64,000 bases of DNA, from NCBI GenBank assembly GCA_006503535.1, contig QYRS01000003.1, positions 372,001-436,000 of the forward strand, given 5' to 3'. The stretch is from Arthrinium phaeospermum. Lineage: Eukaryota; Ascomycota; Sordariomycetes; Amphisphaeriales; Apiosporaceae. The number at the start of each line of letters is the position of its first letter. Positions within the stretch are counted from its first letter, which is position 1. The position numbers and the translations under genes were made by a program. Shown here piece after piece: positions 1 through 64,000 of this stretch. The notes under the pieces are model-generated. The model worked only from the letters and a program-made list of their open reading frames with translations. It was not told where the DNA came from and did no database searches.

Positions 1-162
1 TTTCCATCACATACACACATACACCCATCAACCAAATCATCATACACATCAAGTTTAACTTGTTCCTTCTTCATCCATCACAAATACACATCTCGCGCAG
101 AGCGCCTTCCATCACTCAATCCACCAAGCAACCAATACCGAATCGGTACCCATATTGACGCA
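1..162 (+). promoter_or_regulatory. Upstream/5'-leader region of the Ulp1-like gene
   Basis: Short AC-rich leader (repeated CATCA, CACATACAC, ATCACAA) immediately before the start codon. CA-rich stretches of this type are common in fungal 5' untranslated regions. No core promoter element can be assigned and the upstream end lies outside the window. Confidence 0.35.
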
Positions 163-2905
163 ATGTCGCAGCATCCTCTCGCCCCTCAACGCTTCAAGCG
201 TCCTCGGAACTGGCTGGTCCCTACCGGGCTCGTCCATGATCTGAACGATCGCCAGCATTGCCGTACTTGTCAGAGGTGCAAGATTGATCGCGAGAGACGC
301 GATCAAGAAAAGGCAAAACGCGTCAAGGCAGAACTTGAAGCAGACAAGAAGCTTCATCAGCACACTGATCCCAACCATCGCGAAAAGTGCAGCACGTGTC
401 AGATCATCTACGACACTTTCGCCTGCCTGAAACTGAAGGAAGCCCATAAAAAGGGCAAGAAAGCTTCACACGAAGCCAACAGTGCATGGACAGCGCCACA
501 GGAAGTTGGATGTAAGTCCAAACCGTTCTTCCACTACGCGGCATCGCCGTTATTCCACGTACATGGTTACTAACTCTGCATTAGTGCGCACCTATCAAGC
601 TTTCCGTGCTCCCAACCCGCCATCTAGTGTGCTGTTCTTGCTACCTGGCCGAGAGTCACCCGTATCGCCTACAAGAACTCCAAGCCCTGAGCCTGTTGTC
701 GCCAGAGTCTCTCGTCCTGCGCCTCGTCGCAAATCAGGAACGAAGCAGAAGCCTTGCAACCGGCGCCCCGTGGCTGGTAACACCTCGAAACAGTCGTCGA
801 GGAAACGACCTATTTGCGATTTTGACCAAACCGGCCCCGAAGTCACACCGCCGCCTTCGGTCAGACGCCGTACTACTCCCAATATCCTTCCACTGGGCAC
901 AAGAACCGGTGAAGGATCCCAGCAAGCGAGAAAGAGGGGCCACAGTGATCTGGTCCAAGACGACGTCGAGTTCGCCCAACCCTCGATTGACATTCCCACA
1001 ATTCCTGGTCAATTCTCGCCTGGACGACCACTCTTTATTCGCGATCCAAAGGTTGCTGTCACTGCAAACCATTCCTCCCAGGGCAACGACAATACATCAC
1101 CCGCTATGAGCGTTTTCGATGCACTCTCAAACCTTGCGGGCAAGGCAATCTGGACCGCTGCTTCGACCATTGGTCGTCAGATCGGCTACACTCCCACAAA
1201 CAATGCCGGTCAGCAGGTCGTTTCCGATGAAACACGTCAGTCTCCTAAGCGGCGACGAACCGACGATACTCCCGCGCCTGCCCTTCTTGATGCACAAATC
1301 GGAGTGAATTCAGACGAAGACATGGGATTGTCTTCCCCGATGAACAATGGTATGGCAAACAATGGCGACAGGCCATTCACGCACTCCTATTCATCCATCG
1401 GTGCCCGAACTCATCTATCCTCGTCCGCTTCCAACGCCGCCCGAAGAGCCCTCTTCCGCTACCCTCCTCGCGCTATCCTGGACCCACGGAGACGCATTCC
1501 TCAACCCCGAACCATGGACCATTCGGAACTTTCTACCGACGATTCCTTGGAGCCCACACGAGACCAAGCCATGCCAGGCAGCTGGGTTTCGGAACCGGAC
1601 GAGCAGAGTTCGACCCAGTCTTCGGATCCATCTACAACAGCGACCTCCCCCAGCACGCAGGAGAAGCACTCCGGCTCTTACAACAAGAGCTCCGCGAAGC
1701 CGGATCCTTACCTATTAAGCACCAGATCGCCTCCGAGATCCGATGCATTCTACACGCGACCCAGAACGCAAGCGAGAGGCGCTTGGGCCAGGAGTCCCCA
1801 GTCCAACCAATCTTCAACCGAAGTCTCTGATTCGACTTCAAGTCCGCCATCAACTAGTTCCGAGCAGCCTGAAGAAACTTCTGCTCAGAATGAAGAGACC
1901 AGCACAACCGACAGATCTGATCCAGAACCAAAGTTCAAGACACGCGCCGACTTCTTCGAACACGATGAGAATTTGCTGGTTCCCGGATTGGAGAAACTGG
2001 GATTGAACGAGTTGAAGAACCAGGAACTTATAGCGCAGAGAGAAGAGCGCCAGCGTCTAGAAAGAGAGAGGCGCATTGCGGCGGAGAAAGCAAAGGAAGA
2101 GGCACGACTTCGTGCGGAGGCAGAGAAATGGAATGCACAACTCAGACACCTTGGGCTGCGCAAACCCAAACGGAAGTGGATCACAGATCTAAGTGAAGAA
2201 TGGGAGCAGAAAGTGGACGACTCGATGACGAGATCCAATGTAACCTGCGCCCCTCCCGAGGCGGTGACGATGACTCCTAGGGACTTCACCAGGATGATAC
2301 CGGATGGCCAATGGCTGAACGACAGCTGCGTCCAGGCCGCCTTGACCGAATTAGCAACAGCCGTCAACAAGTCTGCCGGTCGGGTGTTGAAACAACACAC
2401 ACCAAAGTGTGTCGCTTTGGGCACTTTCTTCTGGACGACTCTCCGTGATAAGGGACCAGAGAACAAGGAAAGGATGATGAAGCGCACTTGGGGCATGACG
2501 CCTCTGAACTTCCTCGACATTGACACGATCATCATGCCCATCAACGAGAGCAGCCATTGGACCTTCATCTTGATCCGCCCAAAGCGCCGCGAGGTCGCTT
2601 ATATCGATTCATTTGGCGGAAACGGAAACCAGAAGGTCGTGAAGGCGCTGGGGTTCATCGAGGTGTTTCTGGGGCCAGCCAGATGGGAACCTAAGGAGTG
2701 GCGAGTTCTCAAGGACCTACATGTGCCAAGCCAGCACAACAGCTGGGACTGCGGCATGTTTGTCATTACCAACTCGATATACATCGCACTTGGCCTCGAC
2801 CCCAACACGTACAGCGAGGCGGAGTTACCTTTGCAGCGAAGGAGAATTGCTGCAGTGCTTCTGAATGGAGGATTCAAGGGCGACTTTAATTTGGAGGATC
2901 TATGA
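163..2905 (+). CDS. Ulp1-like SUMO/ubiquitin-like protease
   Basis: Two exons, 163-511 and 585-2905, give 889 residues. The 73-base intron has a GTAAGT donor, a perfect TACTAAC branch site and a TTAG acceptor. The C-terminal ~210 residues are a C48 (Ulp1/SENP) cysteine-protease domain: the WLND substrate-groove motif, then His in SHWTF, Asp in YIDSF, Gln in PSQHNSWDCGMF and the catalytic Cys in DCGMF. The family removes SUMO or related modifiers from lysines. The N-terminus has a small cysteine cluster (CRTCQRC and CSTC, residues ~28-85) that could bind zinc. The middle is a long Ser/Thr/Pro-rich, presumably disordered region, followed by a basic/acidic helix (residues ~590-650, RAEAEK type). 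The catalytic residues are all present, so activity is expected. Whether the substrate is SUMO or NEDD8 cannot be told. The start is the first in-frame ATG and the only one before the cysteine cluster. Confidence 0.9.
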
Positions 2906-3874
2906 GCAGGGGGCATGGAAGCGAGTCGCCTTTTTTGATACAGGCGTTTTTGCATTGGCTTGCGCATTTGCAGCTGGGCGTATAGGCGGCATTTCCCTGG
3001 ATACCTTGGAGGTTTTGGTGATACTCCGAGCATTGGTGGAACATATATATGGAGTTTGGCGTTTTGCTTTCAGGGAACAAACAAGAGAAGAACACTCAGC
3101 ATATCATAGAGAGAGTACTTGTGTGTCGTTGGCCATTGTCGACTACGAAAGGGCATCATGAACAATCATTGCAAGCATTTGGGAATGGGACTGTGAACTG
3201 TACCAGCAGCAGGTATGTATAGAATTGAAGCAGTCAATTAATCGTCTTTCAAATCAAATTTTTCAAATATGCGACAATTGTGCAACATTTCATGGCTGTT
3301 AGGTTAGACCTACGGGCACGTCTCATGTATTGCCAAAATGAGAAAATTATAACGACAACAAGCCCCAAGAACATGAACCAGATCACGAGAAAAGCAGAAA
3401 GGCGTGGCCAACTGAATGATACATGTCAAAAGGGTATCTTCAATTCAGAGTACCTGCTGCGAGCTTACGGCGGCGGCGGAGTGCCGCGCCGCCGACGGAT
3501 GATGCAAAACAACGTAGCTAAAGCTAGGTATATACATATGTGTGAGGCCATGTGAAAAAAGAAGAAAAAAATCAAGGAACCAGATCCTTATTCAGAAAGG
3601 TCCATTCCATCTTCTTATCATCTGCGATTCTTCTTGTGAACAAAACGATAACCGATCCCGTTTCCAGTTGTAAACGAACGCCGACCAATGCAAAAATTCT
3701 TGTTGTTCTTATTCTTTCATTCATCTATTCCTCCTCCTGATTGATGCAAAAAAGGGGGGTCGCATCCTAGAAAAAGCCATATACAGGCGGCCATTCATCA
3801 TCGTCCTCGTCTGAACTCTTTCCACCCGTCCGCGTATGAATATGGCATGTGCATTGACTCTTGAACCTGTCCCG
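2906..3874. other. Convergent 3' spacer between the protease and the carrier genes
   Basis: About 970 bases between two stop codons facing each other. It is AT-richer than the flanking exons, with A-runs and T-runs suited to 3' ends on both strands (for example around 3255-3275 and 3550-3575). ORFs here are short and show no family resemblance. I see no gene. Confidence 0.6.
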
Positions 3875-6305
3875 CTAGTGCAGGTTCATGATGATCTTGG
3901 CCTTCTCGTAGACGATCCAGGTGATACTAAGCGCCGGACCGACCTTCATGAGGTTGGGCGTGAGGCCCTTGTAGAGGCCGCGGAGGCCCTCGTGCTGCCA
4001 CGTCTTGCGCGCCACGTCGACGATGCCCGTGTAGCGCGCGGGGTGCATTGTGGTACCCTGGGTCTGCAGCCGGGTGCGGAGGACGTTGAGCGGATAGACC
4101 GCGGTGGCGCCAAACGCGCCCGAGAAGCCGCCCATGAAGCCCGTCATCAACGCGCCCGGGTGGAAGTCCTCCTCGTGGACGCCGTCGCGCTTGGCGCCGT
4201 ACCGGACATATCTCTCCTTCAGGAATTCGAACGTGAACATATCAAGCGCCGAATAGGGGAACATGCCGACGAGGCCCATGGTCACGCCACGGTAGGGGGC
4301 GGTCTTGCCGTCGGCCCACATCTTGCGCCAGGTCCGCGCCAGCAGAGTCCGGCCTCGCTCGCCGTCCCGAACGTATTCAGATTGGAGTCGGAACTTCAAA
4401 GTATCCAAGGGGTATACGCAGAGTCTATATGTTTGTTAGTCGCATCTCAAAGGGGAGGGGCTGATGCGATAAGACATACTGTGCGGTCATACCAGCAACA
4501 CCACCTGCGATGAACTTGCTCCAAGGGTTGATGTGAAGCGAATCCCCATGCCCCTCAAAATTAGCCAAGGCCACCTTGGCCGCTTCATAGGTACCGAACT
4601 ACAGTCTGAATTAGCAAAGTGCGCCCGACGAAGTGAGACTATCATCCAAAACTTACTCTGATGGCAGTTTCTGGCATGATCTTGATGACATTCAAGCCAT
4701 TACCTGTCATTTATTTAGTCAGCAATGAAGATAAGAGAACCAGTTCATTGACATTGATACATACCAGCCCACAGTCCTCTCAATCCGCCCTCTCTATAGA
4801 GCTCCGAAAAGGCTCTGGTGAGAGACTGGCTGAAGTTCTTGACAGCATCGAGTGGACGGCCAGTCTTTGCAGCCTCAACGGCGGCGCGAGTACTCGACTT
4901 GGTATTAATGAGCAGGTACACTTTTAAACGATCGAGTGGCGCAGTCGCGGTACGAGAAATTCCTCCTGCAGCAGCGCCTGCAATATAGTAGCCTAATCCA
5001 GGGAGGTAGTTCATCAGCCCAAATTCTTCTTCTTCACTGCCGTCCTCAATCATGTCCGGAACAAGGTCAGTGGGCTCGTCGGTGGCGGCCGTGTTTTGTG
5101 GTGTTCGGTGACCTGGGGAATGAGCCCGCGCAACAGCGCGATTGACCGTTGTAGACATGGCTGCTGAGATGTGGCCGTGATGACCTGTAGGGGTGGCCTG
5201 TTGAGAATCCATGGCTGAGTAGGCATTATATGCCGGAGCGTCATCGTAGGACAGGTCTTTCGGCGATTGGGTACTTGAGTGCGAGGCGGCGCTGGGTGGG
5301 TGAACAGACTTTGGCGCATCCGGGGGTGAGGCGAGTCTTATAATTGAACCGAAGAGAGCTTCAATAAGGAAGTTGAACTTCGTACCTAAACCTGAAAGAG
5401 TCTCATCACTAATGACTGAATCACCCTCGGAATTGAGCACCACTACGTCCGAGTAGAAGGTGAAGACGGCGCCCAGAGTTGTAGTTGATGGGTTGTTGGG
5501 CATGAAAAGCAGAAAGTCACTGTATAACAACCACATCATCAGCTGATAATCGCCAGAGGTATGGGGCAAATGCGACAAGTCGCAGCGGCCGTGAGCCCCC
5601 GTGGCGGCTGGTACACTTTAAATATTGCTCGAGTCATAATAACACCGATTCTTGAGAGAAAAAACAAGCAATCAAGACTTACCGCCACTCATCGAAGCTG
5701 ATGAAGCCGTCCTTGTTCAAGTCCACGTCCTCGAAGAAGGTGTGCAGTCTGCGCATCGGCACGGCCAGACCCGCATGTTGGAAGGCCGCCTGCAGCTCGT
5801 CTTTGTCGAGCCGGCCGTTGTTGTCACGATCTATCGACTTGAAGAGCAGGTAAAGCTGGCGCTCGGTGGCTTCCACAAAAGTCTTGAATTCTATTGCGGC
5901 CGTCACAGATGTCAGTCACCAGGGGGGCTGCAAGAGAAGGAGAGAAAGTGGGTACGGCACGCGACAGGACAGGACAGGACGGAAGCTTCACCTTCATACT
6001 GGATCTTGCCATCGCCATTGGTGTCGACAAGCTTGGTCATCTTCTTGAGCAGGTCGTCTGCATTTTTTAAAGCTGCGGAGAGGAGGAAAAAAGGTGTCAG
6101 CGACACTTGATTTGCAGCCCACGGGGAAGATGGTGCTCCTACGGTGATCGATCTTGCGCAGGCCGCGCTGCAGCCCCTTCCAGTCCAGCTCCCCCTTGTG
6201 CTGGTAGTCCAGCTTCGTCCACAATTGCTCCAAGCGGGCATCGCGCTGGTTCTGTGATTCCTCCATTGTCAATCCCATTGTTGTGATGGCATCCGAAGCC
6301 CTCAT
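3875..6305 (-). CDS. SAL1: Calcium-dependent mitochondrial carrier, SAL1 / SCaMC type (ATP-Mg/Pi)
   Basis: Seven exons on the minus strand: 6305-6143, 6072-5992, 5890-5683, 5519-4765, 4703-4657, 4598-4480 and 4424-3875. All have GT/AG borders and keep one frame of 640 residues. The N-terminal regulatory half has a degenerate EF hand, then three canonical loops: DTNGDGKIQYEE, DRDNNGRLDKDE and DLNKDGFISFDE. A ~90-residue Ser/Pro linker leads to three mitochondrial-carrier repeats with PLDRLK, PLDTLK and PLNVLR signatures. The family exchanges ATP-Mg or ADP for phosphate across the inner mitochondrial membrane when cytosolic Ca2+ rises. The start at 6305 has A at -3. In-frame ATGs at 6278 and 6266 are alternatives, and the upstream 6368 codon is GTG and was discarded. 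Intron 2 contains three tandem GACAG units. It shares a ~900-base divergent promoter region with cyclin C. Confidence 0.9.
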
Positions 6306-7206
6306 AATTGGCCTTTGGGGAGGCGCGTCATCGGTGGGCTGTCTTGTTCGGGGGCGATCGCAGGACACAGTTGTCGCGTATTGTTACGGATAAGGCATGG
6401 CGCAAAGGAAGCAGGTGTGGGTATGGGCGGGCGGTAGGTCGACTTGCTTGCTGCTTGGGGAGGGCGCGCTCTTTCATCCCTCGTGGTCAACAGAGAGGGA
6501 GTGAGTGAGCTGTCAATCGGCGTGTCGCGGGGTCGGAGATATCTGCAAAGCATACAGTTTTGTCCTCCAGAGGCAGACTGGTTGGGTTCAAGCTTCTCAA
6601 TAGAGGAGATGCTCGGCAAAGGCGTCCAAGACTGCAGGGATCCGGTGCTTGACGAGCTGACGGCTCGCCGGGAAAATCCATTGAGATTGGCGTCACTTGG
6701 GGACGCCAGCCGCTAGCAGTCACGCTAAGCGAAGCTAGATGGCGCTAGACCCTATACGGCTACCCTCGGCTCAGCTGGCAGTCGGGGCAGCCGTGCACGG
6801 TCGCACCTTCTGGCACTGTAGTCAGGGCGCTCAGTGAGACAGAAACGTCGCTGATACACCAGGAGTCTACAGTTATCCCAAAAATAGATAACGTTGCACT
6901 GCTCCCGCTCCTGAAAGATCGGGTGGTGTCATCAGGAAACCGTCACACTTTCACTGGCCAGCCTTATCTCCGTCCGTCCCTTGTCCACCTGCCCCCCTTT
7001 TGATGCCGGCCACCAGCTCCCCTCAATTCAGCCTCGTCCTACATTCAAGCTTGTCAAGGCAATTGGGGTAGAAACAAAAACAGCTGTCGCCTCGGAGGAC
7101 AGCATGACGCTCCTTTGGTTGTTCTCTGAACACCCTCACTCGAGCAGCTGAGCTGCTTGGGGTTTCTGTATTGTCGCTAAATTAAGCCCCTTTCTCCTCG
7201 CCCATC
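6306..7206. promoter_or_regulatory. Divergent promoter region, carrier gene (-) / cyclin C (+)
   Basis: About 900 bases between two start codons pointing apart. Pyrimidine-rich stretches (CCCCTTTCTCCTCGCCC) sit just before the cyclin C ATG at 7207, as often seen near fungal transcription starts. No TATA box or known operator is assigned with confidence. Confidence 0.5.
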
Positions 7207-8265
7207 ATGGCTGCCAGTTTCTGGGACTCGACCCAGCGTCGCTTCTGGATGTTCTCCAAGGAGGAGCTGGCCCAGATGCGCGAGAAGCTATGCGACGAGG
7301 ACCAGAAGCTGGTGCAGTTGTATCCTCTCCCCGATTGGAAATATCTCTACATATACTTCAATCAACGTAAGCGCCCTCCTTCTCGCCCTGGGTATACTTC
7401 TCAGCTCTAGATATATCTCTCCAGTGCCAGGGGCCACCTCGAAACTAACAGGCTACCAGAAATCGTTCGCTTGGGCAAGCGGCTCGGTGTCCGACAACAA
7501 ATCATCGCCACCGCCCAGCTCTACATCAAACGCTTCTACTGCAAGGTCGAAATCCGGCGGACGAACCCCTATCTCGTAATCACGACGGCGCTATACTTGG
7601 CCTGTAAGATGGAGGAGGCCCCGCAGCACATTAGGCTTGTCGCTTCGGAGGCGCGCTCCCTCTGGCCAGATTTCCTCAGTCTTGATACGTCCCGATTGGG
7701 CGAGTGCGAGTTCTTCCTCATCTCCGAGATGAACTCGCAGCTCATCATCCACCAGCCCTACCGCACCCTCGCGACCCTGCAGTCCGACTTCTACCTCACC
7801 CAGGACGAGATCAACCTCTCCTGGTCCATCATCAACGACCACTACGTCACCGACCTGCCGCTCCTCTACCCCCCGCACATCGTCGCGCTGACCGCCATCC
7901 TCCTCTCGCTCGTCCTGCGCCCCAACTCGATGACGGGCGCCTCGGCCGCGAACAACATCGCAGCCGCCGGCGCGGCATTGGCCCAGGCCCAGGCCGGGCG
8001 AGGCGGCATGGGCGGCAGCAGCAGCGGACAGACCACGCCGGGCGCCCCCGGCGCTACGGACAAAGACAAGCAGCAGGAGGCCCGGTTCGGCAAGGTCCAG
8101 CGATTCGCGGCCTTCGTGGCCGAGAGCCAGGTCGACATCGAGGCCATGGTCGACTGCACGCAGGAAATGATTTCCTTCTACGAGGTCCACGAGCAGTACA
8201 ACGACAAAGCTACGAGAGACCAGATCAATCGTTTCATCAAAGCTAGAGGCTTAGACAAGGCCTAG
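7207..8265 (+). CDS. SSN8: Cyclin C, RNA polymerase II Mediator kinase-module cyclin
   Basis: Two exons, 7207-7366 and 7460-8265, give 321 residues. The intron has a GTAAGC donor, an ACTAACA branch site and a CAG acceptor. The N-terminus (MAASFWDSTQRRFW) and the cyclin boxes are typical of Ssn8/Srb11/Ume3. Box 1 runs from about IVRLGKRLGVRQQ through ALYLACKMEEAPQHIR, and a second box covers ~150-215 (TDLPLLYPPHIVALTAI). The partner is the Cdk8/Ssn3 kinase, and with Med12 and Med13 they form the Mediator kinase module that tunes transcription by RNA polymerase II in the nucleus. A Gly/Ala/Ser-rich insertion (~residues 235-270) interrupts the second fold, a feature I associate with filamentous-fungal orthologues. 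The reading frame is clean. Length is close to yeast Ssn8 (about 320). Confidence 0.93.
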
Positions 8266-8803
8266 ATGGCCAGCTGCAGCATTCAGCGGCCCTTCAAACC
8301 ATGTTGGTCATGATGCGCGCGTATATTGCATTGCAGTAGAGTCGGAACAGAAAGCGCCCCCTGCCTACATTTCATTAAGGGTGGTATACTGAGATTAAGC
8401 TTAGCCAACTAAGATAGCTACACATTCCTTACGGAAGAATTCAAATTAGTGGTTATGTGGTACAGACATTGCAGAGTGCGTGCATGGTAACAAATTCAGT
8501 ATTCTTCGCAATATTGCTTCTACACGAATTTGGGTGTCCATGCTCGCTCGTCACGCCCAGCGTAAGAACCGTTTCCGAAACAAAACAAATTAAGCTTAAA
8601 TGAAGCTCAAGCTCCAGTCTGTTCTTGGCTCTTCTCAAACTTCTTCCCTGTCTATATTCCCCTTCGTATTGACGGACAACGCGCGCTATACACAGAACCT
8701 GGCCATTTTTCTTTGAGGCGCCAATCGTCAACCACCTGCGTCATGGCTGCTCTTCATAAGCTGTCATAACAGCAGGTCAGTCATAAGCAATTACATAAGC
8801 ACT
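8266..8803. other. Spacer between cyclin C and tRNA-Met
   Basis: About 540 bases holding the cyclin C 3' end and the tRNA upstream flank. ORFs are short and unconvincing. I see nothing else. Confidence 0.5.
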
Positions 8804-8907
8804 GTCTTGGTGGCTCAGTTGGTTAGAGCGTTGGTCTCATATGTTACATATGACTGAATTAAAACTTCAGATATCCAAAGGTCGAGAGTTCGAGTCTCCC
8901 CAGGACA
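8804..8907 (+). tRNA. tRNA-Met (CAU), elongator type, with a 31-base intron
   Basis: Acceptor 5' strand GTCTTGG pairs with the 3' CCAGGAC, and A is the discriminator. The D arm is GCTCAGTTGGTTAGAGC. The anticodon loop starts CTCATA, giving CAU. The ~31 bases that follow (about 8846-8876) separate the anticodon from the 3' half of the stem (ATCCAA), the standard position for a nuclear tRNA intron, one base 3' of the anticodon. With the intron removed, the arm matches the T31/T39 mismatch arrangement known from yeast elongator tRNA-Met. The T arm (GAGAG TTCGAGT CTCCC) is one base shorter than expected and carries an A/C mismatch, so a missing base there is possible. Four T residues lie about 4 bases downstream (ATCTTTTGC), suitable for Pol III termination. 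Confidence 0.85.
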
Positions 8908-11047
8908 TATCTTTTGCTGTTTTTGCCCATGATGGCTATCTCGTGTTAGTGTCATGCGATTTCTTTTTTCCTGCTTTTTGTGTAGTGTTATGGTGAATAG
9001 ACTGTGTTCCTAGGTTGCAGTACTACTTGCGATCGATGTAGTGGGAACAAGTGCACCACCATTTGTCCAAACACTGAGTTACAACCAACCAACTACATTG
9101 CAACTCACTTGTCCACCTGAAAGTGTCGCAAAAGTCTATCTACTATAGGAGGTACTGTCCCTGTCAGTTCGTTCCAGCCCTACTCCAAATCAAATAAACT
9201 GGGCCTAGCTCGATCGATCTTTTGGTTCATGCGAAACCTTTGTTCGTGGACGTCGTGCGTGGCAATCGACAGCGAGGTGAGAGTCTGCGAGGAAGTGGCC
9301 CACAGACTCATCCGGAGCGGTTACGTGGAAGCATAAGCAGTTAGTTGCCTCGCAAGGCAGGCATATGGACCGGCCATGGAATCCACGATTGAATGAAATC
9401 CGGCAGGCTGATCGACGTAATACTCGGCATGTGAGTATGCCTGCCTGAGGGCATTCTCTCTCGGACAATCCCCGGGTGATGTAATTCGCCGAGGAATTTC
9501 AACATTCAGCACTGCCTCTGAAAGGTGTTGCATCTGGGAGGTTGACACCATCAGACTTCACAGGGAGCACGGTGGCCATGACCTCACATTTTACGACAAC
9601 GCGAGGGAACAAGCTAACATGTGTTGTAACGACATAGCCTGCAGAGGCGGTCCTTTTTTTCTATCGATTGGTCTATAGCAATGAACAAGTACCGCCCTTA
9701 ACAGTCCCGGTGGAAGTAATCGTATTGTGCTGTGTGCCTTCATAATCTAAACCCGTTTCTGATACCCCGTGAGCCGACGTCCGCTCCGTCCCTTGCGCCC
9801 CGTCATTACCAACCTGACCCGCTCTCCCAAACCATAAATCATATAATTCGCCGTGTGAAGAATGAGGATTGCTCATCATTGGCACGGACAAGGGTATCTA
9901 TCTACAATCGTATCGCCGCGCCATATACTCCATCCAGTACATAAAGTCCTAAATACACTCGACATATGAAATATAGTTTACAACACCAGAACCAAAAGAG
10001 AATACACAATGATAGAGGCAGAGAACCAACGTAGAAGAGCCCGGCCCCCGAACAAAGGAAACTTTTGGGGGGCTAGGGAATATCAAATAGAATTGCCGAA
10101 GAAGCACCATGGGTGATCGGCCGGTTGGCCAATGAAAAAATGGGAAATAGAAGGAAAGCCAGTACACAACGTCGATGGCATTGCACTCATGCTGCATGTA
10201 TGCAGGTAGCCTGAAGGCAGGCTGTCAAAGCAACGGTACAGCCTCAACCTGGAAGTAGATCTTTTCGACGGCCTCATGATGCGCGGCGGTGTGGGGTTGA
10301 GTAGTGTTGATGTGCATGCGGTTCGCACCGCCACGAGATATGCAGGTCATCCCGTAAAGCACAGCAAGAATGCCAGGACGAGACAAGTATGCCTTGCCCA
10401 AATCGGGGTGGGGGAGGCAAGCAAGCATTGGCCCGAGTAAGACACGTTGACATGCATCATGCCAGATACTGTCGAACCGATGAGGCAGCATGGACCTTGT
10501 ACAAGACTCCAACACCAAGGAAGAGTGTCGGTGAAGGCGGGGGGTACGAAGCCACCCATTGTAACGGTAGAGTGGCGGATCGAGGCTTTTGGGGTACTCC
10601 ATCATTGGTGGTACAGCAGGAGGTAGAAACAATACATGATGAGAGGTGCATACAAGGAAATGCGGTCAAGAGGGAAAACGGTTCCGGGCAGTTGTCCCGG
10701 AGAGATGTTTGCAAAAGTCCAATCCATTCAATTGCCGAGTTTGGTGGAAATCAAGGACGGCAGATTGCCGGCCAACAGCGATGGCACGGTCGCTGCGACG
10801 GGCCGGGACGCGGGTAGTAAGGTTAAGTGACGGATGGGAACCTGGTCTTTGGGGTGTTAATCGTGGCGGTGGATATGGCGCTGTCAACGACGGCTGCTTG
10901 CATCTCGAGTGAGAAAAACGCGGGGCTGCCAGGGGGGCTCCTCGTTCTCGCCCTCCAGGGATAGCCATGGGCAGCACACATGCATGCGGTCTTGTTTCCA
11001 CCGGCCATACGCCCTTCAACAACGTAGTGTATAGCAGAATAATGCGT
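8908..11047. other. Intergenic, no gene seen
   Basis: About 2.1 kb. Several ORFs of 60-140 codons exist on both strands but overlap one another, have no coding-like composition and no recognisable motif. The last part is the 3' side of the coiled-coil gene that follows. Confidence 0.5.
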
Positions 11048-11899
11048 CTAGTGTCGACTTCTATGCTCAGAACGCCATTCTGGGGCTGGTGGTTGTGGCA
11101 GGGGATGGGCCACGTAGTTGCCAGTAGGCTCTTGGTAGCTGCTGACCGATGACCCGGAGACCATGACGCTTCTGGGAGTGTAGGAAGGGGCCATAGTTGT
11201 ATAGTTAGGGTAGTGAGCAGAGTGCGACACGGGGGGCCGTGACCTGTCCCCGGCAGGTGGTTCCTCAATGTATGGCTTGCGGGATCCAGTGGCGGAACTG
11301 ACACTGCGACGTCGGTTTTTGGAGGATTTGTGTTCGTCTTTGGGCCTGATACGCTCTTTCAACTGGTCCAAATCTGGACTCTGCTGCTTGCTCTCCCGCT
11401 TGCTCCTAGACCTGATGGGTATGCCGTCGGTGAGGCCACCACTCATAGTGTAGTCAGACTCGGATGTTACATTGGCCCCCCGACGTTTGAGATTGTAATT
11501 GTCCGTCGTCAACTTGTCAACTTCGGCCGAGAGCTGTTCGTTGCTGACTTTCAAAGCGTTGACGTGGGCTTGGAGAGCATGCTTCTCGTCGCATAGTGTT
11601 TGCCAGTCCTTCTGGTAGGTCTTGCGCTCACTGACAAGCTTTCTGTTGTCCGCCAACAACTCGGCGGCCTTTTGTTGGGCTTGGGCAAGCTCTTCGTCCT
11701 TGGCTCGGAGGGCTTCTGAGAGTGCACGAGGGCTTCGGCGCTGGTGCTCAATGTCTTCTGCTGTGAATCTTCGATCAGGTCTCCCGCCCGCACTAGCCTG
11801 TTCACTTGACAACGAACCAACTCCCGAGTCGTGATCATGACGACCTTTGTGTCCCGGCCTAGAGCCGTCGCTGTACTTCACGCTCTTGTTGGGCATCAT
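11048..11899 (-). CDS. Coiled-coil protein of unknown function
   Basis: Single open frame of 283 residues starting MMPNKSVKYSDG. The N-terminus is Ser/Gly/Asp-rich. A continuous heptad-like helix (about residues 55-140: ALSEALRAKDEELAQAQQKA and onward) ends at NYNLKRR. The C-terminal half is basic and Ser/Pro/Tyr-rich (SKNRRRSVSS) and looks disordered. I do not recognise the family. It resembles short fungus-specific coiled-coil proteins and has no signal peptide or membrane segment. It lies alone, with more than 2 kb free downstream and 5 kb upstream. The second coiled-coil gene at 16983-17656 is on the same strand and has a similar plan, so the two may be distantly related. A 5' exon cannot be excluded. 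Confidence 0.65.
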   Translation of the reverse strand: MMPNKSVKYSDGSRPGHKGRHDHDSGVGSLSSEQASAGGRPDRRFTAEDIEHQRRSPRALSEALRAKDEELAQAQQKAAELLADNRKLVSERKTYQKDWQTLCDEKHALQAHVNALKVSNEQLSAEVDKLTTDNYNLKRRGANVTSESDYTMSGGLTDGIPIRSRSKRESKQQSPDLDQLKERIRPKDEHKSSKNRRRSVSSATGSRKPYIEEPPAGDRSRPPVSHSAHYPNYTTMAPSYTPRSVMVSGSSVSSYQEPTGNYVAHPLPQPPAPEWRSEHRSRH

Positions 11900-14800
11900 T
11901 GCTGGTGCTGGACCAATAAGGTCCGGCTACGGATGTGTTATGTGGTGATTCGGTGTGGCAGTTGGAGGTAGCTGCACCACTACCCAACGAAACGGGCGAC
12001 GTGAGATGGTAGGGCGTGAGTGCAGCGCTGAAGGGCGAATGGAAGTGGGCAGTGGTAGGGAACAGCGTGGTGAGGCTGTAGGCAGATACAAGTAAGGGCT
12101 CGAGTTCACCGAAGAAGAGCTGAAGCCTGGTCAGGTTGGGGTAAGTGGTGGAGGGCGGGCGAGAATATAAGTATAAGTGGCAGGTCCCGAAGAATTGCGC
12201 AGCGGAGCAATCTCTTTTCGGCGCGAACAACTCGTTGAACAGAGAAAACGGACGAGTTTAAAAGAATGAAAGGGTGAGCCGATTACACAAGCCGGATGCG
12301 CGGTATCAATGCGACTTTTGTTGTTCGACTCCTTGGACGAGGAAGGGGGCACTGCTGCCTTCGAGGTCTCAAAGGGCAGGATTCTACCTATTCCCACAAC
12401 CACCATCATCCAGCTAAGAGTCAGTAGGCAGGACACAAATGGATGTATCGAGGTGAGCGCAGGTATGTACCAGTACCGACCAGGGTCCGCTACTGTACAG
12501 CCAGTCAGGCTGCCTCTTGACTGGGCTGTGGACTTCCATTTAGGCAGGATGCGGGCACTCCCCGAGAAGGGCCCTTAGACAGAGGAATCAGCCTCACGGC
12601 TGTCACAAAGGCACAGAGGGGGCAGGGTAGGGGTACCAGGGGGTTGCAGGGGTGCAAGGGAGGTAAGCCCAGCCAAGCCATTGCCTCCCCGGTTTCTGGC
12701 TGACATGGAGAATAGAATACGCGCTTGCGAGTTGCCATGTTGGCTGTTTTTTTTTTCTCTTTGGCTTCTGAAAGCCAGACGGGAAAAGGAGGATTCTGTG
12801 TCACTGGAACTTTTGCAACGACACAGCGCACGCACAAGGTGGTGTGACGAAGGACGAAAGCCCTTCCCCCAAAAGTCTCTTACGACATTTGTGCCCTCCA
12901 AGTTTTCCATTCGGGGTATCCAGTTTCCAGAACTTCACCGAAAAAGACACGTCCCAGAGTGCCTTGCGGGCGGTTGGTCGCCTGACCTCGCAGCGAGTGC
13001 AGCGAATTCAGAGGGGGAAAAGAGGGAGGGTTTGGCCCCCAATGTGGTTCGCCCGTAGTTCGCAGCTTGCAGGAGTTGCTGGGAGCAACTACCGGTCGCA
13101 TTGGAGATTGCATGTATGTAATGTAGGTGAGGGAGTGAGGAAAGACGCGCCGAGCAATGGCGAAAGTCGGAATGCGCATCTTGCGCGCATGGCAACCAAG
13201 CAACCATTCCGACGTGCGTGTGTTGCGCATTCGCGCATCGACGGCCGCCCTGCCTGTCAACAACGCATTGGCGCAGGTAGGTTACAGCTTGGCTTGGGGA
13301 GCCAAAGGCAATCGCCAATGAGGGTGTCCTGCCATGACTCACATTAAAACCCGTGGCGCTAATAGCAAACAACCCTTACCTCATGCTTGAGATGCAGGAC
13401 TTTGCATCGTCAACAGATTCCCGCTGGTGCCTATGTTGGACACACCCTCGCACACCGTCGATTGCCCATGTACCCTGAGACAAGATGAGACGACACCACG
13501 TTCACCAAGGTACCTCGTCGGCTAGGGCTGAGAGGTATGCCCTACTGTATGCAGCCAGAGGCCCCATCAGATGCATTGATCCAGGACATTCCCAAGTCTT
13601 CTTCTTCCCAGGTCATGGAGCATGGTTGCAAGAAACGGAACGAAACAAGAACGGGAATCGCGGGACTCCGCATTCCATGCATTGGACCCAGAGACCCATT
13701 GGGAATCGAGCGTCGAGTGGGAATCTGGGAAATGTGGAACTGGAAAAACTCCTTGGACGGGGACGGGGACCACTGCAGGCAGGCATGGCAGGGCTAGGCA
13801 GGACATGGGCGGCGGGTTCCTATCGTGCCTGGTAATTGATCAATTCATCAATTTTTGATCTATCACCACTTTCCATCACTCTGACTCCTTGTTTATTGCC
13901 ATTCTCGTCAATGTACTGGACGAGACCAGCTGGTTGCCCAACTGCTTTCTAAGCCAGGTATGTAAGCAATTAAGTACAGGCTTGCCACATATATGCCACA
14001 CACTGCATCCATTCTCAGTGGCTCATGCTCTCCAAAGCCACCTGCACCTGCACCCAATCCTTCCGCCTTCCTGATTACGACGACCCTTTTGGGAGGTTCT
14101 TCCCAATCTGTCACCCCCTGCCTGGTTACCAATATGCTCCCTATCTCGGAACCCCAATTTCTTATCATGTTGCAAAGCATCACCAAAAGGCTCGGAGAAA
14201 ATAGATATATGCCTGCAAAAGTTCCACGACCAAGTCTTACAACTCGCAACGGCGCGGCTTTGACATTGTACTTACTTTTTGTGGCCTGGTTATGGCCCAC
14301 GGGTGCTACCCCAGATCGTCAGACCAGGGGGGCCCCTTGTACGCGTTGCTAACCAAGTGCTCGGTATCACCGCCCATCTGATCAGGGATAAGCGTCGTCA
14401 GCCCACATGCCAATGATGCCAGTAGAATGCCCCGTCTGGATGTACCTACCTCTTATTGCGAAATGACAGGACTGACACTTCATCACTCATCAATATTCAT
14501 TCTGCAGCGACGGGACTGCTTACGATGCCCAACTCCCCAACTCCCTCCCAACCTATCATCCACTGTAGCCGCCGAGACGCTTCCCTCCCTCCCCGGACTC
14601 ATGGTTTCTGACTGCATATCTACCCGTTCCCTCCCACAACGTGAATGGTCGCAATGAATCAATCTTCCCGAACGACCCGACCCTGTTCCAGTAGGTGAGC
14701 GATACACTGGATCCGGCCACGTTTCTTTGTCCGTCCTATTTTGGACTCAGCAGTTGCTTAATTACCAATCCCGCATCAAGTAAGGTGCATGCACAGCTCG

Positions 14801-16982
14801 ACAAATGAGGACGAGCCCGACCAAGGTGACACTGGACTTTTGACACGGCACCCACCCCCTGGTTGTAACCACATAGAAGTAGGTACGTCGGTACCTGATC
14901 TTTCGTTGCTAGACAGCCTGCTTGCCGTTATACCATCTTCGCAGTCATACCTACATCTTAAACCCAAGTAGAAGGAGAAAGTAAAAGTACCCCTGCCAGG
15001 TATCAATACCATGAAACAATCAGATGTAAAAGGGGGCGACGACACGTTCGTCGGGTTGGGTATTAAGGAGCTTGTTTTTCTGCCAGTCCGAACTTTTGTC
15101 CGACCGGAACTTTTGCTTTTTTTGCTTCATGCACTCGCTGTATTTTTACCCGTCCTTAATCGTACCTCCTATCCAATCCGGACGTGCCAATCCATCTAGT
15201 GCCCGCCGACCTGAAATCCATAAGCTTCATTAAATAAGCCCCTGAGAAGAAGTCACGATTGGTTCGGGAAGATCATTGAAGCATGTATGTCTGGCATAGA
15301 CAACCCACCCGTACTACTGCGCTGCGCTGCGCTGTAAATCAATCGGCCACTTTTTTTTGTTGCCCCTCTCTCAAGGCCGCACGCTGGCGCTGGATGGTCC
15401 CGCTACCAAAATAGCAGCAGATCTGGGTCTGGGGTTGCTCGGGCATCTACGTTACATGCGACCGCCCGCCCGACCCCTTCGCTTCGAGTGGCATTTGGCG
15501 GGCATCCAGGAAGTAACAGAATGTGACATGACAACGACCTCCCACGAAATGAAAATCGCAATCGAGGGGGTTCAATAAACAAAAACATGGAAGTCCGATG
15601 AATGAATGGTATTGTGATGTTACATGTGACTTTCTATTTCTCCGGTAGTCAGACTGGAGTAGTAATTGGCAAACAGTGCATGCCCTTCTTCTGCGTGTCA
15701 GTCCTGTCTGTCTCATCAGATCTCACACAACGCACATGTGCGGCAACGGCAACGTCCCTTCTCCCATTTGCGGGGAGTTACACTGATCTGGAATCAATTA
15801 TTATTCATCAATACTCCGTACAGTCAGCGGAAAAGAATCGAGCTTAGAGACACAAGGCTTAATCAGCATGTACGCAGTAGTCAGCTGCTTAAATAACCAA
15901 TACCTCTTCGTACCCCGACACTCTAGGTATAGTTGACATACCTAGTACCTATATCTCACAAAGGTGGAAAAACATCGTCTCGACTTGCCAACAAACAGGT
16001 GCTGTCCGCCTAAGTGGCAACACGTCCATTAAAACCATGTACGAGGAACCGAAAAAGTAAAGGACAACGGTCGGGTATCGGCTGTTGCGTACATCTTTCG
16101 CCTACATAGCCCCCAAACTCGTCAATGTACATGGCTGGTCCCCTGTATCGCGCTTCGTGAGACTAGCGAGAAAGAACATGGATGGGGGGTGTGTGGGCGG
16201 CGGCCCCCCCTCCCCCCCTCCCCACCTCCCACTCTCCCCATCGCGTCGCATCACACGCGCGTACAGACATCACGAGCCGCGGACCACCTCTACCGTCGGC
16301 AGTACTGGAGCGGGCAATGATCTACACATGATTCGGTTCCTTTACCTCATGATATAACGTCACCAGTGCGCTTTTCTCCAAATTCGACATTTATTTTCGA
16401 GGCGTGTTTTCCATTCATTCACCTCTTCCACTATCTTAGCTATCTAGTTGTGCTTGCTTGCTTAGGGGGGTATATGGAAAATCATGAATCATTACAGAAA
16501 AGTAGAAGGAGAAAAAAACGTATTAACCAGATGACTCTTGCTCGGAGGCAAAGCAAGACAAGGTGAAATTCCAGTCTATCCCAAATCCCACAATCATATA
16601 CAAAAACAAATGAGATAAGAGCAAGTGAGTGTGACAACGGCCGGCCATGATGAGGCAACTATCATCAGGTAGTCAGCCTGGTCTCGTGAGAACCCCATCC
16701 GGCAGCCGCTCAAGCCAAAAACGCCTGTAACAAGACAAGATGGGTGTCTAGAAAGAAATCAGCTCTCGGCTCCTCGTAAAACATAGAATAAGGGCTACTA
16801 ACATGAGAGGAAGTCTTGAAAGCAATATGCTGGAAAGGGAACTACCCCCTTGGAACGAGCATGGCGAACAAGGGGGGCAATAATTGCAACGTAGAGTCGA
16901 AGACGAGCGCAGTTGCGTCGTAACGATGGAAAGTCGGTCATAAGTCGTAACATCCCACGTTTCGCGGGTCTTTAGCCTTCAT
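11900..16982. other. Long gene-poor intergenic region
   Basis: About 5.1 kb with no convincing gene. The proximal 600 bases are purine/pyrimidine-skewed and probably include the leader of the coiled-coil gene. All ORFs are under 170 codons and occur as mutually overlapping sets, as expected by chance. A strong C tract sits at about 16204-16223 (listed separately), and a TACTCCGTA element at 15812-15820. Confidence 0.5.
16204..16239 (-). repeat. C-rich tract, potential G-quadruplex on the minus strand
   Basis: Two runs of seven C (16204-16210, 16212-16218) are followed by C4, CC, CCC and CCCC runs separated by one to three bases. The complementary strand therefore has at least four G runs of three or more with very short loops, the classical requirement for an intramolecular G-quadruplex. 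Confidence 0.75.
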
Positions 16983-17656
16983 TTACCAGCCCCGGTACTG
17001 CTCTAACAGACACCGCAGCCGATGGATGGTGTTGTCCTGCTCGCGGATGACCTCGTCTCGCTTCCGGATATCGTGATCGCGCGACTTGAGATCCCGACTG
17101 ATCTGGTCGTAGCGACACTTGTAGTCGTCGAGTTTCGTGGTCAGGATGCCGTTGGTGCCCTTCAAGACACGGATCTCCGCCTTCTTGTCCTTGATGACGA
17201 GGTCCTGGGCAATGACGTCCTTCTTGAGGACCTCGACGCGCCGCCGGAAGGTGTCGGTTTTGCCAGCTTCGACGGACAGGTCATGACGGAGGTAGGCGTT
17301 CTCAACCCCAGTTGTTTGTTGTCGATCTTGAGCCGGTCGTTGTCAGCCTTGAGCCGGGCGTTCTCGTCGGCATACCACTCGTTGGCCTTCTGTAGCTCCT
17401 TGTAGTTGTTGTTCAAGTCGACGACGGCGATGCGAAGGTCCTCCTTCTCGTGGGCCAGCTTCTTGATCTCATCCTGGCAGCGCTGGACCTCGTCACGCAG
17501 GAGGTTGTAATCGGACAGGGGGATACCGCAGCAGTCATCGAAGCACTTGTACCGGTGCTCGCGGTGCGGACGGTGGTGATGGTGATGGTGATAGGAGTGC
17601 GACCTCACAAACCCTGGAGTCCCCCTCGTAATACCGATGGTCTCGTAGTAACCCAT
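16983..17656 (-). CDS. His-tract coiled-coil protein, unknown function, one frameshift
   Basis: Starts MGYYETIGITRG at 17656. There is a run of six His (residues ~23-28), then a Cys cluster (KCFDDCC), then a long helix with heptads (LRDEVQRCQDEIKKLAHEKE, then ENARLKADNDRLKIDNKQL). At the four-base run 17306-17309 (CCCC on +, GGGG in the mRNA) the frame breaks. Adding one G restores a continuous helix (VENAYLRHDLSVEAGK) that runs to the stop at 16983 (LLEQYRGW), 224 residues in all. As sequenced, translation would instead run into an Arg/Ser-rich shadow frame and stop near 17162. Both halves show matching coiled-coil character, so I treat it as one gene. Its function is not recognised. Confidence 0.6.
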
Positions 17657-20600
17657 TCGCCAGGAGAGTGTACTGTCCTATGAGGCCTCGGCCCCAGAGT
17701 TCAGGTGCAAAAAGGCAAGGGTTGGGATAGATGGGGGTGAACCGGTTGGTTTGGCCTTTGTTGAGGTTCGACTGACGGACGTACGTCTATGCGTCGGTCG
17801 AGTCAAGAAGGGCCAGCAGTGTTGGTGAGCGAGTAGGCTCGGGTGTTGTTGGCTCTGAAGCTTGGGGTGGGAGGAAGTGGCAAGTGAACGATAGGCTCCT
17901 GCGTCTATATGCGATGCGGGAGCTAAGGCAGGTTCATGTAGAGTTGGAAACGAATCGGAAAGTGGGAACAGGCCAGGCTCGAAGCCACCGGCGAACGTTA
18001 GAGAAACAAGAGCCTTTATCAAGGGTCCCGGTTGATGATAGGCCTCCGCTTAGTTTCCCACCAGGGCGGACCCAGTGTGAGTCGTTGGAGAGGGACGTAT
18101 ACAACGGGACCATTCCAGAAGTGGCACGCGGCGAGGGCCATGTCGCATGGTACCTCCCGTATGATTCAACAAGAGAAGAGGAGGTGAGGGCGAGTTTGGC
18201 CTTTGTGGAGGGGACAGGCAAGCGCCTGCACTTGCAAGGGCGCTGAGCCTCCGGTAAGTAGAGTAGTAGTAAGACGATGGGATGCGATGCTTGTTTGTAC
18301 AAAGAGGGCGAGAAGAATGAGGTGGTGTGGACGACCGCATACCGACCTCTGGTCCTAGACACGGTATGTTTGCTGGAGACTAGCTCCAGGTCGCCAACAT
18401 TGTTCGGTATGCGGGTGCCTTTCTAATGGGGTTTTAGGTCCAGGGTCACGTCACCGGACGTCAAGCACGAGCAGAGAATATGTTTCACAGCCCGCATCAC
18501 ATTGAAGGCTATGCCGACTTGGGCTTCGCGCGCGTTGGAAAAGATACATACCATGCCCACGGAGTCGTATAGTAAGTACTGGCAAAAGTCAATTATTGGG
18601 CTTCCTGGGAGGCAAGCATACCATCGTTGTGTTAATGGTATGGGCGTTGGATAGGCGAAAGGCGCAAACGGCAGATGTTTGCGCCTTCGTGCAACATCCT
18701 AGTATTTGAGCCGCAAAGGCCGAGGAGCGCAGCGCCCATGTCGTGCATGCCAGGCCCCTGGAGGTTATGTCCGTTTGTCCAACGATGATTGATGAATCGA
18801 TGGATTCCTAACCTAGACGACACTTGCATGCGCGCAAACCGAACTCCACAAAGCCAAGCACCCGCTGCCCGCGTCTGTAGCACAGCCAAAATGCGGCCAA
18901 TGTCCTCAGCCCTGTCAAGCCACTAGAGACGTCCAAGGAAGGAACCACCAACAGGCGAACCGAACAGACGCGGGATCGACTGGGGTTCGTCGTTCGTTAT
19001 TCCCGCATACCTTCATCCGCATGTATGTTATGTAGTTGAATCAACCCCTCGAGGCCAAGGAGCAAATACGTTGAGTTTTTACTGATGTCAACTGAATGAT
19101 CGGGGTATTTCGACCTCCAAAGTTGTCGCCTAATTTAGGCAGAGCAATTGACACAGGGGAGCTGGGCTAGTTAGTGCCCGTGTAGGTACTCGAGCATACA
19201 AAATGTATTGTCGGGGTACATCGGGCGGAGCTGAAGCATTAAGGTTGGCCTTCAGTAGCGGGAAGCTTTCAGAGTCACCGGCCGACTGGTGACCATGGAG
19301 TCTGGACCTCTCTCTGGACCATCCGACCTCACCGACCGCACATGGCATCTTGGATGATTAGGTTAAGCTGGGCATACACTACGATCAAATGAGGTAGTTT
19401 TACCAAACCCGCCTGCGTGATCGACAGCCCACTTTCCTCAATCTGCCTATCTTCTTGCCAAGCTCGTTTGCTTCTTATTCGCCAGGGCAAGGTCGGGGTA
19501 TTGTACCGTCTTGTTGGTTCAATGATGGCGCAGCTCAGCCGCACCCCAAGGCTGACAGGAGCCGGTCCAGGGCAGCAGAAGGGCAGCAAAGGGCCCCCAA
19601 AATAGAAGCCCAAGGGCCTGCAAGCCAAGGCATTCCTTCTCCAGCCCATCGTGGGTCATCCTTTTGACCTGATCATTTGATAAGAGAGGCCTCTCGCGCC
19701 TTTTTACGACGCGGCGCACACACACCCTTACCTCTCGCCGTCTTGCCATCTGAACATCGCCAGTCACCATGGGATTGCGACAACCAGGGGCCCCATGTAG
19801 ACCGATTGATGCTCATGGGCAAGCAAAAGGAAAAGCTGAACCTAAACCTTGTTGGCGTTCATCTTTTTCGGAAGAGGCTGGGTGGAATACATTCATCGGA
19901 GTGGTGGTGTGTGTCGCGCGGCCTCCATCAGTCAGTCTTTCTAGGTCCGCCTCTCAACCCAGTCGTTGGTTTGGTCCACCCCGTCATTCCGTGCTACCCA
20001 GGTTTCCTCGGATTCCCGATTTCTTCTCTTCCTCACGGCTTTGGTGTTGGATATGTTAGAACTGGACCACGGATTCCTCGAACAGGGCCCACCCACACTT
20101 GGCTGGAATGAACCGTTTTCCTGTCTTTTCCTCGGACTCTGGCAGCTTGTCCTGCTCTATTATTCGTGCACAGGCTGCTGAGCCAGGAAAATGATCGCCA
20201 TGCCACGCGACGCTGGCAACAACCCAGTCAGATAATTTTAGAAAATATACCGACATATCCACAAAGCGCTGACATAACACACGTTGGGGCATGGATGTAC
20301 TACTTTGCACGTCATTGGCGTGCGCTGGACGCCATAAGCTGGAGCTGGCCTACTGCCGAGTTGCTGTCTGATACTGCAGCATGGCCACCTCGCGGAAGAC
20401 AACCATACCTCCCGCACACAAATTCAGGACTCTCGGACAGCCAAGCCAAGGCTTGTCGACGTGTTGCTTACCATGGTCTGATTTTCTTGATATTCTCTCT
20501 TTTACCGGTGTCTGCACGGCATTGGCAGCCGGGCTGGGTACATTTGGGGGCCAAATCACAACAGGCTGTTGGTATACCTTGGACAGGGAGAACCCGGATC

Positions 20601-23370
20601 ATAGTGGAAGGAAGGACTAGTGCTGACACGGATAGTCCTGTTCCTGTCATCATCACCGAGGTAGAGATACATTCGTGGGCTCCCCCCCAGTACTTTACAC
20701 AAGCTTGCCATCCGAAACCGAACTCCACGGCGTCTCCAGCTTTGCCTTTGGAGGCCTTCGCTTCGGGGACCCGTCTGACCCCTGCTAATCTATGTACCGT
20801 CCTATGCCAACTTCCTTCCAGCCCTTTACCGCTGACTTACCCCATCTAGCCATCTCTGGATGGGTGATATCCGCCAAGATTGCCGTCCCCGCAGGTAGTA
20901 GACGGTCAGATGAAGGATCCCAGAGCCTCTTGGATACTTGAAAGAGAGAAGAATCTCCTGCTAACTGAGCGTACCAACATGTGAGTAGCCCGGGCTCTCC
21001 GATTAGGAGGGACAGACTGCGGTCATCGCTTCAAACCTGAGGCCATGGGCCTCCGAGGGCTGGCCCCTACTTCTTGACTTACTGCAGGCATCTACGCTTC
21101 CAGCTGTGATCGTTGACTCCGAGGGGGGGGGGGGGGGGGGGGGGGAGCGGTCAGGCCAAGGGCCTTCGATCCTAATCCCATGGAGTATGCTGTGGAATGA
21201 CCTCGATACTACTTACATGTGGGCTGTCCACCGCTGCATAGTGATGCTCTTAGCCACGTCGTCACTGCACCCAAGCATCGTCGTACTCTTATCTCCTGCT
21301 ATCGTGACCTCCAACCTCATTCTGTTACGTTTGGGCACCGATTGCAAATGCCTGCCTGATCCTCATCGTCCACTTGCTAGGAGGCATCACAGCTGATTGA
21401 TACAATCAAGGAGAAAAAGAGGAGGTCTCCCGGTTCTTTCCTCGGTGTACCCCCGGTGTGGTCAGCCACGCACCCCAGTGACTAATGACTCCCCATGAGT
21501 GATAGTAGGTTTGCCAGTCAGTTCTGCAGTAATACAGTGGTGGATCGAGACGACTATGCCTTGGTAGACTGCCTCGCCGCTGCTGCCTCGCGAGCCAAGT
21601 GGATAGGGGGCTTCGGCGTGGTGTGGGAGTGAGGAGGGGGAGGAAGACTTGATGATTGATTACACCACGTAGTTCCCAGCCCTTCCCCGATATCGAGAGA
21701 ATTCACGAATACCGTCTACTATTTGCCTCATGTATCATTCCGTTTACTTTCTTACCTACCTACCTGTTTGCCTGTACATCGTACGATTTGGTCAAGACGG
21801 AACGACGATACCTGCCAGTTGTCCACACACCCCTTTCGCTCGCGTAGCAGTTTATGCCTCACTGTCTTCAGACCGGTCCACCATGCGCCATGTCGTCTAG
21901 TTCTTCCTCTTGATGATGTTTGTGATATGGGAATCGCTTTCTCTCTCTGCCTAACGTGGCAGTCTCCAGTTCGCCGTGAAGCGCGCCACCGCCGGAAGGC
22001 AACCAGAGCTAAGGACAAGGGAGGCAAAGTAACGTAGCTTCTGATGAAGCAACATTCAGGAGAAATGTTATGTATTTTGCTTGCCACGACATAAGTGTTT
22101 CCAATGATTCCGACATTGCCGACTGCCAATCTCTGCTTGGCACGTAGATCGATACATGACGGACACTGCAGACTTCACCGACTTTTGATACTGCCGGCCG
22201 GTATAGATGTATGCATGCAGAGCAAGTCCATATGTATGTCCGTCGGGTTGCTACGTAGGGAAACCATACACCTTATTTGGGGGCCAAAACTATCAAGGCG
22301 GAGGGAGGCGGAGAAGTCGAAGGAGGAGGAGCAGAGATGCACGCTAAGCACTACGACAAACGCATACATAACAACCTATCTCGATACGTCCCATTCACGT
22401 AATACTGCTGATATTACGTATATGCGGGAGCCTTGTCATCCTCCCAGCCTATGGAGCTATGTGTCTCAGCTGATATGTAGATTAGGTAGTTTGGAGGGAA
22501 TTGCCGGTATGGAGTCCGAGTAGAGAGAAAGGACTAAGCAGTCAATCATGCATCAGGATCATGTGTGTGTTTGTTCTTTTCCCCTTAGACGCAAGACCAA
22601 CACGGACGCCCTTCTCGTGTTGGCGTGCTGGTGGAATGGCGCAGAGCGTAGGTAGGTAGACCGAAGCCCCCTCCCCTGTGTTTGTCACTCTACAGGCAAT
22701 CAAGTAATCACCGTATCGCCCGGCGTATAATGAGGCAAGCAAGTATCGGTCTATCTGTTCGTATCATACAGATCAAGTAATTGCTCCATAAATGATTTCA
22801 TCATGTAGAGACAGACCGAATCTTCTGCACCTGTATTCTGTCGCTTGAGTATCGAGTTAAAGTCACATCAAGCGACATCAAGTTGTGTGCGCGCGTGTGT
22901 TTGTGGCTGAACAAAGTCCAATTCCGAGAGACATCAATACCCTCTCCCTATATAGACTGTTCCCAATTCGCTATACTATATACATGTATCAAAGCTGGTA
23001 TTGTACTAAACCAGGCCCAGCGCTTGTTGCCCTTCCTTAACACCGATGCTAATATGCTCTTTTTTATCGTTCCTACCCTTAGGACAAACAAACATGTAGC
23101 CCATGGTGAGCTGTCTAAACCGTAATCCAACGAACTCGTCTTTCTCTCTTTCTTCATCTTTTCCATAGTCTATAATCACCCATCGCTGAAATATCGTCGT
23201 ATTGGGGGTATCAAGCGTCTCCGTAAACTTCCAGAACAACAGAGAGAGAGAAAAGGTAGAGAAAAAAAACAACCACAATATATACCAGAATGGGATCCCT
23301 CGCTCGTCTGTCCGTTTCAAGTCGTTCGTTTCACGCGGCGCAAACGTGCCCGCATCGTGTCATGTCGTAA
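17657..23370. other. Long gene-poor intergenic region
   Basis: About 5.7 kb between the His-tract coiled-coil gene and the 3' end of the TBF1-like gene. I find no ORF above 230 codons with any family signature, and no tRNA. It contains a 23-base G homopolymer (21123-21145) and short TACC repeats near 21752. Confidence 0.5.
21123..21145 (+). repeat. Poly-G tract (23 G)
   Basis: Uninterrupted run of 23 guanines flanked by GA and AGCGG. It can form quadruplex structures and is hard to sequence accurately, so its true length is uncertain. Confidence 0.95.
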
Positions 23371-23678
23371 TCAAGATCCACCGCCGCCGCCCGCATCGAT
23401 GGCCAGGAGGGCGGCACGTAGCGCCTCCGCCTCCTTCTCTCGGGCTTCCTTCTCTCGAGCATCCTGCTGCTCTCTCTCCATGGCTTCCTTGAGGAAGAAC
23501 AAATGATCCACCTCGCCTTCCTTCGCCGGCTCTGTCTTGGCTTCTTGTTCTGGATGGGCTTCAGTCGTCGCCGGTGCCGGTGCAGGCGCAGGCGCAGGCG
23601 CCTGAGCCTGTTGAGATTGCTGTTCAGACGGTTGCTGAGGTGGTTGTTGGGATGGCTGTTGAGGCGGTGTCTGCGTTG

Positions 23679-23721
<43 letters not shown>

Positions 23722-26700
23722 GGGCCTAGGCTGCTGCGCCGGTTGCTGAGCCGGTTGCTGAGCCGGTTGCTGAGGAGGTTGCTGAGGTTGTTGCGGGGCT
23801 TGCTGAGGGGGCTTCGGAGGCAGCTGATGTTGTTGAGGCGGCTGAGGCTTTGTTTGTGGTTGGGCCGGAGATTGCGTGCGAGGTTGAGCTGGAGACTGTG
23901 TTCGAGGTTGAGCCGGAGGTTGTGTCTGAGGCCGCGCCTGGGATTGTGCCAGAGGTTGCTGCTGAGGCGGCTGTGAAGGTGTCTGCCGGGCCTGTTGTTG
24001 AGAATGCTGCTGCTGAGGTGGTGGCGGCGGGCGTTGTTGAGGTTGAGCGGCCTGAGGTTGAGCAATCTGGGGTCTAGCCTGCGTTTGTTGCTGTTGCGAA
24101 GGCGGCGGCGGCGGTTGTTGAGGTTTAACCTGAGGTTGCGCCTGGGCTTGCACCTGAGGCCTTGGTTGGGGGTGCGCCTGAGGTTGAGGTTGAGGTTGAG
24201 TCTTGGGCTGAGCCTGAGGTTGTGCCTGAGGTTGTGCCTGAGGTTGTGCCTGAGGTTGAGCCGGAGGCAGCTGCTGAGGGTTCGCTGGACGCGGTGACTG
24301 AGTCTGCGGCGGAGCTCTGGGAACAACAGCTGATGGAGCCTGAGGTGTAGGTCGGGGCGCCGCCGTTTGGGATACCGGACGAGCCGTACCCTGCGGCACA
24401 TTTGGCCGGGCAGCCTGGGCTACACTTTGAGCAGCGGCCTGGTGGCCTGGCTGAGCATTAGCCTGGGGCACGCCTTGCTGTGTAGGTTGACGAGCGGCGG
24501 GAGTAGCAGCTTGGGCAGCAGTTTGAGGCCCTGCCGGACGCGGAGCTTGCGATAAGGGTTGAGAGGCAGTCGGTGGAGCAGGCCGGGAAATCGCCGCTGG
24601 TGGATTTTGAGGACCAGCACGAACCGGCTGCTGGTTTGTAGCCGGGGGTGCAGTTCGAGGGACAGCCTGGCCAGGAGCTTGGGGTCCTGCCTGGAGACCG
24701 GTTCGGACAGGAGCCGGGGCGCCGGGTTGAGCGGCAGTCTGGCGTACAGCTTGTGGCACGCCCGGTACAGTCGACTGGGGATTAGCTCGAGGGACAGCTG
24801 GCATAGTAGCCTGAGAGGTGCCCGTAGCAGCTTGAGGAGCAGCCCGAGGAACTCCCTGTGGGCCAGCCTGCTGTGAAGTAGTCTGAAGAGGCGCCCGGGG
24901 GGCTACCTGGCCAGTACCTTGTGTGCCAGGCTGAGAATTTGCTTGAGGCGTCCGTACTGTGCCCTGGGGAGCCTGCGAGGCTGCCGAGGGTATTGATTGT
25001 GGTGGTGCCCTCGCTTGAACAGGCTGTTGAGCGCTCACCGGTTGCCCAGTCTGTTGGGATACAGGCTGTTGTTGAACGGGCCGGTGCAGTGCAGGCTGCG
25101 TTGGCTGCTGCAAACCTTCTCTTTGATTCCATTTTGCTGCCCAGGCTGCTGTGTAGACAAATGCGGCTGGGATGACGACTGCTGTGGCTGAGGCGGTCTG
25201 GATATAGTTTGACCTGTGCCCGCATATTGCGCAGGGCGAGGGGCTTGCCCAGCAGGTTGCCCATTGGTCTGTGTCGGAGCCTGTCCAGGTACCGCGGTTC
25301 TCGGCGCTGCTTGGGCTGACCCAAGAGGTTGACGCAATTGCCCTGAGGCTGCGTCAGTCGTTGATGCGGTGTCTGTTGTGGGGTGGCCGAAGCGACACCA
25401 GCCTGGACGGGCTGTTGAACACGCTGCGGTTGCTGCGGGTTCGTTTGGGCATGACCTTGAGGAGCTGGCTGGGCTTGCGTTTGGGGGCGTTGTTGATATT
25501 GCGGCGGATGTTGTTGTGGTTTGGTGGTCTGTAACGTGCTCTGCCCTGGTCGTGGCTGCTGCTGCTGCTGGCCCTGGGATAAACCAGAATGCTGCTGAGA
25601 GCTAGAAGGTAATCCATGCTGTTGCTGCAGAGATTGGGGCAGCCCCTGTTGTTGTTGATTCTGGGCTGGGGCTTGGGTAGGCCCGGCAGGCTGTGAGAGC
25701 GGTGGACGCTGGCCATTTGGTTGAGCCACGGGATGGCCCGATGCTGCCGGCTGTGACGGGGTGCCCTGCGGCTGATACGGCTTGGGAGCCGTTGGCGGGT
25801 ACCGGACTGCTGGAGCTGGCTGACCTGTCGGCATCCGACCTGCAACCGGTGTTGCTGGTTGACTTTGGGTCGCCCTGTTCGCACTCGGATGCGCTTGAAG
25901 GCCCCCTTGAGGAGGTTGATTTGGCGTTGCACTCCTCTGGCCGACAAGCGCCGGGTTTGGCCGCTGCGCACCGTTTGTCTGCATATTTCCGAGTGCCATG
26001 ATACCATTGATCCTCTCTTGCTCCTCTTGTGAGGTGAGCCTGGCTTTCTCTTCTGCTTCCTTCCGAGCTGCCTGGGTAGGGGCTCTCGTTTTCAACTCGC
26101 CAGTAACACATTGAAGATAATAAGGCATCTCCGAGTTCGTCTTGAGAAAGAAGAGCTTAAGATTGCGTGCTTTATCCTTCAGCTGCACTTGGGTGCGATC
26201 AGCCAAGATCTGGCTCATGGTTCCATTGGGTCCAAATAACTGTAGGATCTGTGACCAGTGAGGGCCCTTAACCATGTCGAGGCCCATCATGAGCGCTTTC
26301 TCCTCATCGGCGCTCCACGGCCGGCGCGTCGAGTGAGACCCTTCGCGTCGCGCGTGATTCGACGACCGAGCTGCCGCAGCCTGGCGAGCACGCTCATAGA
26401 GATTGGGAGTCGTGTCAGACTGATTCGGGGGGTAGTTGGTGGACGACGTTGTTTTATCGGAGGCTTGCGCATTTTCAGCTGGTTGTTGGTTATACTGGTA
26501 GTACTGTGCGTGCTGTTGCTGTTGTTGGGGCTGATGTTGTTGTTGTGGGTTATGATATGTGGTAGGCTTAGAAGAAGGCTGCGGGGACACTGTTGGCCGA
26601 TATTGATTTTGCTGTATACTGTCGAGCGCCAGGGTTTTAGCTCTCAGTGCGCTTTCCTCAAGAGCAAGAGCTGTAGGAGACAGGCCTGAAGCTGCTGCAG

Positions 26701-28803
26701 TTGGCGGATGTGCTTGCTGTTGTTGGCTGTTACGAGTAATACCATCGGCCAGGAGAGCGGCAAGTTCATCGATGTCGGCACCGTTGGTTGAAACCTCCTT
26801 TTCATCGACCATTGCCTGGTTAGCTCTGGAGGTAGCTTCGGCCATGAGAGTTTCCAAGTCCAGGTCGTGCCCCTCTAGACCATCGTCGAACGAAAAATTT
26901 TCCATGTCAAAGGATATGCTATTCCGCCGTGTCGCCAAATTCTCGATTGTCTCGATGCAATTGCTGATGTAAACGTTGATGCTCTGGAGAAAAGAGTCAT
27001 ACGGATATTTCTGATCTTTCAGTTCAACTACGTAATCACAAGTTAGCAAAGACACCAGTTGGACACATCGTATATCATACCAATCTTAGCGGGGTCGAAT
27101 GACTCCTCCAGCAGTAAGGCCTTCCTTGCATTGCAACTGGCCAAGAAGTCCTTCTCGGCGCCTACCAACGGCACATCAGGGTGTCGCTGTTTGAGGGAGG
27201 ATTCCACTCCATCAACGAAAAGACGCTTGAGAAGCGGTTCCCGGCTGGAATCTTCCTCGTTCTCAAGAAGATCCAGATACATCTGAGTCTTGAGTCCGAT
27301 GTAGAGGTCGGCGACTTCAGACGTCATAGGCTTCGACTTGGGGACAAAAGCCAAGAGAAAGTTGCTGTCCAAGTCCGGCCATCCAAGCTCGTTTGCACCG
27401 AAGATACTTGAGCATATCGTGGCCAAGTTCGCCACCCGAATTATCTCCTGTTCTCCGGTATCCACGATATCTAGTTGATCAGGATATAATAAAGGAAACT
27501 CGTCGGATATTTTCTCTCTCAGATCATAGAAGAAGGACTTGAGGTTCCGGTACTCCTTGAAAACCTCGGTCTCTTCCCCATTCTCTCTAGGGTTGATCCC
27601 CCCAATGACCGTCTCGAAAGACCGTTCGGACAATGCTCTCAGGACATCATAAGCCACCGTACCCAGCGTCGGAATGTAATGCATTTGGCGCGTGAAATGC
27701 TTTGGGTTGGGATCCCATATTGACTTTTTGTGAGTTGTCGTATCTGACAGGGTCAGATCTGGTGTCCCGTTCTGTTCCGAATGAAGAGTGTTCTCCCCAT
27801 CGAGGCCTTCCAGAACAAAGTCACTGTGGAAATCGTCCAGAACACAACTCGCCAAGTCATGTGTTTCTTGTTCTCCAAAGTGGCTGTTCAAATGATCGAT
27901 GATGTTCGCGTCGGCATCCAGCATGGAATGGTCGCCTGGCTCAGCTGGATCAACTGGATCGTCGGCAGCAACCGTATCCATTGGGTCGTCATGGACGGCG
28001 TTCGTAGACCCCGATGCGAGTATACGCTGCAGTTCCTCTGTGAGCTCCCGAGCATGGTCTTCTTCTGACTTTTCCGCATCTGTCTTTGCTCGCTTCGCGT
28101 CTTTTTGTCCGGCCGTCGTATCGTCTTCTGGCGATCGCATTCGTTTTAACGGCGACGGGGGCGGTTCCTCGACTGGAGATTCGCGCTTGATCTCGTCCTT
28201 CTCCTCGGAGTCTAGTCTTGCGCATTAGGGAGCCGCACTAACATGGAGAACAGGCTACACATGACAGCGACTCCAGGTACTGCAAAGTCCTGGTACCTCG
28301 TAATGTCCACTTGGACATTTCACTGCCATTTCGTCGCTACGGGTGTTTCTACTTGGGCAAAACTCACTGGCAGGCGCGAGAGGATGCGACGCTGGATTAA
28401 ATATCTCCGCAAGGGCATTTAGAATCTCCTGCTGGTCCTCATATGCTTCCTCATGCGCTGTGGGCATAGCAGTCGCAGTCCCAGAAGATTCTTCGGCACT
28501 TTGGGGGCGCGACTCGCTGGACGAAGCGGGGTGCGGCTCGGTGGCCATTGGGGCAGGAGCCGCACCGGTTGTGTCATTCTCAGGTTGATGTTGAACTCCT
28601 TCGGGCTCATGAGGATGCTCTTGTTTCAGTAGCTCGAATATATCCGGGCCCAACTCGTCGTCGTGGTGGTGAGACTCGAGGGATGTTGGCGGGGTTGTCT
28701 GATCCGCAGCTGCCATGAGGTCCAGAGCATCCAAGATGGCCTGATGATCAGGAGGATGCTCTGCGTTAGCCGCCCGGGGCGCCTCCTCGAGGCCGTCGTC
28801 CAT
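23371..28803 (-). CDS. TBF1: TBF1-like telobox protein (TTAGGG-repeat binding factor) with Q/P-rich tail
   Basis: Three exons: 28803-28368, 28211-27081 and 27027-23371. Introns have GTGAGT/TAG and GTATGA/TAG borders in matching phases. The N-terminus is acidic (residues 1-210). Residues ~215-560 fit the TRF-homology dimerisation region ([31 protein letters not shown]). A Myb/telobox domain lies at ~755-815 ([29 protein letters not shown], ending [11 protein letters not shown]), the variant of the VDLKDKWRN box that reads TTAGGG. The rest (~900 residues) is Gln/Pro/Ala-rich with tandem QAQP, PAQQ and a ~14-Gln run. Relatives bind subtelomeric repeats and promoters of ribosomal/snoRNA genes. 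Two frame breaks fall in the tail: at CCC 25341-25343 (one base missing restores [10 protein letters not shown]) and between 25112 and 25135. With both allowed for, the frame runs to the stop at 23371, ~1740 residues. Confidence 0.8.
23680..23723 (-). repeat. CAGCAA microsatellite coding poly-Gln
   Basis: About seven copies of TTGCTG on the + strand, read as CAGCAA on the coding strand and giving ~14 consecutive Gln in the TBF1-like tail. Neighbouring in-frame repeats code PAQQ (near 23737-23775), PAPA (near 23580-23605) and QAQP (near 24205-24260). Confidence 0.9.
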
Positions 28804-31800
28804 GTCGCATGCGTCTCCAGATGCGCTCTACGGTGTCGAGAGGGACGGGAAGGGTCTTGGCGGGGGTTTGCGACAGCAAACTGTAGGTCCGGCGGGCGTT
28901 GAGGTTGATGTCGGAGAAAATTTGGTCTGGAGCGCCGACCGCGATGCCCTTATTTCTTGCCCCAACCACTTGGATGTCAGAGATACACAACAATCCTGGG
29001 ATGTCCTCTGCAGCTTCCAAAATTCCTGGGCTTGCCGCACATCTCAATAACAGCTCTTTTCCAATTGATTATCTTGCAATTTATTTTTATTCACTCTGAG
29101 CAAGTTTGATCAGCTTTTCCTCTTGAAAGGGACTCTCCCATTGCTCAGATCAAAATTCATGGCGAGATAAAGTCTTATCGATACGGCTTATCGGATGAAG
29201 TGGGTTGATACGGATGCATTCGATCGCTTATCTATGTCGAAGGTCGACTTGTCGCTCGTCACAGTTCCTCAACTGCAAACCAATCCTGGTAATGTTACCT
29301 AAGCGCAGGCATTGAAGTCGACTAGAGTGGCCTACTTGTAGTAGGGCAACGGATGTTAGCGGCATGGTACTCTTTAGTTAATAGCTACACCATCACTCCT
29401 ATATAGCTATAGCTATACTCCGTATGAAGGATTATGGTTGGATGTACGTTCGTGGTAATCTGCAAAAGCTCCGACCCCAGATGGTCTGTTCAGGTCGGGT
29501 CGTTCAATGAAGTCAGCGTTCAGACAACAACGTGCGTGTCTTCGTCGCTCAAGTTATTAATAATCAACTACGAGTATATTTCTTACCCAAAATGTTGGAA
29601 AAACGAATAATTGATTCTTCTTACTCCGTTCAAACACGGAGTACCAATCAGTTTTGGGATTTTTTGAAGATTGGCAACTGGTTCCTCCGACAACAGAGTA
29701 TGACATACACACCAGGGGTTACTATCGCCCGTCACCGTTTAGCTTGTGATGCCAACGCAAGAGCCGCCATCAAGCGCAGGCCAAATGCCTAGTGCGTATG
29801 ATGTAAGCAGTTGTGCGATCGCCATAGTATGACAGAAAGCCAATTGCACTGGCAATTGTATCATGGTCGATGAAACAGAGTTAGAATGAAGCAATTGTGC
29901 ATACGTAGTATTGCCAACTACAACGTAGCGATGGGTAGGTTTGGCTAGATCCCCGTACCTGATTGGGTCGTGAATGGCCATGACTGCCTGCATCCAGAGA
30001 CAAGAGTCAAGACAGTTCGTGCGGCTCCGTTAGAAGGCCATCCCAATCCAGTCGCAGTGGGGAATCCATCAGCCCCCTTTTTTCCTTTTGCAGACCGACA
30101 ACTCAATGCTGCCACGATGACAGGATGGGGTACATATCTGCCTTGACAGTGTACAAAACCAATGATTTAGACAGTGTGTTGCTTCCTGCAGAAAAGGGCC
30201 GGAAGCAATCCTTTGAGGGATGGTGTAGACCCGTTTTCTCTTCGTGTTTGTGGAAACCGGCACACACAACCAGTCGCTTACCTTGGTAATGCACTTCTTC
30301 CTTTGCCCTTGGGTGTGCACCGCCAAGAGGGATCGCGTTCCAACCTATGACGGAGGTGGGGTAAAAGGGACAGATATTGCGTACATGTACGGAGTAGGGA
30401 GGCAGGCAGCTTGGCATTAGGCATGCGAGATGCGTGCGGCCACCGACCGCATCGCTGCAGGCATTCTGGTCAATTTTCGCTTGGCTCTGAGATACGGGCG
30501 AAAATCATAGGTTTAAATAGGCATAAGACAGACGGCCATCGGAGAGGGTGGCAGATCTATCACGATTCGCGATGTCATGACTTGGCTCGTCGTGATGCCA
30601 CTTGGGCTGAGGGGGGGTAGGTATGATGTAGGCTCGCAGGAGTGCGGGGGGGACGGACCCCAATAGAAAACCCCCAAGAATTGCTGAGATGAGCAATGAA
30701 CAGCGGAGTGTTGCAGTGCTTTCGGGTCCATTCTGGGGTCAGTACCGCTCCAAAAGATAGGGACTCCATCCCCAAGCCAATATGAGTGGTTACTAATTGG
30801 AAATCTCTTCTTGGATTGGGCGCCGTCTGAGTTAGTAGGTCCACGCGAGGCGGAAACGGAGTCGTCAACCCCATAAATGCAGGTTCAGCGTGTTTCGCCG
30901 TGACGCCGGCGCTTGAATCGGTCGTCGGTAAGATTCTAAGCCCCGTGGACCGGATTACGCAGCAAGATAGCATCCTTAGCATACCTAATACAAATTTCGA
31001 TATCAAACCACGTGAGCCAGGGGATACTCACTAGGGCGAAGGGAACGGGACATCGCCAGATAATCGTTCGTGTTTTCAAGGGTGTTGGCTGTAGCGCAGG
31101 CCGCAAAGCAGGGCGATATTAGGCAAGCATTCGCATCAAATAAATTTGGCAGTGGACTTGTAGGGGTCCGAGGAGTGCGGGGTCGGCCAGTCATTCCCTT
31201 TCACCCAGACCCCGGAAATGCTCGACAGTATCAGGTAGCCACAGTTCCAAGTCTCTAGCGATTGATACTAGCCTATTCCATGCAACGGTGGGGGCGATAT
31301 TCTAACTAATCCCAACCCCCATGCCGGGCCATTGCATGCGTGCCAGGTCTCGTTACTGGTCGTCGGCCGTTAACGCCTATAGAAAACTTTATTGACTGGA
31401 TGTCGGACCAAAGCAAGTTGCTGTGATTCGTCGTCTGTGCCGCGGCCGAGCAAGGATGATGGCCCTTGAGCCAATGGATTGGTCATGCCAGATCCCCCAT
31501 CCCCATCGCCTTCGGGCTTAAGGGAGTCGCAGCCTCTGGCCAGAGGAAAAGGGACTCTGTCACTCCAGGGCCCAAGGGGAAGTGGCCCAGGTTAACCCCA
31601 TATCGGGTATTACCCCATTTTCGTCATCATTGCCCACCCCTTGGTGAAGCTTGCCTGCGATTAAGCCGCACACACCAGATGTCCTGCGTGGCCAGTGGAC
31701 AACTGATCTTACTGCAGCAGGCCAAATTGATATCCTCGGCATCTGCAAGTTAGGTCCTAATTTCTAGTCGAATCCAACCTCGCCCTGGAACCCGACTTGC

Positions 31801-32280
31801 CCCAATCATATCCAGTAGTACAGCGGACCGTCGACTTTGCCTTCAACATTCTCCATAAACCGTACACCCTACACGCACTACCTCCAGTTAGGCAGGCTGA
31901 AAGGGCGACCCGGAACCCACATACTGTGCATTGCGTGTGTGTGAGAGGTGAGTGTGTGTGTTCGTCGCACAATCGTTAGTGGCGTCCGTTGCGTAGCTGT
32001 TGCAGCACGCGGCCACCCTCTTCCCCGAAACCCACCAGCGTGGTCCAGACTGCGGCGTGTACTACGTACGTGCTCCCCGTAGCAGCTCTGCTGCTTGAAG
32101 CCTCTGGCGACCTACCCCGCTCATACAATACATAAACCCTCAGGTCTCGCAACAACTTTCCGAGATCTATCTACTTCCCATACCTTCTCTTCACTCCAAT
32201 CCATTAACCAGCTTTTGAGTGACAATCCAGAATCATCCAAATAAGCTCTTCCGTAACGACATCCCTTCACATCTCTCATC
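28804..32280. other. Divergent intergenic region, TBF1-like (-) / ALDH (+)
   Basis: About 3.5 kb without a convincing gene. It holds TACTCCGTA-type elements at 29416 and 30388 and a small perfect hairpin (ACTCCGT ... ACGGAGT, 29623-29642). The part just before 32281 is the likely ALDH promoter, with a pyrimidine-rich stretch ending ATCTCTCATC before the ATG. Confidence 0.5.
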
Positions 32281-34105
32281 ATGCCTCTGACAACCACGCT
32301 TAAGACGCCCCTCACTGGCCCCTACGAGCAGCCCACTGGCCTGTAAGCTCTCCAAGTCTAACCCCGCACGCCATTGGTGTAGCCCCAAGCTTCGTGATAT
32401 TGACCAACAACTATAGGTTCATCAACAACGAATGGACTGAGGGTGTAGACAAGAAGACCTTCGAGGTCATCAACCCTCCACCGAGGAGGTCATCTGCTCC
32501 GTCGCCGAGGCCACAGAGAAGGATGTCGACATTGCTGTAGCCGCAGCCCGCAAGTCCTTCGAGGGCGCGTGGCGCAAAGTCACTCCTCAGGAGCGAGGCA
32601 GGCTTCTGTACAAGCTGGCAGACATTGCCGAGAAGAACACAGACCTGTTGGCCGCCGTCGAGTCTCTAGACAATGGCAAGTCCATCACCATGGCAAAGGG
32701 CGATGTCGGTGCCGTCATCGGCTGCCTCCGCTACTACGCGGCTACGCCGACAAGATCGAGGGCAAGACCATCGATACCAACCCAGACACCTTCGCCTACA
32801 CCCGCTCTGAGCCTGTGAGTACTAACTGACATGCCTACTACTCTCGATGAAGTGAAACTAATACGATGTCTACAGATTGGTGTTGCGCCCAGATCATCCC
32901 TGGAACTTCCCTCTGCTCATGTTCGCATGGAAGATTGGCCCCGCTCTGTGCACAGGTAACACCATCATCATGAAGACGGCCGAGCAGACGCCTCTGTCGG
33001 CTCTCGTGTTCGCCAACTTCGTCAAGGAGGCTGGTTTCCCCCCTGGTGTCCTGAACATTATCTCCGGATTTGGCAAGGTAGCTGGTGCTGCCTTGTCCTC
33101 GCACATGGACGTTGACAAGATTGCCTTCACTGGCTCAACTCTTATTGGCCGCACCATCATGAAGGCTGCTGCCGCTTCTAACCTGAAGAAGGTCACTCTG
33201 GAGCTCGGTGGAAAGTCGCCCAACATTGTCTTCGACGACGCCGATATCGAGCAGACCATCTCTTGGGTCAACTTCGGTATCTACTTCAACCACGGACAGT
33301 GCTGCTGCGCTGGATCTCGTGTCTACGTCCAGGAGGGTATCTACGACAAGTTCATCGCCGCTTTCAAGAAGCGAGCTGAGCAGAACACTGTCGGTGACCC
33401 TTCGACAACAACACCTTCCAGGGCCCGCAAATCAGCCAGCTTCAGTACGACCGCATCATGCACTACATGAGGAGGGCAAGAAGGCCGGTGCCACCTGCGA
33501 GACTGGTGGTGAGCGCCACGGTGACAAGGGCTACTTCATCAAGCCTACCATCTTCAGCGATGTCACCCCCGACATGAAGATCATGCAGGAGGAGATCTTC
33601 GGACCTGTCTGCACCGTCACCAAGTTCAAGACCGAGGACGAGGTCGTCGCCGCTGGCAACGACAGCACATACGGTCTCGCTGCCGCCGTGCACACCCGGG
33701 ATCTCAACACCGCCATTCGCGTCAGCAGCAACCTCAAGGCTGGCACCGTCTGGGTCAACCAGTACAACATGCTGAGCCACCAGTAAGTTTTTAATGACAT
33801 TCCTCCCATTCCCACCTTTTACAGGCCATTGGTGTGGCTGAGGTGCAGTCACGTGCCGATTCCGTTTGCTTCCCCGCACTATTCCCAACCTCCACCACCC
33901 CCTATCTCGACCCCCTGACTTCACCTACATCATTTCTTGAGCTCTACAACACCAGAATAAGATCGCGGACATCGCTGACGCCAGGTAGTTGCCTTTTGGC
34001 GGTGTGAAAGAGTCAGGCATAGGCCGCGAGCTCGGCGAGGCGGCCCTGGCAAACTACACGCAAACCAAGACGGTATCCATGCGCTTGGCTGGGCCTTTGT
34101 TCTAA
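32281..34105 (+). CDS. Aldehyde dehydrogenase (NAD(P)+), ALDH1/2 family, with several one-base gaps
   Basis: Four exons: 32281-32342, 32417-32814, 32876-33782 and 33989-34105. The second intron has an ACTAACT near its donor, and the last acceptor is uncertain. All family landmarks are present: the [18 protein letters not shown] cofactor-site segment, FTGSTLIG, the general base Glu in [12 protein letters not shown], the catalytic Cys in GQCCCAGSR and the C-terminal [15 protein letters not shown]. Expected length is ~497 residues. The enzyme oxidises aldehydes (acetaldehyde in fungal orthologues) to acids. The sequence lacks one base at about seven places: CCC 32474-32476, 32738, TT 32883-32884, CCC 32898-32900, TT 33401-33402, ~33468 and the acceptor near 33988. 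Each gap is silent apart from the frame: residues on both sides match the family and no substitution creates a stop. I favour sequence error over a dead gene. Confidence 0.8.
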
Positions 34106-35970
34106 GATGATCGGTTGGATCTTTGGTTGTCAGAGCAGCCGCCCCTTTATTGATGATAAATCCTGAGGAAGCATCTCCCATTATACCCTTCGGGAGGTCG
34201 CCGCACCTTGAGTGCTGGCCAAATAGCATGGCCAAATTACGACAGTTACAATAATGAAGTTATACCCACACGGAGTCTCGCCTTTCGAGTTCACTTGATG
34301 TTGAGCGTCATATGAGTGTTTTCCATGTCTCGGAGTAATCGTGTCTGTAAGGGTATAAGAGCCAGAAACGCTGGAGTTTCTGGACTGGCTGAGAGAGGCC
34401 ATGCTCAAAGGCCATAATAGGACTGCTGACCATTGCCAAATACATATCTAGCTTGTCCAGCTCATAACCCTGTTGAGATCCCGGATCTAGACGCTCGATG
34501 CTCACCTACGATATCTGGTGTTGTCTGCTCTGGGCTTTCAAGTCTGTGCTGTTGCACACGTTAATATATAAGGAGTAAATTCTGAGAGACGCCTACCCCC
34601 CTTGCGTTCAGAAATAATGCACCGACTGCCTCGGTTTTAGCAATTAAAACGACTGTACAAAAGCAGCTGGCAGGTATGGACCTTACGCCACACCTATTTC
34701 TAAAAGTATACTTAAAGATTTACGATATATCGGCTTTATTAATTACCGGCGGTGATGTAACACTAAAAGCTATCACCACTACGCCGGCATACCACATCAA
34801 CGCCGGCCGATATGGTACATCACCACCGCCACTCTCGTGGCACACATTGGTAGATATCGATATACCACATTGGCCAGCGTTGCTACACCACATCGGCCGG
34901 CGTTGATATAGTACGCCCTCGCAGGTCGTAATATTTCTTAGTATTGACGGCCGATTATCGGCACCGGCAAGCTCGGAATACTTATAATATTCAGGTACAA
35001 AGGCATGTCGGTTTAAGCAGGTACTTAGACAGTCGGTGTATCACTTTTATTTGCGTTCATCTCGTCTTGCGCCAGAACAACCCAGTGCTTGACGGACCAT
35101 ATCAGATTCAAGTATTGATATCTACCTGTATCTGCAGTGCTCTATGTACATGATATCAGTCGTCTCAAGAGCCTATGGCAATGGATGGCAGATGTTGCGT
35201 TTTCTACCAGCGGATGAAGGCAGGGGGATTGACCCATGTCTCTTGGTTAGATACACAGCGAACCACATGCCCAGTAAGTGAAACGAGAGCATGTTGAATG
35301 CCCTAGCAAGTAGGCAACAATCGCCTTGTAACATGGCACGATCAAGAGAAAACGATCGTGACGGGGTTGGTGCAGTTGATTTCCAATGTCGTTCGATGAC
35401 GGCTGCCCAGTCCGCCCTGGAATCCACCCTCATAATTATATTTGACTTGCAACATGTAGCTATTTGGGTGGTTGCTCTTCAATACCTATTCGGCACCTTC
35501 TACGGAGTCATCTCTTTGTTTCATCTAAAGTCCCTCACTGGCTAACCAATGGCATCCTCACATCTAAAGTCACTCACTGGCATAAAAATGGCATAATCAC
35601 AAGTATGAATTACATATACACATGGCGTAGCTACTTGCAGCAAGTCTGCCCTCCACCCGCATCAGACCCGTGGCGCGCCCCTATATGAGACTTGAACGGT
35701 CTTTCCATAGTGAATTGCGTATGTGCCTTGTCAACCCAAAATCGCGTGTAGCCTAAAGTCATTGCCGGGTATGAGCCCGGGTGGTGGCTCCAGAAAATAG
35801 CCCGCGATGACTTACGTATGTGAGGGAAGGAGAGCATCTTGCCGAAAGCCAGCCATCGTATGTAGAACTGTAGTTGTGCCCCACAGTGGACTTAGGATAT
35901 CATGTGCTTGTGTTGACCTCGTCCTGTCCCCCACTTCCATTCCTCAACTTCCTTCCATCATCTCCCTTCG
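34106..35970. other. Intergenic with AT-rich, foldback-bearing segment
   Basis: About 1.9 kb. The first ~500 bases are the ALDH 3' region. From ~34560 the sequence turns AT/TA-rich and repetitive, with inverted repeats listed separately. No coding signature is seen. Confidence 0.5.
34745..34910. repeat. Inverted-repeat (foldback/MITE-like) segment
   Basis: ATCAACGCCGGCCGAT at 34796-34811 is the exact reverse complement of ATCGGCCGGCGTTGAT at 34892-34907, and the match extends imperfectly to about 23 bases. A second inverted pair lies in the same segment (GGCGGTGATGT near 34749, ACATCACCACCGCC near 34818). TACCACAT-like words recur four times. No ORF is present, so if mobile it would be non-autonomous. 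Confidence 0.6.
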
Positions 35971-36395
35971 GTGCGGATCTTGGATCTCACCAACTTTTCA
36001 GCTCTAGGTATGTCTCATCTTAGGCAGCTGCAATGTTGGCCCAGGTTACTTTTCCAGAAGCCTGCTCAGAAGCCCACCGAAGTGATCGAATTGTCCGACT
36101 CAGAAGATGGTGTAGTGCCTGCCAGAGTGCCTGTCAAAATGCCTATCAAGCAGCGCCCCGAGGTGCCCGAATCAGAGGAGGAGGAGATTCAGATGATGAC
36201 TGCACGATTACCATGTGGGATTCCTTCCGTGACCTCATGTCTCATGTTGATGAACTAGCTACGGAGTTACAGTTGCTCATGTTTGGCAAGGAAGGGGGTT
36301 TACAGATTTCATACATACGATCACCATATGGTGGTGGACAGGTGGTGCACAGATTTTCGCTTGTACGGCTGGGGATGGGAATGTTTTATGTTTAG
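35971..36395 (+). CDS. Hypothetical small acidic protein with a SIM-like motif
   Basis: A weakly supported ORF. One frame reads EVIELSDSEDGVVPARVPVK and then an acidic stretch (PESEEEE). If one base is missing near 36183-36190, it continues as DSDDDCTITMWDSFRDLMSH to a stop at 36393-36395. VIELSDSED fits a SUMO-interacting motif: hydrophobic core followed by Ser/Asp/Glu. I do not recognise a family. The 5' end is unclear: the ORF ATG at 35971 and a downstream ATG at 36009 are both possible, and a GTATGT at 36008 could be a splice donor. It could also be a fragment of a larger, broken gene. It precedes the helicase on the same strand by ~200 bases. Confidence 0.3.
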
Positions 36396-36600
36396 CTGAG
36401 AGCATTACATCTATTACAATCACGTAGCTTCTATTCGCAAATGACCAGAACATTCAACTCTTTAATCGTCCCAGCATGAACTGTTATCGTGCCCACGCCT
36501 GTATGTGTGGGTCTTGGCATAGATATGGGTCTCTTCCTTTCCTCCTCCACCTCTTTAATCTCGTCATTTTTTCCCGGCTTCACGTCAAACACCCATCACA

Positions 36601-38926
36601 ATGAATCCTCCAAGCAAGGCTTAGACGGTGGCAGTGAAGACGATGCTCCTGATACCAGCGCCAAGTCCTTCGACCCTGAAGAATGAGATGTCCCTGACAG
36701 ATTTCTTGGCTGAATCGATGGAGCTGATGCGAATCCCGCTGCTGACGGTGAGGCTATCAAGACCATCCTGGCCAAGCAGTTGGACAAGTTCCAATACGAC
36801 CAAGCTGTCGCTGATGGTGTCGAACCTCCTGCCGCTGCTGCTGAAGCCGCTGCTGCTGAAGCCGCTGCTCCTCAGCCCGCTGCTGACCCAAGTTGAGTAC
36901 AAGAACAAGTTGCTCAACAGCTTCTTGCGAGACATTGTCATTGGCCGTGGCTTCCAGACCCTGCTCGACCCCCGCAGGTGCCAGTCGAAGGCGATGAAGA
37001 CCAGGCCAAGCCCGAACTGATGCTCTCCCCTCCTCGTATTGACTTCGTCAAACGATGGCGACAAGGCTTGGTTGATGCCATCATGGGCTAGGATGCAGTC
37101 TCCCGATACAGCGGATCGGTTCCGCCAGTACCTTGACCTCACCGTCCTTGGCATTGCTACCATCTCTGGGTTTGCAGGATCCGGCAAGACTGAGCTGCTT
37201 GCAATGATGGCCCACTTGTATCGTGCGCATCCTGACATCAAGTTCTTGTATTGCAGTGCACCCTCCACGTCGCTTTGGCAATATGGCCGCGCGTATCGCC
37301 AAGGTCGGTGTTTCACTTGCCAAGGATATTGGAGGCATACTAGAATCCCCCTCGTCATTCACGGCCACCTACTGAACACCGAGATGTCCTCCTTCATCAG
37401 CCATGGCAGGAGACGCATCTCTGACTGCCCCGAACCCCAACATGTGGCAGCAAGCACGTTCAAACGTTCATCTATCGCCTTGTGAGTGGCTCTTGAAGGT
37501 AGTGCAAGCCGGTAAACACGACCTTGATCCCCTTGACAAGCCTGAGCTTTTCGCTCCGAGAACGATTCCAAGAAGACCCGATGGACGGCCTGCGTCGGTT
37601 CCTCAAGGGTGAGATCAAGTGGAACGAGATCTCCAAGATCCCTGAGGTCCCTGAGCCGGTGGCAAGCCCTGATGCATCCACCGCCCCCAAGCAGGAGAAG
37701 GGAAAACCCAAGACCACCAACGCTAGCGCTCTGCTGCGTGGTCTCCTACAGGAGGTCATTGGAATGGCGGACTTTCTGTGCACCACCCCCTTTCCCTGCC
37801 GTGACAAGGCCTACAAGAAGCTACACTCAGACGCCGATGCGGTCATTCTCGATGAAGCTGGAGCAATGCACCAGGCTGATGCCTACATGGTGTGGGGTGT
37901 GACGGCCCGCCCTTGTGCCATGGGCGGCGATGAGAAGCAGATTTGCCCTCCCGTGATGGATCAGAAGAACAACCGCTTCGCCGCGGATACCCGTGTCTCT
38001 ATCTTGGAGCATATGAAGATGACCGGCCATCCTGTCTTCCAGCTCAATCGTCAGATGCGCATCGTCGAAGGCGGTTTCGATCTTGCCCGTGAAATCATCT
38101 ACCCGCATGTCAAGGATTTCACCTATGCCGACTCTGCGAAACTCGAGAACCAGCCCCTCGCCCGCAAGATCGAGAGCTGGATGGGAGAACAGTACAATCT
38201 CACATCCCCCCCTGGCAAGGTTTTTCCCCTGTTCCTGCATTGCAAGTACTCTGAGTGTCTCATCGATGAGGCCAGCATGTCCAGGTACAATGATGCCCAG
38301 AACGCCGTCGCGATCAATACCATTGCCAAAATGGTGTCGTCTCGTCTTGTTGATGCGGACCAGGTGGCTATTATCACTCCCTACCGTGCCAATTTGGAGC
38401 GTTTGGAGAAAGCCCTCAAGGCCCATGACAATGAGTCCATCCGCAGCATTGCCATCAACACCACCGACTCTCCCCTAGGACAGGAGAATTCCGTTGTTTC
38501 CTGGTTTGCACCGTCGATGAGATGACGGGTCCACTGTTCACCGCCAACGTCCAGAGAATCTGCGTCTCTATTACCAGACATGTTGCAGCCCTCTTCGTGG
38601 TTGGTGATATCAAGACGGTTTCCCAGGATGAGCCTGATCGTGAGCTGAACAAGGGCAACGAGGTCCAAGGCGACAATGGCGAGTATATGACCGTCAAGAA
38701 TCGGACCTTCGTCAAGTTCTTGAAGTACTTCATTGACAACAACCGTGTGGCCAAGGTCGACAATCTGGATGCAAAGCCCAAGGAAGAAGCTTCTACCTCT
38801 GGCGATGCCTGGACCACCGGTGGCGATGCCTGGACCAGCCCCGAGTTCGGCGATGCCAACACTAACAATGGCGCTGCTGACGACAGCGAACTGTGGGGTG
38901 GCGGTGGTGAGAACTCCCAATGGTGA
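36601..38926 (+). CDS. UPF1/NAM7-like superfamily 1 helicase, many one-base indels
   Basis: Recognisable SF1 (AAA_11/AAA_12) helicase motifs in order: Walker A GFAGSGKTE (~37170), CSAPS (motif Ia region, ~37255), motif II VILDEAGAMHQAD (~37845), motif III GDEKQICPP (~37930), LNRQMR (motif IV region), VAIITPYRANLERL, and the C-terminal NVQRICVSITRH (motif VI region). The tail is Gly/Asp/Trp-rich (GDAWTTGGDAWTS, GGGGENSQW). The N-terminus is acidic and then Ala-rich (EPPAAAAEAAAAEAAAPQ). The likely start is the ATG at 36601 (CACA before it). The frame breaks at about ten places, for example ~36622, ~36895, ~36975, ~37085, ~37265, ~37280 and near 38500, where one extra C would join VVS to LVCTVDEMTG. 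Motif II has Gly where many relatives have Ser/Thr. It is either a decayed copy or heavily mis-called sequence, and its role (RNA or DNA) cannot be assigned. Confidence 0.6.
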
Positions 38927-41782
38927 ATCGGAGGAATCTTGCTTTATTCTTTCTGCCATCATGAAAGCAGAGACTGTTGTACAACTAGATAGACACCATT
39001 CGTGTAATGACCTTGAGGTGGATTGACCATGAGATTACTGAATCAACTTTGCTGATCACCATCTTTCTGTTCCCTGGTATCCGTCTTACTGCGATCTCCT
39101 ACAACACCAACGTCAAGAGTGCTGTGATCATGACCCTTATTTGCCAAGTCAACGACCCCGGAGAACTATCGTTTCGTGACTTTGGAGCCCGCTTCATTTT
39201 GGAAACAGCGACGCCGATAAAACATCAAGCACGTACGTAGGTATTGCTGACTGCAGATTATCCTACTGGAGTGGCTAAGAACATGAAATGTACGCGATAT
39301 TGGCCAATCAATGAATGCATGGGTGTTGCTGTTTCAGAAGAGTACAAGATTGGTGGTTCACCTCCAGATAGAAATTCAGCAGGGTTTATTCGCTGATAGC
39401 TACTGCGCTAGCCGACCGAACTGGCGTAGAACAGGTAAGCGGAGCTGGACAGTACCTGGAGGGGCTGTTTGCAAGCTTAACTTCCAGCTACTGATTTAGG
39501 GACCTACAAGAATGCCCATTTGAGGTATACGGAGTAGATTATCAGTTGTTGAAGTCAGGCATGCAACATTCCCGGATCCGCAGGATGAGTCGATTGGGCT
39601 GTAGTGCACATTATTAGAAGTGATGGGGTAGACCACTTTCGATGGGTAATTGACTGACACAAGGGTAGCATTACATGCGCCAGCGACTTACAACGCGGGC
39701 AGGGGAAAGCTTTGATGGCAATGATACTTGATACGAGTTGTGCATTTTATATGTATCCGTTATTAGATGCTAAGGGGAGACCAGGAGGATCCGGCGCTTC
39801 GCGCTTCTGTTCAACCGTGAATCGTATGTACTTGTGAGGAGTAGGGCCTGTACGCCAACACCTGTTCCCCCTCTTTTTCCGTCGATATTGAACCCTTGCA
39901 GCTATCCCTCGTCGACTTTATCACCTTTTTGTCCCTCCAAGCCCATCATCTTTCTATCTTCCACCTGACGCCGGATTTCCGTCCTCCTGTCGACCACCCT
40001 GTTCTTGCCGCTTTGCGCCCGGCTGCTCTGCCCCTGCCAATGACAGCATCTTGGCAGCTGCCCCTCCTCGACGCCATCCCCTCATCTGTGCTGTACAGCC
40101 GGGAAAGCCACCTACAGTTTCCAGCTACGCTAGATATCTAGGTTATGGTATTGTCACCAAATTCGTTATCTAGTATCTAGAACTTCTACTCTACTTACCT
40201 ACGGCATACAGCGGCAATTGTCCGAAGCCTTTCGCAGCGTCCGTGGCACTCTCATAATACTCACAAAACAAGATATCCATTCGGTTACCATGCAGTTGCA
40301 TACCCACATGAATGGAAGCTTAGTAGAGCAGGGTAACAGTGGCGTATTGAAGGAGTTGGGCAACAATTGGTGTAGAAATAGTTGACTCTCTCCTGAAACT
40401 GACATAGTCATAGGAGCAAAGAGGCTAGCCATAATACGCCAGGATGTGGTCACAGTAAATATGTGTTACTTTTGATTTCCGCGTTGTTAAAGAGACTCTG
40501 CCGATCTCATCATCGTCAATTTATGATCTTTTGACACCCATCAACTGATTTGTTTATATGACCTTAGACGGAAACATAGATGATGAACCCTCTAGCACTA
40601 AACAATGTTGGTAGTGGTGATAGTATGTTGGCACTGCGACGCGAGCTCGGCGAGGCGGCCCTGGCGAACTACACGCAGACCAAGACGGTGTCCATGCGCT
40701 TGGCTGGACCCCTGTTCTAAGTCCAAGGAACGAAATGCGAGGAATATGTATATGGGGAGAAGATACCACGAACGAACTATCGGAGACTTTGCTCAATGAC
40801 TGCCCATTCCGAGACTGGGGCGAGAAGTCTGGGGGAATACCAGGATGGGGACGAGATTGATGAGGAATGAGATACCAAGGATATTGAGTCCTGTGTACAT
40901 CAGATACCAAACCTAGCCTTTATTTGAGCAATACCACAACTGTTAAATCATTACGCAAGACCTAAGTCATTTCTGGAATCTTGTTGATAAAATATCCATA
41001 GCTATGTTACCTGGGCAGACGACGTGAACCTGTACAAACTCCAAGACATCTTACTCATCCGGTGAGGTGGTACACATTAGCCCTGTTGTGACATCGCTTA
41101 TGCATGAGCCCGATTAATCAATGTTTTAAGGAGGCATGTCCGCAAGCTGTTGGAAAGGAGAAGTTGTCCCTCAATCTATGTGGTCCGGCAAACAATTAGG
41201 TACTTAGTAGCGACCAGCGTAGTCTCATGTGTACCGACGCCGCCCACATAACACCAACACAGGAACCACCGTCGATGGAATCATGACTAACCCAACGGCC
41301 AGAAGAAAAAGCAGGAAACTTGCTCCTGTGGCATGAATTCGATCTTGAGTCAATGAAAGCCTCACTTTCGGTTGGTTGATCAACTTTGGCTGATGACCAC
41401 CCAGTTTGCAGCCAATGGATGGGCTAGAGACCCGGGGAACTCCTTTAGCCTCACCCTTACCAGGAATATGGTAGTGTTTGACAATATCCCACCACATAAT
41501 ACTTGATCTGCCCGTCCTGGAGCTTTCTGCTGGAAGGATATGATTTGCGACATCATGTTATCCCACTTCTCGTCTGACTACTCCATTCGATGTGGGAAGC
41601 TGGCTTCGTTATTCTGCAGATCTCTTCGGCAGTCCTGACATGCCAGCTAACAACATTCCCACATCTACCATCCCCAAAGATCTCAGCTACTTGAATAAAC
41701 GCGTGTTACTGCTATTAACGACTATGCAAGTACACGTCGACGGTTATTCCACCACCAGCTAGCTCTTACGCCAGAAAGGACG
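38927..41782. other. Intergenic with an ALDH exon fragment
   Basis: About 2.9 kb, mostly AT-rich, without a convincing gene. It contains a TACGGAGTA element (39528-39536) and the ALDH last-exon copy at 40638-40721. Confidence 0.5.
40638..40721 (+). pseudogene. Duplicated fragment of the ALDH last exon
   Basis: About 80 bases nearly identical to 34024-34106, the last exon of the ALDH gene. It encodes [20 protein letters not shown] followed by LAGPLF and a stop. The differences are almost all G/A or C/T at third codon positions (GCA/GCG, CAA/CAG, GTA/GTG, CCT/CCC), so the two copies diverged while coding was preserved. There is no upstream ALDH exon next to it, and similarity ends at the stop codon. 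It is too short to be a gene by itself. Confidence 0.8.
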
Positions 41783-43756
41783 ATGTTTCTTCCTAGGCTC
41801 ACTCTTCGCAATCGCTTCGACAAAATCCTCAACGGCCATACAGACCACCACCACACCCACAGAAAGAAACGTTGCGCGAAGAAGAAGTGCAAAGAGCGAT
41901 CAGAGTGGAGCTACGTACGAGGCTCTTCTGCGAACCTCGATGTGTCGCCGTATTGCGCCGCGCATGCCTGCCCATGGCGGGAGACCAACGGCATTTCCTG
42001 TCGCCATTCGAAGAAGAGCAACAAGCTATATTGCAAATATCGTAAGCGCTTAGCCACATATACTTGATTGAAGTGCGCATACTGAAATGCAATAGACCTC
42101 GTCTGTCAGGCTGCGCCGTATGGAACCCAATGTTCGGCGGATCGGAGCAACCCCTGAGCAGGGATGCCAAGTTCTGCGAACTTCGTGAGTATTCGTCACC
42201 TGCGTTCGTCATTATATTGGAAAACAGAAGCTGAGAGGAGTCCATAGATGGCTGTAGCTGGGCGGCTTGCAACAATGAGATTTTGCCTCCCCAAGGCCGG
42301 AAGACATTCACATACTGCAAGGATCACACCTGCCAACAACCCGACTGCGCCGAAGCCCGCATCGGAGCCACAGGCACCCGCAGAGTGCATACTGCACCAC
42401 ACACCTGTAAGGACGCCAACTGCATGGCCAACGTGTCCGCCGCCCCGAGGTGGGCGACAACAAGGGCCAGCACATGTACTGCCCGGTGCACCGCCCTTGC
42501 CGGCACGCCGACTGCAGCAGCATGGTGCACCGGGTCAGCAACGCCGAGTACCGCAAGCACTGCAGCAACCACTGCGAGTTCGGCCACAACTGCGACGAGC
42601 CGCGCGCGGCGGGCATCAAGGTCTGCGGCAGCCACCGCTGCCGGCGCAGCGGCTGCGCCAAGATGCTGCTGAACGCCGTCGGCCGCTACTGCGAGGACCA
42701 CGAGTGCAAGGAGACGGCGACGCCGTGTCTCGAGGAGCGGGTCGATCGCAGCGAGTGGTGCACTAGGCACATCTGCCGGGACTATTACGATAATTGCAAG
42801 AATCAGGGGGATCCGAATAAGATGGGCTTCTGTATCGATCACGTACGGTGCGAGAGGAAAGGGTGCGACAATAAGATACTGATTGACAGAGGGGTGCGCC
42901 GTCAGCTCTGCGAAGACCGTAAGTTTATGATGCCTTTGTCTTGAAACCTATGGTTGTAAAACCAGCTCTACTAATCCGTACCGAACACTTCAGACCACTA
43001 CGGTATCTGCGACACCGGATGCCTCAAACCGCGAGCCCGCGACAACGGCCACAAGTACCACTGCGCCGACCACGCCTGCCTTGCCCACACGGAGTGCGGC
43101 TACGCGCGGATCGGCACCTTCAACTACTGCACGCGGCATAAGTGCAGCCAGCCCGACTGCGGCACGCTCCGGGCCCCGGCCTTGACGCTCTCGTCGGCGA
43201 TGCTGGCGGAGATCCGCGCCGTGAACCTAGCCCCCGGCGGCGCCAACCTCACGGCCGCGACCCTCAACATGTACGACCCCTGGTGCGACACGCACCGGTG
43301 CCGCGACAAGAAGGGCTGCAGCGCCCAGGCCGTCGCCGCCGGGGGGTTCTGCGCCACCCACGTCTGCCGCGAGCCCGACTGCGCCCGCGCCGCCCAGGAT
43401 ATGGGTATTGCGACCAGCACTGCTGCCGCGAGCGGGGCTGTCTGCGTGCGCCGATCGATGCGCGGCATAGCTATTGCGATCACCACTGGCATTCCAGCGA
43501 CGATAGCGACGATGATGGCTCCGTCTGGTCCCAACATGACGGCGGCTCTTCTGCTTTCGGCGTGGATCCGGGCTATAGCGGCGGCGGGATGATGGCGACG
43601 CCCGGGTGGTTGGGCCGTTTGGGTTTCCGCAGCCGAGGAGGAGGAGGATTAGGGGGGCGCGGTCGAGGTCGGGGTCTAGGACCAGGTCAACCACTGCCCA
43701 ACAGAAGAGAAGGAGCCGGATGCGTCGGGGCATTGACGACCCCAGTATGGGTATGA
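41783..43756 (+). CDS. Tandem CxxHxC-repeat (zinc-binding-like) protein, unknown function, with frame breaks
   Basis: Four exons fit: 41783-42041, 42096-42184, 42248-42918 and 42994-43756, all with GT/AG borders (GTAAGC, GTGAGT, GTAAGT donors). The protein is built from ~14 repeats of C-x2-H-x(1-2)-C-x(3-4)-C, for example YCKDHTCQQPDC, YCPVHRPCRHADC, VCGSHRCRRSGC, WCTRHICRDYYDNC, HCADHACLAHTEC, FCATHVCREPDC and YCDQHCCRERGC. It ends in a Gly/Arg-rich tail (RSRGGGGLGGRGRGRG). Each unit offers three Cys and one His, a natural metal-binding set. I do not recognise a named family. Frame breaks lie at CCCC 42151-42154, ~42381 and ~42403 (together), CCCC ~42448 and GG ~43402. In each case the Cys/His spacing resumes in phase after one or two bases are added. 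There is no signal peptide, and the basic N-terminus (HRKKRCAKKKCKERS) suggests a nuclear protein. Confidence 0.6.
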
Positions 43757-44299
43757 ATTGGTGATGGCCATGAACGGCGGTTTGTCTCGGTTGGATTGTC
43801 GACTCTTGTAGTGCCCGAAACATAGATTTCTTCTTAAATATCGTCATTCGTATATCTGCTGTGGGAGTGGTACAATTTGGACGCAATGGAGCTGACGATA
43901 TCCGCAGTATCGCAATCTTCATGACATATATACATCAGGCTATTAATAAGAAAGCTCATAAGTTCATCCCGACATGATAATTGTAAGTGATTCAGACGTC
44001 CATGCCTTCGGCAATAAATTGACGAGTGACGCGTTAAAAGTTTGAGCAACTTGTAGAACGATTGCTGCCGCTCTTCACTCAGGGGCGCATCTGTGGCATA
44101 ATGATAACACACTCGGGACAACCAATGATCAGCACAGAGCTTCCAGAGCGACCGCGCACCCGTTGCTCTCTGATATCCCCAGCTCCGTACGCACACCCAA
44201 GAGCTGCGTGACAACAGCACACTGCAGCCCAGCCTGCTGACATTACCCAGTCCCTCCTCATACGAACGATCCTCTCGAACCCTTTCGTGCCTTGGGCGT
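43757..44299. other. Convergent 3' spacer
   Basis: About 540 bases between the stops of the CxxHxC-repeat gene (+) and the reductase-like gene (-). An open frame reading through from the reductase exists but is out of phase with its real end, and I see no separate gene. Confidence 0.5.
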
Positions 44300-45254
44300 T
44301 TACCAGACACCAGGAATGATGGCGTACTTCCCCTTGATCTTGTCCTCGCCGAACTTCTCCATGTACCACTTCTTGCCCGAGACGGCGGGGGTGGCGAAGA
44401 CCTCGTTGACGAGGAAGCAGCGGGCGGGGCGCAGCCGAACCGGCCGCGACCCAGAAGCCGAGCCACTCGATCCACTCGGAGAAGTAGTGCGGGTAGAGCA
44501 GGTAGCGGAACAGGCCGCTGTTGGGCACCGAGTAGTGCTTCGATGCTGCCGACGGGCCGGCCCTGCTCGCGCGCCAGCCGCTCCTGGCGCCGCTGCTCGG
44601 CGCGCCGGATCTCGCGCAGCTCCTCGTCGCAGAAGTAGTTGGACGTCAGACCGATGTAGAAGATGACGAGGCCGACGGCGAACTGCAGCACGGAGGAGCC
44701 GCCGACGCCGTTGAATTGGGTGTACGAGGACCATTCGGATTCGGTGGTGGGGCCGTAGGCGGCGAGCCAGCTGCCTAGGCAGGTCGCGTTGAAGAGCTGG
44801 AAGACGATGGCCATGGACCAGACGACGACGTGGATGGGTGACATGCTAGGCTGCAGGATGGGGAACAGGACTGCGCGGTAGACGTAGTGCAGCACGAAGA
44901 GGCCCGCGAGGGTCTTGTTCTGCCACGGCAGGTCGTCGATGCCGTGCTGCTCCGGCAGCGTCTTCATGATGTACAACAAGGTCATGAAGCCCGGGACTTC
45001 CATCGTCAGCCAGGCGATGCGGCCGGGGATGTTGAGCGGGCTCTGGACCGAGGTCTTGCCCATGCCGTACCACGAGACCATCCACTGGACCGAGTAGGCC
45101 TTTTTATTGACGTCACGTTAGCCATCATTGAGATTGAGTATATATGGTCGTCGCCGCTACTACGGATACGTACCACGGGGAACCACTTCCAGATGCTCAG
45201 GATAAGCTCGTAGTTCTCGCGGCTCGCGGGGAGCCAATTCTCGACGATTGCCAT
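44300..45254 (-). CDS. 3-oxo-5-alpha-steroid 4-dehydrogenase (DET2/SRD5A)-like membrane enzyme
   Basis: Exons 45254-45174 and 45099-44300, GTACGT donor, AAAG acceptor, phase 0. The protein is ~292 residues with about six hydrophobic segments. Family features are the central IHVVVWSMAIVFQLFNATCL, the CDEELREIRR stretch and the C-terminal end HYSVPNSGLFRYLLYPHYFS, EWIEWLGFW, GKKWYMEKFGEDKIKGKYAI, ending IPGVW. The family reduces a C=C bond next to a keto group using NADPH in the endoplasmic reticulum; in fungi the substrate is not fixed by homology. Two frame breaks look like one extra base each: at 44544, where removing one T on + joins PVGS to SKHYSV, and at 44438-44439, joining WVAAG to RLRPARCF. 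These are insertions, unlike the deletions elsewhere. The start MAIVENWLPASRENY has no alternative nearby. Confidence 0.75.
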
Positions 45255-47444
45255 TGCTGTATGGTGTCGATCTGTAAATGCCCGAGAGTGGAGGTTGAGT
45301 GAGGCAGGAAATACCGGGTCACGCCGGGTCGAATTTGGAAAGACTACGTGGGGTTATGGTTTACAGGCGGCAAATCGCGAAGACCAGGCTGCCAGGAACG
45401 TAAAGGAAAACAAACAGACACTATTTCCTCCCCCAAACAGGTAGTTAAGATTCTGGGAGAATACAATGCAGGACGACAAACACAAAGATGACAGGAAACC
45501 AAGTCTGACGTCAATGACGCTTGTGTTCTTTTGTATGTACGGAGTAGTACGTATTGCAACAGTTCGTCGATAAAACGTCTGCGGTACAGGCACAGACGAA
45601 CAAAAACCATGACCTAGGCGGGCTCCGTTTCTGATGCTCCCTTGCATGCTTTTGCTCAAATCGGGGAAAAAGACCACCTGCAGGCCGAAGGGGCCCAAGC
45701 TTGCCCGGCGGCGGGAACTAAAGTTTGAATGGTTGAGACTGATGGTATCATATCGTCGTTTCTGGGGCACCGTGTTCGCTATTGCAAGGAACCAATCTAG
45801 AAACATTTTTTAAGGGGTTAATGGAGCGAGTAAGCAGTGTATTATACAAACATCGAATTTCCGCCAATCGATAGACAGCTCTGTTCTGACGCACGTAAGA
45901 GCTGCCATTCCAAGACATTGATCGAGTCTACGTCATGTCATGTTCGGAGGCAACCTTGACGCACAGATTCGTGGCTGAGGTACGCAAGCCACACCAGAGG
46001 CAGCTCCACCTACTACTGTGCCAGGGTCATCGTGCCGGCCGAACCGTATGTCTACATCCTGCCCCCAACTTGACTGGGCACTTGCTAATATTGGATTCTT
46101 AGATACTGTACTCCGTAAGTAGGTACTTCTTATGCTGCTGCCTGGTTGACTTAGGAAAGAGGGATACGCGGTCAGTCGCGTACCGACAATTAAACGTATT
46201 GAATGGCAATTGTCCGTTAAGCTTTGCTCTTACCATGTCAGACCACTTGAGTATTGTGCGTTAAATTGGCGAATACAAGATGGAGAAACAAAACGAACAC
46301 AACATATAAAAAAGCATGGCCGAATTGTTAAAGACGGACTAGCCAGCGGTCAACGGAAACAGTCAAGCGACCACAGGAATAAACCGTCTTGATTATTCCA
46401 CTTACTCCAGGGAATAACAGTGGAATAAATTAATACGATTGGAATAATAGGTGTTCAGCAGACCTGCTTATTCCTGGGGAGGCCTGGCCGGTTTATTCTC
46501 GCAGGGGCCTGACGGTCGTGATTAGAAACGATTTGTTGTTACAACCTGTTGGCCAGATTCGCCCCGGATGCAGCTAGTATCACAAGCACCGCCACACGTC
46601 GTACCTGGCGCTTGAATGACTGGGCCATCGCAGCGCGCTGTACCTCCCAACCACTCCAGTGCGGGACTGACTGGGAACTGGAGCTGTGAGCTGCTTCAGC
46701 GGCGCCTACATTCGATGTAACTGAACTGACATGCGCACTTACTTACATATTAATCTCTCGCGCATACCTCTTGGCGGACAAACCACCTCGACCTTTCCCA
46801 TCTTCTACTGATTCTGACGGATCGTGAGACTCGCCCGGGCTCTTTACTCCGCATTAATTTATACATCTTCTCGTTCAAAGCTTGAGCTTCCGGCCTATTT
46901 TGGGAGAGCCGATGACGCAAGCCTGAACCTGAAGGAACGCACGCCCCGCGAATCAACTGCCCTGTACCAGCAGCAGCCTACGCAACTCCCTCACATGCCG
47001 CAGGGCTGACCGACCTGGGAAGCCTGACCCAACTGTCCTCAGGCGATTCCGAGCGAAGGAATACTGGCCATGTAAACCGGGCCCGACGGTCATTTGGAAT
47101 CGAAGCTTATACAACGTCTATTCGGTTGCGCTGTAACTCACCTCTCGACTGCAATTGAGGGCATCGTCAATAGGGTGGTACAGATCCAGCAACATCCCGC
47201 ACCCTGCCACCTCAACCGGGGCCTATCTGACTTCAGTCCTGCCCGGCGGCCCTGGTTCGACCTGCGCGCACGAATACGAGCAACAAACAAGTTAATGAAC
47301 ACAATTCCACTAGGAGTGCAATTACATGTACTAAATCTGCGCGTTTGGACTCACTGCAGTGATTGAATATAGCCCTTTGGGTCGAGTCCTGAGGCACTCG
47401 CTATCTCCAATACAACAAGCGCAGTTGGTCTCTGAACCGCCATT
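45255..47444. other. Divergent intergenic region with foldback repeat
   Basis: About 2.2 kb between the reductase-like gene (-) and the MINDY gene (+). It contains TACGGAGTA/TACTCCGTA elements (45538, 46109) and the GGAATAA inverted-repeat segment at 46374-46498. No gene is recognised. Confidence 0.5.
46374..46498. repeat. GGAATAA inverted-repeat segment
   Basis: CAGGAATAA (46374-46382) is inverted as TTATTCCTG (46468-46476), and GAATAAACCG (46377-46386) as CGGTTTATTC (46489-46498). GGAATAA is repeated directly four times between, plus one further TTATTCC. The segment could fold into a long imperfect hairpin. It may be the remains of a small foldback transposon. Confidence 0.55.
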
Positions 47445-50207
47445 ATGGTCACACGAAACGAAACCCCAGGCAATGCCCCGAACAACGACAGGCCCGCTCC
47501 ATCCTTCAACATGCAAGGTGTGAGGCAGGAGCTCTGGTCTGCGACCGATTCCGACACCGACGGAGAGAACATTTGGGGCGACGCAAGACAAACGCAAGAC
47601 ACAACCTCTGCTGCCGCCCAGTCAGCGCCTCGTATTGTCCCCGACTCTTTACGACCTGGCACTGCAACCCAGAACCCGTTCGGCAACGATGCCGGTAACC
47701 CATGGAACGAGGACGACGGACAAGCGAGTGCCCCATCGCAACCCGGGTCAAAAGGCGGGCTAGAACACGTGCCTACAGTCTTGCGGCCAGGCGGCCGATC
47801 AGAGACAAATCCATTTAAGAGGAAGCCTCTGTCATCTACGAATACCGGCCAGAGCGCGGCCAAATCGGCACCCACCGATCCGCCGCCCGCCCCTCCGACG
47901 AATGCCTTCTCTCAGTTGCAACTTAACGAGTCCGAACAAGGCGCAAATCCTTGGAAGCCGGCTGTTGAAGAATCTAAAACATCGCTTGCGCCGCCTCCTG
48001 TCAATTCCATACCGGACCAAGACAGCGGTAACAACGTGTGGGGCTCTGGTGCCCCTTCCAGACAGCCGTCCCCGAACACCCGAGCGCACTCTCCGGCTAT
48101 TGTGTCATTACCGTCGGAAGGCGAGTCTTCGGCTTGGGATGACGATATAGTGGCCAAGCCCACGCTTGGGCATGTGCCGCACAAGTCGCTTGAAGAGCAG
48201 GAGTTTTCGCAAGATTCCCATGTCTGGGACGATCTTGCTCAGCTGGACAAGGGCAAGGCGCCCGCCCACGCGGGACCAAACCAACCAAGATCCGCTGATG
48301 ATTGGAATTTGATAGATCATGACCCACAGCCAGTCAGTCTCTCTAGACAGAGCACTTGGGAGAACTTTGACGAGCCGGAGCCGGAGCCAGAGGTAGAGCC
48401 AAAGCGAGAGCCAGAGAACAAACAAGCAAGACAAGAACAACCAACACAAAAGCCACCAACACCTACAGTTGATGCTATTGAGGTGCCTGCGCCCGCCTTG
48501 CCGCCACGCACCTCCGAGGATGTCCCACCGCCTCAACCGCCACGGACTCAGTCCCCCAGCGCACCAAACAAGAACGAAACATATCAGATCAAGAACATAA
48601 ATTGGCATGATGTGTCCGCGGGTCAAAACCCAAGGAAATCCCCGATTCTCGTTCAGAACGCCAATGGCCCGTGTCCATTGGTCGCCCTCGTGAACGCCCT
48701 GACCTTGACAACTCCGGCCGATTTGACTAACACCGTTTTGGTGGAGACACTACGATCGCGAGAGCAAATCAGCTTGAATCTTTTATTGGAGGCGGTCTTC
48801 GATGAACTGATGTCTCCCAGGAGAACCAAGTCCGACGTAGCGCTGCCCGATGTGAGCGAGCTCTATGCCTTCCTGAAGGGTCTACAGACGGGCATGAACG
48901 TCAACCCGCGATACATTCCTACCCCTGAGCTGATCAATGCTCACAAACGGACGTCCCTTACCCATGTGCATCCGTCTGAGCGAGGCGATCTCATCCCAGG
49001 GACCTTCGAGGATACCCGCGATATGAAGCTGTACGCCACATTTTCCATCCCTCTTATCCATGGCTGGCTTCCGGCCAAAAACGACACCGTGTATGAAGCC
49101 TTTGATCGCCAGGCATCATCATACGACGACGTGCAAAGCCTGCTATTCCACGAGGAAGAACTCGAAGATAAGCTTAGCGCACCGTCGAGCGCAGGACTCA
49201 CGGAACAAGAACAGCAGATGTACCAGGACATCATGAACATCAAAACGTTCCTGGCTACTTCGGCAACCCAGCTGACTCCGTGGGGGTTGGACGTGATAAC
49301 GAAATCCGTACGACCAGGTACATTTTCGATTCTTTTCCGCAACGATCATTTCTCCACACTGTATAGACATCCGCAGACGTTACAGCTCCTGGTGCTCGTG
49401 ACAGATGCAGGCTATCATTCGCATGACGAAGTCGTCTGGGAATCGCTTGTCGACGTCAACGGAGAGCGGGCAGAGTTCTTCTCCGGGGACTTTCGGCTCG
49501 TGGGCGGCCCCCAGCATCAGCAGTCGCTTCAGGAAACTGCTCGGGCTTCGACCAGCGGTAGCCGAGGTCGCCGCAGCACGTCCGACGCGGACAATGTGCC
49601 GGTTTCTCCGACTATTGAGCAAGAAGATCGCGACTTGGCGTTAGCGCTTCAGCTGCAAGAGGAAGAAGACGAGAGGCACCGCACCGAGCAAGCAGCTCGG
49701 CAGCGCGAAAGACAGCTTTCGGAGCAGTTTATTGAACAACAAGGCCGAGGCGGAAACGCTCGCACAGGGCCCCGGGGTAGAGGCGGTAACAGCGTGTCTT
49801 CCTCTCGTGGCGGGTCTACTAGCCAGCTCAACATTCCGGTCCGGGCGAGTAGCAACAGCCTCAACAGCCCCGCTCGGAATGGTAGACCGGCACAGCAGCA
49901 GCAGCCAATTAGACCGCTCGTCCCGCCAGCTAACAACCGGACTCATCGCCCTACCGATGGGGAGGATGATGATGCGCCACCGAGCTACGAACAAGCTTCC
50001 AAGGCTACCCCCTATGTCCCACCGGCTGGACACCCGAGTCACCCCGAGAGTAGCCCGGGTAGCTCCACTCGAGGACGTAGAGGCAATCTCACAGGGGGCC
50101 CGTCCAGGGTCAGCCTCGCTGGGAGCAGCAATGCGGGCCGGGGCAGACCCCCGCCGGTAGCCGCACAGAGCGCCGATGATCGACACAAGGATTGCGCCGT
50201 CATGTAA
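47445..50207 (+). CDS. MINDY-family deubiquitinase (FAM63/Miy1 type) with C-terminal CaaX box
   Basis: Single exon, 920 residues, frame intact. Residues 1-370 are Pro/Ser/Asn-rich and disordered-looking (repeated NPW/NPF patches). The MINDY domain starts at ~385 (YQIKNINWHDV). The catalytic Cys is Cys410 in QNANGPCPLVAL, and the catalytic-His region is FRNDHFSTLYRH. MINDY enzymes trim Lys48-linked ubiquitin chains from their ends. A MIU/UIM-like ubiquitin-binding helix follows (QEDRDLALALQLQEEEDER), then an Arg/Gly/Ser-rich tail. The last four residues are CAVM, a CaaX prenylation box of the farnesyl type (Met at X), implying membrane attachment. The start ATG at 47445 is the first in frame and just precedes the low-complexity region. 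Confidence 0.9.
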   Translation: MVTRNETPGNAPNNDRPAPSFNMQGVRQELWSATDSDTDGENIWGDARQTQDTTSAAAQSAPRIVPDSLRPGTATQNPFGNDAGNPWNEDDGQASAPSQPGSKGGLEHVPTVLRPGGRSETNPFKRKPLSSTNTGQSAAKSAPTDPPPAPPTNAFSQLQLNESEQGANPWKPAVEESKTSLAPPPVNSIPDQDSGNNVWGSGAPSRQPSPNTRAHSPAIVSLPSEGESSAWDDDIVAKPTLGHVPHKSLEEQEFSQDSHVWDDLAQLDKGKAPAHAGPNQPRSADDWNLIDHDPQPVSLSRQSTWENFDEPEPEPEVEPKREPENKQARQEQPTQKPPTPTVDAIEVPAPALPPRTSEDVPPPQPPRTQSPSAPNKNETYQIKNINWHDVSAGQNPRKSPILVQNANGPCPLVALVNALTLTTPADLTNTVLVETLRSREQISLNLLLEAVFDELMSPRRTKSDVALPDVSELYAFLKGLQTGMNVNPRYIPTPELINAHKRTSLTHVHPSERGDLIPGTFEDTRDMKLYATFSIPLIHGWLPAKNDTVYEAFDRQASSYDDVQSLLFHEEELEDKLSAPSSAGLTEQEQQMYQDIMNIKTFLATSATQLTPWGLDVITKSVRPGTFSILFRNDHFSTLYRHPQTLQLLVLVTDAGYHSHDEVVWESLVDVNGERAEFFSGDFRLVGGPQHQQSLQETARASTSGSRGRRSTSDADNVPVSPTIEQEDRDLALALQLQEEEDERHRTEQAARQRERQLSEQFIEQQGRGGNARTGPRGRGGNSVSSSRGGSTSQLNIPVRASSNSLNSPARNGRPAQQQQPIRPLVPPANNRTHRPTDGEDDDAPPSYEQASKATPYVPPAGHPSHPESSPGSSTRGRRGNLTGGPSRVSLAGSSNAGRGRPPPVAAQSADDRHKDCAVM

Positions 50208-51309
50208 AGCGGTGACACGACACCATGCATTTTTCATCTCTTAACTTAAGTTGCATTTTTCTACATGGGAATTGGGTAATCGGGACTGAGGGACCTGGCA
50301 TATGGGTGCCAGAAACGGCTTGGGTTAATGGGGCAGCGATTGCGCATGATGGCGACGTTTCACCAATGCTTAACGATCATCAGGGCCACCGTGTGTTCTT
50401 CGTCCTGGACAGACACGTACATATCGCCCCTTCTCAAGTCAGGGTCACGAGGGATTTGTCTTCTTCCGTCATGGTTTCCAGCGTTTCGCGTGGAGTTTGG
50501 GTCGGACAAGTTTTATTATCAAGGGAGACGGGGCCACCAGGGAAAGGATCACTTGGTATAAGACAAGACGGGGCCTGTAGATGGAACTGCATCGCGTATT
50601 TGAGTATCTATACGGGGCAACATTATCATTAGCAGTAGCAGCATTTGCGGTAATAGAAATGGTCTTGGATGAGTGTGCGTTAGTATCAATGGTTGAAATG
50701 CGTGGTGTGGGAGTTCCTACTTATACATGTTGTCGTCAAGTCAGAAGTAACATCAAGTAGACGCCGGGATAACCAGGCTAATCGCCTATACTTAAAGCAC
50801 TCGAATGAAATAATCAGTAGTAATAAATAACTAACCGAGTGTAATAATCACCCGATCACTCGTATAATTATATTTACAATTGTATCAATTGCCAGCTGTC
50901 GGGGGAAGCCTGGCTGTTTGATTAGTACGGTGTCTTGTTGATGTCCCTACTGGTCAAGTGCCCTTACAGAAACCAATCGCTCCTAAATAGGAGGCGCCTG
51001 ATATTAAGTCAAGACACCTACTATGATGCTTCATTCCTTAGTCTGGGTATTTGGTTCCTCAGTGTGCGCAACTGGGAGAATTCTATTTGGCGGCTGAATT
51101 CCTGATCTAAGACACACAATTTGTTTGCCCGGTCACCCTGCCTAGCGACCGCCGTGAATAATACCGAACCCATGCCAGTCGGCTTCGAGGACTAGAGTAT
51201 AAGGAGTCACCGGGCCCCATTCATTCATCTGGTTGTTACTGAGACCCTAAGCCCCCGAAATCAAGACTCACTGCCCACGAAAGAATACCCTATCTCGCAG
51301 TCTCCCACC
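50208..51309. other. Intergenic, AT-rich centre
   Basis: About 1.1 kb. The first part is the MINDY 3' region. 50790-50900 is strongly AT-rich with AATAAT/GTAATAATCA words and CGAGTG / CACTCG inverted pairs. The last ~150 bases are the promoter of the small secreted protein. Confidence 0.5.
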
Positions 51310-51649
51310 ATGCAGATCTCCTACCTCCTCACCGGCCTGCTGGCCCAAATGAGCCTGTAAGTCCACGAACCCAATTATTCCCCAGAGCCAACCCGAAATT
51401 CCCGTTCTCGTCCCTAACCCCCACCATCGCAGCACGCTCGCCAAACCCGCCATCACCCCCGCCGCCCAGCTGTCGGCCCGCGACTTCCTGCAGGGCCGCG
51501 AGATCGTGGGGACGGACCCGCGCGACCAGTACGACCAATCCGGTCTGCCGGGGTACTGCACCGCCAACGTGCTGTGCTACCAGGGGTGCTTCCAGCAGAT
51601 TGTGCCCAAGGGGCAGTGTAAGGGGTGTCCGGGGTGCGACCTTCTGTAG
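51310..51649 (+). CDS. Small secreted cysteine-rich protein (87 residues)
   Basis: Two exons, 51310-51356 and 51433-51649, with a GTAAGT donor and CGCAG acceptor. The N-terminus MQISYLLTGLLAQMSLTLA is a signal peptide with likely cleavage after the Ala of TLA. The mature part (~68 residues) has six Cys, all in the last third: GYC, LCYQGC, GQCKGCPGC. Six Cys fit three disulphides. I recognise no family, and size, signal peptide and Cys content match the class of small secreted proteins that fungi use outside the cell, including candidate effectors. The gene was missed by a simple ORF scan because exon 1 is only 47 bases. The ATG is in an ACCATGC context. The neighbouring MINDY and carboxylase genes give no hint of its role. 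Confidence 0.7.
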
Positions 51650-51761
51650 GGTGCTGGCTGCTGTGGGCTATGGATGCTATGTGGAGGGGAGGGTTGGACT
51701 GTGTAGGGGTGAATGGGGGTGGGGACTGGGGATCAAGATGGTCGCTGGATATTTTGAGATA

Positions 51762-51800
51762 GGGTAAGGGTTAGGCTAAGGGGCAGGGTAGGGTAGGGGT
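51762..51800 (+). repeat. Degenerate telomere-like (GGGTTA) tract
   Basis: Reads GGGTAA, GGGTTA, GGCTAA, GGGGCA, then GGGTA twice and GGGG, about six imperfect units of the TTAGGG telomeric hexamer used by filamentous fungi. It lies ~110 bases after the secreted-protein stop. It is G-rich in all units and therefore also quadruplex-prone. It could be an interstitial telomeric relic or simply a G/T/A-biased 3' region. Confidence 0.5.
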
Positions 51801-51955
51801 TTTGGTAATTATTTGGAAGATGGTGGATATGTTGAACACTCGACTGTGGCGGTAGTTGATATTGAATACATGATGTCCCTTAACAGAGTAACCCGAGGAT
51901 AGACGAAGCATCTCCGGATCGTTTGTTCACTTGTAGGATGTAGGATACCTCCATC

Positions 51956-53769
51956 TCATGCGAACGACGGCTTCAGCGTCCCCGCCCTCCGCTGCGCCAA
52001 CCTCTCCTCCATCAACTCCCCATACACGTGCTCGACCCAGCCACAGACCACGCCCCGCGTATCCGCCGGATCGATAATCTCCTCGACTCCGAACGCATTC
52101 GCCGTCCGCACGGGGTTCATGAGCCCCTCGTACTCCGCCTCCAACTCCCGATACAGCTCGGCCGCCCTCTCTGGCCCCCCTCGCCTCTCGGCCTCGCGCA
52201 GCTCGTGCGCGTGCCCGACCTCGATCCCGCCCTTGAGCGGCAGGGACCCCAGTCGCCGCTGGGCCACGCCACCCGCATCCGCGGGTCCCGGCAGTCGAGC
52301 ATGACCCCGCCCGCGACGCCGTACACCCGGCGCGTGACGACGCTGAAGACGGGCATCGTGGTCGCGTAGTACGCCAGCGCCAGGTTGACGCCGTGCCGCA
52401 TCGTCGCCGCGCGCTCGGCGGCGGTGCCCACCGCGTAGCCGGGGATGTCGACGAACTGCAGGACGGGCAGGTTCATGACGTCGCAGAGCTTGAGGTGGCG
52501 CGTGAGCTTCTGCGAGCCCGCGGCGTCGAGCGCGCCGCCCGTCGCGCTCTCGCAGTTGTTGGAGATGATGCCCACCGGCCGGCCCGCCAGCCGGGCGAGG
52601 CCGACGAGGGCGGTGGTGCCCCAGAGGGCGCCGATCTCGAAGAAGGAGGCGCGGTCGACGACCAGCTGGATGATGCGGCGCGGGTCGTACATGCGCTCTT
52701 TGCGGCGGGGGATGATGGTTCGGAGCGCGGGGTCGCGACGGTCCGGGGGGTCGTCGACGTTTGGGATCACGGGCGGTGCGGAGAAGCCCGAGTTGGGGAG
52801 GTAGCTGAGGACGGTGCGGATCTGTTGGAACGCATGATGCTCGTCAGTGGCGAGGTTGTCAATCGTGCCGTTGCGACAGTGCATGTCCGGGCCCCCGAGC
52901 TCGCTCAGCGTCAGGCCCTCCTCGAACGTGGCCCCCTCGACCACCTTGGGCCCTGCGTTGAAGAGACTGCCGACATTCGCCGCCATGACGCTGAAATGGC
53001 AAACCGTCACGCGCGCGGCTCCCAGTCCGATCGAGGGCCCCAGCGCCGCACCCAGGTTCGGGATTCCCAAGTTGAGCTGCTGGACGACGTGCTGGAACGC
53101 TGGCAGCGGAGGGACGTAGGAGAACCCGTTCTTCCGGATGCTCGTGACGGACCCTCCTCCAGAAGAGCCATCCACCAGCTTCACGATGGGGATTCGCAGC
53201 GAGAGTGCCAGCTTCTCGATGTACTCGGTCTTCTCCCAGAGCGCGCCGTCCGCGTGGCCGGCGCGGAGACTGTAGTCATCCGCCGTGAAGACAATCTTGC
53301 GCCCGTTGAGCTTGCCGAAGCCCTGGACGCTGTTGCTGGGCTTGAAGCCCTCGATGGTCTCCTCCTCTGCCTCACGGAACTGCTGCCCACTGGTGCCGTC
53401 GGCGGCCGGGGGTGGTTTTCGCTTGCCCCATTTCACCTCGCCCGTCACGCTGCCGACCTCTCGGAGACTGCCCTTGTCCAGGAGCGCGTCCACCCGCTCC
53501 CAAACCCACAGCTTGCCGGCCTCCTTCTGGCGCCGGTAGCCGCGGCGTTCTGGATCTGGGGTGCGGGCAAGCTTACGCAGGGTCGCCAGTTGCCCGAGGC
53601 GGTCCGAGTAATCTGCGGGAGGGCCTGATATCGACGCCCTCCTCCGGCCCTTCCGTTTTGGGGCTTTTGATGGTTCACTCTCCTGACGCTCTTTGCTGTT
53701 CAAATGGCCGGCGACCTGTTTCAGCCGGTCGCTTGCCTGCTGCTTGATGTTTTCATCGGCTCCCATCAT
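51956..53769 (-). CDS. Acyl-CoA carboxylase, carboxyltransferase (beta) subunit, with PTS2
   Basis: Read on the minus strand from ATG 53769 to TGA 51956, ~604 residues, no intron. One frame break at CCCC 52247-52250: one more G in the mRNA joins RVAWPSGDWG to SLPLKGGIEVGHAHEL. The fold is the double crotonase carboxyltransferase: N-half KIVFTADDYSLRAGHADGAL, IVKLVDGSSGGGS; C-half GRPVGIISNNCESATGGALD, LPVLQFVDIPGY, GVAGGVML. The subunit moves CO2 from carboxybiotin to an acyl-CoA. Residues 15-23, RLKQVAGHL (bases 53701-53727), match the PTS2 consensus (R/K)(L/V/I)x5(H/Q)(L/A) exactly and sit where PTS2 must, near the N-terminus. The partner subunit starts 583 bases away, divergently. The basic residues 30-45 (KAPKRKGRRR) are unusual. 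The substrate (propionyl-, methylcrotonyl- or geranyl-CoA-like) is not decided by what I can see. Confidence 0.85.
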
Positions 53770-54352
53770 GCCATGCCATGTGTGATGCGAATGAAAGGAC
53801 GAGCAAATACCAACTACACTTACACCTTAGGACTGGATGTGTAGAGGGCTGGCATAACATCCAAGATTTACATACTGATTTTGCGCTTAAGTTGCTTCTT
53901 TTCTCAAGAATCCAACCCCCTCTGGCAGGCTCAGTGGTGGGTGAAGCTTGCAGACCTCGGCAGGCCCCCCAATCGGCAGATCCCCCGCAGTTACCCTGCA
54001 GCGTAGTGGGTTCTCCCCGCCATACCCCGGCTCTAAGGCCACTAAAACGCGGGTGGGGAGTACCTTATGCAGTTCACTACTTCATGTGGCGGTAGTCGCA
54101 TCAATTGATACTTTACTGATGAAATGCTGGGAGACATGTGCCTAAATAAACAAAAAGAAGCAATCTCAATTTACCGGATTGTCCGTCTCTGTTTTGACTG
54201 ATATCCGGTGTTTCAGCGTGGCCTCGATATGGCAGCAGACAATATTTACACGAGATTCTGTGCAGCATAGTTGAATTATTCACCAAAAGTCGAATAAACT
54301 GATTGAGTCGTAGACAGCGCTCTAGAAGAGGTACACGGCCACGATACGCACA
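53770..54352. promoter_or_regulatory. Bidirectional promoter of the two carboxylase subunits
   Basis: 583 bases between the start codons of the carboxyltransferase (-) and the biotin subunit (+). The shared region would let one regulator set both subunits in proportion, as needed for a hetero-oligomer. No specific operator is recognised. Confidence 0.65.
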
Positions 54353-56496
54353 ATGGATCTGCCAGGCCACCCACCGCGGCGGAGGATAAAACGACTTCTC
54401 ATCGCCAACAGGTACGTATCCTTAAAACACCCCTCGACGTCCTTTTGCTCGAGATGTTCTTCCTTAGCTAAGTCCTCACAAGAGGCGAAATCGCCACCCG
54501 CATCCTCCAAGCCGCCCGCGAAGCCCAAATCGAAACCTTCGCCCTCGTGACCGCCAACGACAAGGTCCACGCCCGCCACGCCCGCCGCGTCCTGGAGCTC
54601 CCCTCGCCCAAGTCCTACCTGGACATCGACCTCCTGGTACGTCTGGCCCGGGACCACGGCATCGACGCCGTGCACCCGGGCTACGGCTTCCTCTCGGAGT
54701 CCGCCGAGTTCAGCCGCCGCATGTGGCACGACGCCGGCGCCGTCGTCATCGGCCCCGGCTGGGCGACCCTGGAGCGCACGGGCGACAAGCTGGCCGCGAA
54801 AGCGCTGGCGAGGCGGTGCGGTGTCCCGACGTTGCTGGCGAGCGCTGAGCCCACGGGCCGCGTCGAGGATGTGTTGGCGTTCGCGCGGGGGCGGGCTGGG
54901 GGGCTCCCCATCATGCTGAAGGCCGTTGACGGCGGGGGCGGGAAGGGCATTCGTCTGGTACGGACCGAAGCGGATCTCGAGAGCGCGGCGGCGCGCGCCA
55001 TGGCCGAGAGCCCCTCGCGGCAGATCTTCGTGGAGCGGGCCGCCGTCGATGGGTTTCGCCATGTCGAGGTGCAGATCGTTGGCGACGGGTCGGGGAGGGT
55101 GCGGCACCTGTGGGAGCGCGAGTGCAGCGTCCAGCGGCGGTATCAGAAGGTGGTCGAGATGGCGCCGAGCACCATTAGCAACCGTCAGTTTGTGGCGGCC
55201 ATCATCGATGCCGCGGTCCGCATGGCCGAGGATGTGAAATACATGTCCTTGGGCACGTTCGAGTTCTTGGCAAACCCGGACACGCGCGAGTTCTTTTTCC
55301 TCGAGGTCAACCCGCGGCTCCAGGTCGAACACACCGTCACCGAGTGTATCACGCACGTGGACTTGGTCAAGGCCCAGCTGGAAATCGCGCAAGGTGTCGC
55401 TTTGGACGACGCGCTTCTTCCACTGGCCGCAGGCTTCACATCGTCGTCAATTAATCCAGCCGACCCCCCGCGGCTATCGTCAGTTCAGCTACGTCTGACG
55501 GCCGAAAATGTCCACAATAACTGGTCCATCAGTATCGGCCGCATCACCAACTTCGCGTTGCCGGGCGGCAACGGGGTTCGGGTCGACACCCATCTCGTCC
55601 CCGGGACCCCGACCGTGGTGGCTGCTGACTTTGATAGCTTGCTGGCCAAGATCATCGTCACGGGTGCCTCCTGGAACGACGTGGTGGCCAAGTGTCGGCG
55701 GGCGTTGGAGGATACCCGCATCGATGGGGTCAAGACCAACCTGGACATCCTGCGCGCCATCGTGGCCAGCCCAGACTTTGCCAACGGCGCGTGCGATACT
55801 TCGTGGCTGGAGCGGGAGCTGCCGCGGCTCCTGGAAACGGGCAAGAGGATCTCGGAGGACCTGGTCTCGGCGGCTGCTGATCTAGGCACTCGAGATGACT
55901 CTTCCGTCTCCCCGGCGGTGGCGGGGGGCTCCGGTTCCAGCGTTCTCCTACGCAAAGGCGATGCGTGGGCCCTGAAGCTCACTCCCAAGGCGGATGTCAA
56001 CTCTAAGCAGACCTCGGAACCCCAAGTACATCACCTAAAGCTCTCCCGCGTCCTCCGCAATGAGTTCCCCTCCCTCCTGCGCGCCGAGGTGGAATACTCG
56101 CACCCCAACACCACCACGGATCCTCAGACCTTCCTGCTAGAAGCGGCCAGCAGCACCGCCTCAGCCGGCTCCGTCCTTGCCGAGGGAAAGCACCGCCACG
56201 GCGACGCGGGCGACCCGTCCCATATCGTCGCGCCGTTCCCGGGGAAGCTGGTCGAGGTCCTGGTGGACGAGGGGGACGTCGTGGCGCCGGGCCACGTCGT
56301 CTGCGTCGTGCAGCAGATGAAGATGGAGCTCGAGGTGCGGGCGGCGCGCGGGGGGAGGGTCCGTTGGGTCACCGAGGCCGAGGACGGGGAGGACATTGCC
56401 GAGGGGACCCTCATTGCTGAGTTGGAGGACGTCGAGGTTGCTGCTGTGGGTGTGCCGCTCGGGGGAGGGGAGGGGGCGAGGGTGGCGAAACTGTGA
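54353..56496 (+). CDS. Acyl-CoA carboxylase, biotin carboxylase/biotin carrier (alpha) subunit, ends in PTS1
   Basis: Exons 54353-54411 and 54483-56496 (GTACGT donor, CAAG acceptor), 690 residues, frame intact. The biotin carboxylase domain begins KRLLIANRGEIATRILQAAR. It has the ATP-grasp glycine loop DGGGGKGIRLV, HVEVQIVGDGSG, the catalytic EVNPRLQVEHTVTE, and the C-terminal BC part (RLTAENVHNN, VVAKCRRALEDTRIDGVKTN). The last ~75 residues are a biotinyl domain (APFPGKLVEVLVDEGDVV) with the biotin-accepting Lys in QQMKME. The size and BC-BCCP order equal the alpha subunits of two-subunit acyl-CoA carboxylases, not the ~2200-residue fungal Acc1. The short N-terminus (MDLPGHPPRRRIKR) is not a clear mitochondrial presequence, unlike methylcrotonyl-CoA carboxylase. 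The final residues are ARVAKL: AKL fits the PTS1 consensus [SAC][KRH][LM], so import into peroxisomes is predicted. Confidence 0.9.
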
Positions 56497-56676
56497 AGGG
56501 GTGGGTGCTGATCCCCAGGGCGAGTAGTAGAGGACATTGGCAAATAAACGGTCTCAGCAGACGAGGTGGGAGTTGGGCTTGTCTCGAAAGGACGGTTATA
56601 TTGCCGGAGATGAAAGTAGTAATTAATCTCTCCGTGGCCTTTCATATCCATGTGCGAGCCAAATCCCGTGGTAAAG

Positions 56677-57775
56677 TCAATTGCCCAGTATCCTTCTTAG
56701 AGTCTCGCTCAATGAGTCCTTTCCCCGTCGGACTCGGGCGCCCTCATTCATGTCCTTCTCCGCGACACCGCCTGGCAAGAAGCTCCTCGTCATCTCCACA
56801 AACAGACTGGCCATCGGCTCCTTGAACGCCTGGCCGAAGAAGCCTTGTAGTTGGTCATCCTGGATCAACTTCACCTCAATATCTTTCCCCGTCGCCTCTT
56901 CGAAAGCCCGCTGCACGTCCCGCGTCGAGTAACTCTCAGGCCCGTGAAGGTCAAAGACGAACGGATTCTCGTCCCCCGGCGTCGCTGACCCGGCCGCCAG
57001 CAGCTGCGCGGCGCAGACCCTGCCAATGTCCCTCACGGATACCATCGGGATCTTGTAGTCAGCAGGCGATATCACCGAGTAGAAGAACGGCGGCTCGGCC
57101 TCCAGTGTCGCGAGCGCCATCGCCCAGTTCTCCATGAAGTACGCGCACCGCACGAAGACCACCTCGGGCGCTGCGCCGAGGAGCGCCTGCTCGGCTTCGT
57201 GGTTCGTCTTGATCTCGCCCTGTAGCGTGCTCGGTAGATAGTCAGTCAGTAACGTTCCATCGCCTAGGTTGTATTGATGCTTGGTTGAGGATTTTCCCGA
57301 AGGTTCAGTCAGGTCAGCATTTAGGGTTGACTGAGATCTCAGATCTCGATCGAGATTGGGATCGAGATCGGGTACTTAAATACCGTGCCATGTTCGAGCT
57401 GAGCTCCCACGCTAGAAATGTAGACAAGCCTCTTTACGGAAGCTCCTCGGGAGGAGGCGGTTATGGCCTGTTTCACGTTGAGCGCCGTCTCGCGGGCCTT
57501 GGCGATGGGTCGGCTTCGTTGTGTAGGGGCGGGGTAATGGTCGCCACGGCGTCGGCGCCTTTGAAGTAGCAGTCGAGCGTGGGCGCGAGGAGGCTTTTGG
57601 CGTCGGCGACGTCGCCTTCGACTGCGGCAAACCGCGGGTTCTGGGTTAGGTCAGCCGGCGCCTTCCGCACGTCCCGGTAGACGCCCGTGACGGTCGGCTC
57701 GGAGGCGTCGGCCAGCAGGGTGCGGATGGTGGCTTGCCCAGTCTTGGGGGATGCGGGGATGACGACGATGCGCAT
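56677..57775 (-). CDS. NmrA-like NAD(P)-binding protein
   Basis: Exons 57775-57384 and 57219-56677, ~311 residues with one base restored. The N-terminus MRIVVIPASPKTGQATIRTL is a Rossmann start in which the usual GATGxxG is replaced by PASPKTGQ. Later parts are RLVYISSVGAQLEHGT, then (after a 164-base intron) GEIKTNHEAEQALL and FVRCAYFMENWAMALATLE, the latter typical of NmrA/HSCARG proteins that sense NAD(P) or act as atypical reductases. One base is missing at GGG 57507-57509, where an added C in the mRNA joins HNEADP to IAKARETALN. The intron is GATC-rich with short inverted words (GAGATCTCAGATCTC). The donor GTATTT is weak, so the border is less certain. It converges on the biotin subunit gene (180 bases between stops) and is divergent from the MFS gene. 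Confidence 0.75.
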
Positions 57776-58978
57776 TTCGAGAATTGCATGTGGGTTTCAA
57801 CATTGCCTTGCAGGAGGAGGCTGACGTGAGATCAGGTCGGCAATCGCCCATTATCGATATTTCGAAATTCCATCATGGCTTTGGTATCTGAGAAAGGCCA
57901 CTGACATCATAGGTGACGGGATCTAGATGCTAGTCTCTCGGCAGATGCGCGAAAGACCGATGTCAAATCGCCATGCGGATTTTGCCATCGCAATTGAAAG
58001 TCCCTTTGCACCGATGGCGTTTATAGAGTTTTCCATTGCGAACCCCCATGGAACAGAAACTGTCGATGGCGTTTTCGAAAGAGGCCTGCACTCTGGACGA
58101 AGTCCACACTTCGCCTCAATTGAACATGTCCCGAACCCCGGGGTAGCCCCTCCCCAGAATACCCCGGACATTTTCTACCTTACTGCCCCGCCAGAGAAAG
58201 CCTCCATCAACCTACACACACACACAAAACAGGCCAAACATATATCCGTCTTATCTCCAAACACCTCTGGGGTGATTGGCGAGAAAGAAGCCCTGTGTGG
58301 ATGCACTAAACACCTTCTACGGCTCGGGCCATATTCTCCGCCTCTCCGGGGAAACCCTGGGGAAAATAATGGGAAACCCGAGGCGCCACGCCACCCAGAA
58401 GCGACCCGGATTGACGCGACTTTAGACCGGTGAAGATGCGCGCCATGTGTCAAAGAGATGGGAGGCGCCGATATTGACCCGTCTCCCTATTGGAGCAGTG
58501 GTCGTCACGTCTGTCAGGCATCTACGAGCTATCGTCTCCGCCTGCGAGGTCGCTGGTTGTTGTTGGGAATCTCACTGGCCGACCTGGACTCACATGCCGA
58601 TACCCATCAGGGAGGAGCCGCATTAACCCGATTGCATCTAGGTCCAGCATGATGGTTGCACTGATTACCACATCTGGGGCGTTGACCCCTCCCACCGACC
58701 TCACTCGCGCCGGACTCGGCTCCAAGGCGGCGCACTCGGTAGGTCGGTAGAATGTCCGTTGGGCAGGAAAAGCGATCTTGCCGCGTCGATGGGCATGTGG
58801 GACCTCGATCTTCAGGCCTGCCCAACCCGACTCCCCTGAACGCCCCAAAACCATCATGTCTTTCTCTGTACATGCTTTAATACTGCTTTGGATCGATCGA
58901 TCGATCGTCTTTTCTCCTTTCCAAACATTGGGATCGTGATCTCGACATTTCACTTCGCGGACTAGCTAGCAGACCAAC
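57776..58978. promoter_or_regulatory. Divergent promoter region, NmrA-like (-) / MFS transporter (+)
   Basis: 1.2 kb between the two start codons. A 168-codon ORF (57927-58433, +) lies inside but has no recognisable family and is likely fortuitous. A GATC repeat (four units near 58893-58909) lies ~75 bases before the MFS start. Confidence 0.5.
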
Positions 58979-61053
58979 ATGTTTCCAGACAAGCACCACA
59001 GCGAGATGGACATCACCGAGAGTCACGCCGGAGCAAACACCCCTGAGCTCCATCCCAGCTCGCCAGCCTCTCTTAGTGACACTACGCTATACGAGGCCCA
59101 TCCTGGCGAACTGAGTCGCCTGAACGGCGACCTCCCGCGGGCTTTGAAAAGCAAGAAGATTGAAATACGATACCAGGAAGAAGCCGTCCCGGAGACCGAG
59201 GACCATGCCGCCGAGAAGGTCATCGTGTCGTGGGAGGAAGGCGACGAGGAGAACCCGCACAACTGGACTCCTGTAAGCACTTGGACTACTGTTTCTCCCA
59301 ACTATAATCATCGTGTCTGGGCTTTGACTGACTCAAGATGTATCTGCGGCATGACAGACGAAGAGAAGATGGGTTCTCCTCACCACCATGGCTATCATAA
59401 TCAATAGCACCCTGGGCAGCTCCCTGCCGAGCATGGCCATCCCCTATATGGCCCAGGAGTGGGGCGTCACGACCCAAAACCAAATGCCGTTGCCCATCGC
59501 CACGTTTCTGATGGGCTTCGTGCTTGGACCTTTGATGTGTATGTATACTCCACACTCGTCTACGCGCCATGCAGGGACGCCTTGAAAAGGCTAACGCGTG
59601 TTGATTCTCAGGGGGTCCGCTGAGTGAGCAATACGGCAGACGCGTCGTGGTGGTCAGCTCCTTCTCCATGTTCATCGTCTGGACCCTGGCCTGCGCGCTC
59701 GCGCCAAACTGGCACGCCTTTCTGGCCTTCCGGTTTCTGTGCGGCGCGTTTGCCAGCGCACCCATTGCGGCCGTGTCGGGCATCCTGGCCGATGTCTACG
59801 CCGACCCCGTGGCTAGAGGCCGCGCGATGGCGTATTTCATGGCGGTATGTCTTGACCACTCTCTTTAAACCAGCTTTGGGTTAATGAGCTGAGCGGTTTG
59901 CTGACATTCGGGATGGTAGACAACGGTGTTTGGACCCCTTTTCGCCCCCATCATCTCGGTAAGTCGCAGTCATCGGGCCTTAACTCTACCATAGGCTGAG
60001 ACTAACCACGTGCTTATACAGGGCTTTTGTTCCACCTCCGTGGGCTGGCGCTGGTCCTTCTGGATCGCCCTCATCTACGCCGGCTTAACATTCGTTCCGG
60101 TCTTGCTGCTGCCCGAGACCTACGCCCCCGTACTCCTGGCGCGCAAAGCCGCCGCCCTCCGCCGGCGGGACCCCGCGTCTCCCGTCTACGCCGCCTCCGA
60201 GCTCGAGCCCCGCGACCTGAAGCAGCTCGTGACCCAGGTCCTGACGCGGCCCATGCGCATGATCCTGACCGAGCTCATCGTGACGAGCGTCTGTCTGTAC
60301 CTGGCCCTCGTCTACGCCATCTTCTACATGTCCTTCCAGGCCTACCCCCGCATCTTCCAGGGCCTGTACGGCCTGTCCCCCGGCGTCACTGGGCTCTGCT
60401 TCCTGCCCATCGGCGGCGGCTGCTGCTTGGGCCTGCCCATCTTCTTCGGGTACGACCACGTGCTCCGGCGCGCACAGAGGCTAAACAAGGCCTGGGTGCG
60501 GCAGGAGGAGTACCGCCGCGTCCCGCTCGCGTGCCTGGGCGGACCGCTCTTCGTCGTCTCGCTGCTCTGGCTCGGGTGGACGGCGCAGCCGGAGGCGGGG
60601 GTGCCGTTTGCGGTGCCCATGTTGGCGGGGATTCCGTTCGGGATGGGTTGGATGCTCGTGTTTATGGCCCTCATCAACTACCTGACGGACGCGTACGAGC
60701 TGTACGCGGCGAGCGCCAATGCGGCGGCGAGCGCGAGCCGGTCGCTGGTCGCGGTGGTGCTTCCCTTTGCGACGGCGCCGCTGTTCGATCGGCTGGGGAT
60801 CGCGGGGGCTTGTAGTCTGTTGGCGGGGCTGAGCGCGCTGATGTGCGGGATCCCGTTTGTGTTTATTTGGAAGGGGGAGCGGATCCGGGCGGGGTCGCGG
60901 TTCTGTGCCGAGTTGAGGCGGCGCAAGGAGGAGATGGAGAGACAGGCCGAGGAGGAGGCGAGGAGGTGGCGGACCCGGAGGAGTGGGAATGGGGCCGGGG
61001 TTGCTGTGCCGGAGAAGGTCAAGGTGAAGGTGGTTGGCCGGGAGGATGTTTGA
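58979..61053 (+). CDS. MFS transporter, DHA1 (H+ antiporter, 12-TM) family
   Basis: Five exons: 58979-59272, 59358-59538, 59612-59844, 59920-59958 and 60022-61053; all GT/AG in consistent phase, 592 residues. A ~110-residue acidic cytosolic N-terminus ends in EGDEENPHNWTPTKRRW, the usual DPxNPxNW entry to TM1. TM1 is LLTTMAIIINSTLGSSLPS. Motif A between TM2 and TM3 is WGPLSEQYGRR, the DHA1 signature, and TM5 (GFCSTSVGWRWSFWI) has the family's GWRW. Twelve hydrophobic segments follow, then a charged C-tail (RRRKEEMERQAEEEARR). The family exports drugs, secondary metabolites or organic acids in exchange for protons at the plasma or vacuolar membrane. Next to the carboxylase and aminotransferase genes it may carry a substrate or product of the cluster. 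The frame is intact. Confidence 0.9.
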
Positions 61054-61916
61054 GCGGCATCTTCCAGGCGCGACATACACTTTTCATGTTTTGGTGCTGC
61101 GGGCAGCGGGCGTTCACGAGACTGGAAGCCAAACTATAGCGAGCGGATTGTTTTCAGATACATTTCCCAGACAGATTGTCATCACCATTTATTCCCCCCT
61201 CATATTCCCAACTAAAATTCCTGCCGGTGATATGCTGATGGCCTGTTATCCATGCTTGCGGAGATGTGAGCAATGAGGAAACGCTGGGGTCGACTTTTCA
61301 TGCCAGATGTGTACCAGAATGCGTGAAACAAACATGACCGGACTCGGTAAGAGAATCGTGAATGTTGTTGGTTTTATGATAACTTTGTTCCAAATCTCCG
61401 ATCCGGATCGGTGTTTGTCCTCCCATCCCCGGGAGGCAAACAAAGGGAAAAGGGGCAGGGGCAGGGGCACCGACCAACACCTTCAGACTGGAATTGGACC
61501 AAAGACACCTAAGGTATGGATCGGCCGGATCAAACGAACAAACGTCTTCAAACCGTTACGCCCATTTATAAGCCATGTATCATTTGTCAATGACAACCGG
61601 TCTGGGGTCAATATTAGCACCCCGCATACAAGACTCGTCAGCGTCGCGGCGTAATATGTAAAGATCAGGATACAAACTTAGAAGGCGCATACTGTAATAT
61701 CGCAAACATAAAACTTCTTTGGAATTGAGATATGTACGGATCCGGAAATGTGTTGGTTTGGACGGCCATACTGGGAGCCAGTTAGTCGCAGTTGCCCTTC
61801 AAACCATCTTACCCGCGATGGATATAAGTAGGACGTTGATTTCACGCATCTAAGAGGCTCACTTTGACCATCATATTGAAACACCTTCCAAAATCGAGAC
61901 TATCTATATACACACC
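61054..61916. other. Spacer and promoter before the aminotransferase
   Basis: About 860 bases. It includes the MFS 3' end and the aminotransferase promoter, with an AT-rich, CA-containing leader (CTATATACACACC) right before the ATG at 61917. No gene is seen. Confidence 0.5.
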
Positions 61917-63810
61917 ATGAGCAAACCAACATTTCGCGGCGATCTCGGCGATCTAGCCGGCGCCCTCCCGCTTGCCGTCCAAGGCACCGGCAAGGACGAC
62001 TATGCCGGGCTTTACATAGAGGTTGAGGACCCCAAGAAAGGGACCACCGAGAATGTTCTCGACATGTGCGGAGGCGCCGCGGTAGCGTGCCTCGGCAACG
62101 GCAGAACCAAATACACAGAGAAAGTGCTGGACGCCATGCGGGACCAGAACAACAAGATTTCGTACGCAGCGCACGGTTTCTACAGCTCAGGCCCCGCTCG
62201 AGACCTGGCGAACCGTTTGCTTCAGGATGCCAATGGGCCATTGAAACCAGGCAGCGACGAGGAGCTGACTCATGCCATGGTTCTCAGTTCCGGTATGCAG
62301 AGACATCTATCTGGACTTTGGTTCGTCTCGCGCGTGCTAAGGGTGCTGACGAACGTGTACAGGATCGGAGATTAACGAGACGGCCATCAAACTGGTGCGG
62401 CAGTACTGGTACCGGAAGGCGGAAGAAGCGGAGAAAGCAAAGAAGCCGGTTGGGAAGCGAGACATCATTCTCTCGAGATACTCGTCGTACCATGGCAACA
62501 CCCTGGCCGCACTCAGCATGAGCGAGTTTCCCATCCGGCAGCATATCTTCGAGAGCATCCTAGACAAGGAGCACTTCAAGAAGGTCGGGCGCTTCTATCC
62601 CTACCGGGACGGTGGGGATAGAGACGACGAGCAATACACCCGAGACCTACTGGACGAGCTCAAACAAACGATTAATATCTATGGCACCAGAGTTGCGGCT
62701 TTCATACTTGAACCGGTATCCGGAGCTGTATGTATCCCCTCGTATCGTCGCAGACCCTTCTCCATTTAGCTGACAATACAAGTAGGCTCTCGGCTGCCAG
62801 CCTGCATCGCTCAAATATTTTCAAGAAGTCAAGAAGATTTGCGTCGAAAAGGGAATCCTATTGATCTACGATGAGGTCATGTGTGGCATTGGCCGTACCG
62901 GATACATTAATGCCTGGCACTACTACAATCAGGAAACCAAGTCCAAAGCGGCATTTGACCCGGCCAATGGATTTGTGTCGGTGGCCCCTGACATGCTGAC
63001 GGTTGCCAAAGGCCTCGGCGGAGGCTTTACCCAAGTCTCAGCCATTCTGGCCAACAAGAAAGTCGCAAGCCAGATCAGGTGAGCTTCCCGTCCCTGCCGT
63101 CACTGATAGTACTACATTTACTGGGTCACTCACATTCTGCTATCAGGGGATGGAAGAGGCCCGACGAAGTGGTGGAGCCCGGCAGGCAGAGAGAGCCCGG
63201 CGTCGGCGAGTTCATCCACGGCCACACCTACCAGTCCCACCTGGGTGCATGTGCCGCCGCCCTGGCCGTCCAACAGACGATCCATGGCCAGCTTCCCAAC
63301 GTCCGGACACAGGGGGAGCGGATCGGACGACGCCTGCAGGCTCTGGTGGCGCAGCACCCCAACGTGGGCGACGTCCGCGGCCGCGGCCTCTTCTGGGGCG
63401 TCGAGTTCGTCAAGGACAAGGCGGCCGGAAAGCCCCACGCCGCGCGCGAGTTCTTCGACTACGACGTCGCCAGCAAGCTGGCCCTGTTCGGCCGCACCGA
63501 GAAGTTCCGCAAGGGGCTCAACGCCGTCGACAAGCAACGGTTCGCCGCCACGGCGTCGCCTCTGACCGTGTACCCGGGGTCTTGGAAGATGATCGATGAC
63601 GTTTCGAACTTGGTCAAGGACCACCGGGACGGGCGAAGTCCTCGGAAGCTTGGGGCCGAAGAAGTTACTACGGGTTACCATGTCATCATCGCCCCGGCGT
63701 TCTACGTGACCGGGGCGGTCGTGGAGGAGATGATGGATAAGTTCTTCGAGGTGGTTAACCGATACTTCAAGGACGTGCACGGGACTGAGGAGGTTACTTG
63801 GAAGGCGTGA
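61917..63810 (+). CDS. Class III (omega) aminotransferase, PLP-dependent
   Basis: Four exons: 61917-62292, 62363-62727, 62786-63078 and 63147-63810; GT/AG borders and phase agree, 565 residues. Fold-type I, class III features: LDMCGGAAVACLGN (substrate entry), SSGSEINETAIKL, SSYHGNTLAALSMSE, EPVSGAALGCQPA, the PLP-ring Asp in LLIYDEVMCGIGRTG, the Schiff-base Lys in LTVAKGLGGGFT, and HGHTYQSHLGACAAAL. The family moves amino groups between omega-amino acids, or diamines and keto-acceptors; the substrate is not decided here. It is longer than the usual ~450-480 residues because of extra segments before the C-terminal VYPGS and IIAPAF elements (residues ~445-525). There is no targeting signal at the C-terminus (TWKA). 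It is the last gene of the possible cluster, on the same strand as the MFS gene. Confidence 0.9.
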
Positions 63811-64000
63811 GAGGTCTTGCTTGCATTCAGCTTTGGATAACCAAGGGCCAACGTTATTTTTCCAAGGAAAGCACCCTTCAGGTATTCGATCACTACTTCG
63901 TTTCCGTTTCTTTCATTTTGGTATCCAGGATGTACTATCTTTTGAATACTCGATTTCTTTTATCTTTTTCCGGGGTGACTGGGTATAAGTCGGGGAGGAG
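63811..64000. other. 3' flank of the aminotransferase gene
   Basis: AT-rich 3' region with T-rich stretches. No feature is recognised before the window ends. Confidence 0.4.

Follow-up and report, generated by a model that had tools for sequence, protein, structure and literature searches.

A divergent fungal gene pair predicted to encode a two-subunit peroxisomal acyl-CoA carboxylase

The gene pair and its structure

The window analysed here is a 64,000-nt stretch of Arthrinium phaeospermum DNA (assembly GCA_006503535.1, contig QYRS01000003.1, positions 372,001-436,000 of the forward strand), and all coordinates are window positions, 1 being its first letter. The locus at 51956..56496 holds two divergently transcribed genes that, by their domains, form a two-subunit biotin-dependent acyl-CoA carboxylase of predicted activity. 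Its features are as follows:

51956..53769, minus strand: gene for the carboxyltransferase (CT, beta) subunit; Pfam Carboxyl_trans 5.7e-69; two-frame match, frame broken near 52250-52270
53701..53727, minus strand: PTS2 RLKQVAGHL, residues 15-23; family motif in 113/120 relatives, R15/Q18/H22 kept
51956..52267, minus strand: C-terminal part of CT in another frame, ending LKPSFA; relatives end alike
53770..54352, no strand: 583 intergenic bases separating the divergent pair; each start codon is preceded by in-frame stops
54353..54411, plus strand: biotin subunit exon 1 (MDLPGHPPRRRIKRLLIAN..); sole open splice combination tried, resembling the relatives' N-termini
54412..54482, plus strand: 71-nt GT..AG intron between the exons of the biotin subunit
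54483..56496, plus strand: biotin subunit exon 2, with biotin carboxylase, BT-like linker and biotin carrier (QQMKMELEV); from Pfam and the AlphaFold model of P0121
56485..56493, plus strand: PTS1 AKL, C-terminus of the biotin subunit; [KRHL]L ends in 117/120 relatives

The biotin (alpha) subunit contains the Pfam domains Biotin_carb_N, CPSase_L_D2 (ATP-binding), Biotin_carb_C and Biotin_lipoyl. The 649-aa ORF at 54547 is incomplete. Joining the 59-nt first exon to the second across the intron yields a 690-aa protein that starts with MDLPGHPPRRRIKRLLIANRGEIATRI; with two donors and five acceptors tested, no other combination was open. The QMKMEL of the biotin carrier (MKM site) is invariant in the 20 aligned alpha rows. 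In the AlphaFold model of the relative P0121, the linker between biotin carboxylase and biotin carrier, a putative BT domain, shows a helix (459-484) followed by strands (514-578). The stop codon (56494-56496) directly follows AKL.

The CT ORF starts at 53769 and runs for 550 aa, its far end passing into unrelated residues; close relatives have about 600 aa. The frame shifts near 52250-52270, and the conserved last ~100 residues sit in the other frame. Among the best 120 relatives 42 end in SFA, like the window fragment. A genome search matched CT in two pieces, 52213-53742 and 51962-52252, with 71% and 65% identity to P0059. An intron in place of the break was rejected, because the splice seen by eye would take out conserved residues. 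The break may be a sequencing error or a recent loss. If it were real, the pair would be decaying and the enzyme lost in this strain, as the broken frame in the assembly and the presence of just one close CT copy in the genome (the next match is 28% identical) would allow. We consider this unlikely: the biotin subunit is fully open, both CT pieces remain highly identical to relatives, and the relative P0001 (599 aa, 91% identity over 100% of the query) is full length.

A sequence-only reading of this DNA had located both motifs correctly, RLKQVAGHL at CT residues 15-23 (bases 53727-53701) as an exact fit to the PTS2 consensus and AKL at the end of the divergent biotin subunit, but had missed the first exon of the latter and the CT frame break. 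It had named a mitochondrial presequence as an outcome that would count against it. The contiguous upstream frames of the two genes contain none; an in-frame stop lies 20 codons upstream of CT and 10 codons upstream of the biotin subunit, with no Met between stop and start in either case.

Conservation of two different peroxisomal signals

Relatives were counted in the best 120 rows per subunit, of 2362 and 956 hits. These rows, to which the distribution given here is confined, are interrelated and not a random sample. A PTS2-type family motif occurs within the first 60 residues of 113 CT relatives and a loose PTS2 form, from a pattern also admitting M at position 2, in 111; shuffled N-terminal 60-mers give 0.06% and 3.1%, respectively. 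R15 and Q18 are kept in 21/21 aligned CT rows and H22 in 20/21. Outside the motif and before residue 51, 33 of 41 positions of the CT extension have no residue shared by more than half of the rows. At the other subunit, 117 of the 120 alpha relatives end in [KRHL]L, against 1.5% expected from the composition of their last 60 residues, and 72 have a canonical [SACP]-[KRH]-L end. As judged from the sequences, the conservation of both signals exceeds chance.

The signals do not cross over: none of the 120 alpha relatives has the PTS2 motif and none of the 120 CT relatives a PTS1-type end. In 120 relatives of the mitochondrial methylcrotonyl-CoA carboxylase (MCC) alpha subunit, used as a control, PTS2 is absent and PTS1-type ends number two, both QKL. 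We read by eye, from the best-120 listings, 42 CT/alpha pairs on contigs of the same length; in 13 the locus tags are consecutive (for one pair, in steps of ten). The divergent orientation was read at the window locus itself. Of the 42 pairs, 39 retain both signals, spanning at least Sordariomycetes and Dothideomycetes (Apiospora and Alternaria pairs). PTS2 also occurs in single Leotiomycetes and Arthoniomycetes CTs, whose alpha subunits fall outside the 120 listed. The core proposal of the sequence-only reading, different peroxisomal signals on the two subunits, is supported by this joint conservation, and relatives lacking both signals, which it would have taken as refuting, were not found among those listed.

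Precedents for both signals come from Histoplasma. The first 40 residues of Pot1, which include the PTS2 RLSQVTSHL, direct a protein to peroxisomes with the help of Pex7, on which the targeting depends, and AKL, SKL and ARL are the commonest Pex5-dependent tripeptides (PMC13343957). In the Arthrinium genome, our wider script gave RLQQISGQI at thiolase locus L129 by our reading; a narrower script, for a thiolase PTS2 with a nearby Met, gave RIGSILKHL at L131 only. In models of relatives, the PTS2 of CT forms part of a helix (7-23), modelled with low to middling confidence and followed by a low-confidence linker, and PTS1 of the P0121 model sits on a low-confidence tail (pLDDT < 50 at 675-689).

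Several features count against a peroxisomal location. The strict PTS2 consensus, which the window CT fits, is found in only 29/120 CT relatives, and the full-length CT P0011 has D in place of H. Alpha subunits end in xLL in 23/120, mostly Xylaria and Nemania by name, and in ERL, NRL or similar in 22/120, outside the Histoplasma PTS1 consensus. In addition, alpha N-termini are rather basic (mean 5.04 basic and 1.43 acidic residues in the first 25), and the CT frame is broken in the assembly.

The non-standard PTS1 ends, together with I (51/120) or V (22/120) at PTS2 position 9 and the merely partial import of Histoplasma CatP with its PRL end (PMC13343957), would also fit an acyl-CoA carboxylase of the cytosol, or of two compartments, with weak or condition-dependent signals. 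The joint retention of two different signals on two partners argues against this, because a signal without use should erode, much as the greater part of the CT extension did. We regard such a placement as unlikely.

Family placement of the carboxyltransferase

Both by fold and by profile, CT best matches beta subunits of the ACC/PCC type. Its profile scores are 270 bits against an ACC beta, 138 against a geranyl-CoA carboxylase (GCC) beta and 131-174 against MCC-type beta entries. The VIA listing has no MCC or GCC beta chains among the 50 rows shown, which by itself is not evidence. In the tree, the propionyl-CoA carboxylase (PCC) set (4 rows, one identified directly and the others by tree position) and the fungal CT set (14 rows) each form one side of a branch (100/100). 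The MCC set (6 rows, one identified directly) likewise forms one side of a branch (99/99) with the fungal CT outside it. The fungal rows are also placed away from the GCC-like rows, of which one was identified directly and which are not themselves a single clade. CT is outside the sampled PCC, MCC and GCC-like rows, and its fold is ACC/PCC-like.

That fold, the basic alpha N-termini and source names like 'propionyl-CoA carboxylase beta chain, mitochondrial' would suit a mitochondrial propionyl- or methylcrotonyl-CoA carboxylase. Besides the position of CT in the tree, the N-termini speak against it. Those of CT are acidic by comparison (the first 25 residues include a mean of 3.38 acidic ones, versus 0.03 in MCC alpha), and the contiguous frame ahead of the CT start encodes no presequence; the RGEI motif of alpha starts earlier, at a median of 18.5 (108/120 with the motif) versus 38 in MCC alpha (120/120), counted from 0. 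Moreover, by our reading a separate MCC-type pair is encoded in the genome, and a genome search gave no match to methylmalonyl-CoA mutase. A mitochondrial enzyme is thus extremely unlikely.

Clues to the substrate

The sequence-only reading had suggested that the enzyme perhaps acts on branched or isoprenoid acyl-CoAs, as geranyl-CoA carboxylase does in bacteria; it would then be a geranyl-CoA or other gamma-carboxylating enzyme for branched isoprenoid acids in peroxisomes. Fungal beta-oxidation takes place in peroxisomes, and at one related locus on a bacterial plasmid CT is flanked by genes for thiolase, CoA-transferase, SDR and MaoC; both points are compatible with this idea. The geranyl substrate is unsupported because the tree places CT apart from all sampled PCC, MCC and GCC-like rows, and with GCC and MCC-type profile scores well below that of ACC beta we find a gamma-carboxylating enzyme very unlikely. 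Methylmalonyl-CoA, also suggested earlier as a product, is unlikely as a route to succinyl-CoA because the genome search gave no hit for the mutase that this would need.

A genome scan with the fungal alignment found no bacterial relatives; repeating the scan with a mixed alignment headed by Tistrella gave 487, of which the best 80 were kept. Crude clustering of 926 ORFs from these 80 loci produced a CT cluster covering 51 loci and another covering 17, the printed representative of which overlaps CT in antisense, and none of the remaining clusters occurs in more than seven loci. Two annotated bacterial plasmid regions differ in gene content, and three further regions have no annotated feature. 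For these reasons no substrate was read from the bacterial context.

A possible tie to peroxisomal biotin synthesis (PMC3713238) was also considered; nothing was found that connects the enzyme with pimeloyl-CoA.

A predicted peroxisomal carboxylase

We propose, with a probability of roughly 0.8, that the two genes together code for a biotin-dependent acyl-CoA carboxylase of two subunits, located in the peroxisomal matrix. The alpha subunit, with its biotin carboxylase, BT-like domain and biotin carrier, would be imported by Pex5 through the C-terminal PTS1, and the beta subunit by Pex7 through the N-terminal PTS2. Inside the peroxisome, alpha would carboxylate its own biotin with bicarbonate and ATP, and beta would transfer the carboxyl group onto an acyl-CoA, with the alpha carbon as the likeliest target given the ACC/PCC-type fold, yielding malonyl-CoA or a substituted malonyl-CoA. 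A separate signal on each subunit would suit import ahead of the assembly of a very large holoenzyme. As for the acyl-CoA, our guess is a broad-chain or branched one handled beside beta-oxidation. More broadly, many Pezizomycotina probably, though less surely, have a biotin-dependent carboxylase within their peroxisomes that carries out carboxylation with ATP and bicarbonate and feeds a matrix pool of malonyl-type CoA esters, its subunits entering by different import receptors and assembling only inside.

We know of no biotin-dependent carboxylation in peroxisomes. Among the titles and abstract openings of the top-listed open papers, none describes a fungal peroxisomal acyl-CoA carboxylase or shows a peroxisomal biotin carboxylase, and the available part of PMC10782954 does not contain the word 'carboxylase'. 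The endogenously biotinylated proteins named for Histoplasma are pyruvate carboxylase and methylcrotonyl-CoA carboxylase (PMC13343957). If the proposal is correct, fungal peroxisomes perform biotin-dependent carboxylation, which would add a pathway to an organelle viewed mainly as oxidative. It would raise the questions of how ATP and bicarbonate are supplied, what purpose the malonyl-type product serves and whether biotinylation precedes import. The pair would also be a natural two-receptor enzyme for testing whether large complexes assemble before or after import, and the several records naming such proteins mitochondrial propionyl-CoA carboxylase would give the wrong location and probably the wrong substrate.

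Comparison with known carboxylases

The fungal 'acyl-CoA carboxylases' of PMC3199775 (2011) were presented in a main text that nowhere contains 'peroxisom'. The nearest non-fungal relatives found are uncharacterised bacterial carboxyltransferases (Tistrella, Sneathiella, Cupriavidus and others, some on plasmids) with 36-43% identity. The aligned ones share a WPS..WG.LP stretch with the fungal CT, but none of the 80 loci, the best 80 of 487, has the PTS2 motif upstream of the conserved GKL. Geranyl-CoA carboxylase, for whose comparison PMC4673880 describes two lineages, is likewise a two-subunit acyl-CoA carboxylase, more distant by tree and profile score. The mitochondrial MCC of the same fungi is a two-subunit biotin carboxylase as well; its genes lie at separate loci in this genome, by our reading, and its alpha relatives lack the peroxisomal signals apart from the two QKL ends. 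PCC differs from the fungal pair in three respects. The fungal CT branches apart from the PCC set, the position of ScPccB D422 (for its role, see PMC7835884) is Gly488 in CT, invariant in 21/21 fungal rows, and the fungal pair bears peroxisomal signals whereas PCC bears mitochondrial ones.

A divergent carboxylase gene pair

Within a genome assembly of 48 Mb in 19 contigs, the window holds a gene for a carboxyltransferase (CT, the beta subunit) and, diverging from it, one for a biotin subunit (alpha), with the following features and neighbours:

53769 to 51956, minus strand: CoA-type carboxyltransferase (CT) gene
CT residues 15-23: PTS2 RLKQVAGHL
54353 to 56496, plus strand, divergent from CT: biotin carboxylase with biotin carrier domain
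C-terminus of the biotin subunit: PTS1 AKL
47445-50207, plus strand: MINDY deubiquitinase gene (PF04424, 1.4e-74), adjoining the pair
57473-57775, minus strand: NAD(P)-binding protein piece (under the Pfam cut-off), beyond the biotin subunit
60010-61053, plus strand: part of an MFS transporter, also past the biotin subunit
482-2905, plus strand: Ulp1-type peptidase domain
63079-63810, plus strand: class-III aminotransferase piece

The sequence-only reading placed both signals, PTS2 (read by Pex7) and PTS1 (read by Pex5), exactly. The biotin-subunit model requires a 59-nt exon 1, followed by a 71-nt intron, and then encodes 690 aa. The CT reading frame breaks at ~52250-52270 (minus strand) in the assembly, and the pieces on either side match relatives in two frames. 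Intact copies exist among relatives; the break would reflect either a sequencing error or a recent loss. Among the matches listed, the closest named protein relatives come from Apiospora (Sordariomycetes).

Targeting signals on each subunit

The pattern R[LVIMA]xQ[VIL]xx[HQ] lies inside the first 60 residues of 113/120 CT relatives (the best 120 of 2362 matches). Four of the misses (P0008, P0013, P0039, P0077) are models starting downstream of the segment and in P0095 the segment is cut; P0103 has K in place of Q, being otherwise PTS2-like, and P0011 has D in place of H. A loose PTS2 fits 111/120 and the strict consensus just 29/120, chiefly owing to frequent I (51) and V (22) at position 9. 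RLQQISGQI, likewise with I at position 9, is present at a thiolase locus of the same genome, and we read it as the N-terminus of that thiolase itself. In an alignment of 21 CT proteins (the window and 20 relatives), all share R15 and Q18 and 20 share H22, and 33 of the 41 positions before residue 51 outside the motif lack any majority residue. Further conserved spots in this region include A12 (19/21) and, between PTS2 and the catalytic domain, a basic patch at residues 39-43 (window numbering). In the AlphaFold model of P0001, the motif sits in helix 7-23 (low to middling confidence), followed by a low-confidence linker. Neither motif nor loose PTS2 was found upstream of the conserved GKL in 80 bacterial loci, scanned over 6 to 90 residues (median 52).

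On the other subunit, 117/120 biotin-subunit relatives (the best 120 of 956 matches) terminate in [KRHL]L: 72 are canonical [SACP][KRH]L, 22 other KL/RL and 23 xLL. The 3 others (P0167, P0169, P0190) look like wrong gene models. The PTS1 lies on a low-confidence tail beyond the carrier domain in the AlphaFold model of P0121. In one group within P0137-P0166, mainly Xylaria and Nemania, the end has changed to xLL (ALL, PLL or SLL), and any acceptance of xLL by the Pex5 of these fungi would bear on receptor co-evolution. In cross-controls, the PTS2 motif occurs in 0/120 best biotin-subunit relatives and a [KRHL]L end in 0/120 best CT relatives.

Joint conservation and the mitochondrial alternative

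Both signals are kept in 39/42 pairs whose contigs are equal in length, 26 with a [KRH]L end, under a PTS2 pattern that also accepted K in place of Q; the exceptions are a truncated CT model (P0077) and aberrant biotin-subunit ends (P0190, P0169). The sequence-only reading had proposed peroxisomal signals of different type on the two subunits, to be checked by their conservation together in orthologues. In its main point the proposal is sound, and it is stronger than that reading could show. Pairs carrying both signals include Apiospora (Sordariomycetes) and Alternaria (Dothideomycetes); CTs with PTS2 include Botrytis tulipae (Leotiomycetes) and Coniocarpon (Arthoniomycetes), whose biotin subunits are not among the 120 listed. 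In mitochondrial MCC alpha of related fungi, PTS2 occurs in 0/120, a canonical end in 0/120 and a [KRHL]L end in 2/120 (both QKL); 19/120 proteins of this set have LVV as their C-terminus and may be truncated models.

Alternatively, presequences might direct the pair to mitochondria. No upstream Met was found in the contiguous frame of either subunit, and in-frame stops lie just 5' of both starts. The first 25 residues of CT average 3.38 acidic residues, against 0.03 in MCC alpha. Those of the biotin subunit, with 1.43 acidic and 5.04 basic, would not by themselves rule out a presequence; the RGEI motif of this subunit (in 108/120), however, starts at a median of 18.5, compared with 38 in MCC alpha, leaving little room for one. 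The same genome has other biotin carboxylase loci, which we read as MCC alpha, pyruvate carboxylase, Acc1 and a urea-carboxylase type, and other CT domains of MCC beta type and Acc1. We favour the predicted peroxisomal location.

Kind of carboxylase

A profile of the CT family reaches 270 bits against an ACC beta chain and 262 against the best PCC beta, with MCC-type at 131-174 and GCC beta at 138. In the tree, where one row each of the PCC, MCC and GCC-like sets is tied to a solved structure and the others are assigned by tree place, fungal CTs form one group (100/100), separate from the PCC (100/100) and MCC (99/99) sets; the GCC-like set is not a single clade. Closest to them stand uncharacterised bacterial CTs, 36-43% identical, joined with SH-aLRT 89, under the star level; the wider set of 47 rows, to which no PCC, MCC or GCC-like row belongs, has 99. 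The first 50 Foldseek rows are ACC/PCC-type beta chains, including transcarboxylase 12S and alkylmalonyl- and long-chain acyl-CoA carboxylases. According to PMC7835884, D422 of ScPccB is linked to preference for propionyl-CoA; the fungal CTs differ from this PCC in having Gly488 there, invariant in the 21 aligned rows. No methylmalonyl-CoA mutase match was found in the same genome, by a search whose control was positive in 8/14 genomes. Taken together, the tree, Gly488, the profile scores and the absent mutase match make a propionyl-CoA to succinyl-CoA route unlikely and do not indicate geranyl-CoA; the substrate guess made from sequence is not supported.

On two Cupriavidus plasmids (L015, 7854-15358; L012, 11959-19454), a CT relative lies beside a ~1130-aa ORF and a long ORF. 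We read these as a fused biotin carboxylase-carboxyltransferase and a CoA-transferase-like protein, forming a carboxylase set.

Discussion

Our data suggest an enzyme of known type in a new, well-conserved, predicted location. We know of no peroxisomal biotin carboxylase from any organism, and searches of open-access papers turned up no fungal one. Acyl-CoA carboxylases are already recorded, among eukaryotes, in fungi and some green algae, and the main text of that source does not use the word peroxisome (PMC3199775).

In the proposed mechanism, biotinylation would probably take place in the cytosol, ahead of import, alpha would enter the peroxisome via PTS1 and CT via PTS2. The acyl-CoA may then be carboxylated at the alpha carbon, as fold and lineage suggest (PMC4673880). 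Import has a counterpart in Histoplasma, where, according to PMC13343957, the first 40 residues of Pot1 (RLSQVTSHL) direct Pex7-dependent import and AKL, SKL and ARL predominate among Pex5 cargo ends. Signals like those on CT and alpha are proven functional in that fungus.
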